This document shows, piece after piece, positions 1-64,000 of a DNA stretch of 64,000 nucleotides. The notes under the pieces are model-generated. The model saw only the letters and a list, made by a program, of their open reading frames with translations, was not told the DNA's origin and ran no database searches. The first letter of the stretch is position 1; the number at the start of each line of letters is the position of its first letter. The stretch is from an uncultured Bacilli bacterium (GTDB lineage: Bacteria > Bacillota_I > Bacilli_A > RFN20 > CAG-631): contig CANQVX010000002.1 of NCBI GenBank assembly GCA_947627355.1, positions 1 through 64,000 on the forward strand. Reading direction: 5' to 3'. Position numbers and translations under genes: made by a program.

Positions 1-20
1 ACTTTATGCCGTGAAAGGTG

Positions 21-136
21 CTTGACAAGAGGTGGAATGGTAACATAATCTCAAAAAGGCAAAGAAACAAAAGCATAGTGCTTGTTTCTTTGTCTTAATT
101 GCAGAGAGAACTCCATTCCGGAGTACTCTTGTCAAG
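21..136. repeat. Nested inverted repeats (CTTGACAAGAG/CTCTTGTCAAG outer, GGAATGG/CCATTCC middle, CAAAGAAACAA/TTGTTTCTTTG inner)
   Basis: Three concentric perfect arms at 21-31/126-136, 34-40/113-119 and 60-70/82-92. Confidence 0.85.
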
Positions 137-161
137 TTCACCATGGAATAAATTAGCCACG

Positions 162-1655
162 TTAGACAAGATAGTCAATTTGTATATCAACCATTCTTGG
201 AGTGTTTACATTTTGGATTATCCTTGGCATTTGTTTTAGTCTTGTAAACAAAAATAAGCCCTGATTATCGTCAGGACTTGTTTTTATTGGGTTATTGAAT
301 GTGATTTCGACCTTATCATCAAAAACTTTAATATTTTTAATTACATAGTCAATCAAAAGCTTAGGTTCAAGTTTTAGTGCTTCGATGTAATATTGTTGAA
401 TCTCTTCTTTTGTAAGTTTTACTGAGTTTTTACTTTTTTCAATTAGGATTTGTTTCTCTAACTCTTCTAGTTTACTTTCCAATTCTTTCATTCGTTTGTT
501 TGTTGTGTTATTAACCACTCCCTGTTCGACTGCATTCATAATATTGTTAAGTGTAATTTCAGTTCGTTTTTGCTCCTTTATTAAGTTTGTTAAAATCGAG
601 TTGTTGTTATCTTGTTGCAATCCATATAGTGAGTTTACAATCTCATTGACATATTTTGGACTTTTTAAGATTTCTAAAATTGAATCAAGTATAAAATTCT
701 CAAATAATTCTTTTCTAACCATTGATTTTTGGCAACCATTGTTTCTTTTTCTTCCTAAGCACTTGTAATAATGTTTCTTTGTTCCGTTTTTGGCAGTTCC
801 ACATTCGGCACTAATTGGCATTCCGCAATAGCCACAAGTGAGTTTGTGCCTAAGTAAATATACAAGTTCAGTGCTGCGTTTTCCATATTTATTTAGTTTA
901 ATTTTCTCTCTAACTTTGTTGTAAATATCGCTATTGACAATTTGAGGATAGATGTTATTAAATACTTCATTGTGATACCTGTATATTCCAAAATATTTTT
1001 CGTTTTTGAGTATGTTGTAAATTGTGTTTCTTGCAAACGGTTTGCCATGATTAAAAATTTGATGTGATGTAAGATAGTCGATAATGTCTTTAACATAAGT
1101 TCCAAGAGCATATTGTTTGTAAATGTATCTCACAACCTCTGCTTGTTCTTCATTAATTAACACTTTGTGATTTTCCACTTTGTAGCCATAGATGATTGTT
1201 CCACCTGTAAAGTTGCCTTTCAGTCGTGTTTCGTTCATTCCACGCTTTACTTTTTGACTTAATTCGGCTGAATAATATTCTGCCATGCCTTCAAGCAAAC
1301 TTTCAAGTATAATGCCTTCCGGCGTGTCTGGAATATTCTCCATGGCGGACAAAAGTTTTACACCATTGTCTTTTAGAATTTTCTTGTATTTTGCAGTTTC
1401 ATACTTGTTCCTTGAAAATCTGTCAATTTTGTAAACAAGCACAAATTCAAACTCCTTTTTACTGCTATCTTTAATCATTTGTTGAAAATCTGGTCGATTG
1501 TCATTTGTTCCTGTCATGGCACGATCAATGTAGGTGTTCAAAATGAGTATGTCATTATTTTGGGCATACTGCTCACATACTCTAAGTTGTCCTTCGATAG
1601 ACTGTTCTGTTTGGTTGTCGCTGCTGTATCTCGCATAGATTACTGCTGTTTTCAT
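162..1655 (-). CDS. Large serine recombinase (resolvase N-terminal, recombinase and zinc-ribbon domains, coiled coil)
   Basis: N-term AVIYARYSSDNQTEQSIEGQL; VYKIDRFSRN; zinc ribbon LTCGYCGMPISAECGT...KCLGRKRNNGC. Confidence 0.95.
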   Translation of the reverse strand: MKTAVIYARYSSDNQTEQSIEGQLRVCEQYAQNNDILILNTYIDRAMTGTNDNRPDFQQMIKDSSKKEFEFVLVYKIDRFSRNKYETAKYKKILKDNGVKLLSAMENIPDTPEGIILESLLEGMAEYYSAELSQKVKRGMNETRLKGNFTGGTIIYGYKVENHKVLINEEQAEVVRYIYKQYALGTYVKDIIDYLTSHQIFNHGKPFARNTIYNILKNEKYFGIYRYHNEVFNNIYPQIVNSDIYNKVREKIKLNKYGKRSTELVYLLRHKLTCGYCGMPISAECGTAKNGTKKHYYKCLGRKRNNGCQKSMVRKELFENFILDSILEILKSPKYVNEIVNSLYGLQQDNNNSILTNLIKEQKRTEITLNNIMNAVEQGVVNNTTNKRMKELESKLEELEKQILIEKSKNSVKLTKEEIQQYYIEALKLEPKLLIDYVIKNIKVFDDKVEITFNNPIKTSPDDNQGLFLFTRLKQMPRIIQNVNTPRMVDIQIDYLV

Positions 1656-1680
1656 AGTTTTTAACTCCTTTTATTTTTAT

Positions 1681-1831
1681 TTGTCTTTCGACACAAGCGA
1701 AAGAAACAAAAGCGGTTAAATGATTTATACTTTTTTCTTTGCTTTATTTTTCAGTCAAGGTTTGTGAAACAATGCACTTTAACCTTGACTGAAAAGAGAT
1801 TTTGTTTACACTTTCGCTGACGAAAGACAAG
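1681..1831. repeat. Nested inverted repeats upstream of the recombinase
   Basis: TTGTCTTTCG 1681-1690 / CGAAAGACAA 1821-1830; AGCGAAAG 1696-1703 / CTTTCGCT 1811-1818; TTTTCAGTCAAGGTT 1748-1762 / AACCTTGACTGAAAA 1781-1795. Confidence 0.85.
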
Positions 1832-2067
1832 TATCTTTTAATTCCAAAATTCTAGACAAAAGGATTTGATAAAAAGAATTATCAAAAACATCTGTATTAA
1901 GTTCATTGTTAAAAACAACTTTCATGCTATCTCCTTGAAACACAAAAAGGATAGCACGCTTAAATTTAGAAGTTAATAAACTGACCCAAACAAAACCCCA
2001 AAAAAACTTAAATTTTCCTAAACTTTACCCAAACTTTTCCTAAACTCACTTAAACTGCAAATAAAAA

Positions 2068-2123
2068 ATGGGCGTTAAAAAGTGGGACAACGGGGTTTAC
2101 CCAAGTCCCACTTTTTAGCCCAT
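2068..2123. repeat. Long hairpin, possibly a bidirectional terminator
   Basis: ATGGGCgtTAAAAAGTGGGAC / GTCCCACTTTTTAGCCCAT. Confidence 0.75.
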
Positions 2124-2160
2124 TCTTTTGTACTGAACAAGCCGTTTGGTTGTTTGTAAA

Positions 2161-2215
2161 ACGACACCTTGTCAGCGTGCGTCAGCACGCTCTCGTTAAT
2201 AAGACAAGGTGTCGT
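2161..2215. repeat. Nested hairpin
   Basis: ACGACACCTTGTC 2161-2173 / GACAAGGTGTCGT 2203-2215 enclosing AGCGTGC-gtca-GCACGCT. Confidence 0.85.
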
Positions 2216-2530
2216 CTAATGCTCCCGAGTAAAATTTTTTCATAGGCAATTTTATTTAAAATGGTTTGATGATTTTGCTGTTGTTTGCTTTATGTAATAA
2301 ATATTTTAAGGATCTAATTGTTTTTTTGTTTATCAAAAGTTGCAAAGAAGAAGTTCGAGTGAGAAATATTAATAAAAACAAACTCAATATTTTAATTGTT
2401 TGTGATTAAGTTTATAATTTTGTAATTTTTATAAATTTAATTAAAATAAAATGTTTTAATATAAGAATATTTTGTTGCGAAATAAAAACAAAAGTGATAT
2501 AATAATTAAAAACAAGCGGGGTAATAAATA

Positions 2531-2737
2531 GTGTGTGTATCGTATAATAAGCTTTGGAAATTGTTGATAGATAAAAATCTTACCAAAACGCAATTTAGAT
2601 TAAAGGCAGAGATTGGAACTTCAACACTTGCCAAACTTAGCAAAAATGAACAAGTAAGCATGGATGTATTATTAAAGATTTGTAAGACTTTACACTGTGA
2701 CATCTCAGATATTATGGAAGTAAAGGATGAAGGATGA
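2531..2737 (+). CDS. XRE/Cro-type HTH regulator, R-M controller-like
   Basis: KLWKLLIDKNLTKTQFRLKAEIGTSTLAKLSKNEQVSMDVLLKICKTLHCDISDIME; first gene of a tight operon. Confidence 0.8.
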   Translation: MCVSYNKLWKLLIDKNLTKTQFRLKAEIGTSTLAKLSKNEQVSMDVLLKICKTLHCDISDIMEVKDEG

Positions 2738-4125
2738 TGGAAAATTTTGATAAATTTTCAAAAGAGTATGAAGAATCGTTAGAAGTAAAATTCAAAAAGG
2801 CTAACGGAATTTTTTATACAGATTTGAGACTTGCCACTTTGCTTCTTAATGAATTGACTTTTGATCATGAAAATATGAAGATAATTGACCCTTATTGTGG
2901 AACGGGTGTGTTTTTGGCGGCAGCTGCGGAAAAGGGTATGAAAAACCTTTTTGGCATAGATTTAGATAAGAAGGCAATTAACTTGGCTAAGAAATATACT
3001 CCGACTGCAAAATTTACTTGTATGGATAGTATAGCGTGTGAATTTAAAGACATCATGAAAAGATTTAAACTAAAAGAGAAATTTGACTTTGTAATCAGCA
3101 ATCCGCCATACGTTCCATTAAAATCAACAAGTTTAAATACAAAGGAATATCTTTTCTTGCGGCAAGTAAAAAATTATGGTGATAATTTGTATATTGCAGC
3201 TTTATTACGTGCAAAAGAAATGGTTAATGACAATGGATTTATAGCGTTTATTATTCCTAAAAACTTTTTACATGTAAACGCGTATAGTTTTTTTAGAAGA
3301 GAGATATTGAGAGATTTCTCTATCATTTCAATAATTGACTTAGGAATGTATTTTAAAAATGTTCGTGGGGAACAAATTGTTTTAATCTTAAAAAAACAAA
3401 AGAACGATAATAATAAAATTAAAATAAAAAAATTGATAGATAATGAATTTAAATTGCTGACTGAAATAAAACAAGACTTCTATAATGATAAAATCATTTT
3501 ATTTGAAAATGATGAAGATGTTAATATTTATAAAAAATTTAATAAGGCATATACAACATTGAATGATTATGTAAAAGGATATGTTGGTAGAGGCCACAGT
3601 AAAGATAAGAACTCGATTGGTGGAAAGGATATCAGAAAATTTGGATTTAAAACACCAACGGCTGTTACAAGTGGCAATCAGATTTTTATTCAAAACATAT
3701 ATAGTGCAGAGGCTGGGATTATCGCTTGTTTTGGTGGTGAGTTAAAAGCAAATGATACTATTACAATATTCACCGATGGTGATCCCACAATGTGTAGATA
3801 TGTTTTAGGGCTAATACATTCTCGCTTAATAAACTTTTACTTGTTAAAATACTGCTTTAATATATCAACTGTAACAATGCATATAGATGCACGATATTTA
3901 AAAAGTATTCCTTTTATAGTTGACAATGAAAATTTTAATGTAGTGTTAGAATATGTTAATAAACTTGAAAATCTTACTTATATGTCAGATGAATGGTTTA
4001 AGTATTATGACTTATTAAATAGAATGGTCTATAGAATATACAATTTAAGTCAAAAAGAAATTAATTTTATAGATTTGACAATAAAAAAACTTCAATCAAA
4101 AAAGTGGGACAAAAATGGCAAATAG
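2734..4125 (+). CDS. Class I SAM-dependent DNA methyltransferase (N6-adenine, NPPY)
   Basis: IIDPYCGTGVFLAAAAEKG and DFVISNPPYVPL; C-terminal TRD-like region. Confidence 0.88.
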   Translation: MMENFDKFSKEYEESLEVKFKKANGIFYTDLRLATLLLNELTFDHENMKIIDPYCGTGVFLAAAAEKGMKNLFGIDLDKKAINLAKKYTPTAKFTCMDSIACEFKDIMKRFKLKEKFDFVISNPPYVPLKSTSLNTKEYLFLRQVKNYGDNLYIAALLRAKEMVNDNGFIAFIIPKNFLHVNAYSFFRREILRDFSIISIIDLGMYFKNVRGEQIVLILKKQKNDNNKIKIKKLIDNEFKLLTEIKQDFYNDKIILFENDEDVNIYKKFNKAYTTLNDYVKGYVGRGHSKDKNSIGGKDIRKFGFKTPTAVTSGNQIFIQNIYSAEAGIIACFGGELKANDTITIFTDGDPTMCRYVLGLIHSRLINFYLLKYCFNISTVTMHIDARYLKSIPFIVDNENFNVVLEYVNKLENLTYMSDEWFKYYDLLNRMVYRIYNLSQKEINFIDLTIKKLQSKKWDKNGK

Positions 4126-4879
4126 AGCAAATGATTTAACAGGGAAAGAATGGTTGCAAAATTCTTTCAGTATTTGGAGAGACTTAAAAAAAACGCAGGA
4201 AGAAAAAGTATTGGGGCATCCTGCATCTTTTCCAATTTCTTTATGTGAAAAGTTAATCAAAACCTTTTCTAGAAGTAATGCAAATATTTTGGATCCCTTT
4301 AATGGGATTGGCACTACCATGGTAGCCGCAGAAAATCTAAATTGTTTGGGGACCGGAATTGATTTGTCTACAGAATATTGTGAAATTGCAAAAAAGCGAA
4401 TTAAAACAAACAAAATAAAAATAATACAAGGCGACAGTATTGAGGAGTTGGACAAATTACATAAAGAAAGTTTTGATTTAGTAATAACATCCCCGCCTTA
4501 TTGGGACATTTTAAATCAAAAAAGAAGCGTTGATCAAAAAGAAAAAGCTTCATATTCAAACAAGGTGAATGATCTTGGAAATATAAGCGATTATCGTTTA
4601 TTTATAAATGCTTTAAAACAAATATTTGAAAAGGTTTATCCTTTGATGAAGCACAATTCTTATTGTTTGATTAACGTTATGGATTTGCGTAAAAAAGACA
4701 AGTTTTATCCACTACATAGTGACTTGGCTTATGCTTTAAGAGAAATTGGTTTTATTTACGACGATTTAATTATATGGGACAGACAATCTGATTACAATAA
4801 CATGAAAACATTAGGATATCCATATAAATTCAGGATAAATAAAGTGCACGAGTATATTTTAATAATGTATAAGGAGTAA
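4115..4879 (+). CDS. DNA methyltransferase (N4/N6 type, SPPY motif)
   Basis: ILDPFNGIGTTMVAAENL and DLVITSPPYWDI; overlaps preceding CDS. Confidence 0.88.
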   Translation: MANRANDLTGKEWLQNSFSIWRDLKKTQEEKVLGHPASFPISLCEKLIKTFSRSNANILDPFNGIGTTMVAAENLNCLGTGIDLSTEYCEIAKKRIKTNKIKIIQGDSIEELDKLHKESFDLVITSPPYWDILNQKRSVDQKEKASYSNKVNDLGNISDYRLFINALKQIFEKVYPLMKHNSYCLINVMDLRKKDKFYPLHSDLAYALREIGFIYDDLIIWDRQSDYNNMKTLGYPYKFRINKVHEYILIMYKE

Positions 4880-4883
4880 TTCG

Positions 4884-5771
4884 ATGAATATTCAAATGGC
4901 ATATTTGTTGGGAATGATTATTGGTAATGGAGAAATACAAAGAAGTAATTCTACAACTAAAATACTTATAAATATTCCGCATAAAAATGAACGAACAGAC
5001 GATGGTAATGATGTTAAAGTGTATGTAAAAGCGAGTATAGCAGACATTAAAAGCGCTTTGGAACAAACGATAGGAGCAACAGTAAACCATACCCAAAACG
5101 ATAGAGTTTCTACAATTTATTTTGAAAAACCAAATTCTGATTATCTTATAAGCGAGATAATGAGAATGTGTGATAATGAAAGGACTTTCGAAACGATGAG
5201 GGTTCCTAAATATTTCTTCTCTGCGCCAAGAGATGAGATACTATATTTCTTGCGAGGATTTTGTGATGTTACCGCTTACATAAGGAGAAGTAATTATTTC
5301 TTTGATAAGTCATTTCACAGAGTATATATTGAAATAATGCATAATTGGTATGTAGTCATTGATATATGTAATTTATTAAAGCAGTTAGATATTCCCGTTC
5401 ATAATATAGACTGGGCTCATCCTAATATGAGAGATGGCAATTTAAAAAAGTATAATGATAATCAACCGAATTTTTGGAAAAAAGAACATCAAATTAAGAT
5501 TGCGGCTAATGAATTCATACCAATTGGATTTACAGTTATCCATAAAAATCAAGCATTGATAAAATTTGTAAAAGAGATGGAACAATTCTTTTCTTCGCAG
5601 GGTAAAGATATAAAAGAAACGACCCACAAGTTTTATTGGGAACGCAGAACACCTAAAAAACACAGACAAACACATCCTTGTGAAAATGACATGAGTATCC
5701 CAAAAGAAATACGGGGAAAGCATTATGATAGTTGGCAGGAAATAGCAAAAGATTTGGGGTATAGAAAATGA
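4884..5771 (+). CDS. LAGLIDADG-like protein within R-M operon
   Basis: Two LAGLIDADG-type helices: AYLLGMIIGNGEI (N-term) and EILYFLRGFCDVTAYI; operonic position. Confidence 0.6.
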   Translation: MNIQMAYLLGMIIGNGEIQRSNSTTKILINIPHKNERTDDGNDVKVYVKASIADIKSALEQTIGATVNHTQNDRVSTIYFEKPNSDYLISEIMRMCDNERTFETMRVPKYFFSAPRDEILYFLRGFCDVTAYIRRSNYFFDKSFHRVYIEIMHNWYVVIDICNLLKQLDIPVHNIDWAHPNMRDGNLKKYNDNQPNFWKKEHQIKIAANEFIPIGFTVIHKNQALIKFVKEMEQFFSSQGKDIKETTHKFYWERRTPKKHRQTHPCENDMSIPKEIRGKHYDSWQEIAKDLGYRK

Positions 5772-6241
5772 AAGAGTTTGAGTTATATGCCCCAATGGCG
5801 AACTGGCTAAAAAACTATTTGTCAGGAAAATATAAAAATAGCGAAATTATTGTCGAAGATTCACATGCACAAAGGTTAGACAGAGTTTTAAAAAAATATG
5901 GCATAACAAATGATCTTGCAACCGGAGTTGATATTCAAATAGATGTTTTAGGTATAGTAAAAAAGGACGATCAATACAAATTGTTTTTTATAGAAGCTAA
6001 AATTACTCCGCTTACTTTACGCGATTTGGGACAACTGTGGGCATATTGCAAACTTATAGATCCCGAAGAAGCATTCTTATTTACTTCTAACAATTTAGGA
6101 TCTCTTAACAAATTATTGAAAGGATTTGGCAGAGAAGATTTATTGGATTTTGGAAATGGGAAAAGAATAAAGAAAATGAAGGTTGCGGTTTGGGATGTAT
6201 TGAGAAACAATATAAATTATCTTACAGAAATTCCAAATTAG
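5768..6241 (+). CDS. Putative PD-(D/E)XK-type nuclease, restriction component
   Basis: GVDIQIDVLGIVKKDDQYKLFFIEAKI resembles D-(x)n-ExK; ATGA overlap with preceding CDS. Confidence 0.6.
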   Translation: MKEFELYAPMANWLKNYLSGKYKNSEIIVEDSHAQRLDRVLKKYGITNDLATGVDIQIDVLGIVKKDDQYKLFFIEAKITPLTLRDLGQLWAYCKLIDPEEAFLFTSNNLGSLNKLLKGFGREDLLDFGNGKRIKKMKVAVWDVLRNNINYLTEIPN

Positions 6242-6288
6242 AAACTAGATTCGTTTTACATTACAGCCGCTCCGCCATCGACAAATAA

Positions 6289-6341
6289 AGTCCGATTTTT
6301 AGGGCTTTTTTATTTTGCATTATAGTCAAATTATAGTTAAG
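6289..6341. repeat. Candidate att-like sequence with copy near tRNA-Gly
   Basis: TTTTTTATTTTGCATTATAGTCAAATTATAGTTA; near-identical copy at about 22285-22321. Confidence 0.55.
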
Positions 6342-6418
6342 CGTCATATTTTAAACACATGATTTTTATCAAATTTATTTTTTATTAAAACACATTTTAT
6401 GCCAACACGCCACATTTT

Positions 6419-6501
6419 CGCTTATTTTCAATATGTTTTTAAGGGAAATATTCTCACAGCAAATGTGTTTACGCTTATTTTTTGATATATTTTAAGGGAA
6501 A
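6419..6501 (+). repeat. Two 30-bp direct repeats upstream of fic
   Basis: CGCTTATTTTCAATATGTTTTTAAGGGAAA 6419-6448 and CGCTTATTTTTTGATATATTTTAAGGGAAA 6472-6501. Confidence 0.75.
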
Positions 6502-6516
6502 AGTTGAGGTGATTGT

Positions 6517-7563
6517 ATGAGAACTTTTAATTATTCTAAAATTAAAGATTTAAAATGGGATAGCGATATCCTTGGCTTAGTTGCAGCTATATATAAGGAA
6601 GCAGGAAAGCAAGAAATGTATTTAAAACAAAGACCAGTAGAATTAGAAAAGTTGGTCGAAATCGCAAAAATACAAAGCACAAAAGCATCAAATGAAATTG
6701 AAGGCATTGTCGCATCAAACACAAGAATCAAACAATTAGTTGAAAATAAAACCACGCCAAGAAACAGAGATGAACAAGAAATTGCTGGATATTGTGATGC
6801 CATTTCAATTATAAATGAAAGTTTTGATACTATTCAAATTACACCAAATTATATACTTCAACTCCATAAAATTTTATATAACCATCTAAATAACCCGATG
6901 GCTGGAAAAACAAAAAATGTTCAAAATTATATTAGTGCAACTTACACTGATGGTAGTATAGAAATATTATTCAGACCTTTAGATCCCTTTGAAACACCAA
7001 TAGCATTAGAAAACATTTGTAGTGAATACAATAGAGTTATAGGAAAGATGGAAGTTAACCCATTAATAGCAATACCTATTTTTATTCATGATTTCTTATG
7101 TATTCATCCATTTAGCGATGGAAACGGAAGAATATCTAGATTGTTAACAACACTACTTTTATATCATAGTGGTTTTTATGTTGGAAAGTATATATCGCTA
7201 GAAACAAAAATATCTATTACCAAGGAATTTTATTATTATGCTTTGAATGACTCACAAAACGGTTGGCATGAAGGAAAAGAAGATGTGGTTCCATTTATCA
7301 AATATTTACTTAGAACTATTTTGGCGGCATATAGAGATTTTGCCGACAGATTCGCACTTGTTGAAACAAAACTACCAGCAATAGAAATAGTAAGACGGGC
7401 CGCAACAAATAAACTTGGCAAATTCAAAAAGCAAGATATTAGAGAACAATGTCCGTCTCTTAGTATAAGTAGTATCGAAGGTTCTTTAAAGAAACTTACA
7501 GAGTTAGGAGAACTGAAAAAAGAGGGAATAGGCAAAGCTACTTTTTATTATAGAACAAAATAA
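6517..7563 (+). CDS. Fic/DOC family protein with N-terminal inhibitory motif and C-terminal winged helix
   Basis: HPFSDGNGRISRLL Fic motif; TKASNEIEGI inhibitory helix. Confidence 0.93.
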   Translation: MRTFNYSKIKDLKWDSDILGLVAAIYKEAGKQEMYLKQRPVELEKLVEIAKIQSTKASNEIEGIVASNTRIKQLVENKTTPRNRDEQEIAGYCDAISIINESFDTIQITPNYILQLHKILYNHLNNPMAGKTKNVQNYISATYTDGSIEILFRPLDPFETPIALENICSEYNRVIGKMEVNPLIAIPIFIHDFLCIHPFSDGNGRISRLLTTLLLYHSGFYVGKYISLETKISITKEFYYYALNDSQNGWHEGKEDVVPFIKYLLRTILAAYRDFADRFALVETKLPAIEIVRRAATNKLGKFKKQDIREQCPSLSISSIEGSLKKLTELGELKKEGIGKATFYYRTK

Positions 7564-7915
7564 AAAATCGACTAATCTACCAATTTCGTCTAAATTTTGG
7601 GAGAATAATTTGTAAATTTCAAAAAAGATGAAAAAACGATAAAAACATCAATAAATTTTTAAGATATACCAATTAAAGCCACTTGGAATAAGAAAGATTC
7701 TAAATGATATTTTTGTGTTACCTACATCATAAAAGCATAGACTAATAGCAAAAATCTACGTATATATTTGGCTCAATTAAAAAGGTATAATCCTCGGTTA
7801 TTACAATTTGTAAACAGCTGAAATTTAAATACACTGGTAAAAAAATATATTTAACAAATGTCCTTGATGTTAATAGTATAAATATCTTAATATCTTTTAT
7901 ACCTAAACCAACATA

Positions 7916-7969
7916 GTCCAAATAGATGCAATTTTTATATGCAAGATGGTCCAAATAGATGCAATTTTT
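7916..7969. repeat. 33-bp-period tandem repeat (2 copies)
   Basis: GTCCAAATAGATGCAATTTTT at 7916-7936 and 7949-7969. Confidence 0.85.
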
Positions 7970-8133
7970 GTGATAAACTTTTAAAATTTTTTCGATTTTC
8001 TCGACAGTTTTTGTGTTTTTAGTATTTTATCATTCCAAATACAAATAACTATAATTTATTTATGCTTTTAAAATTTTATTAAATTATTTATAATTATTTC
8101 AAGAAGAGCTCATTTAAAAGAGGTGAACTTATT

Positions 8134-9078
8134 ATGAAAATGATTTCAATTGCTGTTCCTTGCTATAATGAACAAGAAACAATTCCTGCTTTTTATCAAG
8201 CTATTATTCCTGTTTTAAAACAAATTGGTCTTGATTATGAAGTTATTTTTGTTGATGATGGTTCAAAAGATGATACAGCAAAAATTATTAAAGACTTAGC
8301 AAACAACGATAGTCATATCAAATACGTTATTTTTAGTAGAAATTTTGGTAAAGAAAGTGCTATGTATGCTGGACTTTCTAGTACAAAAGGTGATTATGTT
8401 GCCATCATGGATGTTGATTTGCAAGATCCACCAGAAAAACTAATTGATATGTATAACGGCATTGCTTTTGAAGGTTATGATTGTGTTGGTTTAAGAAGAG
8501 TTACTAGAGAAGGAGAACCTAAGATTCGTTCTTTCTTTGCAAGACAATTTTATAAAACAATTAATAAAATGTCAGAAACTGAAATAGTTGATGGCGCTAG
8601 AGATTATCGACTAATGACAAGAAAAATGGTTGATGCCATTTTATCAGTTGAAGAATACAATCGTTTTTCAAAAGGTATCTTTAGTTGGGTTGGATTTAAA
8701 ACTAAATGGTTAGAATATAAAAATGTTCAAAGAGTGGCTGGAGAAACTAAGTGGAATTTTAAAAAGTTACTTCGTTATTCTATCGATGGAATCATTGCTT
8801 TTTCAACATCACCACTTAAAATGATAACTAAACTTGGCATCTCATTTATCGTTTTATCATTTCTAATGGCTATCACAGCAGTTATACTTGCTGTTGTTCC
8901 TAAACATATTGTTTTCCATAGTGGTTGGCCATATTTAAGCATTGTTTTAGTTTTCTTGTTTGGTGTTTTATTTGTATGTCTAGGTGTTATGAGTCAATAT
9001 CTAGCAAAAACCTATGCTGAAGTAAAACATAGACCAATCTATATTGAAAAAGAATCAAATGTAAATAAGAAAAAATAA
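8134..9078 (+). CDS. Family 2 glycosyltransferase, GtrB/DPM1-like, with C-terminal TM helices
   Basis: ISIAVPCYNEQETIPAFY, VDDGSKDDT, MDVDLQDPPE. Confidence 0.93.
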   Translation: MKMISIAVPCYNEQETIPAFYQAIIPVLKQIGLDYEVIFVDDGSKDDTAKIIKDLANNDSHIKYVIFSRNFGKESAMYAGLSSTKGDYVAIMDVDLQDPPEKLIDMYNGIAFEGYDCVGLRRVTREGEPKIRSFFARQFYKTINKMSETEIVDGARDYRLMTRKMVDAILSVEEYNRFSKGIFSWVGFKTKWLEYKNVQRVAGETKWNFKKLLRYSIDGIIAFSTSPLKMITKLGISFIVLSFLMAITAVILAVVPKHIVFHSGWPYLSIVLVFLFGVLFVCLGVMSQYLAKTYAEVKHRPIYIEKESNVNKKK

Positions 9079-9084
9079 GCATAA

Positions 9085-9131
9085 TAAAAAGAATTTAATG
9101 ATACATAATTGTAAAATTAAATTCTTTTTTT
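9085..9131. terminator. Bidirectional terminator
   Basis: AAAAAGAATTTAAT...ATTAAATTCTTTTTTT between convergent genes. Confidence 0.75.
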
Positions 9132-9136
9132 ATTAA

Positions 9137-9769
9137 TTAATCACTTAATAAATATTTAACAATTAAATCAGCAATAATTGCATGTCCTACAAGAGTTGGA
9201 TGAACTCCATCAGCAGATACCATGTTAGGAGTTATTTTCTTTCCATATTCAGGTAGGATTTCATGTAATCTAATTAAAGGTAAGTTATATTCTTTAGCTA
9301 GATTTATAACTGCTTCGATTTTTTCATTTAAATCATCTTTTAGTTCTAATACCCAATCAGTTGATGGAAGAGTAAAAGGAGTAAGAAGTACTATTTGAGC
9401 TTTTGGTACTTCTTTTTTAATAGCATCTAAGAAGGTCTTATAATTTTTTATAAATTGTTCTACTGAAGTAGGATCATTTGAATCAAAACGACGCCATGCA
9501 TCATTTACGCCAATTAAAATAAAGACATAATTAGGATTTAATGCTATTACATCATTGTTAACTCTTTCAACTAAGTCTTTAGTTCTATTACCACTGATGC
9601 CCTTGTTATACATTTTAACATTTAAGTCTTTAAAATTAGTATTGATATGAGCATCGACCATTAAGGCATAACCTGAACCAAAGCCATAATCGACTGGATT
9701 TACAAATCTACAAGTGTCAGTTACGCTATCACCATAAAATACGATAACATCATCTTTTTTTAAACGCAT
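9137..9769 (-). CDS. SGNH/GDSL hydrolase
   Basis: VIVFYGDSVTD...IGVNDAWRR...DGVHPTLVGHAI. Confidence 0.92.
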   Translation of the reverse strand: MRLKKDDVIVFYGDSVTDTCRFVNPVDYGFGSGYALMVDAHINTNFKDLNVKMYNKGISGNRTKDLVERVNNDVIALNPNYVFILIGVNDAWRRFDSNDPTSVEQFIKNYKTFLDAIKKEVPKAQIVLLTPFTLPSTDWVLELKDDLNEKIEAVINLAKEYNLPLIRLHEILPEYGKKITPNMVSADGVHPTLVGHAIIADLIVKYLLSD

Positions 9770-9785
9770 AAAGTAATATCTCCTA

Positions 9786-10604
9786 TTATTTTAGAAAAGC
9801 TAAAGTGTTTTTAATGCTTTCTTCAATATAATCTAAACGAATAACACCTTCGTATTCAATAGAAATGCAACCTTCATAATTAATGCTGGCTAAGAAGTCT
9901 ACGATTTCTTTTAAAGGAGTTTCGCCTTTTCCAATAACAGTACCTTTAGCAAAGATTGTGCCATTGTTTCCAATATATTGAGCTTCTTCTTTACTAACTA
10001 AAGCAAAATCTTTAAAGTGAACTAAACCAACATAATCTTTTAAGTAACGTACTGCTTCTAATGGATCTTCACCAACTAACATAAAGTTTCCAGTATCAGT
10101 AGTTGCTTTTAAATGTTTAGAACCAACTGCTTTGATAACAGCTTCGATTTGTTTGCTTTTTCCAGCAAGTTGACCATGGTTTTCAAGGCAGAAATAAATA
10201 TCTTCTTTTTCAGCAACTTTGACACATTCTTTGAAACTTTTAACGATTAAATCAAAAGCTTTTTCAAAATCATAACCTTCACAAACATCACCACAGAAAA
10301 CTCTGATAACTTTAGTATTAAACATCTTAGCATATTGACATGCTTGTTTAACCATTTCAACTTGAGATAATCTGATGTTTTCAGGACATACAAAGTTATT
10401 ACCAATTGAATATGATGCAACTTTCATACCAAGTTCATCAATTGTCTTTTTTGCTTCTAATCTGTCTTCATCAGTTTTTAAAAAAGTATCTAATAATTCT
10501 ACATATTGAATACCATGCTTATGCATGTGTCTAATAACTTCACTAACAGACATTTCTTTATTAATTAAAGAAACATATGACCATAATGATACACTAACAT
10601 TCAT
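9786..10604 (-). CDS. Sugar phosphate isomerase/epimerase (xylose isomerase-like TIM barrel)
   Basis: ATTDTGNFMLVGEDPLEAVRYLKDYVGLVHFKD; ISIEYEG. Confidence 0.88.
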   Translation of the reverse strand: MNVSVSLWSYVSLINKEMSVSEVIRHMHKHGIQYVELLDTFLKTDEDRLEAKKTIDELGMKVASYSIGNNFVCPENIRLSQVEMVKQACQYAKMFNTKVIRVFCGDVCEGYDFEKAFDLIVKSFKECVKVAEKEDIYFCLENHGQLAGKSKQIEAVIKAVGSKHLKATTDTGNFMLVGEDPLEAVRYLKDYVGLVHFKDFALVSKEEAQYIGNNGTIFAKGTVIGKGETPLKEIVDFLASINYEGCISIEYEGVIRLDYIEESIKNTLAFLK

Positions 10605-10616
10605 TTATTTTTCCTC

Positions 10617-11708
10617 CTAGCGTTTAATTATAACTTCATGTCCAGTTTTTGCTGATTCATAGATGGCATCTAGAATTCTCATTAATTCAACACCATCTTC
10701 AACAGGACATAAACATTCTTTTTTATTTAAGATACAATCAACAAAGTGATCAATTTCGTTTTGGAACATTGCACCAAAGACATTACCACCATCTTCAATT
10801 ACTGGAGCAATATTTACCATGTAATCATTTTCATCTTTAAAGATTTCAAGTCTTGGTTCAACTAAAGCTCCACCCTTATCACCAAATACTTCTAAGGAAG
10901 TTTGGCCTTCTTTAATATTCAAAGTAAAGCTTGCTTCAACTTCAAGAACACTGCCATCATCAAAACGAACCATAGCAATTACTGCATCTTCAACAGTGCA
11001 TTTATCTTTTTCAGAATAATCCATTGGATGCCAGTGACTAACACCTTTGATTTCTTTTTTCATACCTAATTTATTAAATGTTGCGCCATATACTGATACA
11101 GCTTTAGGTTTTCCTAGTAAATAACGTGATAAATCAATAACATGCACACCTAAATCGATAAGTGGTCCACCACCACTTCTTTCTTTATCAGCAAACCAAC
11201 CACCAGGGTTACCATTTCTTCTTAAATATTTTGCTTTAACAAGATATATGTCACCAAAAGTACCTTTATTATCAAAATCTTTAAATACTGTGGTTGTTCC
11301 AGCAAAACGTTTAACAAAACCAACCATTAATAAACGATCATTTTCTTTAGCAACGCGTTGCATTTCTAAAGCTTGTTCAGTATTCATTGCTAATGGTTTT
11401 TCACATAAAACATGTTTCTTTGCTCTTAATGCTTTTAATGTTTCTGGATTGTGTCCATTATTCCAAACACAAACGCTAACAGCATCTAAATCTTTCATTT
11501 TTAGCATTTCATCAACACTACCAAAAGCATTAGGAATTCCATAAGCTTTAGCATAATCTTTCGCTCTTTGTTCATTAATATCACAACAAGCAACAAGTTC
11601 AACATTTGGATTATTTTTATAAGCTTGTGTGTGGCTATGTGAAATATTACCACAACCAATAATACCAACTCTTAATTTTTGATTCATAAATTTGTTCTCC
11701 TTTTTCAC
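10617..11708 (-). CDS. Gfo/Idh/MocA family oxidoreductase
   Basis: VGIIGCGNISHSHTQAY; HVLCEKPLAMN; GGPLIDLGVHVIDLSRYL. Confidence 0.95.
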   Translation of the reverse strand: MKKENKFMNQKLRVGIIGCGNISHSHTQAYKNNPNVELVACCDINEQRAKDYAKAYGIPNAFGSVDEMLKMKDLDAVSVCVWNNGHNPETLKALRAKKHVLCEKPLAMNTEQALEMQRVAKENDRLLMVGFVKRFAGTTTVFKDFDNKGTFGDIYLVKAKYLRRNGNPGGWFADKERSGGGPLIDLGVHVIDLSRYLLGKPKAVSVYGATFNKLGMKKEIKGVSHWHPMDYSEKDKCTVEDAVIAMVRFDDGSVLEVEASFTLNIKEGQTSLEVFGDKGGALVEPRLEIFKDENDYMVNIAPVIEDGGNVFGAMFQNEIDHFVDCILNKKECLCPVEDGVELMRILDAIYESAKTGHEVIIKR

Positions 11709-11827
11709 AATTCAATATTAGTATATTGACGTTTGTTTTTCAAGTGTTGTTATTAATTTAATTAATTAAATTAATATGTTTTTTTATTTACTTTAAAATT
11801 ATCGTTTTTACCGATTAAAAACAAAAA

Positions 11828-11856
11828 ATCTCACTTAAAATTTAAAAAGTGAGATT
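11828..11856 (-). terminator. Rho-independent terminator
   Basis: AATCTCACTT...AAGTGAGATT with T-run on minus strand. Confidence 0.65.
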
Positions 11857-11886
11857 GTTGTTAATTTTATCGATAGAATGGAATAT

Positions 11887-12447
11887 TTAATTAGCTGTTA
11901 ATTTTGATACATCAATTTTAATTGAATCCAACCATTCAAATAATTTTTTAGTATAATATTCTTTGTTTTCTTCTGTATAAAGCATATATGCTTCAACTGT
12001 TATATTGTATTCAGTATTGATATCACATAACAATGTATAGACTTTTGCTTCAGAATTACCATTATATTCTTGCTTGTAATAGAATTCATAATAAGAATTA
12101 GGCATCAAATCATTTCTTTTAGGATACATTGGAAACAAAGGAGTGACTTGAGTATCATCTAGTAAGAAAATATCTTCTTCATTTCTTATTTGATTTAACA
12201 AACTAGATGCCGAAACATTTAGTTCAGGATCAATAATACCAATTTCAATTCCATCATTTTTATAACTACGATAATATGATAATCTGTTTTCTCTATTTAA
12301 TTCCAAAAATGTGCTATCTAGAGTAATAGAAACACCTTTTGTTTCAAATGTTTTAGCTTCTTCAACTAAAAAACAAGCAGAAAGACTAAATACCAAAGGT
12401 AATGCTAAAAATGATTTAGTTATCTTGTTTAGTTTCATTTTCTTCAT
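11887..12447 (-). CDS. Predicted lipoprotein
   Basis: MKKMKLNKITKSFLALPLVFSLSAC lipobox; RBS AAGGAG favours start at 12447. Confidence 0.75.
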   Translation of the reverse strand: MKKMKLNKITKSFLALPLVFSLSACFLVEEAKTFETKGVSITLDSTFLELNRENRLSYYRSYKNDGIEIGIIDPELNVSASSLLNQIRNEEDIFLLDDTQVTPLFPMYPKRNDLMPNSYYEFYYKQEYNGNSEAKVYTLLCDINTEYNITVEAYMLYTEENKEYYTKKLFEWLDSIKIDVSKLTAN

Positions 12448-13816
12448 ATCTCCTTTTAAAATATCTGTTATATCTAGAGTTTTCTTCACAGAAGTAAACG
12501 ACTAGATAGAACAAAGTCATAGCTGATAAAAATAAACTTACATAACGAACAATGTATTTCATAATATAGTTTTCATACATTCTTGTAAAAGAATTACCTT
12601 CATCATAATTAATATAATACACAATTCCTTTTTTTAACACAATTGTTGAATAATAACTTGGATAAATTTCATCAATTTTTCCATATTTATTTATCTTTTT
12701 AAATTCATTTGATGTTTCATAACCAACATTACCACTATAATAAATACCATTCTTAGTATAAATTAATAAACAAAATGGACCACCAGTAGAAATACTTTTA
12801 ACATTTTTTATATTACTAGCTATTAATGTGAATTCATCATAACTACGAACATCATTACCAAAGATACCTGAATCTTCTTCAACATAAGTATCACCAATAT
12901 AATTATCACCTATAGCATATATTTCATTGTTGTTATTTAAGATAATTGTAGCATTTTCAATAGCTAATATTTGTTTAACATCAGTTACAATATTAAGTGT
13001 TTTAGATTCAATATTTATCTCGTTTCTATCGAGTTTTTTAACAGCAGGAATTTCAGTTGTTTCATAATTAACTGGCACTAATTTATCATAATCTATAGTT
13101 ATCTTATTTTGAATGATTTGATTACTATCAGTTACATAATAAGAAATATAAACATTTTGATTTTCAGTATTCTTTTTATGTCCTTGACTAGCTATTTTAT
13201 TAATATTGTTAGTTTGAGTTTCTAACATATAGAAATAAGCATCTTTATGGAAATATTCAACAACTTGATGATTACTATTAAGAGTTGTAAAGTTTTGATA
13301 ACCAACATCAAAATCTATGATATTATCGGCAATTTTCAACCATGGAGCCCCTTGTTGAATAGATTCATAAAGAACATATAATTCTTTATTTTTAGTTAAA
13401 ACCAAAGTATATCCATCAGTTGCTAACATGCTATCTCTAAAGCCATCAACTTTAACAATCTTACTATTAAATTTATAACTGATACTTATAAAGTTATAGT
13501 AATGAGTTGTAGCACTTCCATATTCATTATCAAGTGGTTCTATTCCTTCATAAGAATTTAGATGGCCTTTGTTTAATTTGTTGTAACTATAATACAGTGT
13601 ATTATCTTCATCAACAGCATAAACAACTGAATAATTATTGGTATAGACATCTGCAATCTTATGATTAGAAAACAATTCGACAATGCCTTTTATTGATGTA
13701 GCAAAGTTAGTTAGTGAAACAAAAAAGACACATAAAAAACAAAATAACAAGACTAAGGCTGTTATTGTATGCTTATCCTTAAAGTATCTCTTAACGTTTT
13801 CTTTATGTATCTTCAT
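12416..13816 (-). CDS. Membrane-anchored RCC1/BLIP-II-like propeller protein
   Basis: N-term TM; repeats such as ATIILNNNNEIYAIGDNYIGD and SVVYAVDEDNTLYYSY; C-term TM. Confidence 0.55.
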   Translation of the reverse strand: MKIHKENVKRYFKDKHTITALVLLFCFLCVFFVSLTNFATSIKGIVELFSNHKIADVYTNNYSVVYAVDEDNTLYYSYNKLNKGHLNSYEGIEPLDNEYGSATTHYYNFISISYKFNSKIVKVDGFRDSMLATDGYTLVLTKNKELYVLYESIQQGAPWLKIADNIIDFDVGYQNFTTLNSNHQVVEYFHKDAYFYMLETQTNNINKIASQGHKKNTENQNVYISYYVTDSNQIIQNKITIDYDKLVPVNYETTEIPAVKKLDRNEINIESKTLNIVTDVKQILAIENATIILNNNNEIYAIGDNYIGDTYVEEDSGIFGNDVRSYDEFTLIASNIKNVKSISTGGPFCLLIYTKNGIYYSGNVGYETSNEFKKINKYGKIDEIYPSYYSTIVLKKGIVYYINYDEGNSFTRMYENYIMKYIVRYVSLFLSAMTLFYLVVYFCEENSRYNRYFKRRYEENETKQDN

Positions 13817-13827
13817 AGCTACTCCTT

Positions 13828-13851
13828 AAAAAAAATAATGTGAACAAGTCA
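13828..13851 (-). terminator. Terminator downstream of jag
   Basis: AATAATGTGAacaagTCACATTATT with minus-strand T-run. Confidence 0.75.
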
Positions 13852-13853
13852 CA

Positions 13854-14483
13854 TTATTCTTTAACATACACGATTGTGATGTGACGTTTGTTTCCTTCAC
13901 CTTCACTAACGGTCTTTACATTTTTAAAATTAGAAACAACATTATGAACTATTCTTCTTTCATCAGCAGTCATAGGATCTAATACAGCTGTTATTTTTGT
14001 TTTAGAAACTTTTACAGCTTCACGTCTAGCAAGTGATTCTAGTTTCTTATATTTATCTTCTTTATAACCATTGATATCAATTAGAACACGAACTCTTTTT
14101 TTGAATTCTTTATTAGCTGCACTACGAACCAATTGATTTAAGGCTTGCATAGTTCTACCGTTTTTACCGATTAAAATCGAATTATGATCAGTATCAATTA
14201 AAACTCTAATAAAGCCTTCTTCTAGTTTTGGTCTAATAGAATTAACTTTTAATCCAACTGCTTCAATAACAGTTTTTAAATAATCAAGAATGTATTCAAC
14301 AACCATTGCTTCAGTATAAGCTGAGATTTGAACTTTCTTTTTAAGTCCTAGAAATGAACTAGTTTCTTCGACAACTTCATAATTAATATTTTCAGCTGGT
14401 ACATCAAATTCTTGACTTGCTTTTTCAAGTGCTTCTTCGACACTTTTACCTGTAAAATATTTCATAATAACTACTCCCTCCAC
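13854..14483 (-). CDS. jag: RNA-binding protein Jag/KhpB (Jag-N, KH, R3H)
   Basis: YFTGKSVEEALEKASQEF; LIGKNGRTMQALNQLVRSA; MTADERRIVHNVVS; next to yidC. Confidence 0.95.
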   Translation of the reverse strand: MEGVVIMKYFTGKSVEEALEKASQEFDVPAENINYEVVEETSSFLGLKKKVQISAYTEAMVVEYILDYLKTVIEAVGLKVNSIRPKLEEGFIRVLIDTDHNSILIGKNGRTMQALNQLVRSAANKEFKKRVRVLIDINGYKEDKYKKLESLARREAVKVSKTKITAVLDPMTADERRIVHNVVSNFKNVKTVSEGEGNKRHITIVYVKE

Positions 14484-14494
14484 TTTAAATTTAA

Positions 14495-15925
14495 CTATTT
14501 ATCAGTTTTAACACCTTGAGGAATTGTATAATGAACTTCTTTTTTCTTTAATTTATATTTTCCTTTACCTTTGGCAGCATTATTGATGTGATGCATAATA
14601 ATGCTTTGAAGTACTTGTACTAGGGCACTGGCAATCCAATAAATAGACATGGTTGCTGGCATCATAAAGCCCATTACAAGAATCATGATCATAAAGATAT
14701 TGGTCATCATGCTTGTTTGTTTTTGTGCTCTTTTGGCTTCTAATGTCATTCGTTTACGGTTTAAAATATTTGGCATTTTCATTGATAGAATTTGTGATGC
14801 TGCCATCACTAAGAAAATAACTAATGCGCCAACTTTAAAATGACCAAAGATATTTTGAGAAATAGTTGTTCCTAAAACAACTCCTAAAAAGTTACCAGTT
14901 CTTAATATTGCTGTTTGACTTACAGCACGATACATTCCAATGAAGATTGGGAATGTGATAATAAGTGATAAGAATGGAGCAAATGGTTTGATGTTGTATT
15001 TTTTATAAACACCCATCATTTCCATACTCATTCTTTGTTTTGCTTCAGCAGATTTATTGTTAGCATATTTTGCTTGAATACGAGCTATTTCTGGTTGAAT
15101 GTCTTGCATTTTTTGAGTGCTCATAGTGCCCTTGAAAGTAATTAACATAACAACAATCTTGATAATTAAAGTTACTAAAAAGATTGCAAATACTTGAGCA
15201 ACACCACTACCACCAAACCAGTTAACAAAACTATTTAATAACCAAGCAATTGGAAATACTAATAAACCTGTAAAGAAACTTACTTTAAAAGCATCTTTCC
15301 AAGTTTTATTTTTTAAATTAACACCTGAACCTCCAGGATCAGGAAGACCATCTTTTCCTACGACAAAACAAGCCTTAGAATAAGATGATAATCTTTGCTC
15401 AACAGATGTTTTAGAATCTTGTTTAGGATTTTTAATCCATTCAACATAACGAGCAGCTAAACTAATATTTTTAGTTAATTCTTCGTTAGCTTTAACTACA
15501 TCTTCTTCATTACCTGAAAAAGAATATTTATTTTGACTAGTTTCAGCTTCATCATTAACATGTAAAACAACACTATATTTTTGAGCAATATAATTTCCAA
15601 CTAATTGTTCATTTACACCTTCATCATTAGTTTTATAAAAATCAGCATAGTGAACAAATAAATAAGTTGCTGTACTTGATTCATTATTTTCAACTAATGT
15701 TTTACTACCATTTACTTCTTTGATTTCAAATTTGGTATCAATATTTTCTTGATCAGCTAATTCATCAGCAATATAAGTTGCTCTAATTTTTCCATATTCA
15801 GTACTTGTTTTCTTGGCATTACCACAAAAATCGCCATCATAAACATTGTTAGAACAGCCAGAACCAATAAATAAAAAGACAAAAGCAAATAAAATACCAA
15901 TTATTTTTATAAAACGCTTTTTCAT
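14495..15925 (-). CDS. yidC: Membrane protein insertase YidC/OxaA
   Basis: Lipobox GSGCSNN; MQDIQPEIARIQAKYANN; location between jag and rnpA. Confidence 0.95.
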   Translation of the reverse strand: MKKRFIKIIGILFAFVFLFIGSGCSNNVYDGDFCGNAKKTSTEYGKIRATYIADELADQENIDTKFEIKEVNGSKTLVENNESSTATYLFVHYADFYKTNDEGVNEQLVGNYIAQKYSVVLHVNDEAETSQNKYSFSGNEEDVVKANEELTKNISLAARYVEWIKNPKQDSKTSVEQRLSSYSKACFVVGKDGLPDPGGSGVNLKNKTWKDAFKVSFFTGLLVFPIAWLLNSFVNWFGGSGVAQVFAIFLVTLIIKIVVMLITFKGTMSTQKMQDIQPEIARIQAKYANNKSAEAKQRMSMEMMGVYKKYNIKPFAPFLSLIITFPIFIGMYRAVSQTAILRTGNFLGVVLGTTISQNIFGHFKVGALVIFLVMAASQILSMKMPNILNRKRMTLEAKRAQKQTSMMTNIFMIMILVMGFMMPATMSIYWIASALVQVLQSIIMHHINNAAKGKGKYKLKKKEVHYTIPQGVKTDK

Positions 15926-16257
15926 ATCTTCGCTCCTTGTATTTTTAAGTAACAATTTTCAAGATTTTTATAATTTTCTTGAAAGTTGTTATCTAAATAA
16001 TGTTGTCTTACAACAACCACATAATCTTTTGAAAGAGAAAAATCAAAAATTTTATCTACCATTTCTCTTACTTGTCTTTTGATTTTATTACGTACTACAG
16101 CAATACCCATTTTTTTACTAACAGATACACATACTCTAGAAAAAGTTTCGTCGTTTTCATCATAATAAATACTAAATATTTGATTGCTTACAAATCTTTT
16201 TTCATGCACTATTCTAGAGATTTCTTCATTACGTTTTAATCTAAATTGTTTTTTCAC
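15922..16257 (-). CDS. rnpA: Ribonuclease P protein component
   Basis: VCVSVSKKMGIAVVRNKIKRQVREM. Confidence 0.95.
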   Translation of the reverse strand: MKKQFRLKRNEEISRIVHEKRFVSNQIFSIYYDENDETFSRVCVSVSKKMGIAVVRNKIKRQVREMVDKIFDFSLSKDYVVVVRQHYLDNNFQENYKNLENCYLKIQGAKI

Positions 16258-16280
16258 AAAAACACCTCTTAATAAATCGA

Positions 16281-16306
16281 AAAAACCACTAGCATTTAAC
16301 TAGTGG
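16281..16306 (-). terminator. Hairpin downstream of rpmH
   Basis: CCACTAGcatttaaCTAGTGG with minus-strand T-run. Confidence 0.6.
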
Positions 16307-16315
16307 CTAACAATT

Positions 16316-16450
16316 TTAAGCTGAAAGAACTCGACGATTTTTATGTCTTCTTCTCGCAATAACCTTTCTTCCATTTGGAGTAGCCATACGAGCTCTAAAT
16401 CCATGTACATTTTGATGTTTTCTTTTACTTGGTTGATACGTTCTTTTCAT
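16316..16450 (-). CDS. rpmH: 50S ribosomal protein L34
   Basis: Manual translation [44 protein letters not shown]; absent from ORF track because short. Confidence 0.96.
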
Positions 16451-16500
16451 AACCTAATACACCCCGCTTTTCATTACGCAATAAAGATTATAACGCTAAA

Positions 16501-16800
16501 AAACTAATAAGTCAAACAATATATTAATTATAATAATATATATAGATGTGGATAATTTTGTGGATAACTTTATTTTATTTATGGTGGTTCTAGTAAATTA
16601 AAAAATTAAAATTTTTAAATGTGGATAAGTCGTTTTTTAATTATCCACTTATCAACGTTGATTAAAGTTATAAACAAGTTATCCACAACAAAAAAATGTG
16701 GATAACTGCTTTTATATTATATATAATTTTGTCGAATTTTGGTGGATAACTCAATTTTTTATAATTTTTAGTTACTTTTCCACAAATATATGTTATTATA
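16501..16800. other. oriC: Chromosomal replication origin (oriC) with DnaA-box cluster
   Basis: TTATCCACA/TGTGGATAA boxes at 16547, 16559, 16620, 16679, 16697 plus near-matches at 16641 and 16741, between rpmH and dnaA. Confidence 0.93.
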
Positions 16801-16840
16801 ATACGCGTGTGAAACTTTTTTGGGAAAAGAGGGGTACAAA

Positions 16841-18196
16841 ATGGAGATTGAAAAGAATCCAACAATAACAAAAATTTGGAACGAAATTCTTAATAAAATA
16901 AAACAAAAATATGACGCTAATGCGTTTACCACCTTCTTTTTACCAGTTGTGCCTTTATATGTTGAAGACCAACAATTTGTTGTTGAAGCCCCTTCAAGAT
17001 TTGTAAAAGAAGTACTTTTGAAACAATTTGGTCAAGAAATCAATGACTATTTAAAAGAAATAACTGAAACTGATTTTTATTTAGTTGTTAAAGAAGCAGC
17101 TGAAAAAGAAAATATAAACAAAAATGTTGAATCAACAATCTCTACTTTAAATTCTAATTTAAACCCTCAATTTCTTTTTGAAAACTTTGTTGTAGGTCCA
17201 AGTAATGAAGAATGTTATCAAGCTTCACTTGCTGCAGCCTTAGAACCAGGAAAGTTTTATAACCCATTATTTATTTATGGTAAAAGTGGTATTGGTAAAA
17301 CTCACTTACTTCATGCGATAGGTAATTATTGTAAAGAACATCATAATAAATCGATGAATATTTATTACACTACTGCTAATGATTTTGTCGATGAATTCAT
17401 GCGTTCTAATCAAAATAAAGATATTGAATCATTAAAAACAAAATTTAGAAGTATCGATGTATTATTACTTGATGATGTTCAATTTTTAGCTGGTAAAGAT
17501 AAAACTGGTGAAGTATTTTTCCACATTTTCAATAATTTATTTAACGAAAAGAAACAAATTGTTCTAACATCTGATCGTTATCCGAATGATTTAAGAGGAC
17601 TTGAATCAAGACTTGTTAGTAGATTTGCTTCAGGACTTACAGTTGGTATGAATGCTCCTGAGTATGAAACAGCTTATGCTATTTTAAAAAGAAAAATTGA
17701 AGCTAAGAATTTAGATATCAACAATATCGATGATGAAGTATTACATTATATTGCTAGTAACTTCTCAAGTGATGTTAGGCAATTAGAAGGTGCTTTAACT
17801 AGATTATTTTTCTATGCTACAACCTTCAATAATGGCGATAGAATCGATATAAATCTAGCGATGGATGCTTTTAAATCGATCACTCCACCTAAAGGAAATC
17901 TATCATCTTTAACTGCTAGTCAAATTAAAGATGTTGTTGCAGAATATTATGGCTTAACAGTAAGTCAACTAGATTCAAAAAGTAGAACAAACATCTTAAC
18001 AATACCAAGACACATTGCAATTTATTTATGTCGAACATTATTAAATATGACTTTTGAAGATATTGGTAATGAATTTGGTAATCGTGATCACACAACAATT
18101 ATGAATGCTTGTTTAAAGATTGAACAACTTTATAAAAACGATGAAGTTTATAAATTAACAGTAAACAAAATTAAAAAATTATTAACATCAAAGTAA
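16841..18196 (+). CDS. dnaA: Chromosomal replication initiator DnaA
   Basis: FIYGKSGIGKTHLLHAIGN; LLLDDVQFLAGKDKT; FGNRDHTTIMNA; start chosen after GAGGGG RBS. Confidence 0.98.
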   Translation: MEIEKNPTITKIWNEILNKIKQKYDANAFTTFFLPVVPLYVEDQQFVVEAPSRFVKEVLLKQFGQEINDYLKEITETDFYLVVKEAAEKENINKNVESTISTLNSNLNPQFLFENFVVGPSNEECYQASLAAALEPGKFYNPLFIYGKSGIGKTHLLHAIGNYCKEHHNKSMNIYYTTANDFVDEFMRSNQNKDIESLKTKFRSIDVLLLDDVQFLAGKDKTGEVFFHIFNNLFNEKKQIVLTSDRYPNDLRGLESRLVSRFASGLTVGMNAPEYETAYAILKRKIEAKNLDINNIDDEVLHYIASNFSSDVRQLEGALTRLFFYATTFNNGDRIDINLAMDAFKSITPPKGNLSSLTASQIKDVVAEYYGLTVSQLDSKSRTNILTIPRHIAIYLCRTLLNMTFEDIGNEFGNRDHTTIMNACLKIEQLYKNDEVYKLTVNKIKKLLTSK

Positions 18197-18365
18197 CATA
18201 AATAGACAAGTTATTCACCATAATTTGATATAGACTTTTAAAATTATATATATTAAAATATATATAAGCCATAATAAATAAGTTATCAACAAATCCACAT
18301 CACTTATTATTATTGTTATTAAAATAAATAAAAAAATAAAATAAAAATAAAGGAGTTGCAGGCAA

Positions 18366-19493
18366 ATGAAATTTAAAATCAACCGACAAATATTTTTAAA
18401 TAACTTGAATAAAGTATCGAAAGCTGTTAATAGTAAAGTTCCTTATCAAGCATTAACAGGTATCAAATTTACTTTAACAGATGATCAATTAGAATTAATT
18501 GGTAGTGATAACGATTTATCAATTCGTTGTATTATCAAAAAAGAAATTAACAATGAACAAGTAATGGAAATTGAAGAAACTGGTTGCACTGTTATCAATG
18601 AAAAGATTATTTGTGACATTATTAGAAAAATTGATTCTGATTATGTTGAAATCATGGTAGCTGATAATGTTGCTAAAATTAAAAGTGAAATCTCAATTTT
18701 TAACATTAATACTATTCCAGCAATTGATTATCCTAACTTTGATTTCACATTCATTGGTGCTCCTTTATCAATTGATGCATTAGAATTAAAAACAGTATTA
18801 GATCAAACTTTATTTGCTTCAAGTGATAAAGAATCAAGACCAATCTTAACAGGATTAAATATTTCATGTGCTAATAACAAAATTGAATTTGTAGCAACTG
18901 ATACGTATCGTTTATCTAAAAAGATTATTCCTACTGAATATAACGATTCATTTAGAGTTACCGTACCAAAGATGGCTTTAGATGAAATTAACAAGATTAT
19001 TGAATTAGGAACAACTGTTAATATTTATATCACTGATAAGAAAATTACTTTTGATCTTGGTGATTGTACAATTATCACTCGTTTAATCAGTGGTACTTAT
19101 CCTGATACATCTAAATTAATTCCAGATGTATTTGACCAAATTTTAACAATTAATACAAGTAGTTTAACAGCATCTATTGATCGTGTATCAGTGTTGTTAA
19201 ATGAAAGAAATAATGTTGTTAAATTAAATATGAAAGAAGATGAAGTATTTGTATCTTCTAAGAGTTCTGAAACAGGTTCTGCTTTAGAAAAGATTAACAA
19301 TGATGATTTCGGTTATGAAGGTAAACCTTTAATGATTTCATTTAGTGGTAAATATTTAGCAGAAGCAGCTAGAGCTTTAAATAGTGATGAAATTTCATTA
19401 CACTTCACTGGTGATATGAAACCAATCATTTTGAAATCTAAAACTAATAAAGATTTAATTGAATTAATTCTACCTATTAGAACTTATAATTAA
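18366..19493 (+). CDS. dnaN: DNA polymerase III beta subunit (sliding clamp)
   Basis: Order after dnaA; FVATDTYRLSKK; ILPIRTYN C-term. Confidence 0.97.
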   Translation: MKFKINRQIFLNNLNKVSKAVNSKVPYQALTGIKFTLTDDQLELIGSDNDLSIRCIIKKEINNEQVMEIEETGCTVINEKIICDIIRKIDSDYVEIMVADNVAKIKSEISIFNINTIPAIDYPNFDFTFIGAPLSIDALELKTVLDQTLFASSDKESRPILTGLNISCANNKIEFVATDTYRLSKKIIPTEYNDSFRVTVPKMALDEINKIIELGTTVNIYITDKKITFDLGDCTIITRLISGTYPDTSKLIPDVFDQILTINTSSLTASIDRVSVLLNERNNVVKLNMKEDEVFVSSKSSETGSALEKINNDDFGYEGKPLMISFSGKYLAEAARALNSDEISLHFTGDMKPIILKSKTNKDLIELILPIRTYN

Positions 19494-19515
19494 TTAAATA
19501 AATAATGTTAATATT

Positions 19516-19553
19516 AAATAAGTCAAGAAATATAATTCTTGACTTATTTTTTT
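19516..19553 (+). terminator. Terminator downstream of dnaN
   Basis: AAATAAGTCAAGAAtataaTTCTTGACTTATTTTTTT. Confidence 0.9.
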
Positions 19554-19601
19554 AGAAAAACATTGATTTTATCGATAAATTTAATAATTTTAACAATTAT
19601 T

Positions 19602-20246
19602 TTATAATTCTTTTAATTTTTGTCGATAGAAACATGCATTTTCAATAAATTTGAATTGATTATTAATAGTATAAGCATACTTGATATATCTTTGAGTTCT
19701 AAGATAATTATAATTATCAAATTCAGTTAAATTTGAAAACATTGAATTATCTTCTAGGTCAAAGAATTTAGCTAACGCTGATGTTTCATGTTTCATACAA
19801 ATCTTAATATATTCTTCATAAGGCATATTTTTATCGTGAGTTATATTTAATAATGGCTCTTCAATATAAGATTCAAAATATAAATCTAAACCAAATTTAC
19901 GATACATTTGTTTTATTTCTTGTAAAGTTGTATCAGTGTCTTCTAAAACATCGTGTAGTAATATTGTTTCTTCTACTCCTTCAACAGGTAAATGAAAATT
20001 AGTTAATAAATCTTTATTTAATGTATCAAAATTGTCTTTATTAATATTTAACATCTTACGATAAGCAAGAAAACAACGATAAGGATGATAGATATAAGGT
20101 TCACCATTTACTCTTGTTTAGTTTCTATGAGCATAGATTGCTATTTGTAAGGCAAGATAAGTAGAACATGAAACACTATCTTTTATCTTTTTAGAATCAA
20201 AATTGATTGTTTTTAAATAATCATTTATTACTTTTATGTTTGTCAT
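19602..20246 (-). pseudogene. HD-domain (RelA/SpoT-like) phosphohydrolase interrupted by in-frame TAA
   Basis: Frame continues upstream of annotated ORF: MTNIKVINDYLK...IAIYAHRN*TRVNGEPYIYHPYRCFLAYRKMLN...LLHDVLEDTD; TAA at 20118-20120 (codon 43). Confidence 0.75.
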
Positions 20247-20357
20247 TTATATTCCTTCTTTCTTACAATTTGATTATAAATATTTTTATATTTCTTTTGG
20301 TCAAATGGAATTTGACAATTGAAATTGTTATAATGGAGTTGTAAAGAGGGTGTAATC

Positions 20358-20756
20358 ATGGATAAAACAAAAATAGATGAATATATTAAAATACATACCA
20401 AAGAAAAAGAAAAAGGTATCTCATTTGTCTCATATTTGTATCAATTAATGGATAAATATGGTTTTATAAAAGCATCAGATTTGTATAACAAAGCTAATAT
20501 TTCAAGACAACTATGGTCTTTAATTATTAGTGAAAAAACTAATCCATCACTAAGTGTTTGTATCAAAATTGTTTTCTGTTTACATGCTAATAATCATGAA
20601 TGTAAATATTTACTTAAGAAAGCTGGTTATACTTTACCATCTTCATCAAAATATGCTTTGATTATCCGTTATGCTATTGAAAATAAAATCTATGATCTTG
20701 TTGAATTAAATAGCATTTTATCTGAATATGGTTATGAACATTCTCTTATTTATTAA
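20358..20756 (+). CDS. Putative HTH-domain protein
   Basis: FIKASDLYNKANISRQLWSLIISEKTNPSLSVCIKIVFCL. Confidence 0.55.
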   Translation: MDKTKIDEYIKIHTKEKEKGISFVSYLYQLMDKYGFIKASDLYNKANISRQLWSLIISEKTNPSLSVCIKIVFCLHANNHECKYLLKKAGYTLPSSSKYALIIRYAIENKIYDLVELNSILSEYGYEHSLIY

Positions 20757-20811
20757 TTGTTATTAAAATAAATTAGGTATAAAATAGAAATCGAAAGTGA
20801 GATGTAAATTA

Positions 20812-22005
20812 ATGGAAAAGAAATATTTTGAAGAATTACAACAATTTTATAAAAAAGAATTACAAGAAACTTTATCATTTTGGTATAACTATGGTTATGA
20901 TAGAAAACATGGTGGTTTCTATGTATGTTTAGAAGAAGATGGAAAAGTATTTGGAACTGATAAATCAGTTTGGGCTCAAGGTAGAGGTCTTTATATCTTT
21001 GCTAGAGCATATAACATGATTGAAAAGAATCCTAAATGGTTAGAAATTGCTAAAGATGCTTTTAAATTTATCAAAACATATTGCTATGATAAAGATAAAA
21101 GAATGTTCTTTACAGTTACTGATGATGGTATTGGAATTCAAAAAAGAAGATATTATTTTAGCGAAACATTTGCAGTTGTTGGAAGTGCTGAATTATATCG
21201 TGCTACAAACGATAAAGAATGTCTAGAATTAGCTCGTGATACTTATGAATCTATTATAAGAATGTTTAACAATCCATCATTAAATCCTAGTAAATATAAT
21301 GTTGAAGCTGTTAATTGTAAAGGTTTAGCAACACCTATGATTCTACTTGTTACTTCACAAGTTATGAGAGAAATCGATGTTGAAAGAAAAGATGAATATA
21401 ATAAAAATATTGATATTTTCTTAAAAGAAATATTGAAAGATCATTTACATCCAGAAGCAAAAGCATTATTTGAAAATGTTGGTCCTAATGGTGAAAGAGT
21501 AAGTGGTCCTAGAGGACGTTTAGTAAATCCAGGTCATTCTATTGAAGCATCATGGTTTTTAATGACTGAAGCTGTTTATCGTAATGATAAAGAGTTATTA
21601 GATAAAGCTTTAAATATCTTAAATTGGTCATTTGATTTAGGTTGGGATAAACAATATGGAGGTTTAATGTATTTTGTTGATGTTGAAAATAAACCTTGTG
21701 AACAACTTGAATGGGATATGAAATTATGGTGGCCTCATAACGAAATGTTAATTTCTTTTTTAATGGCATATAAGTTAACTAAGAATGAAGAATATTTAAA
21801 TAAATATAGAATGGTTCATGATTATGCTTTTGGTCATTTCAAAGATATGAAACATGGTGAATGGTATGGATATTTACATCGTGATGGTAGTGTTTCAAAC
21901 ACCTTAAAAGGTAATATCTTTAAAGGACCTTTCCATTTACCAAGATGTTTAATGGAAAACGTTCTTCAATTAGATGAAATCATTAAAGATAAAAAATTCT
22001 TTTAA
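20812..22005 (+). CDS. AGE family (N-acylglucosamine 2-epimerase-like) protein
   Basis: FWYNYGYDRKHGGFYVCLEEDG; VWAQGRGLYIFARAYN; NPGHSIEASWFLMTEA. Confidence 0.9.
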   Translation: MEKKYFEELQQFYKKELQETLSFWYNYGYDRKHGGFYVCLEEDGKVFGTDKSVWAQGRGLYIFARAYNMIEKNPKWLEIAKDAFKFIKTYCYDKDKRMFFTVTDDGIGIQKRRYYFSETFAVVGSAELYRATNDKECLELARDTYESIIRMFNNPSLNPSKYNVEAVNCKGLATPMILLVTSQVMREIDVERKDEYNKNIDIFLKEILKDHLHPEAKALFENVGPNGERVSGPRGRLVNPGHSIEASWFLMTEAVYRNDKELLDKALNILNWSFDLGWDKQYGGLMYFVDVENKPCEQLEWDMKLWWPHNEMLISFLMAYKLTKNEEYLNKYRMVHDYAFGHFKDMKHGEWYGYLHRDGSVSNTLKGNIFKGPFHLPRCLMENVLQLDEIIKDKKFF

Positions 22006-22185
22006 TAAATAATTAAATTTAACTATTGGATATTGGTTTTTGAAAATAAAATCAATATCTTTTTTTATTAAAAATTGATATAAATATTCGATTCTATCGA
22101 TAATTTTTAAATATAGTCCTAATATAGTAATAAATTTATTATTGAAAAATAATTTTTAATGTGCTAGTATTATAGAGCACGAGAT

Positions 22186-22259
22186 GCAGATGTAGTTCAG
22201 TGGCAGAACACAACCTTGCCAAGGTTGCCATGCGGGTTCGATTCCCGTCATCTGCTCCA
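22186..22259 (+). tRNA. tRNA-Gly (anticodon GCC)
   Basis: GCAGATG...CATCTGC acceptor pairing, TTGCCAA anticodon loop, GGTTCGATTCC T-arm, encoded CCA. Confidence 0.97.
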
Positions 22260-22270
22260 TTTTTATTTTT

Positions 22271-22293
22271 AAGGGCCTAAATAGGCTTTTTTT
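22271..22293 (+). terminator. tRNA-Gly terminator
   Basis: GCCTaaatAGGCTTTTTTT. Confidence 0.75.
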
Positions 22294-22321
22294 ATTTTGC
22301 ATTATAGTCATATTATAGTCA
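22285..22321. repeat. Candidate att-like repeat (copy near 6311)
   Basis: TTTTTTATTTTGCATTATAGTCATATTATAGTCA, containing two CATTATAGTCA-like units. Confidence 0.55.
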
Positions 22322-22509
22322 CTTATAACTTTTTAGATCATCTATAATCTAAAACTAATTGGATTTAAATATTTTATAAAATAATATAGTAATTAATTAA
22401 AATATCGCAAATGTGTGCAACAAAATATCACAAATGTGTGTAAATATATAATTAATGTGAAACAAAACAAAGAAAAAATAGTTAAAATGTTTCACATTTT
22501 TATTTTTAA

Positions 22510-23235
22510 TATATTGAAGCTAAATCAATAAAAAAAGAAATTAGAAATATTAATAAAATACTAAAATCATTAAATTACATTGAAAAGGATTTAGATTCTA
22601 ATATCGAAGTTAATATTGATTTTGCTAAAAGACATCTAGTTGATACAATTTATAAACAAGTTATTTTAGAAGGTGTTGCTACTACCTTTGCTGATACAGA
22701 AAGTATTGTTGAAGGTGGTAAAGTTAATAACATGACTGTAGAAGATGTTATGAAAATAATTAATTTAAAGCACGCTTGGGAATTCATACTTAATAAAAAT
22801 GTTATTAAACTACCAACAAATTTTAATTTGCTATGTAAAATTAATAATCTTGTAGAAGAAGGATTTTATTATAACGCTGGTAAAATTAGAAGTACGCCAG
22901 TATCAATCACAGGAACTAAATGGGTGCCAAATTTACCGATAGAAAGTGTAATTAAAGAAGATTTAGCTAATATATTTAATAGTGATTTAGATGAAATAGA
23001 TCTAGCAATAGAATTATTGCTATATGTTATGAAAAAACAAATATTTATTGATGGTAACAAAAGAACAGCGATAATATTTGCAAATCATTATCTAATATCA
23101 AAAGGTAAAGGAATAATTGTTATTCCGGCGGAGTTAACTAATGAATATAAAAATTTGTTAATTAGTTATTATGAAGGAAAGAATGTTAAAAAAATAAAAG
23201 TATTTTTAAAAGAAAAATGTTATTTAAGTTTATAA
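22510..23235 (+). CDS. Fic-like protein, degenerate catalytic motif, start codon unclear
   Basis: Reading frame open from stop at 22507; inhibitory-like TFADTESIVEGG; degenerate motif KKQIFIDGNKRTAI. Confidence 0.6.
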   Translation, partial: YIEAKSIKKEIRNINKILKSLNYIEKDLDSNIEVNIDFAKRHLVDTIYKQVILEGVATTFADTESIVEGGKVNNMTVEDVMKIINLKHAWEFILNKNVIKLPTNFNLLCKINNLVEEGFYYNAGKIRSTPVSITGTKWVPNLPIESVIKEDLANIFNSDLDEIDLAIELLLYVMKKQIFIDGNKRTAIIFANHYLISKGKGIIVIPAELTNEYKNLLISYYEGKNVKKIKVFLKEKCYLSL

Positions 23236-23478
23236 TCTTTTAGTCTTTTTATAACAATAAATCATATGATTTTTTTACAAAATTATCAAATTTATCAAAT
23301 AACGAACATTGATTTTTGCCGGCTAAAACAGTGCTTTTTATTTTACAAAATTTAAGCAATGCTTTTCGGACACCTTTCGGACACCACCAAAAAACGGTTG
23401 CTGAAAAGGTTGCTGAAAGGTTGCCGAAAATGTTGAAAAAGAATGTTGATGGGTGTATAATAATGTTGGGGTGAGAAT

Positions 23479-24765
23479 ATGTTTTATGAAAATGAATTTG
23501 TTGAATTAAAAAGTGAATTAACAAAGGAAATAAAAAAAGAAATTGTTTCTTTTGCAAACTCTAAAGGTGGAGTTATTTATATTGGAATAAATGACGACGG
23601 AACAGTAAAAGGTTTATCAAACGCAAAAAAAGATCTTGAAGCTTTAAGCGGAATGATACGTGATGGAATTAAATCAGATTTATCTTTATATACTAACATG
23701 GAAATTCAAAATTATGATGGTAAGGAAGTTATTGTTTTAAAAATAATGGATGCTCCAAACAAGCCATATTATTTAGCTGATAAAGGTATAAAATCTAGTG
23801 GTGTGTTTTTTAGACATGGTAACGTTTCTGCACCTGCATCTGATGAAATGATAAAACAATTAATTAAAAATAATCACGATTCATTTGAAAATGAAATGTC
23901 TAGCAATCAAGATTTACATTTTTCATACATTCAAGAAATTTTTAAAAATAAAAACATCCCTTTTAATAAAACTAAATATAAAACATTAAAAATAGTCAAT
24001 GAAGATAATTATTTTACCAATTTAGGACTATTATTATCTGATGAATGTCCATTTACAATCAAGTGTGCAATATTTGAAGGAAATACAAAAATTACATTTA
24101 AAGATAGAAGAGAATTTAATGGTTCGGTTATTAAACAATTAGAAGATGCACTTCAATTTTTAAGTTTAGTTAATAAAATGCACGGAACAATTGTAAAATA
24201 CACAAGATACGATGTTTGGGATTATCCTGAATATGCAATTAGAGAATCAATTTTAAATGCTATTATTCACAGAAATTATAATTTTTCTGGCAGTATTTTA
24301 ATTTCTGTATTTGATAATAGAATAGAGGTTGTTTCGTTGGGTGGTTTGGTATCTGGAATAACAATTAACGATATTTTAAGTGGTGTATCTCAACCACGGA
24401 ATGAAAATTTAGCTAACATTTTTTATAGATTAGGTTATGTTGAAAGTTATGGTACAGGAATAGGACGTATGACAGATATTTATGAAGATTTTGACATGAA
24501 GCCGGATTTTATTCCTTTAGATAATTCTTTTAAAGTTGTTTTACCAAACATTAATTATAAATCACCAGAAGAAAACAATAGTGACAAGCAAATAATAGAA
24601 ATCATTAATTTTTTAAAGAAAAATAAAAAAATTAGAAGACAAAATATAGATGAATTACTTAAAGTTTCTGCAACAAGATCAAAAGAAATATTATCACAAT
24701 TGATTGAAGCAAACATTATTGAAAAAGTTGGCTCTGGTAGAAGCGTATACTATATTTTGAAATAA
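23479..24765 (+). CDS. AlbA_2/Schlafen-type ATP-binding protein
   Basis: ENEFVELKSELTKEIKKEIVSFANSKGGVIYIGINDDGTVKGL; AIRESILNAIIHRNY; SYGTGIGRM. Confidence 0.9.
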   Translation: MFYENEFVELKSELTKEIKKEIVSFANSKGGVIYIGINDDGTVKGLSNAKKDLEALSGMIRDGIKSDLSLYTNMEIQNYDGKEVIVLKIMDAPNKPYYLADKGIKSSGVFFRHGNVSAPASDEMIKQLIKNNHDSFENEMSSNQDLHFSYIQEIFKNKNIPFNKTKYKTLKIVNEDNYFTNLGLLLSDECPFTIKCAIFEGNTKITFKDRREFNGSVIKQLEDALQFLSLVNKMHGTIVKYTRYDVWDYPEYAIRESILNAIIHRNYNFSGSILISVFDNRIEVVSLGGLVSGITINDILSGVSQPRNENLANIFYRLGYVESYGTGIGRMTDIYEDFDMKPDFIPLDNSFKVVLPNINYKSPEENNSDKQIIEIINFLKKNKKIRRQNIDELLKVSATRSKEILSQLIEANIIEKVGSGRSVYYILK

Positions 24766-24961
24766 AAAAAGTTAATTAAACAATACACTTTTTAAAAAAC
24801 ACAAGCACTTAATAAAAGCGGCAATCTCGCCATAAATATAAAGTGAATTAATTGTATTATATATTAACATCAATTTTTAATAATATTTACCGATAAAAAC
24901 ATATTTTTTAATCGTTTTATTGATTTTTTTGTCATACTTGTATTAAAATATAATTAATAAA

Positions 24962-24977
24962 TGTGGCAATCTTGCCA
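24962..24977. promoter_or_regulatory. Perfect palindrome upstream of ATPase gene, candidate operator
   Basis: GTGGCAATCTTGCCAC. Confidence 0.4.
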
Positions 24978-25003
24978 CAAATATTAAGTGAGGCGAATAA
25001 TTG

Positions 25004-26296
25004 ATGGAAATTGTTAGAAATAAGTATTTAAATATGTTAGTTATGCGTATGCACAATAGATTAGTTAAAGTTATAACAGGAATTAGAAGGTGTGGTAAAT
25101 CATATTTATTAAATACTATTTTTTATAATTATTTGATTAATAATGGTGTTTCTAAAGATCACATTATACGTTTTGCTTTTGATTCTGCAAAAGACTTAGA
25201 ATTAATTGATGAAGATTTAGAAATGTTAACAAAAACTAATCAAAAAGTGAATGCTAAAAAGTTTTTAAGTTACATTCGTAAGAAAACCGATGATCAAGGT
25301 ATGTATTATTTATTACTTGATGAAGTGCAAAACTTATCAAGTTTTGAAGCAGTGTTAAATGGCTATTTAAGAGAAGATAATCTTGATATTTATGTCACAG
25401 GTAGTAATTCAAAGTTTTTATCAAAAGATGTGATAACAGAGTTTGCTGGACGTGGTGATGAAATTCATATGTTGCCTCTTTCATTTTCAGAGTTTTATGC
25501 TAGTTCTAACAAAGACATCAATGAAGCTATTGATGAATATATTTTATATGGTGGATTACCAATGATCGCATTGATGAATGATGATGAACAAAAGACAATA
25601 TATTTAAAAACACAACTCACAAATGTTTATTTAAGAGATATAATTTTAAAAAATCATTTAACGAATGATAAAAATATTGATGAATTATTAGATGTTATTG
25701 CTTCTGGTATGTCATCACTTACTAATCCAAATAAGTTATCAAACACTTTTAAATCAGAAAAACACGAACAAATAAGTGCTATAACAATTGATAATTATCT
25801 TAATTATTTAGAAGATGCTTTTGTTATCTCAAAAGTTAAAAGATATGATGTTCAAGGTAAAAGATATATAAATACACCATATAAGATTTATTTTGAAGAT
25901 ATTGGACTTAGAAATGCTAAATTAAATTTTAGACAACTTGATAAAGGAAATTCTATGGAAAACATTATTTATAATGAACTTAGATATCGTGGTTATAATG
26001 TTGATATAGGTGTTATAGATACAAGAAAAACAGTTAATGGAGTAAGTAAAAGAAAACAATTTGAAATAGATTTCATAGCTAATCTCGGAAGCAAAAGATA
26101 TTATATTCAATCAGTTTATGATCTTCATAGTGAAGAAAAACTAACTCAAGAAATGCAATCACTTGATAATGTAAATGATTCATTTAAGAAAATTATTGTT
26201 GTTAGGAAAAACAGTATTCCAAGAAGAACTGAAAAAGGTTATTTGATAATTAGTTTAAAAGAATTTTTAATGAATCCTAATAGTTTAGAAATATAA
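25004..26296 (+). CDS. AAA_14/DUF4143 family ATPase
   Basis: VITGIRRCGKSYLL Walker A; YYLLLDEVQNL Walker B; YVTGSNSKFLS; C-term nuclease-like FEIDFIA. Confidence 0.9.
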   Translation: MEIVRNKYLNMLVMRMHNRLVKVITGIRRCGKSYLLNTIFYNYLINNGVSKDHIIRFAFDSAKDLELIDEDLEMLTKTNQKVNAKKFLSYIRKKTDDQGMYYLLLDEVQNLSSFEAVLNGYLREDNLDIYVTGSNSKFLSKDVITEFAGRGDEIHMLPLSFSEFYASSNKDINEAIDEYILYGGLPMIALMNDDEQKTIYLKTQLTNVYLRDIILKNHLTNDKNIDELLDVIASGMSSLTNPNKLSNTFKSEKHEQISAITIDNYLNYLEDAFVISKVKRYDVQGKRYINTPYKIYFEDIGLRNAKLNFRQLDKGNSMENIIYNELRYRGYNVDIGVIDTRKTVNGVSKRKQFEIDFIANLGSKRYYIQSVYDLHSEEKLTQEMQSLDNVNDSFKKIIVVRKNSIPRRTEKGYLIISLKEFLMNPNSLEI

Positions 26297-26412
26297 TAAA
26301 ACTATCGATAGAATCGATAAAAATTAAATTTAAACTGATATATATTTCTAATATAGTCAATTGCTAAACAAAAAATAAAATGCTAAAATAATAAAAAAGG
26401 AGGAAGATAAAC

Positions 26413-26796
26413 ATGAAGTGTCCTAATTGTGGTGCAGATATTAAACACGATACAGCCATCTGTGAATATTGTGGAACAAGTACTGGGTATAGACCAGAAA
26501 AACCAGAAAAACCACACAATGTAAATGTTTCTATTCCTTCTAGTGAAAAAGAATCAACTAACAAGACTCTAAAGACAATTGCATTATTATTAATGGTTTT
26601 ATCTTTAGCATCTACAGCAATAACAATTATCCCTTTGTTTTGGATGTTACCTATGATAATTTATTATTCTTCAAGGATAAAACAAAATAAAGATGTGTCA
26701 TTAGCATTTAAAATATTAACTTTGGTTTTGGTTAATGCAATAGCCGGTATTATTATGTTATGTATTAAAGATCCTAAAAAAGACAATGCAAATTAA
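26413..26796 (+). CDS. Zinc-ribbon membrane protein
   Basis: MKCPNCGADIKHDTAICEYCG followed by two TM segments. Confidence 0.8.
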   Translation: MKCPNCGADIKHDTAICEYCGTSTGYRPEKPEKPHNVNVSIPSSEKESTNKTLKTIALLLMVLSLASTAITIIPLFWMLPMIIYYSSRIKQNKDVSLAFKILTLVLVNAIAGIIMLCIKDPKKDNAN

Positions 26797-26816
26797 GTGA
26801 TGGAAATCACTTTTTT
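26793..26816 (+). terminator. Rho-independent terminator
   Basis: AAGTGATggaaATCACTTTTTTT. Confidence 0.85.
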
Positions 26817-26893
26817 TGATTGTTAAAAAGCGATTGAAACTAGAAAAATAAACGACTATAATATAAAACGTTCATTTAAAAGGGGATTATATC

Positions 26894-28195
26894 GTGGTTA
26901 TTGTTCTAGTGATTGCAATATTAACAAGTTTATGTTTAATTGCTTCAGTTTTATTCTTTCCAAAGTTAAAAATTGGTAAGGTAGAAATAAATACATATTG
27001 GATTGTATGTATTGTTGGTGCTTTATTAATGATAATATTTAGACAAATATCGTTTAAACAAGTAGGACATTCATTGATAGAAAACAACAGCATTAATCCA
27101 CTTAAGATCTTAATATTATTCTTTTCAATGACCTTATTATCAATTTTTCTCGATGAAATCGGATTTTTTAAATATCTTGCTACTAAAGCCGCAAAGATTG
27201 CAAAAACTAGTCAACACGAATTATTTATAATTTTATATATATTAACTTCAATACTAACCATATTTACTTCTAATGATATTGTAATATTAACTTTTACTCC
27301 ATTTATTTGTTATTTTTGTAAACACGCTAATATCAAAGCAACACCATATTTAGTTGCTGAATTTGCAGCAGCAAATACTTGGTCTATGATGTTAATTATA
27401 GGGAATCCTACTAATATTTATTTGGCAACTAGTGCTAATATAACATTTATTGAATATTTTAAAGTTATGGCTATTCCTACTTTGATAGCTGGATTAGTTG
27501 AAATTATAGTCTTGTTTATTATATTTAATAAGCAACTTAAACAACCAATTGAAACTAGTGAAGAAACCACAAAAATTGACGATAGAATCGGATTAATTAT
27601 TGGTTTAATTCATTTAGCTGTATGTTTAATATTATTAGTTATATCATCATATATTCATTTAGCTATGTGGCTTATTTCTTTATGTTGTGCTTTAAGTTTG
27701 TTAATAATGCTTACTATATCCAATTTAATTCAAAGAAAATCATTCAAACATTTATTGTTATCTATTAAAAGATTACCTTATGAATTGATACCATTTATGA
27801 TTTCGATGTTTGTTATTGTGGCATCACTTAAAAATCAAGGAGTATCAAAATATTTAACCAATTTACTTGAATCTAAAAATAATATATTTACTTATGGTTA
27901 TGCTTCATTTATAGGAGCAAATTTAATTAATAATATTCCGATGAGTGTTTTATTTTCAACGCTTCCTACAATTGGAAGTCATCTAAATCAAGTTAGAGCA
28001 ATTTATGCTACTATTATTGGCTCTAATATTGGTGCCTTTCTAACTCCAATAGGTGCTCTTGCAGGTATCATGTTTACTCAATTACTTGCAAAACAACATG
28101 TTAAATATGGGTTTAAAACATTTGTTAAATATGGATTGATGGTTTCAATTCCTACTATTACAACAGCTTTGTTGGTATTATTTTTCATCTTATAA
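26894..28195 (+). CDS. ArsB/NhaD (SLC13-like) ion transporter
   Basis: Multiple TM; FTSNDIVILTFTPFI; LIIGNPTNIYLA; NLINNIPMSVLF; GSNIGAFLTPIGALAG. Confidence 0.85.
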   Translation: MVIVLVIAILTSLCLIASVLFFPKLKIGKVEINTYWIVCIVGALLMIIFRQISFKQVGHSLIENNSINPLKILILFFSMTLLSIFLDEIGFFKYLATKAAKIAKTSQHELFIILYILTSILTIFTSNDIVILTFTPFICYFCKHANIKATPYLVAEFAAANTWSMMLIIGNPTNIYLATSANITFIEYFKVMAIPTLIAGLVEIIVLFIIFNKQLKQPIETSEETTKIDDRIGLIIGLIHLAVCLILLVISSYIHLAMWLISLCCALSLLIMLTISNLIQRKSFKHLLLSIKRLPYELIPFMISMFVIVASLKNQGVSKYLTNLLESKNNIFTYGYASFIGANLINNIPMSVLFSTLPTIGSHLNQVRAIYATIIGSNIGAFLTPIGALAGIMFTQLLAKQHVKYGFKTFVKYGLMVSIPTITTALLVLFFIL

Positions 28196-28276
28196 TTATT
28201 GATTCTGTCGACAAATTTTAATATTTAGTCTTATTTTATTTTGCATTTAAGCATCTAGTGTGATAAAATATATTTA

Positions 28277-28318
28277 AGACAGTTCGTAACCATCCTGTCT
28301 ATAAACAAAACTAGGGAA
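28277..28318 (+). promoter_or_regulatory. preQ1-I-type riboswitch aptamer
   Basis: AGACAG-TTCGTAACCATC-CTGTCT stem-loop plus A-rich tail ATAAACAAAACTAGGGA, upstream of queC and a terminator. Confidence 0.85.
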
Positions 28319-28331
28319 TGAGTTGACTTTT

Positions 28332-28368
28332 AAGGAAGAAACTGATTTTTTAGTTTCTTCCTTTTTTT
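28332..28368 (+). terminator. Terminator of preQ1 riboswitch
   Basis: AAGGAAGAAACTgattttttAGTTTCTTCCTTTTTTT. Confidence 0.9.
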
Positions 28369-28384
28369 CTAAGAAGGTGGAAAC

Positions 28385-29077
28385 GTGAAAGCAATAGTCT
28401 TATTCAGTGGTGGTTTAGATTCTACCACTTGTCTATCCTTAGCTATTAATAAATATGGTGCTGATAATGTTTTAGCTTTAACAGTCTATTATGGTCAAAA
28501 ACATAAAAAAGAAATAGAGGCTGCTAAAAAGATAGTTGAATATTATCATTGCCATTATCAAGAATTAAATCTAAAACCATTGTTTGAAAATTCCAAATGT
28601 AGTTTGCTTGAAGGACAAGCATCAATTCCTCACGAAAGTTATGATAAACAAATAAAAGAAACTAATGGTAATCCAGTTTCAACCTATGTTCCATTTAGAA
28701 ATGGTTTATTTTTATCAGTGGCTGCTTCAATTGCTATTTCTAGTGGCTGTCATGAGATTTATTATGGTGCTCATCAAGATGATGCAGCAGGGAACGCTTA
28801 TCCTGATACTAGTAAAGAATTCAATCAAGCTATTAACCAAGCTATTTATCTTGGAAGTGGTAATAAGGTTGAAGTAATAGCTCCATTTATAAATAAAACT
28901 AAAAAAGATGTTGTAAAACTAGGACTTGAACTAAAAGTTCCTTATGAACTTACTTGGTCATGTTATGAAGGACATGATTTAGCTTGTGGTAAATGCGGCA
29001 CATGTATCGATAGAAAAAAGGCATTTCTTGCTAATAATGTTAAAGATCCAATACCGTATGAGGATGAATCATTATGA
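28385..29077 (+). CDS. queC: 7-cyano-7-deazaguanine synthase QueC
   Basis: AIVLFSGGLDSTTCLSLA; CYEGHDLACGKCGTCIDRKKAF. Confidence 0.97.
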   Translation: MKAIVLFSGGLDSTTCLSLAINKYGADNVLALTVYYGQKHKKEIEAAKKIVEYYHCHYQELNLKPLFENSKCSLLEGQASIPHESYDKQIKETNGNPVSTYVPFRNGLFLSVAASIAISSGCHEIYYGAHQDDAAGNAYPDTSKEFNQAINQAIYLGSGNKVEVIAPFINKTKKDVVKLGLELKVPYELTWSCYEGHDLACGKCGTCIDRKKAFLANNVKDPIPYEDESL

Positions 29078-29790
29078 ATGAGTTAATCTTTATTTTAGCA
29101 GTAGTTATCTATTTATGTTCTACTGTTTTAATCTATAAATTTTTCGGTAAAATCGGCATTTATGCTTTTGTTGCCTTTGCTACAATACTTGCTAATATTC
29201 AAGTATCAAAATCAATTATGTTGTTTGGTTTAACTACCACAGCCGGTAATGTTTTATATGCTGCCACATTTTTATCAACCGATATATTATCTGAAAATCA
29301 TGGTAAGAAAGCGGCTCAAAAAGCAGTATTTCTAGGAATTGTTATTAATGTTTTGTGGTTAATTGGAACTCAACTAACATTATTATTTAAGCCTAGTGCT
29401 ACTGATACAATGCATGCTAGCATGAAAGTTTTATTTGGAGTTATACCTCGTATTACTATAGCGTCATTAATAGGTTATATTGTAAGTCAAAGTTTAGATG
29501 TTATCTTATATCATTTGATTTGGAAAAAGACCGGAAATAATAATAAAAAGCTATGGCTTAGAAATAATGCTGCAACTATGATAAGTCAATTAGTAGACAC
29601 TTTATTATTTGTAACCATTGCATTTGTTAACACTGTACCAACCTCAATCTTTTTACAAATACTTGGTACAACTTATTTATTTAAAGTTATCGTTGGTTTA
29701 TGTGATACACCATTTATATATCTAGCAAGAAAAATAAAAGTTTTAGATAAGGAGGATTTAAAACCATGTCAAGAAGAAAAGATGAAGTAA
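29074..29790 (+). CDS. Queuosine precursor transporter (YhhQ/DUF165-like)
   Basis: TM protein; [28 protein letters not shown]; between queC and queF. Confidence 0.9.
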
Positions 29791-30251
29791 AAAGTTTAGG
29801 TAGTAAAAATACTAAATATGCTACAGATTATGATAAAACATTACTAGAAAGAATAGAAAACAAACACCCAGAAAACGATTATTTTGTTAAATTCAATTGT
29901 CCTGAATTTACGAGTCTATGTCCAATTACTGGACAACCTGACTTTGCTACAATTTATATTTCATATATACCAGATAAATATATAGTTGAATCAAAGTCTT
30001 TAAAATTATATTTGTTTAGTTTTCGTAATCATGGTGATTTTCATGAAGATTGTGTCAATATCATCATGAATGATTTAATTGAATTACTAGAACCTAAATA
30101 TATTGAAGTATGGGGTAAGTTTTTACCTAGAGGTGGTATTTCAATTGATCCATATGTTAATTATGGTAAACCTGATACTAAATACGAAAATATGAAAGAA
30201 CAAAGATTGTTGTGGCATGATTTAAACCCTGAAAAGGTTGATAATCGATAA
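29766..30251 (+). CDS. queF: NADPH-dependent 7-cyano-7-deazaguanine reductase QueF
   Basis: [48 protein letters not shown]. Confidence 0.96.
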
Positions 30252-30289
30252 AAATACGCTTGAAACGAGAGACTTGATAGCATATAATT

Positions 30290-30350
30290 AAGTTGAGCGT
30301 TGATAGCAATAACTAGCGTTTATTATGCTTGTTGTTACTATCTTTTTTTA
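30290..30350 (+). ncRNA. Candidate short transcript with terminator hairpin
   Basis: TTGAAA (30260) N17 TATAAT (30283) immediately before GATAGCAATAACTAGC...GCTTGTTGTTACTATCTTTTTTT. Confidence 0.45.
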
Positions 30351-30404
30351 TTTCTTTTTTCAAGATAATAGACAAAACAACTCAAAACAAGTATAATGTA
30401 GACA

Positions 30405-30484
30405 CCATAAAGAGAACGGCTAGAGACAAGCTCCAAACCGTCAGCAACCTTTTAAGTAAGGTGCTAAAGCTTGAACGATGGGAT
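30405..30484 (+). promoter_or_regulatory. SAM-I-like (S-box) riboswitch aptamer
   Basis: AGAGAACGGCTAGAGACAAGCTCCAAACCGTCAGCAACCTTTTAAGTAAGGTGCTAAAGCTTGAACGATGGGA retains CAGCAACC and AAGGTGCTAA core; promoter TAGACA-N17-TATAAT upstream. Confidence 0.65.
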
Positions 30485-30502
30485 ATATTATTATAAATAT
30501 TT

Positions 30503-30532
30503 ACTCCTATCGTGTCGATGGGAGTTTTTTTA
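30503..30532 (+). terminator. Riboswitch terminator with competing antiterminator
   Basis: ACTCCTATCGtgtCGATGGGAGTTTTTTT; CGATGGGA also at 30476-30483. Confidence 0.85.
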
Positions 30533-30561
30533 TGGAATCACATTGAAAGGATTAAATTATT

Positions 30562-31218
30562 ATGCAAGTTTTATTACACATTCCCCATGCTTCACTTAAA
30601 GTTCCAAAACATTTTTACAAAGGTTTATTAATTTCTAAAGAAGAATTCAATAAATATAATCTAGAAATGTCTGATCTAGGTGTTGATTATTTATTTAAAG
30701 ATTTACCTTATAAGAAAATAAAAGCCAAATATTCAAGATTATATGTAGATATTGAAAGATTCAAAGACGATAGTAAAGAAATAATGTCTAAATATGGTGA
30801 AGGTGTCATTTATACTCATCTATATGATGGAAAACTATTTCATGAACACGATGAAAACTATCGACAAAAAGGACTAAAATACTATGATAGATATCATAAA
30901 AAGTTAGATAAACAAGTAACAAAAATGTTAAAAAAAGATAATGAATTATTAATCTTAGATTGTCATAGTTTTTCAAACAAAATGGCAAGTTATTTCTTTA
31001 ATGAACCTTTTCCAGACATATGTCTAGGAATAGAATCAGACTATTATGATAAAGAAATAGTAGATAAAATTATCAAAGAAATAGAAAAAAGAGGCTATTC
31101 TTATCAAATCAATCATCCCTATAAAGGAAGTCTTGTTCCAAATTGCATTATAAATAATAAAGTAAAAGGGAAAGTAATAGCTATCATGATAGAAATTAAC
31201 AAGAGAATATACCTATAA
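30562..31218 (+). CDS. N-formylglutamate amidohydrolase family protein
   Basis: LLHIPHASLKVP; YSRLYVDIERF; LLILDCHSFSN; AIMIEINKRIYL. Confidence 0.85.
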   Translation: MQVLLHIPHASLKVPKHFYKGLLISKEEFNKYNLEMSDLGVDYLFKDLPYKKIKAKYSRLYVDIERFKDDSKEIMSKYGEGVIYTHLYDGKLFHEHDENYRQKGLKYYDRYHKKLDKQVTKMLKKDNELLILDCHSFSNKMASYFFNEPFPDICLGIESDYYDKEIVDKIIKEIEKRGYSYQINHPYKGSLVPNCIINNKVKGKVIAIMIEINKRIYL

Positions 31219-31308
31219 AATATTTATAAATATTTTATTCTTTTTTTCTTTTAAAAACCCATGTATAATGTTTATCGAAAACAAAGCATTTATTGGGGTG
31301 ATTAGTCA

Positions 31309-32190
31309 ATGGAAAAAGAAATTAGAAACAAACATTTTATAGAAGAAAGGCCATTATTTAATGAAAACAATCTAAAAATATTTGATTGTGTTTTTTCTAA
31401 TGGTGAATCTCCTTTAAAAGAATGTAAAAATATTTATCTAGAAAACAGTGTATTTGAATATAAATATCCTTTATGGTATTCAAAAAACATTAAGGTTGAA
31501 AAATGTAAACTAGACGAAATGGCAAGAGCTGGTATTTGGTATAGTATTAATATTAATATTTCTAATTCAACCATTGTTGCCCCTAAAACATTTCGTCGGT
31601 CAAATGGGATAATTTTAAATAATGTTGACTTCTTAGATGCTAAAGAAACTTTATGGGAATGTAATGATATAAAAATAAATAATTCTAAAATAGATAATTG
31701 CGATTATTTTGGTATGAATTCAAACAATATCGAACTTAATAACGTTACCTTAAATGGTAATTATTGTTTTGATGGTGCGTGTAATATTATAATTAGAAAC
31801 TGTGTTTTAAACTCTAAAGATGCTTTTTGGAATACTAAAAATGTAACTGTTTATAATTCAGTTATCAATGGTGAATATATTGGTTGGAATTCAATCAATT
31901 TAAAATTTGTTAATTGTAAGATTCAAAGTGTTCAAGGTTTTTGCTATATCAATAATCTTGAATTAGATAATTGTGATTTAACTGGAACCACTTTAGCTTT
32001 TGAATATTCATCAGTTAAAGCAAACATAATTAACATTGATAGCATACTAAATCCTAATGAAGGTTATATCAAAGTTAACACAATTGAAGAATTAATCATG
32101 GATAAAACTAAGATTGATCCATCTAAAACAGTTATTGAATGTGACAATATTAAAACTAAAAGTGATCGTTTTACAGTGATTCGGAGATAA
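31309..32190 (+). CDS. DUF3737-like beta-helix protein
   Basis: NKHFIEERPLFNENNLKIFDCVFSNGESPLKECKNI with repeated beta-helix rungs. Confidence 0.85.
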   Translation: MEKEIRNKHFIEERPLFNENNLKIFDCVFSNGESPLKECKNIYLENSVFEYKYPLWYSKNIKVEKCKLDEMARAGIWYSININISNSTIVAPKTFRRSNGIILNNVDFLDAKETLWECNDIKINNSKIDNCDYFGMNSNNIELNNVTLNGNYCFDGACNIIIRNCVLNSKDAFWNTKNVTVYNSVINGEYIGWNSINLKFVNCKIQSVQGFCYINNLELDNCDLTGTTLAFEYSSVKANIINIDSILNPNEGYIKVNTIEELIMDKTKIDPSKTVIECDNIKTKSDRFTVIRR

Positions 32191-32194
32191 GAAA

Positions 32195-33367
32195 ATGAAA
32201 CAAAATGAATTTGATAAAAAAGTAAATCGTAGAAATACTAATTCACTTAAATGGGATATAAAAGATAATGAAATTCCTATGTGGGTTGCTGATATGGATT
32301 TCAAAACAGCTCCAGCTATTATAAAAGCCATTGAAAAAAGAGCAAGACATGGAATCTATGGTTATACTATCATTCCTGATATATGGTATGAAAGTATCAT
32401 CAATTGGTGGAAAAACGAACATCAATTTGAAATCAAAAAAGAATGGTTACAATTTAGTACCGGTGTTGTTCCAGCAATCTCTAGCATTGTTAAAAGAATA
32501 ACTAATGTTGGTGATAACATTGTTACCTTAACACCAGTTTATGATATTTTCTTTCATTCAATTGAAAATGCTAATAGAAAAACATTAGAATCACCATTAG
32601 TTTATGAAAATGGTGCTTATCATATAGATTTTGAAGACTTAGAAAACAAATTAAAAGACAAAAAAACTACTATGATGATCTTTTGTAATCCTCATAATCC
32701 GATTGGAAAAATCTGGACTAAAGAAGAAATAGAAAAAGTGGGTCATTTATGTAATAAATATAATGTTGTTGTTTTATCTGATGAAATTCATTGTGATATC
32801 ACTGATATGGATTGTAGTTATGTTCCGTTTGCTTCGGTATCAGATGAATGCTTAAACAATAGTATTGTTTGTATTTCTGCTAGTAAAGCTTTTAATCTTG
32901 CTGGTATTCAATCAGCCGCTGTTTATTGTGCTAATGAAAAACTAAGAAAGATTATTGTAAAAGGTTTGAATTCGGATGAAGTTGCTGAACCTAATTGTTT
33001 TGCAATTGATACTATAGTAGCAGCATTTAATGATTCTAAGGATTGGTTTATGAATCTAAAACAATACATTTATGAAAATAAACAAATAGTAAAAACATAT
33101 CTAAAAGAAAACAATCTACCAATTAAATTAGTTGAAAGCAAAGCAACCTATTTACTATGGCTTGATTGTTCATTAGTAAGCAAAAATGTCTCAAAATTTG
33201 CAAGTTTTCTTAGAGAAAAAACCGGTCTTTATTTATCAGACGGCAAAGTTTATCGAGGGAATGGCACTAATTTTGTTAGAATGAATATTGCTTGTAATAA
33301 AACTCAACTTAACAAAGCTTTAAGAATGTTAAAACAAGGTGTTTTATTATATAAAAAGATAGGTTAA
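32195..33367 (+). CDS. MalY/PatB-type aminotransferase (cystathionine beta-lyase)
   Basis: IPMWVADMDFKTAPAI; HNPIGKIWTKEE; VLSDEIHCDI; SASKAFNLAGIQ. Confidence 0.95.
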   Translation: MKQNEFDKKVNRRNTNSLKWDIKDNEIPMWVADMDFKTAPAIIKAIEKRARHGIYGYTIIPDIWYESIINWWKNEHQFEIKKEWLQFSTGVVPAISSIVKRITNVGDNIVTLTPVYDIFFHSIENANRKTLESPLVYENGAYHIDFEDLENKLKDKKTTMMIFCNPHNPIGKIWTKEEIEKVGHLCNKYNVVVLSDEIHCDITDMDCSYVPFASVSDECLNNSIVCISASKAFNLAGIQSAAVYCANEKLRKIIVKGLNSDEVAEPNCFAIDTIVAAFNDSKDWFMNLKQYIYENKQIVKTYLKENNLPIKLVESKATYLLWLDCSLVSKNVSKFASFLREKTGLYLSDGKVYRGNGTNFVRMNIACNKTQLNKALRMLKQGVLLYKKIG

Positions 33368-33446
33368 AAATATTTAAAATATTTTTAATGTTATGTTATA
33401 ATATACCATATTTTAAAAAACAAGAGGAAGTAAAGGGTGGTCAAAT

Positions 33447-36400
33447 ATGCAATTTAAAGCTGGTATTGATATAGGCTCAACCACAATTAAAATGGTCGTT
33501 TTAGACGACAAAAATAAAACTATTTTTAGTTGTTATGAACGTCATTTTGCTCATATTCAAGATACCCTAATTGCCATCATTAAAAAAGCAAACGAAGTTG
33601 TTTTAGACAATCCTTTAACTATTAAAATTACAGGTTCAGGCTCACTTAATTTTAGTAAAGCCTTAAATATCGAATTTATTCAAGAAGTTGTAGCAGTAGC
33701 TACAGCCTTAAAATCTATTGCTCCTCAAGTTGATGTTGCAATCGAACTTGGTGGAGAAGATGCAAAAATCATTTATTTTACCGGTGGTTTAGAAGAAAGA
33801 ATGAATGGTGTTTGTGCCGGTGGAACCGGTTCTTTTATCGATCAAATGGCCGCTTTATTACAAACTGATGCTGAAGGTTTAAATAAAGAAGCTAAGAATT
33901 ATAAAGAAATCTATCCAATTGCTGCTAGATGTGGTGTTTTTGCTAAATCAGATATTCAACCATTGATTAATGAAGGTGCTACTAAAGCAGATTTAGCGAT
34001 ATCTATCTTCCAAGCGGTTGTTAATCAAACTATTTCAGGACTTGCATGTGGTAAACCTATTAGAGGTTGTGTTGCCTTTTTAGGTGGTCCACTTCATTTC
34101 TTATCGGAACTTAAAGAATGTTTTATAAGAACTTTGAAGTTAACTAGCGAAAATGTGGTGGCTCCTAGTAATGGTCACTTACTAGCTGCTATTGGTGCTG
34201 CTTTAGAAAGCGAAAAAGAACAACCAATATTTTTAAAAGATTTAATTAAGAAACTAGAAAATGGTGTTTCAATGGAATATGAACTAAAAAGACTTGAACC
34301 ATTATTTGCATCTAGACAAGAATATCTTGAATTCAATAAAAGACATGAAAAAGCAATGATAAATAAAGTATCACTTAACACTTATCGTGGTAATTGTTTT
34401 TTAGGTATTGATGCTGGTTCAACAACGACTAAATTGGTTCTTATTGGTGAAAAAGGTGAACTTTTATATTCTTTCTATTCATCTAACCAAGGAAATCCTA
34501 TAAATACCGCAATTGTAGGAATTAGAAAACTTGCTCAAATCATACCAGATACTGCTAAGATTGTAAGATCATGTTCAACCGGTTATGGTGAATCTTTATT
34601 TAAAGCCGCATTCAATCTAGAAGAAGGCGAAGTTGAAACAATAGTTCATTGTAAAGCTGCACAATTCTTTAATCCAGATGTTGATTGTGTTTTAGATATT
34701 GGTGGTCAAGACATGAAATACATCAAACTTAAAAACGGTAATGTTGATAATGTCTTGTTAAATGAAGCTTGTTCATCTGGTTGTGGTTCGTTTATTGAAA
34801 ACTTTGCAGTTTCTTTAGGTTATAGTGTTCAAGACTTTGCTAAAGAAGCTTTATTTGCTGCTAATCCAATTGACTTAGGCACACGTTGTACAGTTTTCAT
34901 GAATTCTAATGTTAAACAAGCTCAAAAAGAAGGGGCATCAGTTGCTGATATTTCAGCTGGTCTTGCTTATTCTGTAATCAAAAATGCTTTATATAAAGTT
35001 ATCAAGTTATCTAATGTTGCTGATTTAGGTAAAAATATAGTTGTTCAAGGTGGAACATTCTTAAACAAAGCTGTGTTAAGAGCCTTTGAAAAGATTGCTG
35101 GAGTAGAAGTTATAAATCCAAATATTTCCGGCCTAATGGGAGCTTTTGGGGCTGCTTTGCATGCTCGTGAAACTTATACTGGACAAACTCCAGCAGCCTT
35201 ATCTTTAAAAGAAATGATAAACTTAACATATAAGACAACAGCTACTAGATGTCAAGGTTGTTCTAACCATTGTATGCTTACTATTAATATCTTTTCAGGT
35301 GGTAGAAGACATATCACTGGTAATCGTTGTGAAAAAGGATTGAATAGTGATGCTAAAGCCACTAGTGCATTTAACATGGTTAAGTTTAAAAGAGACTTAA
35401 TGGATAGTTATAAACCATTATCAAAAGAAGAAGCAACTAGAGGTACAATTGGTATTCCTAGAGTTTTAAATATCTATGAAAATTATCCTTTCTGGCTAAC
35501 GTTTTTCAAGGAACTTGGCTTTAGAGTTGAATTATCTAGTTATTCTTCTAGAAAGATTTATGAACTAGGTATGGATTCAATTCCTAGTGAATCTGAATGT
35601 TACCCAGCAAAACTTGCTCATGGCCATGTTCAATGGTTAGTAAATCAAGGTGTTAAGACTATTTTCCACCCTTGTGTTTTCTTTGAACATCAAGAAACCA
35701 AGAAGGCTCAAAACCATTACAATTGTCCAATAGTTATATCTTATCCTGAAAACCTTAAAAATAATGTTGAAGCTATTACCAATAACGAAGTTCATTATGT
35801 TCGTCCATTTATAGCATTTACTAATGAAAAAGTTGCTACTAATAGATTGATAGATGTATGTAAAAAAGAATGGAATATCAAAGCTGGCGAAGTTAAAAAG
35901 GCTGCTCATATAGCTTGGTTAGAACAAGAAAAAAATAAACAAATTATAAAAGAACAAGGCAGAAAAATTATCGATTCTCTCGAAGAAAATAATCAAGTTG
36001 GTATTGTTCTTGCTGGTCGACCATATCATATTGATCCAGAAATCAATCATGGTATTCCTGAAATGATAGCATCATTTAATTATCCAGTTCTTACTGAAGA
36101 TAGTATTCCTGATGACTTTGAAGCAACAAGACCTATCAGAGTTAATGACCAATGGGTATATCATTCAAGATTATATAAGGCTGCTGAATATGTTAAAAAT
36201 AATCCTCGTCTAGAATTAGTTCAACTTAATTCATTTGGTTGTGGATTAGATGCTATTACCACTGACCAAGTAAATGAAATTCTTGAACGTGGTAATAAGA
36301 TGTATACTGTACTTAAAATAGATGAAGTTAATAACCTAGGTGCTGCAAGAATTAGAATTCGTAGTTTATTTGCAGCTATCAAGAAAAGAAATAACAAAGA

Positions 36401-37670
36401 AAATAAAGTTACTGATATAACTTATAAACGTAGTTATTTTACTAAGAAAATGAAACAAGAAGGTTGGACAATACTTGCCCCACAAATGAGTCCTATTCAT
36501 TTTGATTTAGTATCACCAGTTTTTAAATATTATGGTTATCAATTAGAATTACTAGAAAACATGGATAGAAATGCTATTGATGCTGGCCTTAAGTTTGTTA
36601 ATAATGATGCTTGTTATCCATCAATTATTACAGTAGGTCAAATTATGGATGCTGTGTTATCTAAAAAATATGATACTAATAGACTTGCAATTGTTATGAC
36701 TCAAACTGGTGGTTGTTGTAGAGCTAGTAACTATGTTGGCTTTATTCGTAGAGCCTTAGATAAGGTTGGTTTATCTCATATACCAGTTATTTCATTAAAC
36801 TTAAATGGTATGGAAACTAATGAAGGATTCAAGATTACTATTCCATTTGCTGTTGATGTTGCTAGAGCTGTTGTTTATGGTGACTTATTCATGAGATGTT
36901 TATATCATGTAAGGCCTTATGAAAAAGAAGTTGGTAGCGCTAATAAACTACATAAAGAACTTAAAGAATTATGTGTTAAATCACTTACTCATCAAAAGAA
37001 GAGTTTGAGTTATAAAAAACTATGCAAAAAGATTGTAACTGAATTTGATAAGTTACCAATTAATGAAGATGTTGTTAAACCTCGTGTTGGTGTAGTTGGT
37101 GAAATTCTTGTTAAATATATGCCTCTTGCTAATAATAATGTTGTTAAATTATTAGAAAAAGAAGGGGCTGAAGTAGTTGTTCCTGATTTAATGGATTTTC
37201 TAAATTATAGTGTTTATAATCTTGAATACCGTCATAAGTATCTAGGTTCTAAATGGAAAAACGCAATGCTTGCAAGAATTGGTTTAAAACTAGTGTTTAA
37301 GATTAGAAAACCAGCTTTCAAAGCCCTAGAACGTAGTAAAAGATTTGAAACACCTTATCCGATTAAAAAAGTGGCAGAACTTGCAAAACCATATTTATCA
37401 ATTGGTAATCAATATGGTGAAGGATGGTTTTTAACCGGTGAAATGGTAGAATTATTACAAACTAATACTCCTAACATTATTTGTATTCAACCATTTGCAT
37501 GTTTACCTAACCATGTTGTTGGTAAGGGTGTCTTAAAGATTATAAGAAAAGATTTTCCAATGGCTAATATAGCAGCAATTGATTATGATCCAGGTGCTAG
37601 TGAAGTAAATCAATTAAACAGAATCAAATTAATGTTATCAGCTGCTAAAAGCAATTTAGAAAAGAAATAA
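33447..37670 (+). CDS. Acyl-CoA dehydratase activase/2-hydroxyglutaryl-CoA dehydratase-type fusion (1407 aa)
   Basis: Two ASKHA domains (AGIDIGSTTIKMVVLD, LGIDAGSTTTKLVLIG), GGTGSFIDQMA, C-terminal DUF2229/HgdB-like region. Confidence 0.92.
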   Translation: MQFKAGIDIGSTTIKMVVLDDKNKTIFSCYERHFAHIQDTLIAIIKKANEVVLDNPLTIKITGSGSLNFSKALNIEFIQEVVAVATALKSIAPQVDVAIELGGEDAKIIYFTGGLEERMNGVCAGGTGSFIDQMAALLQTDAEGLNKEAKNYKEIYPIAARCGVFAKSDIQPLINEGATKADLAISIFQAVVNQTISGLACGKPIRGCVAFLGGPLHFLSELKECFIRTLKLTSENVVAPSNGHLLAAIGAALESEKEQPIFLKDLIKKLENGVSMEYELKRLEPLFASRQEYLEFNKRHEKAMINKVSLNTYRGNCFLGIDAGSTTTKLVLIGEKGELLYSFYSSNQGNPINTAIVGIRKLAQIIPDTAKIVRSCSTGYGESLFKAAFNLEEGEVETIVHCKAAQFFNPDVDCVLDIGGQDMKYIKLKNGNVDNVLLNEACSSGCGSFIENFAVSLGYSVQDFAKEALFAANPIDLGTRCTVFMNSNVKQAQKEGASVADISAGLAYSVIKNALYKVIKLSNVADLGKNIVVQGGTFLNKAVLRAFEKIAGVEVINPNISGLMGAFGAALHARETYTGQTPAALSLKEMINLTYKTTATRCQGCSNHCMLTINIFSGGRRHITGNRCEKGLNSDAKATSAFNMVKFKRDLMDSYKPLSKEEATRGTIGIPRVLNIYENYPFWLTFFKELGFRVELSSYSSRKIYELGMDSIPSESECYPAKLAHGHVQWLVNQGVKTIFHPCVFFEHQETKKAQNHYNCPIVISYPENLKNNVEAITNNEVHYVRPFIAFTNEKVATNRLIDVCKKEWNIKAGEVKKAAHIAWLEQEKNKQIIKEQGRKIIDSLEENNQVGIVLAGRPYHIDPEINHGIPEMIASFNYPVLTEDSIPDDFEATRPIRVNDQWVYHSRLYKAAEYVKNNPRLELVQLNSFGCGLDAITTDQVNEILERGNKMYTVLKIDEVNNLGAARIRIRSLFAAIKKRNNKENKVTDITYKRSYFTKKMKQEGWTILAPQMSPIHFDLVSPVFKYYGYQLELLENMDRNAIDAGLKFVNNDACYPSIITVGQIMDAVLSKKYDTNRLAIVMTQTGGCCRASNYVGFIRRALDKVGLSHIPVISLNLNGMETNEGFKITIPFAVDVARAVVYGDLFMRCLYHVRPYEKEVGSANKLHKELKELCVKSLTHQKKSLSYKKLCKKIVTEFDKLPINEDVVKPRVGVVGEILVKYMPLANNNVVKLLEKEGAEVVVPDLMDFLNYSVYNLEYRHKYLGSKWKNAMLARIGLKLVFKIRKPAFKALERSKRFETPYPIKKVAELAKPYLSIGNQYGEGWFLTGEMVELLQTNTPNIICIQPFACLPNHVVGKGVLKIIRKDFPMANIAAIDYDPGASEVNQLNRIKLMLSAAKSNLEKK

Positions 37671-37678
37671 ATATTATT

Positions 37679-37720
37679 AAAAGCAAATCAATTATTAATA
37701 TATGTTGGTTTGCTTTTTTT
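37679..37720 (+). terminator. Terminator
   Basis: AAAAGCAAATCAA...TTGGTTTGCTTTTTTT. Confidence 0.75.
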
Positions 37721-37754
37721 AAGTGTTGTATAATATATGTGAGAAGGGGTATAT

Positions 37755-38165
37755 ATGGATAACAAAATAGTAGAAACTTATAAAAGCATAGTAATCTATG
37801 GTATTCTTTATCTTGCTGGGATTGTTTTTATGTTTGGCATAATATTAGCAACCAATGAAGGAAAAATAGATATATTTGAATGTGTTTTATTTCCTATTTT
37901 ATTCTTGTATGGATTGTTTATTTTTATCTATTTTTTAATCTATAGGTTTGAAGTAGATGATGATACTATAAGACTTAGAACTTTGTTTAGAAAAAAAGAA
38001 ATAAACATTTATGAAATAAATTATTATTCAGTTAAATTGTTTTCTAACAGAAGGATTTATGTGTTTAAATTATATGAAAATAATAAAAAGACAACTATAT
38101 GTACTAGATATAAAGACGAATTTGAAGCAATATTACAAAAACACGGAGTAGAGAGAACATTGTAA
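37755..38165 (+). CDS. Membrane protein with PH-like C-terminal region
   Basis: Two TM helices; DDDTIRLRTLFRKKEINIYEI. Confidence 0.5.
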   Translation: MDNKIVETYKSIVIYGILYLAGIVFMFGIILATNEGKIDIFECVLFPILFLYGLFIFIYFLIYRFEVDDDTIRLRTLFRKKEINIYEINYYSVKLFSNRRIYVFKLYENNKKTTICTRYKDEFEAILQKHGVERTL

Positions 38166-38210
38166 TTACAAAATATTACGATTCTATCGACAAAAAGGAG
38201 ATAATTTAAT

Positions 38211-38903
38211 ATGGAAGCAAACACCAAAAATTATAAAACTATAGGCGAAATATTCTTCTTTCTTTCTTCGATTTCACTAATTATTGGTATAGCAATAGCG
38301 TGCAAGGTTGGAGATATTAATTTTTTTGGTAGAGGTGCAATTTTTAGATATTCCTGGATTATTCTTCTTTTTATTCCAATACCAACCATATTGTTTATTA
38401 TTGGAATGAAACAAAAGAAAACAAAGGAAAAACATTATAAATTAAATTGTGTTTTTGGAATTATATTTATTATATTTCATGTTGTGTATGGTATCAGTGG
38501 TTTTATAGATCATAACAATTTTAATCCTCAAAAATTACAAACAATTGAAAACAAAATAAATATTGAACTTCCTAATAGTATAGAAATATACACCCAAAAG
38601 GCAATTAATTATGATGTAAGTTATGTAAAAATTACCGATAAAAGCGAAAAAAAAGAATTTGAAAAATCAATAAAAACAAATCAGTTATGGCAACCAAAAT
38701 TAGATGGAGTAATTAAGTTATTATTTCCAGATGATATTCAATCAAATTTATCTACATGTGATGCTTTTGTATTTTATAATTTAAGTAAAAGCGAATACAA
38801 TAAATGTCCGACCGAAGGAAACAATGATTGTGTAGTCCTTGCTTATGATTATGATATAAGTAGATTAATAGCAATAGATAATTTTAAAATTAATTTGACA
38901 TAA
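38211..38903 (+). CDS. Hypothetical membrane protein
   Basis: Three hydrophobic segments then soluble domain. Confidence 0.6.
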   Translation: MEANTKNYKTIGEIFFFLSSISLIIGIAIACKVGDINFFGRGAIFRYSWIILLFIPIPTILFIIGMKQKKTKEKHYKLNCVFGIIFIIFHVVYGISGFIDHNNFNPQKLQTIENKINIELPNSIEIYTQKAINYDVSYVKITDKSEKKEFEKSIKTNQLWQPKLDGVIKLLFPDDIQSNLSTCDAFVFYNLSKSEYNKCPTEGNNDCVVLAYDYDISRLIAIDNFKINLT

Positions 38904-38904
38904 A

Positions 38905-38928
38905 AAAAGAGAACCTCGGTTCTCTTTT
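38905..38928. terminator. Bidirectional terminator
   Basis: AAAAGAGAACCtcGGTTCTCTTTT between convergent genes. Confidence 0.9.
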
Positions 38929-38931
38929 AAA

Positions 38932-39462
38932 CTATTTAGTAAACTTTTTGTCGAACAAATCGATAGATTTTTGAATAATTTGTTTTGCTTTGTCAGGTCC
39001 TAAGACTTGAGTTACCACCGTTTCTTTTCCTTCTAGTTGTTTATAGACTTTAAAGAAATGCATGATTTCTTTTAGGATATGAGGTGGTAGTTCTTTGATA
39101 TCCTTGTAGATATTTAACGATGGATCATCTTTGCAAATTGCAATAATTTTTTCGTCTTCTTTTTCTGAATCAATCATTTTAACTACGCCAATTGGATAAC
39201 AATTAACAAGACACATTGAAACAATAGGTTCTTGGCACATAACAAGAACATCTAATGGATCATCATCTAAAGCATAAGTGTGAGGGATAAAGCCATAGTT
39301 TTGAGGATAATGGGTAGAAGTATATAAGACTCTATCAAGTCTTAGTTTTCCGGTTTCTTTATCTAGTTCATATTTCATCTTTGATCCTTTTGGTATTTCA
39401 ATGCAGCTAACGAAGTTATCAGGTGTGATTAATTCTTTTTTAATGTCTTTCCAAATGTTCAT
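38932..39462 (-). CDS. ppa: Inorganic pyrophosphatase
   Basis: EIPKGSKMKYELDKETG; YPQNYGFIPHT; DDDPLDVLV. Confidence 0.95.
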   Translation of the reverse strand: MNIWKDIKKELITPDNFVSCIEIPKGSKMKYELDKETGKLRLDRVLYTSTHYPQNYGFIPHTYALDDDPLDVLVMCQEPIVSMCLVNCYPIGVVKMIDSEKEDEKIIAICKDDPSLNIYKDIKELPPHILKEIMHFFKVYKQLEGKETVVTQVLGPDKAKQIIQKSIDLFDKKFTK

Positions 39463-39478
39463 AGTTATTCCCCCTTGA

Positions 39479-40600
39479 TTAGTTTAAATTTGCTATGATT
39501 TGTTTTATTAGTTTTTCTAGTTCATCTTTTTGAGCTAGTACTTCTTTTACTAGTTTGAATTGAGTTCTACATCTAATTAAATTATGGTCTTCATAATCTA
39601 TTTTAAAATAATTATCACCATCTAGATAATCACTTAAAAATCTAAGTCCACATTCAAAGGTCATAATGATAATACTGTCGATTAAATGGTCTATTTCTGT
39701 TTCTGTGATGCTATCTTTTACTGATTCTAGATAGCCTTGACTAAAGGCTATAAAGGTTGGTTTTGAAAAATGTACTTGTGAGACATCTTTTTCATCTTCT
39801 TCTTTAGTGTTACATGATGATCTAATAGCATCACCATAGTCAAATAAGATTGAACCTGGCATAACGGTGTCTAAATCAACCATACATAGACTTTCTTTAG
39901 TCTTATAATCAAACATGATGTTGTTTAGTTTAGTATCATTGTGGGTTACTTTGATAGGGATCTTTTTGCTTTCTATTAGGTCCATGATAATGTTAGTGTA
40001 GTCTTTCATAGAAAGAGCAAAGTTTATTTCATCTAAACAATTCTTTTTACGATTACAACTATCTTTATTTAGGATGTCTAGAAATGTTTGATATCTTTTA
40101 GGTGTGTTATGGAAATCTTTGATGGTTTCATGTAATAATGTGGCATCAAAATCAGTTAACATGTTTTGAAAATTCCCAATTGCTTTACCAGCATTATAGA
40201 TAATCTTAACATTACTACTTTTTTGATAAGTCTTAGCATTTTCAATATAGTTATACATGCGATAGAAGTGGTTAGTGCTAGATATCATATAAGCCTTATC
40301 GTCAATAGTTCTTATAACTCTTAAAGCTAGGTTTTCTTTATTGGTAACATCCATAGTCTTAATCTTGTTATTTAAAAACATTGTGATTCTTTCAATGTTT
40401 TCCATTAGTTCAAATGGTTGTTTAAAGACATTGGTGTTTATTTCTTGTAAGAAATATCTTTTAACAGTAGCACCTAAATCAAAATAAAGAATATAGGAAC
40501 TATTGATATGACCAATCTTTATTTGTTTGATACTAACAAAATTGTTACTATCTAAGTTATATTTATCAAAGATTTCAGTTAATTCACGTTTTTTAATCAT
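39479..40600 (-). CDS. Aminoglycoside phosphotransferase-fold kinase (NahK-like)
   Basis: KVTHNDTKLNNIMFD; MVDLDTVMPGSILFDYGDAIR. Confidence 0.88.
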   Translation of the reverse strand: MIKKRELTEIFDKYNLDSNNFVSIKQIKIGHINSSYILYFDLGATVKRYFLQEINTNVFKQPFELMENIERITMFLNNKIKTMDVTNKENLALRVIRTIDDKAYMISSTNHFYRMYNYIENAKTYQKSSNVKIIYNAGKAIGNFQNMLTDFDATLLHETIKDFHNTPKRYQTFLDILNKDSCNRKKNCLDEINFALSMKDYTNIIMDLIESKKIPIKVTHNDTKLNNIMFDYKTKESLCMVDLDTVMPGSILFDYGDAIRSSCNTKEEDEKDVSQVHFSKPTFIAFSQGYLESVKDSITETEIDHLIDSIIIMTFECGLRFLSDYLDGDNYFKIDYEDHNLIRCRTQFKLVKEVLAQKDELEKLIKQIIANLN

Positions 40601-40641
40601 TGTATACCTCCAGAAAAGTCTTACAAAAATAATATATGCGG

Positions 40642-41559
40642 TTAGTTATCAAAATGTAATAAGTCATTGCTAAACATGATATGTTTATCAAGATCTTGAT
40701 ATGCTAATTTGCTAAATTTTCTAAGTTTAGGATAACCTGATATTTCAAATAAGCCTCGAGGGCCATATAAATCCTTGTTGTTAACTTTATTACTACTAGC
40801 CACATAAACGCTTGAAAGAGATGCTTTGTTAGCATTATGAGTAAAGATTTTCAAAAATAAGTTACCTAGTTTGGAAAACCATCTAGAAACTCCACCTTTA
40901 TTAGGATCTAGTAAGTTGGTTGAACTAATACCAGGATGACTTGCAACTACTTTTAGGTTATCTATTTCTTTATTTGCTAGATATATCATATATCTAGATA
41001 TGGCTAGTTTTGAATTGGCATAGATTTTCATGGTCTTATAATTATTCTTTAAAAAGAAATCATTATAATCAATCTTAGCCCATTTACTAGCAATAGAAGT
41101 AGTAAACACTATTCTAGATTCTTTATCTTTATTTCTATAAGGGAGTATCTTGTTAGTTAGATAATAAGCTCCTAGATAATTAGTAGTCATAACAAGTTCA
41201 TAACCATCATTAGTATAGGTTTGTTTTAGATGATAAACACCAGCATTGTTAATAAGAACATCAAAACTTTGATATTTGCTAACATATTCATTTATAAAGT
41301 TATCAATGCTAGATAACGATGAAACATCTAATAATAGGATATCTAAACAAGCATTAGGTAAGATTTCTAATATTTTGTTTTTAGCATCTAGGGCTTTATT
41401 TAAATTTCTACAAGCCATGATAATAGTGGCATTTTTATAAGCTAGATTTAAACAAGTATAAAAGCCGATTCCTGAATTACAACCAGTAATAATAATCTTT
41501 TTACCGGTCAAATCTGGAATATTTTTATCTAACCATTTCTTATATTTTAGCTTTATCAT
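40642..41559 (-). CDS. Short-chain dehydrogenase/reductase
   Basis: KKIIITGCNSGIGFYTCLNLA; VLINNAGVY; YANSKLAISRY. Confidence 0.95.
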   Translation of the reverse strand: MIKLKYKKWLDKNIPDLTGKKIIITGCNSGIGFYTCLNLAYKNATIIMACRNLNKALDAKNKILEILPNACLDILLLDVSSLSSIDNFINEYVSKYQSFDVLINNAGVYHLKQTYTNDGYELVMTTNYLGAYYLTNKILPYRNKDKESRIVFTTSIASKWAKIDYNDFFLKNNYKTMKIYANSKLAISRYMIYLANKEIDNLKVVASHPGISSTNLLDPNKGGVSRWFSKLGNLFLKIFTHNANKASLSSVYVASSNKVNNKDLYGPRGLFEISGYPKLRKFSKLAYQDLDKHIMFSNDLLHFDN

Positions 41560-41667
41560 TTAGATTTCTCCTATGCTTATCAATATTATAAATAAAAAAA
41601 GCATAAATTTCATTAAATATTTATATTAATGGTTAAGATAAAATTTGATTGATTAAGTTTGAAATTC

Positions 41668-41821
41668 ATAATTTTAGGCGTAAAAAAACCGAGATAATCA
41701 ACCTCGATTTTTTTATAATTCCGAAAAAATAAGGTTCTATCGTAATAGACCCTATGCAAAAACGCCGAAGCATTTTTTTCTGCTAAGTTTAGATTATCAC
41801 AAGAAATTGCGCGTGTCAAAT
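41668..41821 (-). ncRNA. Candidate structured RNA unit, copy 1 (distal), downstream of abiF-like gene
   Basis: Minus strand: TTGACA (41819-41814) N17 TAATCT (41796-41791) with TGn extended -10; TCTAT-TACG-ATAGA hairpin; terminator CGAG...CTCGGTTTTTTT; near-identical to copy 2. Confidence 0.72.
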
Positions 41822-41878
41822 TATTTTTTTTAAATTTTTATTGAGTAACGTGATAAAATTAATAAAACAAAGAAAAAA

Positions 41879-42032
41879 ATAATTTTAGGCGTAAAAAAAC
41901 CGAGACGCGCGACCTCGATTTTTTAATAATTCTTAAAAACTAGAACTCTATCGTAATAGATTCCTCACAAAAACGCCGAAGCATTTTTTCCTCTAAAATT
42001 AGAATATCACAAGAAAGTGCTTGTGTCAATTT
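41879..42032 (-). ncRNA. Candidate structured RNA unit, copy 2 (proximal), promoter abutting abiF-like stop codon
   Basis: Minus strand: TTGACA (42029-42024) N17 TATTCT (42006-42001) with TGn; same hairpin and CGAGGTCGCGCGTCTCGGTTTTTTT terminator. Confidence 0.75.
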
Positions 42033-43017
42033 AACATTTAAAGTTGTTGGATATGATTTTATAAAAATAGTTATATACAGATTTTAATTGTTCATTATTC
42101 ACATAATAATTTTTGTGTAGAATAAACCTACCATAAAACAATTTGTTGATTTCTTCACACACATATTGTTTAATACCATCACTAGTTACGATTTCGTTAA
42201 ATAAATATAGAGTATATGTTATTTGTCTAATGCTTGAATTGCAAAGCTTATTATGTCTTATATCCTTGCTTATTCCACAATTTCTTAGATATTTAATTAC
42301 AGATCTATCCGGGATGCTATTATTATCTTTTACGAAAAGATTAGATAATATACAAACATTATGAGCAACGGCGTTTCGTAATTTTCTTGCTTCATTTAAT
42401 GCGAAAAAATATTTTTTTTCATTTAAAGCGTAGTAATCAGTAAAAAATTTAAAAAACTTAATTAATTCGCCAAAAGAAACAATTTTTAGAAATTCCCATA
42501 ATGGAAGGTTTTCTATTTTCTTATCCTCTTGCAAATTATATTTTAAAAATGTTGCTTTATAATATTCACTAGTCTTTTTTGACATAATACTGTTGTGTAT
42601 GAGTTTTGGATGTTGCGGATCATTATAATCTTCATCAAGAAAAAGATTTACGATGTTATAGCCATCCTCTCCAGGAATAGATTCAACAAGTTTTGATATT
42701 TTAAGTTTTAAATAATGTTCGATGCTGGTAGTCATATTAAAAAGCAAAAGCCTTAATCTATAATCAATAATTGCTAAATCAATTAGATAAGCGAAGTCCA
42801 AATCGATATATTTGCCTTTTAGTTCACCACATTGATAAACAGGAAAATTATTTTTATATGATGTCACGTTTTCATAACTATTATTATCTGACAAATATTT
42901 CATGGCATCGGCCACACTATAAAATTCAAACTTAATATTCTTTTCAATTAAATGTTGAATCATTTCGGGTATAGTTAACATTTTCTCTAATGTATTTACT
43001 GTTTGATTTGCGTTCAT
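42031..43017 (-). CDS. AbiF/AbiD (Abi_2) family protein with HEPN Rx4H motif
   Basis: RLRLLLFNMTTSIEHYLKLKI; EARKLRNAVAHN (R-NAVA-H at 42361-42378); RBS AAAGGAGGTGAAAAAATG supports start at 43017. Confidence 0.85.
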   Translation of the reverse strand: MNANQTVNTLEKMLTIPEMIQHLIEKNIKFEFYSVADAMKYLSDNNSYENVTSYKNNFPVYQCGELKGKYIDLDFAYLIDLAIIDYRLRLLLFNMTTSIEHYLKLKISKLVESIPGEDGYNIVNLFLDEDYNDPQHPKLIHNSIMSKKTSEYYKATFLKYNLQEDKKIENLPLWEFLKIVSFGELIKFFKFFTDYYALNEKKYFFALNEARKLRNAVAHNVCILSNLFVKDNNSIPDRSVIKYLRNCGISKDIRHNKLCNSSIRQITYTLYLFNEIVTSDGIKQYVCEEINKLFYGRFILHKNYYVNNEQLKSVYNYFYKIISNNFKC

Positions 43018-43271
43018 TTTTTCACCTCCTTTTTTAGTTAAATTATATAACATAATTAAGTCAAAAAACAAACAAAAAGATGTTTAAAATTTGTCGGTAA
43101 AAACGGGAAAAATTATGAAATTTTGCTAAAAAATTTATAAGAAAAAATTGACAAAAATTTGATACAAATTTGATATGTTTTTTTGCTTGTATTTAACATT
43201 TTTATTAAATATTTAATGTTAATTTAAAGTGTCTATGTTATACTTTTTAACTAGATAGGACGGATAATAAA

Positions 43272-44294
43272 ATGAAAAACAAAAAAATATGTTTAACATT
43301 ACTTGCTAGTATTTGTATGTGTGCTGGTTGTAATGAATCATCTTCTAAAACTAAACCAAACACTGATGGAAAGACTTTAACTGATTTTATTGATGTAACT
43401 AAGATTGATATTGAAGTTGATGAAACGTTTGATTTAAATCCATATTTTTTAAATCCTGATGCTCCATTTAGTTTTCAAATCATTAATGAAAAAACAGCAA
43501 GTCTAAATGATAAAGTTATCACAGGTGTTAAGAAAGGTAGCACTGAGTTATATATCTATTATGGTGATTCATATCAAAAGATACCTGTTAATGTTTTTGA
43601 TAAGAAGGCTTTAAAGATGTCGTTTGATTTTTCTAAGGGTAGATTATATAACAAGAAAGTCTTAATCTTTGGTGATAGTGTTAGTTATGGAGCAGGCTTA
43701 AAAGCAGGAGAGTCTAAATGGTGGGAAATCTTACAATCTAATTTAGGATTCAATGCTACTAACTATGCTGTTAGCGGTACTACTATGACCTATATGTATG
43801 CTGGTAGTAACATTGAAAAAGAATATAGATCAAGTGGTCGTATGTTTAATGGTGTTGGTTTTATATTATCTAATATAAATCAAGTTAAAACTGCTGATTA
43901 TATCTTTATTTTCTATGGTCATAATGATTTATATTTCCAACCACCTATTGGCGATAGTAATGAAGCACCTAAAACTTTAGATGAATGTACCTCATTCAAA
44001 GCTTCTTATGCTTATGGTATCAACACAATTCAAGAAAATAATCCAAAGGCAAGAATTATACTAATCACACCTAACTATAGTATTTATACACCTAATCCAA
44101 ATTACAATATTCATTTGGGTTATGCTGATTATAATGAAGCTATTTTAGATTTAGCAGAATATTATAGGTTGAAAACTTATTATATTTGGGAGTTAACTAA
44201 AGAAGCTCATGAAAAACAAAGTATTCTTGCTGATAATGTGCATATGAATGCTAGAGGTCATCAAATTCTAGCAGATTATATACTAAACTCATAA
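43272..44294 (+). CDS. SGNH/GDSL hydrolase lipoprotein
   Basis: LLASICMCAGCN lipobox; KVLIFGDSVSYGAGL; YGHNDLYF; DNVHMNARGHQILADYI. Confidence 0.9.
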   Translation: MKNKKICLTLLASICMCAGCNESSSKTKPNTDGKTLTDFIDVTKIDIEVDETFDLNPYFLNPDAPFSFQIINEKTASLNDKVITGVKKGSTELYIYYGDSYQKIPVNVFDKKALKMSFDFSKGRLYNKKVLIFGDSVSYGAGLKAGESKWWEILQSNLGFNATNYAVSGTTMTYMYAGSNIEKEYRSSGRMFNGVGFILSNINQVKTADYIFIFYGHNDLYFQPPIGDSNEAPKTLDECTSFKASYAYGINTIQENNPKARIILITPNYSIYTPNPNYNIHLGYADYNEAILDLAEYYRLKTYYIWELTKEAHEKQSILADNVHMNARGHQILADYILNS

Positions 44295-44301
44295 TTGTTA
44301 C

Positions 44302-44330
44302 AATGGTCCACTAAGTGGGCCATTTTTTAA
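44302..44330 (+). terminator. Terminator
   Basis: ATGGTCCActaaGTGGGCCATTTTTT. Confidence 0.88.
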
Positions 44331-44385
44331 ATAATTAATGCTAAAAATAATTATAAATGTTACAATGACTATGCAAGGGGTTGGT

Positions 44386-45600
44386 ATGATGGATAAAGAA
44401 ATTAGTAATCTAATAGCTTTAGAAACCAAAAGACAAAACGAAGGTATCGAACTGATAGCATCAGAAAATTATACAAGTAAAGATATTAGAGATGCTTGTG
44501 GTTCAATCTTAACTAATAAATATGCTGAAGGATATCCAAGTAAAAGATATTATGGTGGTTGTGAATATATCGATGCTGTTGAACAATTAGCTATCGATAG
44601 ATTATGTAAACTATTCAATGCTAAATATGCTAATGTTCAACCTCATAGTGGATCACAAGCTAATGCTGCAGCATATAGAGCATTACTTCCTAATGGAGGA
44701 AAAATACTAAGCCTAGTTTTAAATGACGGAGGTCATTTAACTCATGGTAGTCCAGTTAGTTTTTCATCTCATTTATATCAATTTGTTCATTATCCATTAA
44801 ATAAAGATGGTAAGTTAGATTATGATAAGATACTAGAAATAGCAAAAATTGAAAAACCAGATGTAATTCTTGCTGGTTATAGTGCTTATCCATATGCTAT
44901 AGATTTTTCTAAGTTTAGAAAGATTTGTGATGAAGTTAATTGTTATCTAATGGTTGATATGGCTCATATTGCTGGACTTATAGCGGCTGGATTACATCAA
45001 AATCCAGTTGATTATGCTGATATAGTTACCTCAACAACTCATAAGACTCTTAGAGGTCCTAGAGGTGGTATCATACTAACTAATAGCGAAACCTTGATAA
45101 AAAAGATTAACAGTGCTATCTTTCCATATTATCAAGGTGGACCACTTGAACATATCATAGCTGGTAAAGCAATCTGCTTTAAAGAAGCTAGTAGTGATAT
45201 GTTTAAAGAATATGCAAGACAAGTAATAGAAAACACTAAAGCGTGTCGTGATGAATTATATCGTTTAGGTGCTATTGTTAGTGATACAAATAATCATCTA
45301 TTCTTACTAAATACCCTAGATAGTTATAATCTAACAGGTTTAGAAGCTCAAATACTACTAGAAAAAGCAAACATTACAACTAATAAGAATATGATACCTA
45401 ATGATATCTTGACACCAAATAAAACAAGTGGTCTTAGAATTGGTTTTGCTGCTATTACAACCAGGGGTTGTAATAAAAACGAAGCTATTCTAATAGCTAA
45501 TCTAATTCATAATATATTATCAAATAAGTTATCAATAGAAGATGCTAGAAAACAAGTTTCTATGCTAACTAATAACTGGAAGAAGATAGAAGAAATATAA
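44386..45600 (+). CDS. glyA: Serine hydroxymethyltransferase
   Basis: GIELIASENYTS; NKYAEGYPSKRYYGGCEYID; TTHKTLRGPRGG. Confidence 0.97.
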   Translation: MMDKEISNLIALETKRQNEGIELIASENYTSKDIRDACGSILTNKYAEGYPSKRYYGGCEYIDAVEQLAIDRLCKLFNAKYANVQPHSGSQANAAAYRALLPNGGKILSLVLNDGGHLTHGSPVSFSSHLYQFVHYPLNKDGKLDYDKILEIAKIEKPDVILAGYSAYPYAIDFSKFRKICDEVNCYLMVDMAHIAGLIAAGLHQNPVDYADIVTSTTHKTLRGPRGGIILTNSETLIKKINSAIFPYYQGGPLEHIIAGKAICFKEASSDMFKEYARQVIENTKACRDELYRLGAIVSDTNNHLFLLNTLDSYNLTGLEAQILLEKANITTNKNMIPNDILTPNKTSGLRIGFAAITTRGCNKNEAILIANLIHNILSNKLSIEDARKQVSMLTNNWKKIEEI

Positions 45601-45929
45601 TAAAATTATCGATAGAAACGGATAAAATTGTTAAAAGGAAGATGTAAAAGTCTTCTTTTTTCATAATTGCATCAAATAAGTGTCATATTTAAATCAATAA
45701 AAGCATAAATTAGTCTTATGCTTATTATAAAAACACGATAAAAACGATAAAATTGATAAAAATATATTTATCTTAAATTTCTCTATTTTTATTGATTCTA
45801 TCGACAAATTTTATGTTTTTGTTATTTCTATTACCTATATTTGGAAATTCATGTACAAAAATCTCGTTGAATTTTTAACTATAATCATTTAAAATGATTA
45901 TAATTAAATTTGTGAAAGGAACCCATTAC

Positions 45930-46649
45930 ATGCGTCATCAAGGAAAAATAACATTTATTTTGACTCTTATGCTTATTTCCCTCATTAGTGTGGGTTTTTC
46001 ATCATGGAAACTTTCTGATGAAGGAACAATTTATGGCAACATAAAAGCAGATAATGTTATCAATGCTGGCGAATATATTAAATATAATGCTGATCAAAGT
46101 AATTTAAATTCGAAATTCGTTTATTCTGAAGATGGATTTGTTGTAATCAATCCAGCTTATACTTCTTCAAATTACGAAGGAATAGAACCATATTTAACCT
46201 CTTATGATGTTTCTTTTGATGTTGTATACGACCTTGATTTCCAAACACTTGTTGGTTATTTAACTGCTGGCAATCATATAACTACAGTTAAAGAAGCAAT
46301 CGTAACATTTACATTAGCTTATTCTAATAAAGTTGACGAAAACGTTATTAGTTTGTTCAAAGGTGAAGCAAACTGCAGTGATGCTCTTAAAGAACTTTCT
46401 ACAGGCTCGGTTAATGCTTATTCTCAAATATCACCAGATAAAAGTGCTCGCTATTTTAAACGCTCAATATCATTTTCAAAAGAAAACAAAAAACAAGAAT
46501 TGCTTGCAACAAAGCAACGATTTCAAATTACATATACAATTAGCGTTAGTGACAATCATCAAAATGCTGAATATTTTAAAGCCAACATTTATCCATCATT
46601 AAGCAAAATCGAATTCGAAATGCAAACCGAATTAACGGTTGTATATTGA
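45930..46649 (+). CDS. Secreted protein with SipW/CalY-like signal (TasA/camelysin-like)
   Basis: MRHQGKITFILTLMLISLISVGFSSWKLSDEGTI N-term shared with next gene. Confidence 0.5.
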   Translation: MRHQGKITFILTLMLISLISVGFSSWKLSDEGTIYGNIKADNVINAGEYIKYNADQSNLNSKFVYSEDGFVVINPAYTSSNYEGIEPYLTSYDVSFDVVYDLDFQTLVGYLTAGNHITTVKEAIVTFTLAYSNKVDENVISLFKGEANCSDALKELSTGSVNAYSQISPDKSARYFKRSISFSKENKKQELLATKQRFQITYTISVSDNHQNAEYFKANIYPSLSKIEFEMQTELTVVY

Positions 46650-46660
46650 GGTAAAATAAT

Positions 46661-49621
46661 ATGAAAACGAAGAAAAATTTTAAATTTCATTATTTCTTTT
46701 TGATATTAATTTTAGCCTCTGTGTTTATTTCAGTTGGCTCTGCCACCTGGAAACTTTTTGGTCGCGACACAATTGGCACTCCAAAATATGATGAAGGAAA
46801 CAAACTTGCTAAATACTTTGATGAGTCTTATAGTGTTGTGTATAATGGCGAAACACAATCCACTATACCTTCATTCAAGGAAGGAAATCCCGGAGATAAA
46901 CAACTAACAGATTTCAATTATAAATTTACAAAATATCACACAACAACAACTGCAACACCAAAAGATGCTAACAAATATACTGTTGCTATAACTCCAAAAA
47001 ATAATTCAAGCACTCAACCTCTATATGTAACATTAACAATTGAAAAAAGAAAAGTAAAACTTAACAAGGATACGGTTGAAATTGATTATACAGGAACACA
47101 TCCAACAGTATCAACAATACTAAATAATCAATTTGTAGATGCTGAAACATATTCAGATGGTAAGAATGGTGTTTGTGTACCTGAATATACTACCGATTAT
47201 AGTATTAGCAATTTAACTAATGGGGTAGAACAACATAAAACCAACACAATTGATGTTGGTAGTACATATACCGGCACAATTAATCAAAATGCAAACTCTA
47301 ATTTTGAAATTCAAGGAACGAATTTTGTATTAAAATATAAAACCGTTCAATGGGATAGTGATAACAAATACTATACTATTGAAGATGCTTTAAATATTGC
47401 AACATCTGGCACATTAACAGTTAAAGCAAACACTTCGTTTGCTGGTGTTAGTGTTGCCAAAAAAGAATATGATGCAACAGGAGAAACAGCGACATATACA
47501 ATAAATCCCAACACGGAATTGTTGCTTCCATATGATGGAACAAATGGACATGCATATGATTCTAATCTTACAGCTTCATCATTTAATAATAACTTAAAAT
47601 TAGAATTAATAATAGCTCCTAACATAACTCTTAACAATAACAATGGAACGATAACTATTGGTGGAGTTACAACAGGAGCGCAAGGTGGATATTCTGGTGG
47701 AACCGCCGGAGATTATGCTCAAATAACAATGGATAGCAACTCTAAAATTATATCTACAGGAAATATTATTTCCTGGGGATTTATAGTTGAAAAAAACGCA
47801 AACAATGGTTCTCAAGTTGAAATAAAATCAGGGATGATAAAACTGCCATTTATAGTATATGAACATAGAGGAGGGACACAATTTGTTGATATGGTTGGTG
47901 GAGCTGGGAAAGCCGATAATCCAGAATTATATACATCACCATTTAATGTGTTTTACATGGAAAATGTTCGTGTTAAATTAATTGTTGACAGTGGTGCAAA
48001 CGTCGAGGGGCACGCAAATTTACACACATCTACGCCAAATCAAGATAACACCACAGACATAAATATAGTTGGAACAAGCGATAAAAGTTTGATTAATTTA
48101 TCTCCCGGAACAAAAATGGTTGTTAAATGTGTTAATGGTATTTCTGATTTGGAAATTATAGGAAGCGCTGTTGTAAATCATCTTTCTATTACATTATCGG
48201 TATTAAGTAAAACAGTAACTTTGACTACCGAACAGGTTCATTTTCCTATTTCGTATAGATACAACGTTACACTTAGTCCGTATGAAAATAGACCATCAGT
48301 AGTAACAGCAACAGCACAAAAACTAAAACTACTTCCTAGTTCAACGTTGACGGTTTCAAAAAACGTCACATTTGAAGTTGATGAACTTGTTGTTTACGAT
48401 AAAAGTTCTTTGAGTGATTTAGATGACCCAGGAATAATACCTTATCCAAAAAAAGACACAGACGCATATTTAATCGTAAATGGAACGATAACCGGAAATA
48501 GTATCGCCGGAAAAGTTCAAACTAGCGAAAAAGAAAGTGGGGCGGTTTTAAGAACCACAAAAGGAAACTCAATTACTACTCAAGAATTAAAAGTAAAAAA
48601 TACCTTAAGTTTAGTTGACACATTGCTTGGAAAAGGACACACTTCACAATATAAGGAAATAACTCAAGTATTAATTGGACCGATATATGATAGTGGAGTT
48701 GTTAGTAATTTATCCGTTGGAATGTATGTTTCAAAAGATGGCATGTGGGATACAGCAGATCAAACATTTAATGTAAGTTATAAGTACATGTTAAAGAGTG
48801 ATAACGGAGTAAACAAACTTATTGGACAAGATATTAATAACACAAACGTTACTCAATATAACTTGCAAGAAACTTATCCATTGAATAATCTTGAATTATC
48901 CGGATATACTTTCTTAGGATGGTATAGTGATGAAAAATGCGAAACTAAGATTGACCAATTAGTGGGTGCTCAATTCTATGGAGATATAACATTATATGGA
49001 TTATTTGAATTGAAGAAAGTAGATTCATTATACATTCAATATGAAATAACTAAAGAAGGTTATGACTCATCTAAATATAGTCCATTAACATTGTCTATTG
49101 ACAGTATCGATGCTTATAATCCATTTGAAGACAAATGGTTAACTCAAGACGACTATAACATTTATGTTGAGCAATATTTTGGTGGTTGGACAATTGTTGT
49201 TAGTGGGCAAGAAATTGGAACCTATTCGGATGTAGAAAGTTTGAGAACAGCACTTAAATCAGAACAAGTTCCTGGTGGTAGCGAAGTAACATTAAGAACT
49301 AAATATAGTCAAAAAATTAAACTCACTTTTACTGTTACTGCAACAAGCGAAAAGAAGATTGGTGGGGGTAGTGATAAGCACGCAAGTGCTGAAATAATTA
49401 TTGATAAATCGAAAGAAACCGAACAAAGAAAATCGCTGAGCGCAACAGGAAAAGGCGCGGGATTACTTGAATCTGTAGGAAAAGAAACTTTCAGCGAAGA
49501 AATGTGGCTTCGTCCTGGACAAACATATGATGTTACGATTACTGAAGGAAAAATATCGTCTGGAAGTCAATCAGGAACAGCCGAAAGCACAGACATCAAC
49601 ATAACTGTAAGCAATACATAA
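46661..49621 (+). CDS. Large secreted surface protein with MBG-like and InlB B-repeat-like domains
   Basis: N-term ILASVFISVGSATWKLFG; SVVYNGETQSTIPSF; LELSGYTFLGWYSDEKCETKI...YGDITLYGLFE. Confidence 0.7.
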   Translation: MKTKKNFKFHYFFLILILASVFISVGSATWKLFGRDTIGTPKYDEGNKLAKYFDESYSVVYNGETQSTIPSFKEGNPGDKQLTDFNYKFTKYHTTTTATPKDANKYTVAITPKNNSSTQPLYVTLTIEKRKVKLNKDTVEIDYTGTHPTVSTILNNQFVDAETYSDGKNGVCVPEYTTDYSISNLTNGVEQHKTNTIDVGSTYTGTINQNANSNFEIQGTNFVLKYKTVQWDSDNKYYTIEDALNIATSGTLTVKANTSFAGVSVAKKEYDATGETATYTINPNTELLLPYDGTNGHAYDSNLTASSFNNNLKLELIIAPNITLNNNNGTITIGGVTTGAQGGYSGGTAGDYAQITMDSNSKIISTGNIISWGFIVEKNANNGSQVEIKSGMIKLPFIVYEHRGGTQFVDMVGGAGKADNPELYTSPFNVFYMENVRVKLIVDSGANVEGHANLHTSTPNQDNTTDINIVGTSDKSLINLSPGTKMVVKCVNGISDLEIIGSAVVNHLSITLSVLSKTVTLTTEQVHFPISYRYNVTLSPYENRPSVVTATAQKLKLLPSSTLTVSKNVTFEVDELVVYDKSSLSDLDDPGIIPYPKKDTDAYLIVNGTITGNSIAGKVQTSEKESGAVLRTTKGNSITTQELKVKNTLSLVDTLLGKGHTSQYKEITQVLIGPIYDSGVVSNLSVGMYVSKDGMWDTADQTFNVSYKYMLKSDNGVNKLIGQDINNTNVTQYNLQETYPLNNLELSGYTFLGWYSDEKCETKIDQLVGAQFYGDITLYGLFELKKVDSLYIQYEITKEGYDSSKYSPLTLSIDSIDAYNPFEDKWLTQDDYNIYVEQYFGGWTIVVSGQEIGTYSDVESLRTALKSEQVPGGSEVTLRTKYSQKIKLTFTVTATSEKKIGGGSDKHASAEIIIDKSKETEQRKSLSATGKGAGLLESVGKETFSEEMWLRPGQTYDVTITEGKISSGSQSGTAESTDINITVSNT

Positions 49622-49650
49622 TTTATAAATAACATCAAAGGAGTGATTCA

Positions 49651-49920
49651 ATGCTATTTAAAGTACAAATACCAATTGATAAGATATTAATATTTGTTGC
49701 AGCAGTTGCTGTATTAGTAATCATATTAAAGCTTTGCAAAGCAAGTTTTAAATTGATTATTAAGATAGCAATTAATGCATTAATTGGTGGTATTGTTTTA
49801 TTTCTAATCAATTATATACCAAGTATAACTATTCCTATTACTTGGTGGTCAGTATTATTAGTAGGTATATTTGGTATACCTGCAGTAATGATATTAATAG
49901 TTGTATATTTAATAAAATAA
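49651..49920 (+). CDS. BofA-like (pro-sigmaK processing inhibitor family) membrane protein
   Basis: 89 aa, multiple TM; FKLIIKIAINALIGGIVLFLINYI. Confidence 0.6.
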   Translation: MLFKVQIPIDKILIFVAAVAVLVIILKLCKASFKLIIKIAINALIGGIVLFLINYIPSITIPITWWSVLLVGIFGIPAVMILIVVYLIK

Positions 49921-49933
49921 TATAAATATAATA

Positions 49934-49978
49934 AAAAGCACTTTTTAAAAAGAACAAATCTTATCAAAAGTGCTTTTT
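49934..49978 (+). terminator. Terminator
   Basis: AAAAGCACTTTT...AAAAGTGCTTTTTT. Confidence 0.8.
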
Positions 49979-50233
49979 TGATGGCTTATATAATTTTTGA
50001 AGTTAATTTTAGAATTCTTTTGTTTTGAAGTTTAAATTTTAATTAAGCTTTTTGTTGGTTGCATCACAAGTAAAAATAACGTTTTGCGTTCTTGCTTGAT
50101 TTTATTTTTGCTTTATTTTACTATAAAGTAAAAGTTAACAAAATAAATTGCGTTAATTTTTACATTAAGTTCTAACTAATTCTTTTTTGTTTTGCCTAGA
50201 TTTATAATTAAGGCGAAATGGAGATGGTTAGAA

Positions 50234-50632
50234 ATGAATTATTATAAAGTTCTTGCTAAATGTGGTCATGTTGGAAGAAACAAATATATTGAAAAATGGT
50301 TTTATATCAAAGCTAAATCTGGCAAAGAGGCGGCAAAAATAGTTCGTGACCTGCCTCGAGTAAAACATCATCACAAAGATGCAATCAAAGATGTAATAAA
50401 AATTAGTTTTGAAGAGTATATAAACGGAAAAAAACTAACGGATCAAGATTTCTTCTTTCACATTCACAACCAAAGAGAACAAAAAATATATAATTGTGTT
50501 GATGAAGAAGATATTAAAGAAGAACAAAGAAAAAGAAAATATAAGATAAAACGCCATAGACAATGGTTGAAAGCTGATGCGTTTATAAAAGAAAGCAATA
50601 AAGAACTTCAAGGAGGTAGATTCTATGATTGA
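50234..50632 (+). CDS. Hypothetical basic protein, first gene of HTH operon
   Basis: MNYYKVLAKCGHVGRNKYIEKWFYIKAKSGKEAAKIVRDLPRVKHHHKDAI; overlaps next CDS. Confidence 0.7.
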   Translation: MNYYKVLAKCGHVGRNKYIEKWFYIKAKSGKEAAKIVRDLPRVKHHHKDAIKDVIKISFEEYINGKKLTDQDFFFHIHNQREQKIYNCVDEEDIKEEQRKRKYKIKRHRQWLKADAFIKESNKELQGGRFYD

Positions 50633-52199
50633 TAAAAAAAGAGTTGGTAATTACCTTAAAAAGTTAAGAAAACAAAAAAAGAAATCAAACGGAAAAAGTT
50701 TTTCACAAGATGACTTAGCAAATGAATTTTTCACAAGATATGGTAAAGAAATATCAATCAACGCAATTGCTGAATGGGAAGGTGGAAATACATTACCTTC
50801 CCCAGAAAATCTTGAAATTTTATCTAACATATATAATAAATCGATTGATGAAATTCTTGATGGAGAAGAAATAAACATAGAAAATTTCAAAGAAAAATAT
50901 TTTATATATGATGGTCTTTGGGGCAATAATTTTGATAATGAAGCAAACTTATATCAAATAAGAAACGAACAAATAAAATTAATAACATCAAGATTCAAAA
51001 CATTACTTTTAACAAGAATTAATCGTCACTTTTCAGTAAATGAAGAAGCTGAATTTAGATTTCTATTTGATAATTTTTATTATGGTATTGGCAAATTTTT
51101 TAATAGAATTAATCACAATAGTTTGGCTGCTAAAGATGAATATTTAATTTTTAAAGAAGCGATTAATAAATTGTTGGTAAAAAACAAAAATATGACAACG
51201 GAACAAAAATACTGGGAATTACAAAAATTGTTTTCAAAAAGAGGGGCAATACATTTTACGTTTATGGATGATGTCAGAGATTTAAAAAATGTTGATATCT
51301 TAAAAATTAGATTTAAAGATCTTGAAGATTGGGAAAAAGATATGTTATTAGCAATGTTTCAAACAATTGAACCGTGGAATCCAAATCCGGCCGAATTTGG
51401 GGCGAAAAGCCTTAAAACGCACGAAAGCCAATATGGAGAATATGATCATGACAAAATAATTAAAGATGAAATAAAAGAATTAATCATGCGTGGGGCATGT
51501 CTTAACAAAAGTTTCTTTGGCGTAAAAATAAGATATACAGAAAAAATAAGAATTATTGATAGATTAGAAGAATTATATAATTTATGTTTGAAACCGATTG
51601 AAATAAGTGTTATTCAAGATGATTTGTCGCGCAAATCATATAAAATAGAAAACAATTTAAAAAATAGGTTTCTGGCTGGATATTATTTTTTGTTACTAGG
51701 TTCGTTGAAAGGAATGAGAAAATTAAATAATTTATATTCCGATATAGAAGAAATATATGATTGGTTTATAAATACAGATGAAATTTCTGAAGAAACGTAT
51801 TTGAACATTGCAAAATTAGAAAGAATTGATACAAATCAAGAAAAAAAATATTGGCTAGCAGAAGTAAAAAGTAGAAGTTCAATTGACAAACATTTTAAAA
51901 AATTTAAAGATACTGAAAAAACAATTTCAGAAGGATTAAAAGAAATTGAAAATTTAAAACAGATGCTTTTAGAAGGGAAGAAAGAATATACCATTTATAA
52001 AGAAAAATACGAAGGCGGAAACAACGAAGAATCCATCAGAAAATGTATTGAAAATTGGAAATCAAAAATGAGTTATTCTGATTTTTTAAGAAGCAGAGAT
52101 AAAAAAGCAACAGAAAATTTATTAAAAGAAATCGATGATTTGTCACTAGAAGAAATTAAAGACAAATATTTTAGAACGGAGGTGTTTGATGGTGAGTGA
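50625..52199 (+). CDS. XRE-type HTH protein with large helical C-terminal domain
   Basis: FSQDDLANEFFTRYGKEISINAIAEWEGGNTLPSPENLEILSNIYNKSIDEIL. Confidence 0.8.
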   Translation: MIDKKRVGNYLKKLRKQKKKSNGKSFSQDDLANEFFTRYGKEISINAIAEWEGGNTLPSPENLEILSNIYNKSIDEILDGEEINIENFKEKYFIYDGLWGNNFDNEANLYQIRNEQIKLITSRFKTLLLTRINRHFSVNEEAEFRFLFDNFYYGIGKFFNRINHNSLAAKDEYLIFKEAINKLLVKNKNMTTEQKYWELQKLFSKRGAIHFTFMDDVRDLKNVDILKIRFKDLEDWEKDMLLAMFQTIEPWNPNPAEFGAKSLKTHESQYGEYDHDKIIKDEIKELIMRGACLNKSFFGVKIRYTEKIRIIDRLEELYNLCLKPIEISVIQDDLSRKSYKIENNLKNRFLAGYYFLLLGSLKGMRKLNNLYSDIEEIYDWFINTDEISEETYLNIAKLERIDTNQEKKYWLAEVKSRSSIDKHFKKFKDTEKTISEGLKEIENLKQMLLEGKKEYTIYKEKYEGGNNEESIRKCIENWKSKMSYSDFLRSRDKKATENLLKEIDDLSLEEIKDKYFRTEVFDGE

Positions 52200-53328
52200 T
52201 TATCAAACCGCATCATTGTTGAAATATTTAAGAAAAAGTTATAATTATACAACCCAAAAAGTTGCTGAAATGGTTGGCGTAAGCAAAGCCGCGGTTAGTA
52301 AATGGGAAAATGGTGATGATATTACGACCGAACATTTGTACGACTTAGCTAAATTATATAATGTATCTTTTCAAGAATTATATCGCGGCAAATTAGAAAA
52401 AGAAGGTAATACCGATTATTGGAGACGAAATTACGTTTTATCTAATTTTGAATTAGAAACCGACATAAGCAAAAATAATATAGAAGAAATAAAAAAATTT
52501 TTTGAACGTTGCAATATGGTACAAACAAGATTTTTCGAGATGTTACCTCAATGGGCTTTTGAAAAATTGAGTGATAGTGAATTAGAAGAATTTAATTTTC
52601 TTAAGCAATATTTTAAATTTGATTCTAATTATTATTCTCGTGTTAAATATGGGCCATTACATTTATCTTATCCAAGTGAAGAAGATGAAAAAAATTTCGT
52701 GCAAGAAATCATAGAAGGAAACAAAAACATAGAGAAAGAATGTTATTTATGGGAACTAAGAAAACTTTATGATTTTGATTATGATATAAAGTTTGATGAA
52801 ATTATGGAAAGTAATAGTTTAAAAACTATAGAATATTTGGTTTCAAGTTTGAGTCAAATCGAAAAAGATGAACTTCTTTATGAATCGTTGCCTGTAGAAG
52901 AAGAAAAAAACATAGAGTCATTTTATGGCACATCAAAAGCGGTAGTTGTTGAAAGAGATACAACAAATGATGAAATAGAAAACGATCCTATTATTAAAAT
53001 ACTCATTAAATATGGCGCCAATTGTTTGCATCAATACAAACTAGATGAAAAAGTATGGGATAAAAAAATGTTTGATGCTGTTGAAGGTAAAATTTATGAA
53101 ATTAACAATGATATTGTAGAAAAATATAAAAGCAAATCTATAAAATTTAGTGGAAAAATTGTAATATCGATTTTGGAAGACTGGAAGGCCTTTACTTATC
53201 AAGATTATTTATCGTTTATAGATAAAGATAAAACTGACACAATTAGTGACATAGTAAATTTAAAAGATTCTAATCCTTTGAAATATTATGAAAATCTATT
53301 AAAAAGAAACAACATTTTTAGCAACTAA
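52189..53328 (+). CDS. XRE-type HTH protein with large C-terminal domain
   Basis: YTTQKVAEMVGVSKAAVSKWENGDDITTEHLYDLAKLYNVSFQELYRG; overlaps preceding gene. Confidence 0.85.
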   Translation: MVSDYQTASLLKYLRKSYNYTTQKVAEMVGVSKAAVSKWENGDDITTEHLYDLAKLYNVSFQELYRGKLEKEGNTDYWRRNYVLSNFELETDISKNNIEEIKKFFERCNMVQTRFFEMLPQWAFEKLSDSELEEFNFLKQYFKFDSNYYSRVKYGPLHLSYPSEEDEKNFVQEIIEGNKNIEKECYLWELRKLYDFDYDIKFDEIMESNSLKTIEYLVSSLSQIEKDELLYESLPVEEEKNIESFYGTSKAVVVERDTTNDEIENDPIIKILIKYGANCLHQYKLDEKVWDKKMFDAVEGKIYEINNDIVEKYKSKSIKFSGKIVISILEDWKAFTYQDYLSFIDKDKTDTISDIVNLKDSNPLKYYENLLKRNNIFSN

Positions 53329-53342
53329 ACAAGGAGAAAAGA

Positions 53343-54680
53343 GTGGTTATGAAAGAAAAATTCAAGCAATTAAAATCATTTAATTGGCGGCTGTTTATTG
53401 CGCTATGTGCCCTAGCTTTAATTCCAGCCATTTATCAAACAGTGAGGACTTTTATAATTTCATCTAATACAAGTAGTTCAGCATTTGACGTTATTGGCCA
53501 AATGGAATGGTATGATTTAATTAACGAAACCCTACAAGCATTTCTTATCATTCCTTTATATTCAATATTAAATAAAATATTTAAAAGACAAAAAGAAGAT
53601 TTTGCTAAATATACTTTTAAAACAGGGCTTATAGCATTCATATTATATACGTTGTTTTCTATAGGAGTATTAATTTATGGCTCTGTTTTAGTTGGTGCTA
53701 TGAATCCTAAAGAAGTTGATTTATCTGTTGCTAACTATTACTTACAACTTGAAACAATAGCATTTATGATTAGTATTATTGTTAGTTTTGTCAACGTTGT
53801 GTTTGTTGTTGTTGGGAAAGATAAAAATGTTTATATATTTTTAGGCATCAACACCATTTTAACTATTATTGCTGATTTATTATTGATACCAAACATGGGA
53901 ATATATGGTGTAGCTGTTTCAAATATTGTTGTTAATCTATTACTTGCTATAGCAAGCATTACATTATTAGTATTAGAAAAGCATTTAAAACCTAATAAAT
54001 TTACTAAAGCAGATTTGCCAATATTTAAGCAATGGTGTAAAGTTGGTGTTTTTTCTGGAACCCAACAATTTATTGATAATTTGATTTATGCCATAATGGT
54101 TTGCAAAATGGTTAATATGGTTGCCGAACAAGGAAATTATTGGATTGCTAATAACTTTATATGGGGATGGCTATTGATTCCAATAACAGCATTAAGTGAA
54201 GTTATAAGAAGAGATTGTGGGGATAAATATTTACATTTGAAACAATTTAATTACTATTTTGTTGCTGGGGCGACGATATTATTATGGGCTATAACAATAC
54301 CATTATGGACACCATTTTATCGTAGTGTTGAAAACTTATCTAATGCCAAAGATATTTTTGCAATAACAATTAAATTGGCACCATTTTATATTGCTTATGC
54401 TGGTTGTGCCATAATTGATAATATATTTATTGGACTCGGCAAAACAGTATATAATGCTATAAATTCATTAATAATTAATTTGGTTTACTATGGTGTATTT
54501 TATATCTTGTACTTAACAAAGGCTATTACATTCTCAATGAATGTTATTATTTTAATGTTTGGTTTTGGAATGGTTGTACATTTTATAATATCTATAATTG
54601 AAGAAAAGTGTTTCTTGCGCCGGTTTGAAATAAAAAAAGAAAAAAATTTAAATCAAAACGAAGAGACTTTAATTTCTTAA
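53343..54680 (+). CDS. MATE-family transporter
   Basis: 12-TM-like; DLLLIPNMGIYGVAVSNIVVNLLLAIASI; coupled to HTH operon. Confidence 0.8.
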   Translation: MVMKEKFKQLKSFNWRLFIALCALALIPAIYQTVRTFIISSNTSSSAFDVIGQMEWYDLINETLQAFLIIPLYSILNKIFKRQKEDFAKYTFKTGLIAFILYTLFSIGVLIYGSVLVGAMNPKEVDLSVANYYLQLETIAFMISIIVSFVNVVFVVVGKDKNVYIFLGINTILTIIADLLLIPNMGIYGVAVSNIVVNLLLAIASITLLVLEKHLKPNKFTKADLPIFKQWCKVGVFSGTQQFIDNLIYAIMVCKMVNMVAEQGNYWIANNFIWGWLLIPITALSEVIRRDCGDKYLHLKQFNYYFVAGATILLWAITIPLWTPFYRSVENLSNAKDIFAITIKLAPFYIAYAGCAIIDNIFIGLGKTVYNAINSLIINLVYYGVFYILYLTKAITFSMNVIILMFGFGMVVHFIISIIEEKCFLRRFEIKKEKNLNQNEETLIS

Positions 54681-54921
54681 AATTTCAACTTTTTCTAAAA
54701 AAATCGTTCGACAAAATTCGACAAATGGCAAAAATTAGGCCAATTTTTTCGACAAAATAAAACCTCTAAATTTCTTTTAAACCCGCTTCCAGTCTAGTTA
54801 AAATAAAAATTCATAAAACTGACAAAAAAGTTAAAATTATGACAACTAAACTTTTTTTCAAAATGAACGAAATAAGAATCGATGTGGTATAATAAAGATA
54901 CATTAGAGGGGAGAATTAGTT

Positions 54922-56025
54922 GTGAATCACTTAAGAGAAAACATTGCCCATTATATGGAAATGAAACAAATAAAGTTATATACACATCTATTAATAGCAA
55001 TAGCTCATGAACTTGGTATCAGAGGAGAACAAGCCTATAAATTTGCTTTAAAAGAAAAGGCTAACTTTTGTAAGATGTTAAATGGTGAAAGAAACCTTAA
55101 ATTTGAATACATCATACCTCTTGAAAAGATATTTGGTGTACCACTTGCAAGACTAGTAGATGAAGAAGCCTATAAACTACCAGCAGATAAATACAATGTT
55201 CCATATGACAAAGGATTTAGATATTATGCTTATCTAGATGATCCATTGTTATATAAGAAGTGCTTAGATAATAGGTTATGTATTGAAGGTAATTCAATAC
55301 TATCTAACACTGATGAATTTAACAAAACATTTCTAGATTATCTAGTTGAATATAATTCTATCAATGGTGTTTATTATTTATATAACGAATATGGGTTGAA
55401 ACTTAAATGGAGTGAAAATGTCTTTGTTTTAACTAAAAATGGTAATGAAATATCTATGAGATATCGTAGTAGTGTTGAATTTGCAAGACTTGTAGCTAGC
55501 GCTAAAGATGTTAAGTTATTCTATGATATCTATGACACTCATCATATCCTATCATATAGTAACAATACTGTTAGTTATGATTCTATTTTCAATGATTATG
55601 ATTTCATTGAAATCATTATGAATGATAAAGATTTATTCAAACAATTATTTGTTAGTAGTAACATTGAAAGAAAAATAAATAGACTTATAAAAAGAAAGAC
55701 AGGGCGTGAAAGTTATTCATATGATGCTATCAATCCTATTATCAATAAATGTTTAACTCATGCTTTGTTACATGTAGATAAATATAAAAGCCAAGCAATT
55801 AAAATCCTAAAGTTTGGTATTGAATATAATAAACTTATAGCTGATAGCATTGATATGAATGAATGGCATATCTATAATGCTTTAGGTGAATTATATAATG
55901 AAAAACTTGATAGGTTTTATAAACCTATAGTATTCATAAGTTCTAAGATAGGATATATAGAAGATATTGAACTTCATGATTTAGCCTATGAACTTATAAA
56001 ATTTAATAATCCCAAGAGATATTAA
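54922..56025 (+). CDS. HTH-like regulator with long C-terminal domain
   Basis: LKEKANFCKMLNGERNLKFEYIIPLEKIFGVPLARLVDEE. Confidence 0.55.
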   Translation: MNHLRENIAHYMEMKQIKLYTHLLIAIAHELGIRGEQAYKFALKEKANFCKMLNGERNLKFEYIIPLEKIFGVPLARLVDEEAYKLPADKYNVPYDKGFRYYAYLDDPLLYKKCLDNRLCIEGNSILSNTDEFNKTFLDYLVEYNSINGVYYLYNEYGLKLKWSENVFVLTKNGNEISMRYRSSVEFARLVASAKDVKLFYDIYDTHHILSYSNNTVSYDSIFNDYDFIEIIMNDKDLFKQLFVSSNIERKINRLIKRKTGRESYSYDAINPIINKCLTHALLHVDKYKSQAIKILKFGIEYNKLIADSIDMNEWHIYNALGELYNEKLDRFYKPIVFISSKIGYIEDIELHDLAYELIKFNNPKRY

Positions 56026-56057
56026 TCTTCTTGTCAAAGACCATATTGGGATTGGCC

Positions 56058-56088
56058 AGCAAACTTGTGGAATTTGCTGGTTTTTTAA
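56058..56088 (+). terminator. Terminator
   Basis: CCAGCAAActtgtggaaTTTGCTGGTTTTTT. Confidence 0.85.
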
Positions 56089-56132
56089 GTGGACACAAAA
56101 ACCCTTTATACCAGTTGATATAAAGGTTTGAA

Positions 56133-56335
56133 TTAAAGAAGTTTGTCTATAACTCCACTTTCCATTATGTTTCTAATTGTTTTAGATGGAAAATAACCAA
56201 TTATTTTATAAACATCAATACTTTTGATTTCTTTTTCTTTGATGAAATTGAATATTTCTTTTTGAGCACTTGAATTATTTAAATAATCTTTTAAGTCGAT
56301 GTTAGTAAATAATTCAAGAATTGATAAAAAAAATG
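56133..56335 (-). pseudogene. 5'-truncated coding remnant
   Basis: Open minus frame without start: AFFLSILELFTNIDLKDYLNNSSAQKEIFNFIKEKEIKSIDVYKIIGYFPSKTIRNIMESGVIDKLL*. Confidence 0.45.
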
Positions 56336-56350
56336 CACCTTTAAGTGCAT

Positions 56351-57670
56351 TTAATAATCAGTTAGAAGAAATCCTAAATAAAGTGGAATTGTTAATATTT
56401 TATCAACTTTTCCAATATTATAATTTCCTAGTTTAATAACTCCAGCGACATGATATTTTTCAGCATGAGCTAGAATTGTTTTAGAACTCTTGGTATTTCC
56501 GGTTGTAGCTTTGATTTCTATAAGATAACATTCACCTTTATATCTTGTAACAAAGTCTATTTCAAGTCCTGAATCTTTATGATAGTAATATAGTTTTCTT
56601 CCCATTTTAACAAAGATATCAGCAATTAGATTTTCAAAGATTGCTCCTTTATAACCATAAAGATTACCTTGTAGAATATCATATTGTGTGCCGTTTTCTA
56701 ACATACTTACAAACAGTCCGGTATCATTCATATAAACCTTGAAAACATTTGAAATAGCATTTCCATCAAGTGGTAGTTCGGGGAGTTCAAGATTATAACA
56801 ACGTGAAACAATTCCAGCATCTTCAATCCATTGTAAACTGCCCATAAATTTTGAAGCGGTTGCATTCTTTTTTACAATAGAATATTGAAACTTTTTATTT
56901 TCTTTACTAAGTTGTTTTGGAATTGATTGAAAACATTCTCTAATAAGCGGCTTATCAGCATCGCTTGCATATTTTATCATATCATCTTCATAAGAACGTA
57001 CTATATCTCTTTGAAGTGCTAGAACCAAATTCATTTGTTTGGTATCGATAAACTTTTGTACTACTGCAGGCATACCACCAACAATAGTATATTGTAGTAT
57101 TAGTTCAGACATTTTATTATGCAACGCTTCATCAACTGGAGTTAATGTATGTAAGCATTTATTCAATTTATCAATAACTTTTTCACTAACACCATTTGCC
57201 CATAAGAATTCTTCAAAATCAAGTGGTTTCATTTCAATTAGTGTTTCTGAACCAACAGGAACAGATTTGGGTTGTTTACCATAACCACTAACACCGAGAA
57301 GCGAACCTGTACAAATAACATCGAATCGGCCATCAGTATTAAAAAATTTCAAGGATGTTCTTGCTTCAGGGCATTCTTGTATTTCATCAAAGATAATGAT
57401 TGTTTCATGTGGTTCAAAAATAGTGTTATTTCCAATAATGGTTGACATTGTAACAATTAAGTCATCTACTTCTAGTGATCCATTAAAAATAGCACTATAG
57501 TTAGGATTTGCTAAAAAGTTTAGATAAACGACGTTTTTATAATTTTCATTTGCAAACTTTAAAACAGAAAAAGTTTTTCCACATTGCCTTTGTCCTTTGA
57601 TAATAAGTGGACTTTTGTTTGGTGTATTTTTCCATTCTTTTAATATTTTTTCAATTTTTCTTTTTAACAT
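56351..57670 (-). CDS. AAA_14/DUF4143 family ATPase
   Basis: LIIKGQRQCGKTFSVLKFA; IIFDEIQECPEARTSLKFF; CTGSLLGVSGYG; GLEIDFVTRYKGECYLIEIK. Confidence 0.93.
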   Translation of the reverse strand: MLKRKIEKILKEWKNTPNKSPLIIKGQRQCGKTFSVLKFANENYKNVVYLNFLANPNYSAIFNGSLEVDDLIVTMSTIIGNNTIFEPHETIIIFDEIQECPEARTSLKFFNTDGRFDVICTGSLLGVSGYGKQPKSVPVGSETLIEMKPLDFEEFLWANGVSEKVIDKLNKCLHTLTPVDEALHNKMSELILQYTIVGGMPAVVQKFIDTKQMNLVLALQRDIVRSYEDDMIKYASDADKPLIRECFQSIPKQLSKENKKFQYSIVKKNATASKFMGSLQWIEDAGIVSRCYNLELPELPLDGNAISNVFKVYMNDTGLFVSMLENGTQYDILQGNLYGYKGAIFENLIADIFVKMGRKLYYYHKDSGLEIDFVTRYKGECYLIEIKATTGNTKSSKTILAHAEKYHVAGVIKLGNYNIGKVDKILTIPLYLGFLLTDY

Positions 57671-57727
57671 TTTGGTCGCCTCTATCTTGTTTTCAACAAT
57701 ATTATAGACATAAGTAAAAAACTTTTT

Positions 57728-57799
57728 CAAGGGAGTTTTTTCAAATTTTGAAACTTTTTCAAGCGAGTTTTTTGAAATTTTGAAACTTTTTCAATGGAG
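57728..57799. repeat. 32-bp-period TTTTTCAAGGGAG-type repeats upstream of ATPase gene
   Basis: GGGAG, GCGAG and TGGAG units end at 57735, 57767 and 57799. Confidence 0.8.
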
Positions 57800-57830
57800 T
57801 TTTTATCAACAGAAATGCTCAAAATATAAT

Positions 57831-57945
57831 TTTTACACGTTCTTGGCAAAATTTTGATGTCGATTTTACACGTTTTGGGGTAAATTTCAACACCAATTTT
57901 ACACGTTTTACTATATTTTTAGAGTGCAAAATTACACGTTTTACT
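57831..57945. repeat. 33-bp-period repeat array, TTTTACACGTTTT core, 4 units
   Basis: ACACGT at 57835, 57868, 57901 and 57934. Confidence 0.9.
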
Positions 57946-58011
57946 TATTTTGTTTTATATTTTTGTGCGTTTGCAAATGAAGAGGGAATACAACAATAAA
58001 GAGCGTTTTTG

Positions 58012-58080
58012 GGGAGTACGCTCGCAAAACATTAGGGAGTACGCTCGCAAAATGTTAGGGAGTACGCTCGCAAAATAAAA
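58012..58080. repeat. 23-bp tandem repeat, 3 units
   Basis: GGGAGTACGCTCGCAAAA at 58012, 58035 and 58058; variant at 59619. Confidence 0.95.
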
Positions 58081-58096
58081 GACACCCATTGGATGT

Positions 58097-59440
58097 CTAG
58101 TATTCTTGAATTAAAAAAGTAAGGTAATGTGGTATATATAAAATGTTTTTTTCTTTTGCAATGTTGCCTTCTCGAATCTTGATAGCACTATCAACATGAT
58201 AATGATTATAGTCTTGTAGGATAGTGTTTAATGATTTAGCTTTGCTGCTTGTGGATTTTACTTCTATCAAAGTACATTTGCCTTTAAATCTTGTGACAAA
58301 ATCTATTTCAAGGCCACTATCTTTATGATAGTAATATAGTTTCCTATTCATTTTACTAAAAGCATCGGCTATGATGTTTTCATAAATAGCACCTTTATAA
58401 ACAAGTAAATTTCCATTTAAGATATCTTTTTGTGTTCCATCTTCAAGCATAGCTACAAACAAGCCACTATCTTGCATATAAACTTTGAAAATATCATCTT
58501 TTTTATTTCCTTCAAGTGGAAGTTCAGTTATAGATAGGTTATAACAACGATTTATTATTCCCGCATCTTCTAGCCATTCTATTGCTCTTTTAAAACTTTT
58601 GTTTGTTCCTTTTTCATTAACTTTAGAAAATTGAAACTTTTTGTTTTCTTTAGCTAATTGGCTAGGAATAGATTTAAATACCGCAAGGATTGTTGCCAAT
58701 TCTTTTTTATCTATATATAACGAATTATCGGAACTTAAATGTCTACCAAAATCATCTTGATACGATTCTAAGATGTTGCGTTGTAATTTTAATACTTTGT
58801 TTAAATCACCTGTTTCGATAAATGCATTTACAACTTCTGGCATACCACCAACACAGATGTATTTACGAAACAAATCAGACATTTTAGTATGAATAGCTGG
58901 TAATACTTCTTTACATTCTAAAAAACATTTCTTTAATTCTTCAATTGTTTTGTTAGAAATTCCATTTGCCCATAAGAATTCTTCAAAATCCATGGGTTTA
59001 AGATAAATGACTTCTTCATATCCTACTGGAATAGCATTATCACCTTTATTGCTATAGCCTTTGATTCCAAGTAAAGAACAGGTGCATATAACATCATATC
59101 TACCATCTTCATAAAAATATTTAAGTGATGAACGAGCGTTAGGACAGTCTTGAACTTCATCAAAGATAAGAAGAGTTTTATAAGGAACTACATTAACGTT
59201 TGGAATGTATGCTGTTATTTGACTAATTAAGTCATTAACAATAAATGAATGATCAAATATAGAACGCAATTCTTGGTTTTTTCTAAAATCAATATAGATA
59301 ACGTTTTCATAGTTATCATTTGCAAATTGTCTTACTATATAGGTTTTTCCTACTTGTCTTAATCCTTTTATTACAAGAGGTTTTTTATCTTTGCTTTCTT
59401 TCCATTTTAACAATTCATCATATATCTTTCTTTTTAGCAT
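58097..59440 (-). CDS. AAA_14/DUF4143 family ATPase
   Basis: LVIKGLRQVGKTYIVRQFA; LLIFDEVQDCPNARSSLKYF; GLEIDFVTRFKGKCTLIEVK. Confidence 0.93.
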   Translation of the reverse strand: MLKRKIYDELLKWKESKDKKPLVIKGLRQVGKTYIVRQFANDNYENVIYIDFRKNQELRSIFDHSFIVNDLISQITAYIPNVNVVPYKTLLIFDEVQDCPNARSSLKYFYEDGRYDVICTCSLLGIKGYSNKGDNAIPVGYEEVIYLKPMDFEEFLWANGISNKTIEELKKCFLECKEVLPAIHTKMSDLFRKYICVGGMPEVVNAFIETGDLNKVLKLQRNILESYQDDFGRHLSSDNSLYIDKKELATILAVFKSIPSQLAKENKKFQFSKVNEKGTNKSFKRAIEWLEDAGIINRCYNLSITELPLEGNKKDDIFKVYMQDSGLFVAMLEDGTQKDILNGNLLVYKGAIYENIIADAFSKMNRKLYYYHKDSGLEIDFVTRFKGKCTLIEVKSTSSKAKSLNTILQDYNHYHVDSAIKIREGNIAKEKNILYIPHYLTFLIQEY

Positions 59441-59486
59441 AAAATCAGCCTCCACACAGATTATTATAACAACATAATAAAAAAAT

Positions 59487-59562
59487 TCAAGGGAATGTCG
59501 GTGTTAAAACGCAAATTTTTCAAGGGAATATTGGTTGTATTTTTAAATTTTTCAAGGGAATG
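59487..59562. repeat. 32-33-bp-period TTTTTCAAGGGAAT repeats upstream of ATPase gene
   Basis: CAAGGGA at 59489, 59522 and 59554. Confidence 0.85.
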
Positions 59563-59782
59563 TTTATAAAATTTGTGTTTATAAACAAAAGCGAAAAGCA
59601 AAATAATAGATATTTTTTGGGAGTGCGCTCGCAAAAAACATTAAGGTGTAACAAGAAATTGTTCAAAGTTGCTATTTATAAAAAAATGATTCTACCGGTA
59701 ATTTTATTAACAAATTTAATTTTGAAGTTTAAAATTGCTAATAACAATCTTTTTACCGGTCAAATCATGTTTTTTAATTGTT

Positions 59783-60988
59783 TTATTTATCTTCTAGTAA
59801 CCATTTAGCAATATCTTTAATGATAACTCCTTGAAATGTAAAATCTTCATGATGAGTTCTAGCAATTATCATCTTTGGGTAGGCATCTCTGATTTTTAAT
59901 AATGACGAAACTTCACGTTTAAATGTTTCACTTTCTAAATCATCGCCGATTTCACTTGATACTTGGATGTATATTTTTTCATTTCTTTTTTGAGCAACAA
60001 AAGTAATTTCTATATCATATAATTTACCAACATGTACTTCATATCCACGTCTTAACAATTCGATTAATACTATGTTTTCATAAACCTTTCCAAAGTCAAT
60101 GTTGGTTGTACCAAGAATAGCATATTTAAATGAATGATCAGCCAAATAATATTTTTCTAATGAATTTAGGTATTTCTTACCTCTGATATCATATCTACTA
60201 ATCTTATAAAATGCAAAGGCGTTGCATAAATAGTCAATATATCTTTTAATAGTTTTATCAGTGATTTTATTTTTTTGTAAATTAATTGATTTAGTGACAT
60301 TAGTTACTGATGTAATGTTAGAAATATTATCAATTAAAAAGTCTGATAAACTATTTAATATTTTTTCATTTCGAATATTATATTTTGTTTTTATATCTCT
60401 AACGATTAGAGTATTATAAACATCTTTGATATATAAATATCTATCTTCTTGATTGTTATAAACATATGAACCAGGCATTCCACCATCGATAACGTATTTA
60501 CTAAAAGATGATTCAATATCATCATAACCATAATACTTCATGTATTCTTTAAATGAAAAAGGATAGACTTCAATTGGAAAAGTTCTTCCGATAAATAAAG
60601 TTGCTAAATCACTACTAAGTAAGAAAGCATTAGAACCAGTGATATAAATGTCATATTTTTCTTCTGCGTGTAGCCAATTAATTGCTTTTTCAAAATCTTT
60701 ACACATTTGAACTTCATCGATTAAAACAAAATTATTGGCGTCTTTGTTATATCTATTACTTATGTAATCATAAAGAGCATTGCAATCAGCTATTTTATCA
60801 AATTCTTTAAGATTATAGTTAATATGAATCACATTATTATCTTTGCCGTTTTCTTCAATATATTGTTTGAATGCTTCTAGCAATTTTGATTTTCCCGAAC
60901 GTCTTATACCTGTTATAACTTTGATATCTGGTGTTTTCATAACGCTGATTAATTTATTTAAATATGTGTCTTTTTTAATTAGTTTCAT
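59783..60988 (-). CDS. AAA_14/DUF4143-type ATPase, subfamily similar to 25004-26296
   Basis: VITGIRRSGKSKLLEAF; VLIDEVQMCKDFEKAINWL; YITGSNAFLLSSDLATLFIGR. Confidence 0.92.
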   Translation of the reverse strand: MKLIKKDTYLNKLISVMKTPDIKVITGIRRSGKSKLLEAFKQYIEENGKDNNVIHINYNLKEFDKIADCNALYDYISNRYNKDANNFVLIDEVQMCKDFEKAINWLHAEEKYDIYITGSNAFLLSSDLATLFIGRTFPIEVYPFSFKEYMKYYGYDDIESSFSKYVIDGGMPGSYVYNNQEDRYLYIKDVYNTLIVRDIKTKYNIRNEKILNSLSDFLIDNISNITSVTNVTKSINLQKNKITDKTIKRYIDYLCNAFAFYKISRYDIRGKKYLNSLEKYYLADHSFKYAILGTTNIDFGKVYENIVLIELLRRGYEVHVGKLYDIEITFVAQKRNEKIYIQVSSEIGDDLESETFKREVSSLLKIRDAYPKMIIARTHHEDFTFQGVIIKDIAKWLLEDK

Positions 60989-61017
60989 AAATCATCACCC
61001 ATTATTTATTATATATC

Positions 61018-61057
61018 CTATTCCGAAAAATCAAATTTTTTAAACTTTTCGGAATAG
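61018..61057. promoter_or_regulatory. 12-bp perfect inverted repeat in divergent promoter region
   Basis: CTATTCCGAAAA-N16-TTTTCGGAATAG. Confidence 0.6.
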
Positions 61058-61160
61058 AAATTATAATTAACTTATGGTTTGTTCCTAATAAATCATTAAA
61101 AACATGTTTCTTTCTACATACATATGTTGTATAATAGAATGTAGAAAGGAACAAGATAAC

Positions 61161-61754
61161 ATGAACAACACAGATTATATTTTAAACTTAGCTAAGAAAA
61201 ACAAAGGGATTATTACAACCAAAGAAGTTGTTGATAATAATATAAAAAAGACATATCTGTCTAGACTAGTTAGTTGTGGAAAATTAGAAAGAATTAAAAA
61301 AGGATTATATGCTTTGCCTTCTTCTTGGGGTGATGAATATTTTAATTTGGTTTATAAAAATAATGCTATCTTTTGTGATGAAACAGCTTTGTATTTTTTA
61401 GGTTTATGTGAATCAGTTCCAAGCACATATCATATTGCTGTTAAAAGAGGATATAATGCAAGCCTTAAAAAAATAGAAAAAGTTAAATTACATTATATAA
61501 ATCCTAATCTTTTTGAACTAGGAATAATCGAAATTAAAAGTCCTCAAGGACAAATTATTAAGTGTTATAATGCAGAAAGATGTATCTGTGATATGTTAAA
61601 AAACAAAAATAGTCATGATATAGAAACAATCAAATATGCGATAACAACATATTTGAAAGATAAGAATAAAAGAAACTTACCATTACTTATTGAATATTCA
61701 AAAAAATTAAAAGTAGAAAAAGAAATAAATGCATATTTGGAGGTGCTTATATAA
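61161..61754 (+). CDS. AbiEi-type antitoxin (type IV TA)
   Basis: IITTKEVVDNNIKKTYLSRLVSCGKLERIKKGLYALP; NAERCICDMLK. Confidence 0.88.
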   Translation: MNNTDYILNLAKKNKGIITTKEVVDNNIKKTYLSRLVSCGKLERIKKGLYALPSSWGDEYFNLVYKNNAIFCDETALYFLGLCESVPSTYHIAVKRGYNASLKKIEKVKLHYINPNLFELGIIEIKSPQGQIIKCYNAERCICDMLKNKNSHDIETIKYAITTYLKDKNKRNLPLLIEYSKKLKVEKEINAYLEVLI

Positions 61755-62609
61755 TGTTTGATGCAAGCAAATTAAAATTAAAGGTAAAAACAATGGCACA
61801 AGAAAATAACTTGGAGCCGCAAGATATTATGCAAATGTATTTTTTTTGAAAGAATTTTATATAGAATTTCTATAAGCAAATATAAAAGTGGCTTTATTTT
61901 AAAAGGTGGATTGTTGTTGTCTTCAATGTTTGGCGGAAATCGTAGAACGACTCAAGACATGGATGCAATGATAAAAGGAATTCCGCTTAACCAAGCAAAA
62001 ATCGAAAAAATTGTTAAAGAAATAATTAATATAAGATGTGACGATGGTATAAATTATTAGTTAATAAAAACAAGCGAAATAAGGATAAATGATAAATATA
62101 AAGGAATAAGAGCAAATTTAATAGGATGTATGGAGCACTTGCGAGTTCCTCTTTCAATTGATATAACAACGGGCGATCCAGTAACGCCAAGGGAATTAGA
62201 ATATAGATATAAATGCTTGTTTGAAGACTCTTATATTAATATTATGGCTTTTAATATTGAAACGATTATAGCCGAAAAATTTGAAACTCTTATTTCTGAT
62301 AACATTTTAAATACAAGAGCAAAAGATTTTTATGATTTATACTTGTTGTTAAATGAATATAAAAACAAAATTGATAAAAAAACATTGGTGAAGGCAATTA
62401 AAAACACATTTGTTAGAAGAAACGTCGATTTTGATGTTGAAAAAATATCAAACAATTTCAATATAGTTGCAAAAAGCGATAAACTTAAAAGAAATTTTGA
62501 AAATTATAAAAGCAAAAAAAATTATGTATCAAGCATTGATTATTACAAGATAATGGAGGTAATTAGTTTTGTTATAGAAACACTAAAAGAAGAAATGGTA
62601 ATTGTTTAG
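61754..62609 (+). pseudogene. AbiEii-type nucleotidyltransferase toxin, frameshift plus amber stop
   Basis: MFDASKLKLKVKTMAQENNLEPQDIMQMYFF then frameshift at T8 (61840-61847); ERILYRISISKYKSGFILKGGLLLSSMFGGNRRTTQDMDAMI...; TAG at 62058-62060; continues LRVPLSIDITTGDPVTP. Confidence 0.85.
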
Positions 62610-62687
62610 AAATGCGAATTTACAAAAATCATAAAAAGACTGCTGTTTAACTAAATTTAAAAAGTTTTTCAACAGTCTTTTTGAATA

Positions 62688-63986
62688 TTATTTGATACAA
62701 AATACTGCATATAAAGGAACTGATTTAATATTGTTTTCAAAACCAAAGTTTTTAGTTGAAACCTTTATTGAATAAGTTGGTTTATATTTATTAACATAAA
62801 CCGATAAACTTTTAGAACGAACATTGTCACTAGATTTTACTTCAATTGGAATGATATCTTTGCCAATTCTTGTTATGAAATCAATTTCGGCTTGATTTGT
62901 GCTATTCCAATAATAACAAGATAATTTATTTACTATTAATTGGTTGTTAACATAGTTTTCAACAAGTCCGCCTTTGAAATAATTAATGTTTTCATTATCA
63001 TAGATGATATCATCAACTAAGATGTTTTCGTTGGCACAACATAAACCAACATCATTCATATAGAATTTGAAGTCTTGTAGTGATTTATATGAATTAAGTG
63101 GTAACATAATCTGTTCTAAACGATATAGCCTATTGGCAATACCTGCTAAACATATCCATTCAATTGCATTTTCAAATTCGCTAGCTCTAGCACTAGGCTT
63201 TACTAACGAATATTTAAACTTTTTGTTTTCTTTTGCAAGTTGAGTGCTAATGTTTTCATATATCATTTTAGTTTTTGGTATTTCAGTTGCTTTGTTATAT
63301 TTACTCATATCATTAAAATATGAATCTAAGATTTCAATTTGTTTTATTTTTACTAATTCATAGTTTTTACTTTGAATGTATTCATTTACAACCGATGGCA
63401 TGCCACCAACAAACAAATATGTTTTATATAACAATAAAGCGTTCATATGAAAGGCTTCACTTATAGGTGTATTAGTTTCATAACATTTATTTATTTCATC
63501 TATTAGATATTGGTTGTTAGTAGCCATTAGAAATTCTTCAAAATCAAGAGGATATAAATTCATGAATTCAACTTTTCCTACTGGAAACGAAAAAGTATCA
63601 CGATTAACAGCAAGACCTAATAAAGAACCCATAGCAATGATATGATATTCATTAGCATATTCACAAAAATACTTAAGGCTAGTTAATGCTTCAGGACAGG
63701 CTTGTATTTCATCAAAGATAATTAATGTGTGACCGGGAATTATTTCTTTTTGTTTATAATGTGCTAGATCAGCAATGATCCTAGAAGGAATCAAATCACT
63801 ACTAAATAAGCTTTTTATTTTTTTATCGTATTCAAAATTACAATAAACATAGTTAGCATATTCTTTGCTAGCAAACAAGTTTACAATATAAGTTTTTCCT
63901 ACTTGTCTAGCGCCTTGTAAGATTAATGGCTTTCTATCTTTTTTTGTTTTCCAAGCCAATAAATCTTTATATATTTTTCGTTCCAT
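62688..63986 (-). CDS. AAA_14/DUF4143 family ATPase
   Basis: LILQGARQVGKTYIVNLFA; LIIFDEIQACPEALTSLKYF; QAEIDFITRIGKDIIPIEVKS. Confidence 0.93.
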   Translation of the reverse strand: MERKIYKDLLAWKTKKDRKPLILQGARQVGKTYIVNLFASKEYANYVYCNFEYDKKIKSLFSSDLIPSRIIADLAHYKQKEIIPGHTLIIFDEIQACPEALTSLKYFCEYANEYHIIAMGSLLGLAVNRDTFSFPVGKVEFMNLYPLDFEEFLMATNNQYLIDEINKCYETNTPISEAFHMNALLLYKTYLFVGGMPSVVNEYIQSKNYELVKIKQIEILDSYFNDMSKYNKATEIPKTKMIYENISTQLAKENKKFKYSLVKPSARASEFENAIEWICLAGIANRLYRLEQIMLPLNSYKSLQDFKFYMNDVGLCCANENILVDDIIYDNENINYFKGGLVENYVNNQLIVNKLSCYYWNSTNQAEIDFITRIGKDIIPIEVKSSDNVRSKSLSVYVNKYKPTYSIKVSTKNFGFENNIKSVPLYAVFCIK

Positions 63987-64000
63987 AGTATCGCCTCAAG

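Follow-up and report, generated by a model that had tools for sequence, protein, structure and literature searches.

A conserved two-hairpin RNA, present downstream of abiF as two promoter–RNA–terminator units, is a probable antitoxin in an uncultured Bacilli bacterium

On the chromosome of an uncultured Bacilli bacterium, an abiF gene is followed on the same strand by two small RNA units, and the locus probably constitutes an RNA-antitoxin/HEPN-toxin pair, in which the two downstream RNAs would be separately transcribed antitoxin copies that bind and inactivate AbiF. The locus lies on the minus strand of the 64,000-nt stretch of DNA that was analyzed (the window). Comparative analysis of homologous loci showed that, across this clade, the 3′ end of abiF adjoins a predicted two-hairpin RNA, conserved and covarying, which is found beside the gene's relatives in many gut bacteria. 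The association of AbiF with a cognate ncRNA is as such already published. The present system differs from that of C. difficile in its layout, since the RNA is downstream, predicted to be independently transcribed and multiplied as complete genes, and it is new in Rfam terms.

The abiF coding sequence (positions 42031–43017, minus strand; 328 aa plus the TAA stop codon at 42031–42033) is preceded by the ribosome-binding site AGGAGGTG. Its product matched the Pfam family Abi_2 (PF07751) at 79 bits, above the gathering cut-off of 25.6, and the PADLOC AbiD model at 59.5 bits. The HEPN Rx4H motif RNAVAH (42361–42378, minus strand; residues 214–219) is intact, and R214, N215 and H219 were invariant across 61 aligned homologs. 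When the AlphaFold model of the protein (pLDDT 91.6) was compared with the PDB using Foldseek, the top match was 8vz6_A, PbAbiF in complex with its ncRNA (probability 1.00, E 2.8e-3; TM 0.53/0.58, 15% identity). This was the sole confident match, the runner-up having a probability of 0.06, and the sequence profile by itself reached 8vz6 at an E value of only 0.69. The protein is therefore an AbiF-family member with an intact HEPN motif and a predicted PbAbiF-like fold, the Pfam match, motif invariance and fold all bearing out the initial annotation of an Abi_2/AbiF-like gene with an RNAVAH motif. By homology with characterized AbiF proteins, it would be an RNA-cutting toxin. The chromosomal neighbors of abiF encode a dehydrogenase, a GDSL lipase and a serine hydroxymethyltransferase-like protein, and no defense context was found among them.

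Two further abiF paralogs, 67% and 64% identical to the window AbiF, are present in the same genome. A short stretch, AAAATTTGTCG...AAACG, is common to the regions upstream of all three genes (window positions 43060–43180; loci L002 and L003) despite their different outer flanking genes; it is possibly a shared regulatory leader or a cassette boundary. An empty-site comparison with a genome of the same genus (G003) found no clear synteny of the flanking genes. Elsewhere in the window, a SAM-I/IV riboswitch was matched at 30400–30510 on the plus strand (43.5 bits).

Both RNA units downstream of abiF have the predicted architecture of two small hairpins (P1 and P2) followed by a third stem (P3) ending in a U-run. 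The promoter of unit 1 (42001–42029, minus strand) consists of TTGACA at 42029–42024, a 17-nt spacer and TATTCT ending at 42001, with a TGn extended −10, and its −35 box sits 1 nt beyond the abiF stop codon. That of unit 2 (41791–41819, minus strand), which was duplicated along with the RNA, consists of TTGACA at 41819–41814, a 17-nt spacer and TAATCT ending at 41791, again with TGn. The predicted transcripts, both on the minus strand, are ~102 nt for unit 1 (41893–41994, assuming a start 7 nt after the −10 box) and ~103 nt for unit 2 (41682–41784), and P3 with its U-run is a probable intrinsic terminator in each (41894–41924 and 41682–41714, respectively; minus strand). In an alignment, the P3 stem was kept in both window units and in both units of the paralogs. 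The promoter sequences, the −35 box abutting the stop codon and the short body with its own terminator had all been described in the initial annotation and were confirmed here. Two tandem units are indeed present, 210–211 bp apart, but calling them near-identical was too strong, because they are 81–82% identical over ~171 bp and 75% within the 63-nt core. By local statistics alone, neither the promoter nor the terminator matches exceed chance: a promoter scanner found 12 promoter-like sites in the window against 13.7 expected, and unit 1 was the only one of the two units to be flagged. They rise above chance through their conservation across other genomes, seen in the matches to an RNA model and in the promoter at the stop codon.

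To define the RNA family, we searched for homologs of the locus in one genome per species. A single-protein query returned no match, and an alignment query retrieved 80 homologous abiF loci, mostly from uncultured Bacilli and some from Clostridia. A covariance model, R1, was built from an alignment of 35 RNAs, none of them from the genome of the window. Unguided RNAalifold folding of this alignment predicted a pair of hairpins in which 7 of the 15 base pairs showed compensatory changes. In the tested structure, 91.8% of cells were paired, compared to 85.1% after shuffling, two-sided changes numbered 37 compared to 8, and covariation was 0.321 compared to 0.191; sliding the pairing partners abolished the covariation signal. 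An alternative P1 with a bulge (outer stem UGCAA/UUGCA around a conserved GGAAA) had 90% of cells paired, with mostly one-sided changes, and is missing from unit 1.

In the window, R1 matched unit 2 at 41725–41787 (46.5 bits, E 2.6e-9) and unit 1 at 41936–41998 (45.0 bits, E 6.4e-9), the next-best match scoring 21.0 bits. Because the model was trained on nothing from this genome, the cleanest test was a scan of all 1.57 Mb of it. The top four matches (46.5, 45.0, 32.4 and 27.7 bits) were the four units adjoining the three abiF genes, with one related RNA unit, co-oriented with the gene, downstream of each of the two other paralogs. The weak fifth match (23.4 bits) adjoins a sigma-factor-like gene rather than abiF and was taken as chance.

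The presence of three AbiF/RNA pairs with 64–67% protein identity raises the question of whether the two window units are specialized, one for the window AbiF and the other for one of the paralogs or for another state, or whether unit 1 is decaying. The divergence of the copies to 75% in the core and the weaker fold of unit 1 (z-score −0.95, compared to −4.19 for unit 2) would fit such a scenario, which we nevertheless consider rather unlikely: the two units are each other's closest relatives, have similar R1 scores and both keep the promoter, both hairpins and the terminator. Moreover, the P2 differences between them, compared by eye, leave the outer stem mostly paired and exchange an A·G mismatch for G·A, a pattern as expected from selection on both copies.

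We then examined whether the RNA and its promoter are conserved in position, as the initial annotation of a cognate RNA beside abiF would predict. An R1 unit lay within 450 nt downstream of abiF in 66 of the 72 loci with enough sequence; 34 of these 72 had supplied seeds for R1, and of the other 38, many of which are close relatives, 32 were positive. Among the six exceptions, L106 and L110 have visible but diverged units, and at L065 a transposase gene lies between abiF and the RNA unit. A promoter of the form TTGAC-N16–18-TANNNT was found within 60 nt of the abiF stop codon at 67 of the 72 loci, compared to 1.3% of control windows, and 62 of these 67 carried TGn. In most relatives, P2 ends in a U-run.

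Rfam scans, whether at gathering thresholds or at permissive ones, assigned the RNA to no family. In particular, the published abiF RNA motif (RF03085; gathering threshold 37), which the initial annotation had brought up, found no match in the window, in the rest of the genome or in the relatives scanned, while as a positive control it matched the RNA upstream of abiF in the C. difficile phage phiC2 at 37.6 bits. The RNA family is thus new to Rfam, but may already be included among the covariance models that Zilberzwige-Tal et al. (2025) have for AbiF RNAs (as known from PMC12804078). At plasmid and phage abiF genes, mostly other hairpin RNAs, as judged by eye, occupy the corresponding place, and two phage loci matched R1; a search of viral contigs for the exact core pattern gave no match.

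Duplication of the unit is not confined to the window. Two downstream RNA units were also found at L085, L028, L090, L106 and L110; three units lie dispersed at L082 and three in tandem at a contig end in L146, so that the largest tandem arrays seen comprise at least three units. An RNA unit also lies upstream of abiF at L085, L073 and L045. Units of one locus are 63–95% identical, and within most multi-unit loci they are each other's nearest relatives, while the units of L106 and L110 group together. This within-locus kinship suggests that duplication occurred repeatedly and independently, or that the units evolved in concert, and whole-unit tandem duplication thus apparently recurs independently in several other lineages.

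Several units are displaced from abiF or lack it. A 1.5-Mb genome of the same order (G035) has seven abiF genes, 30–55% identical to that of the window (L004 and L006–L011), and at least one three-unit RNA array (L146), on a short contig from which abiF is absent. At L147, where abiF is absent, an RNA unit scoring 79.8 bits (2124–2189, plus strand) lies between Fic-like and HsdR-like ORFs, so named from reading the ORFs rather than from a family search; the HsdR-like N-terminus recurs after abiF and its RNA at L055, L058 and L059. At L056 and L093, a 69-bit unit (1754–1818 in both) lies 1.2 kb upstream of abiF, where an unrelated gene for a membrane protein has its 3′ end. The transposase gene that separates abiF from its RNA unit at L065 (1481–2431, minus strand) and another amid the three units of L082 (1887–3212, minus strand) indicate that insertion can part units from abiF or scatter them. 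Since units without a neighboring abiF exist, the RNA may have a further role.

A related arrangement was found in S. aureus, where the sRNA Sau-5971/RsaL (RF02397, 117 bits; L128, 2121–2216, plus strand) starts 11 nt downstream of an abiF stop codon; the HEPN motif of this AbiF is RNKSAH. The arrangement resembles that of the window: the RNA is on the same strand as abiF, its promoter overlaps the abiF 3′ end, and two hairpins are followed by a terminator; the two RNAs differ in that Sau-5971 belongs to another Rfam family and is not matched by R1. Sau-5971 has been detected by Northern blotting as a highly expressed sRNA and described as processed from a 3′ UTR (PMC5826253, PMC3386247). No antitoxin role is reported in the literature that we read on it, and none of the papers found to name it is among the AbiF papers listed in our search (20 of 190), though a link to AbiF may be noted elsewhere. 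By analogy with the window locus, Sau-5971/RsaL may be an AbiF antitoxin RNA.

The 3′ UTR origin ascribed to Sau-5971, together with the P2 U-run of most relatives, which could terminate the abiF mRNA, might suggest that the element is a mere 3′ UTR or terminator acting in mRNA stability or termination, duplicated by chance and devoid of an antitoxin role. This is quite unlikely, given that a dedicated promoter is conserved at the abiF stop codon, that the entire promoter–RNA–terminator unit has been repeatedly duplicated and also occurs upstream of abiF, and that conservation and covariation extend to P1, which is no terminator.

An antitoxin function of the RNA units has precedents in characterized AbiF systems, and it is by homology with these that we infer it. 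In C. difficile, AbiF is toxic and is neutralized in trans by direct binding of RCd22, HEPN residues being required (PMC12373285). PbAbiF is inhibited by AbiFr, with one RNA per monomer (PMC12737573). The window locus shares with AbiF–RCd22 an Abi_2/AbiF HEPN protein with an RNxxxH motif and a small structured RNA adjoining the gene, the RNA motif being present in two copies. However, RCd22 is located upstream and is co-transcribed with abiF, with both motifs in one transcript, whereas in the window the RNA follows abiF, every copy comes with a predicted promoter and terminator of its own, and RF03085 finds no match. The likeness to PbAbiF/AbiFr (8vz6; Zilberzwige-Tal et al. 2025, as described in PMC12737573 and PMC12373285), which has an inhibitory cognate ncRNA, is drawn from the protein fold, the identity of the proteins being 15%. 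Type III toxin-antitoxin systems (ToxIN, CptIN, TenpIN) likewise combine an RNase toxin with a repeated small RNA, but their toxin has the ToxN fold rather than HEPN, and their antitoxin repeats are upstream and co-transcribed with the toxin. R1 found no unit upstream of the window abiF, where the RNA is downstream with its own promoters and the repeated unit is a whole gene including promoter and terminator.

Combined, the R1 matches across the genome, the covariation, the conserved position (66/72) and promoter (67/72), and the expression of Sau-5971 in S. aureus favor an RNA antitoxin, whereas the lack of a match to RF03085, the low identity to PbAbiF, the RNA units without abiF and the neighbors without defense context count against it. 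The proposal that an AbiF HEPN protein is paired here with cognate small RNAs finds strong support in the comparative evidence and in the fold similarity to ncRNA-bound PbAbiF. In the mechanism that we propose, AbiF would be a homodimeric HEPN RNase toxin, and two small RNAs, each transcribed from its own promoter, would bind it directly and hold it inactive. The two promoters would raise the RNA-to-toxin ratio, a dosage benefit, and if the RNAs were lost or diluted, for example when a phage takes over or the cell is stressed, RNA cleavage would be unleashed and growth arrested. It is very unlikely that the two RNAs are instead guides that direct an RNA-guided or RNA-triggered, Cas13-like AbiF RNase to phage transcripts or sense them, since, although AbiF is a proposed Cas13 ancestor (PMC12737573) and its RNA is found as repeated units, the core of that RNA shows strong sequence and structural conservation (63–95% identity within loci) without a variable guide-like segment, the protein has 328 residues and a single aligned HEPN motif where Cas13/type VI effectors are large proteins with two, CRISPR-like spacers are absent, and the published AbiF RNAs are antitoxins. 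Nothing in our analysis supports a guiding role, and neutralization is better supported, given how RCd22 acts in C. difficile and AbiFr on PbAbiF (PMC12373285, PMC12737573).

The locus supplies an RNA family missing from Rfam, with a ready covariance model and natural one-, two- and three-unit versions, and the three paralogous AbiF/RNA pairs in one genome offer material for studying specificity. It likewise hints at a function for Sau-5971/RsaL, an sRNA long known in S. aureus. Because AbiF is a proposed ancestor of Cas13, the arrangement and multiplication of its RNA bear on the passage from an RNA antitoxin to a crRNA array. A broader and more doubtful idea is that the antitoxin RNAs of AbiF are organized as small, independent genes in arrays able to expand, occurring as single, double, at least triple tandem, flanking or orphan units, and that these arrays tune antitoxin dosage and diversify, with orphans protecting against incoming AbiF toxins. 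If true, the growth of antitoxin units into arrays would be a natural model for the transition from an RNA antitoxin to a CRISPR-like array.

What the first reader, a model, noticed from the sequence alone, without database searches (positions are those of the whole stretch)
41668..42032. Compensatory change in the conserved hairpin of the tandem RNA units
On the minus strand copy 1 reads AGGGTCTAT-TACG-ATAGAACCT and copy 2 GGAATCTAT-TACG-ATAGAGTTC. The loop and first five pairs are invariant, both copies have a purine-purine mismatch at pair 6, and pair 7 changes G-C to A-U. The terminator loop (gttgattat vs gtcgcgcgt) is free to vary. Structure appears conserved more than sequence. GGCGT near the 5' end could also pair with ACGCC after the terminator.
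Basis: seen in the sequence. Interest (0 to 1): 0.7.

Follow-up and report, generated by a model that had tools for sequence, protein, structure and literature searches.

The report
RNA partner of an Abi_2 toxin-like gene
Right after an anti-phage toxin-like gene (Abi_2, in the family that gave rise to the CRISPR enzyme Cas13) this gut bacterium carries two copies of a small folded RNA, and about 70 related loci carry the same RNA in the same place with matching paired mutations, so it is most likely the RNA that holds the toxin in check; it is missing from the RNA family library used here.

Summary
The units directly follow an Abi_2/AbiF-type HEPN gene (42031-43017, minus strand). A profile made without this genome finds both units (E 1.6e-8 and 6.3e-8); its only four genome-wide hits lie behind the genome's three Abi_2 genes. 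Some 70 related loci carry the RNA 5-62 nt after the Abi_2 stop codon. The protein model matches the PbAbiF-ncRNA complex (8VZ6, Z 15.8), then Cas13. Best reading: an AbiF-like, type III-like toxin-antitoxin module whose RNA antitoxin is encoded downstream with its own promoter, unlike RCd22/abiF (upstream, co-transcribed). No Rfam family covers it; RF03085 (abiF) does not match. Transcription, toxicity and neutralisation are inferred, and a 2025 Cell paper with AbiF RNA models could not be read. The extra GGCGT/ACGCC pairing is not supported.

The parts
42031..43017 (-). Abi_2/AbiF-type HEPN protein gene (328 aa from the ATG behind a GGAGG-like ribosome site; the longer ORF 42031-43071 starts at TTG)
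   Evidence: PF07751 E 2.2e-21, PADLOC AbiD E 9.9e-17; HEPN motif RNAVAH; model closest to 8VZ6 PbAbiF
42001..42029 (-). promoter-like site of unit 2: TTGACA-17-TATTCT with TG before the second hexamer, directly behind the stop codon
   Evidence: same place in relatives, 63 of 77 Abi_2 stops against 7 of 260 other ORFs
41936..42001 (-). RNA unit 2 (core, model match)
   Evidence: R2, built without this genome: E 6.3e-8
41969..41988 (-). unit 2, hp1: AAAAAUGC-UUCG-GCGUUUUU
   Evidence: helix 1 of A4/A7, 97.6-97.8% of cells paired
41943..41964 (-). unit 2, hp2: GGAAUCUAU-UACG-AUAGAGUUC with an A.G mismatch
   Evidence: helix 2 of A4/A7
41893..41924 (-). unit 2, separate terminator hairpin with A and U tracts (may work in both directions)
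   Evidence: fold
41791..41819 (-). promoter-like site of unit 1: TTGACA-17-TAATCT (weaker second hexamer, TG before it)
   Evidence: below the scan's cut-off
41725..41790 (-). RNA unit 1 (core, model match)
   Evidence: R2, built without this genome: E 1.6e-8
41758..41777 (-). unit 1, hp1: AAAAAUGC-UUCG-GCGUUUUU
   Evidence: helix 1 of A4/A7
41732..41753 (-). unit 1, hp2: AGGGUCUAU-UACG-AUAGAACCU with a G.A mismatch
   Evidence: helix 2 of A4/A7
41682..41714 (-). unit 1, separate terminator hairpin with A and U tracts
   Evidence: fold

Best explanation
The window holds an AbiF-like, type III-like toxin-antitoxin and probable abortive-infection module. The Abi_2 gene encodes a HEPN ribonuclease. 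The two tandem units directly behind it each make a small non-coding RNA of two hairpins from their own promoter. The RNA folds, binds the Abi_2 protein through hp1 and the mismatched hp2, and blocks its HEPN active site; loss or titration of the RNA, for example during phage takeover, would free the nuclease and stop growth. Because the RNA is downstream with its own promoter, it can only act in trans as an RNA-protein complex and not by attenuating the toxin transcript; toxin transcripts that read on would carry the RNA at their 3' end and end at its terminators. Shown: structure, covariation, near-obligate position, protein family and fold. Inferred: transcription, binding, toxicity, neutralisation and the trigger.
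For: Family and motif: PF07751, HEPN RNAVAH. Fold: model pLDDT 92; best structural match is 8VZ6, PbAbiF bound to its ncRNA, Z 15.8 over 266 residues, then CasRx Z 6.1 and LbuCas13a Z 5.7. Linkage: of 87 R1 matches, 70 start 5-62 nt behind an Abi_2 stop codon; promoter-like site at 63 of 77 Abi_2 stops against 7 of 260 other ORFs; all 3 Abi_2 genes of this genome have it and the 4 units are the only matches in the genome. Structure: 91.6% of cells paired against 84.3% after shuffling and 41-56% when slid, on a MAFFT alignment not fitted to structure; five pairs at two-set E < 0.05 and 37 two-sided change events against 1.3 for random pair sets on A7. Precedent: AbiF_Cd toxicity is neutralised by the hairpin ncRNA RCd22 through direct binding; breaking the stems abolishes it and compensatory changes do not (PMC12373285).
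Against: No transcript, toxicity or binding data for this clade. The protein is far from AbiF_Cd in sequence (no BLASTP alignment that matters). The RNA does not match RF03085 and has a different shape. Solo units without a nearby Abi_2 gene exist (G017:C49, three in tandem on G046:C92), and one clade member, L073/L026, has no unit behind it. With my tree-aware null no pair reaches E < 0.05 over all column pairs of the neutral alignment A4 (best structural pair 0.18).
Confidence: 0.78

Rival explanations
1. The RNA partners with the Abi_2 protein but mainly as an activator, sensor or guide-like co-factor, not as an antitoxin: the complex would be switched on by a phage signal, as Cas13 is by its target.
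For: Abi_2/AbiF is structurally close to Cas13 and AbiF is described as its ancestor (PMC12737573). Linkage and covariation fit any RNA-protein partnership.
Against: No spacer-like variable segment: the single-stranded parts are short and conserved. In the two AbiF systems described, the RNA inhibits.
Confidence: 0.1
2. The RNA acts by base pairing, as an antisense RNA on toxin or phage mRNA (type I-like), and its link to the Abi_2 protein is regulatory only.
For: Small RNA with own promoter next to a toxin-like gene.
Against: It is on the same strand behind the gene, not antisense; the stems change sequence while keeping pairs, so no target sequence is kept there.
Confidence: 0.05
3. It is a small peptide gene: AGGAAAAAAUG looks like a ribosome site and start codon (MLRRFC.. 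in the window, MLNHFCKG.. in relatives).
For: An ATG follows the A-tract in 53 of the 78 units read, a GTG in 13.
Against: 12 units have no start; reading frames run from 5 to 48 aa with unrelated ends; loop lengths change by 1-2 bases, which shifts the frame; the changes keep base pairs, not codons.
Confidence: 0.03
4. The hairpins are only the terminators of the Abi_2 gene and its neighbours, duplicated with the locus.
For: hp2 is followed by a U-tract, and this genome's units have a further terminator hairpin.
Against: A terminator needs no promoter just ahead of it, no conserved hp1, and no conserved purine-purine mismatch (59 of 61 mismatches at two positions, against 22 non-pairs in 981 elsewhere); other genes in the same loci do not have the promoter.
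Confidence: 0.04

Closest known systems
AbiF_Cd with ncRNA RCd22 of Clostridioides difficile prophage phi027 (PMC12373285)
   Same: Abi_2 HEPN protein; adjacent RNA of about 100 nt with sigma-A promoter, two hairpins and a terminator; hairpin structure matters more than sequence
   Different: RCd22 lies upstream and is co-transcribed with abiF by read-through; its hairpins match RF03085 (6-nt 3' bulge), ours do not; here the RNA is downstream with its own promoter, and the protein is only remotely similar
PbAbiF with its ncRNA (PDB 8VZ6; Zilberzwige-Tal et al. 2025, not readable here, described in PMC12737573)
   Same: same fold over 266 residues, Z 15.8; HEPN dimer bound by a small ncRNA
   Different: 13% identity; one RNA per monomer with a bulge that blocks the site; whether that RNA resembles hp2 could not be compared
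abiF RNA, Rfam RF03085
   Same: short hairpin RNA tied to abiF genes
   Different: no match in the window, in 9 related loci or in 58 related genomes, while the model does find RCd22
Type III toxin-antitoxin systems (ToxIN, CptIN, TenpIN, AbiQ)
   Same: ribonuclease held by an RNA; tandem RNA units
   Different: other toxin fold; there 34-50 nt repeats lie upstream in one transcript with the toxin gene (PMC12373285); here units of about 66 nt, each with a promoter, lie downstream
Cas13 (type VI CRISPR)
   Same: HEPN fold relation (CasRx Z 6.1, LbuCas13a Z 5.7)
   Different: no array, no spacers, single HEPN domain per chain

Membership tests
Abi_2 / AbiF-AbiD protein family | PF07751 domain above gathering score | tested here: met
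   77.4 bits against 25.6
Abi_2 / AbiF-AbiD protein family | HEPN R-polar-xxx-H motif | tested here: met
   RNAVAH; R, N and H invariant in the 39 aligned proteins
Abi_2 / AbiF-AbiD protein family | AbiF fold | tested here: met
   8VZ6 Z 15.8, far above the next match
abiF RNA (RF03085) | match to the covariance model at 37 bits | tested here: not met
   no match down to E 10 in the window stretch; control RCd22 found at 37.6 bits
abiF RNA (RF03085) | located upstream of the abiF gene | tested here: not met
   units start 5-62 nt behind the stop codon
Type III toxin-antitoxin system | toxin inhibited by direct binding of an RNA | not testable with these tools
   needs expression and co-purification
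Type III toxin-antitoxin system | tandem RNA repeats upstream, co-transcribed with the toxin gene, terminator between | tested here: not met
   repeats are downstream with their own promoter-like sites
Anti-phage abortive infection system | protects cells against phage | not testable with these tools
   family name and mobile-element homologues only

The most novel reading that the evidence does not exclude
This is a separate RNA antitoxin family, not a diverged abiF RNA: a clade of Abi_2 HEPN proteins that reaches from gut Bacilli to Clostridia, plasmids, streptococcal satellite phages and gut phages is paired with a downstream, independently transcribed two-hairpin RNA that acts only in trans. 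The HEPN scaffold that led to Cas13 would then have been paired with RNA in at least two ways.
Probability: 0.45. Interest if true: 0.76.

Novelty: new variant of a known kind. Interest (0 to 1): 0.64.

Why it matters
Abi_2/AbiF proteins are regarded as the ancestors of Cas13, and the step from an RNA antitoxin to a guide RNA is an open question. A second, structurally different RNA with its own promoter on the other side of the gene gives a natural comparison: it tells which RNA features the HEPN scaffold really needs. It would also give annotators a way to find these modules, which the RNA library used here misses, in uncultured gut Bacilli and on plasmids and satellite phages of culturable bacteria.

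Tried and rejected
Rfam at gathering score and at E up to 10: only chance-level matches at the units; the same in nine related loci and in 16 more distant ones. RF03085 in 58 relatives: none; that search had no positive control of its own, but the model works on RCd22. A DNA search in relatives found only this genome and a relic in G001 (weaker matches are chance-level). A sequence-profile search of the PDB did not find 8VZ6; fold comparison did. A tree-aware covariation null of my own, not R-scape, gave no pair at E < 0.05 over all 2145 column pairs of A4 and one on A7; the significant values quoted are two-set values, for the 17 proposed pairs only. The consensus promoter scan of this stretch finds no excess of promoter-like sites (12 against 12.2), so the promoters rest on their fixed place in the family. 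A coding reading of the unit was rejected. GGCGT/ACGCC was rejected as a general feature. AlphaFold was used for the protein only.

Full report
What is there. On the minus strand two units of the same design follow each other. Unit 1 folds better than shuffles (z -3.9), unit 2 alone does not (z -1.0).

What it belongs to. Unit 2 begins directly behind the stop codon of a minus-strand gene (42031-43017) that encodes an Abi_2 protein (PF07751, E 2.2e-21; PADLOC AbiD, E 9.9e-17) with the HEPN motif RNAVAH. The genome has three Abi_2 genes. The other two, on contigs C1 and C4, carry one unit each in the same place. A congener, G001, has a decayed unit and no Abi_2 gene at the locus next to what reads as a glucose-6-phosphate isomerase gene, where this genome's C4 copy lies.

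The family. A scan of genome contigs with nine Abi_2 relatives gave 79 loci, nearly all from uncultured gut Bacilli, some from Clostridia. Most have a promoter-like site and the same two hairpins at the stop codon. A model of 42 units (R1) gave 87 matches that I examined; 70 start 5-62 nt behind an Abi_2 stop codon. Several exceptions have plain causes: frame-shifted genes, a second tandem unit, or, in L061, a unit cut off from its gene's 3' end by about 1.1 kb that I read as an insertion element. A TTGAC..TANNNT site lies at 63 of 77 Abi_2 stops and at 7 of 260 other ORF stops in the same loci. As an independent test I built R2 from 38 units without any sequence of this genome. It finds the window's units at E 1.6e-8 and 6.3e-8, and in the whole genome its only matches at E up to 0.1 are the four units.

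Covariation. On the MAFFT alignment A4, which was not fitted to a structure, 91.6% of cells pair against 84.3% for shuffled partners and 41-56% for slid ones; 11 of 17 pairs have two-sided changes. In hp1 the loop-side pairs go through AU, GC, UA, CG and GU types. With a tree-aware null of my own, no pair passes when all 2145 column pairs count (best structural pair 0.18). A7 was aligned to the model and therefore leans towards the structure. On its tree 37 two-sided changes that keep a pair fall on the structure, against a mean of 1.3 for random pair sets.

The mismatch. At the two mid-helix positions of hp2, 54 of 66 distinct units have one or two mismatches, and 59 of the 61 are A.A, G.G, A.G or G.A; at all other pairs only 22 of 981 cells fail to pair. 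The mismatch can sit at either of the two neighbouring positions. Units without it include two of this genome's own (C1 and C4). I take it as a likely contact point for the protein; that is inference.

The protein. An AlphaFold2 model on 39 sequences has mean pLDDT 92. The best match among solved structures is 8VZ6, PbAbiF bound to its ncRNA (Z 15.8, 266 residues, 13% identity), followed at a distance by CasRx (6.1) and LbuCas13a (5.7). In a tree the clade of the window lies apart from the AbiF of phage phiC2 and its like, but long branches make deep forks unsure.

Further reach. Distant homologues on plasmids of Kurthia, Ligilactobacillus and Vagococcus, in streptococcal satellite phages and in gut phages (24-33% identity) often also have a promoter-like site at or just behind the stop codon, followed by two hairpins. 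Only one of those tested, a gut phage, matches R1 clearly (E 2.7e-4). Two (L153, L154) show nothing convincing.

How it works, most likely. In C. difficile the AbiF toxin is neutralised by RCd22, an RNA of two hairpins, through direct binding; breaking the stems abolishes this, and base-pair swaps do not (PMC12373285). PbAbiF is bound by a small RNA whose bulge blocks the nuclease activity (PMC12737573). By the shared fold, the tight linkage and the structure, the RNA here is most likely the antitoxin of the Abi_2 protein. It differs in layout: RCd22 is upstream and its terminator attenuates the toxin transcript, whereas here the RNA is downstream with its own promoter, so that only action in trans is possible. 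Tandem units would raise the dose. None of this has been tested by experiment.

Novelty and limits. No Rfam family matches the units; the abiF model RF03085 finds RCd22 but not these, and its shape differs. I found no paper in the held library that describes a downstream RNA for this clade. Zilberzwige-Tal et al. 2025 is not held; another paper mentions covariance models of theirs for AbiF5 and for diverse RNAs, so the family may already be partly covered there. I therefore call it a new variant of a known kind.

Noticed in passing
G046 contigs C1, C3, C28, C53, C56 (L018, L022, L024-L028): One related genome carries seven Abi_2 genes, several with their own downstream unit or tandem pair of units.
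   Followed up: partly
L138 (G046:C92), 1312-1756, minus strand: Three solo units in tandem about 190 bases apart without an Abi_2 gene on the stretch; possible orphan antitoxins.
   Followed up: partly
L123 (G017:C49), 767-833, minus strand: Solo unit (E 3.2e-11) in a genome where no Abi_2 gene was found.
   Followed up: partly
L042, L070: A unit lies on each side of the Abi_2 gene; both have promoter-like sites.
   Followed up: no
window 8610-8682, plus strand: Borderline match to the unit models (E 0.011 with R2, 0.13 with R1); not examined.
   Followed up: no
window 30400-30510, plus strand: SAM-I/IV riboswitch match just above the gathering score.
   Followed up: no
window 45894-49621, plus strand: Two neighbouring genes for secreted-looking proteins with similar starts; the second has 986 aa and looks like a surface protein.
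   Followed up: no
L107 4184-4287; L070 4615-4793: A TPP riboswitch and a 6S RNA match in related loci.
   Followed up: no
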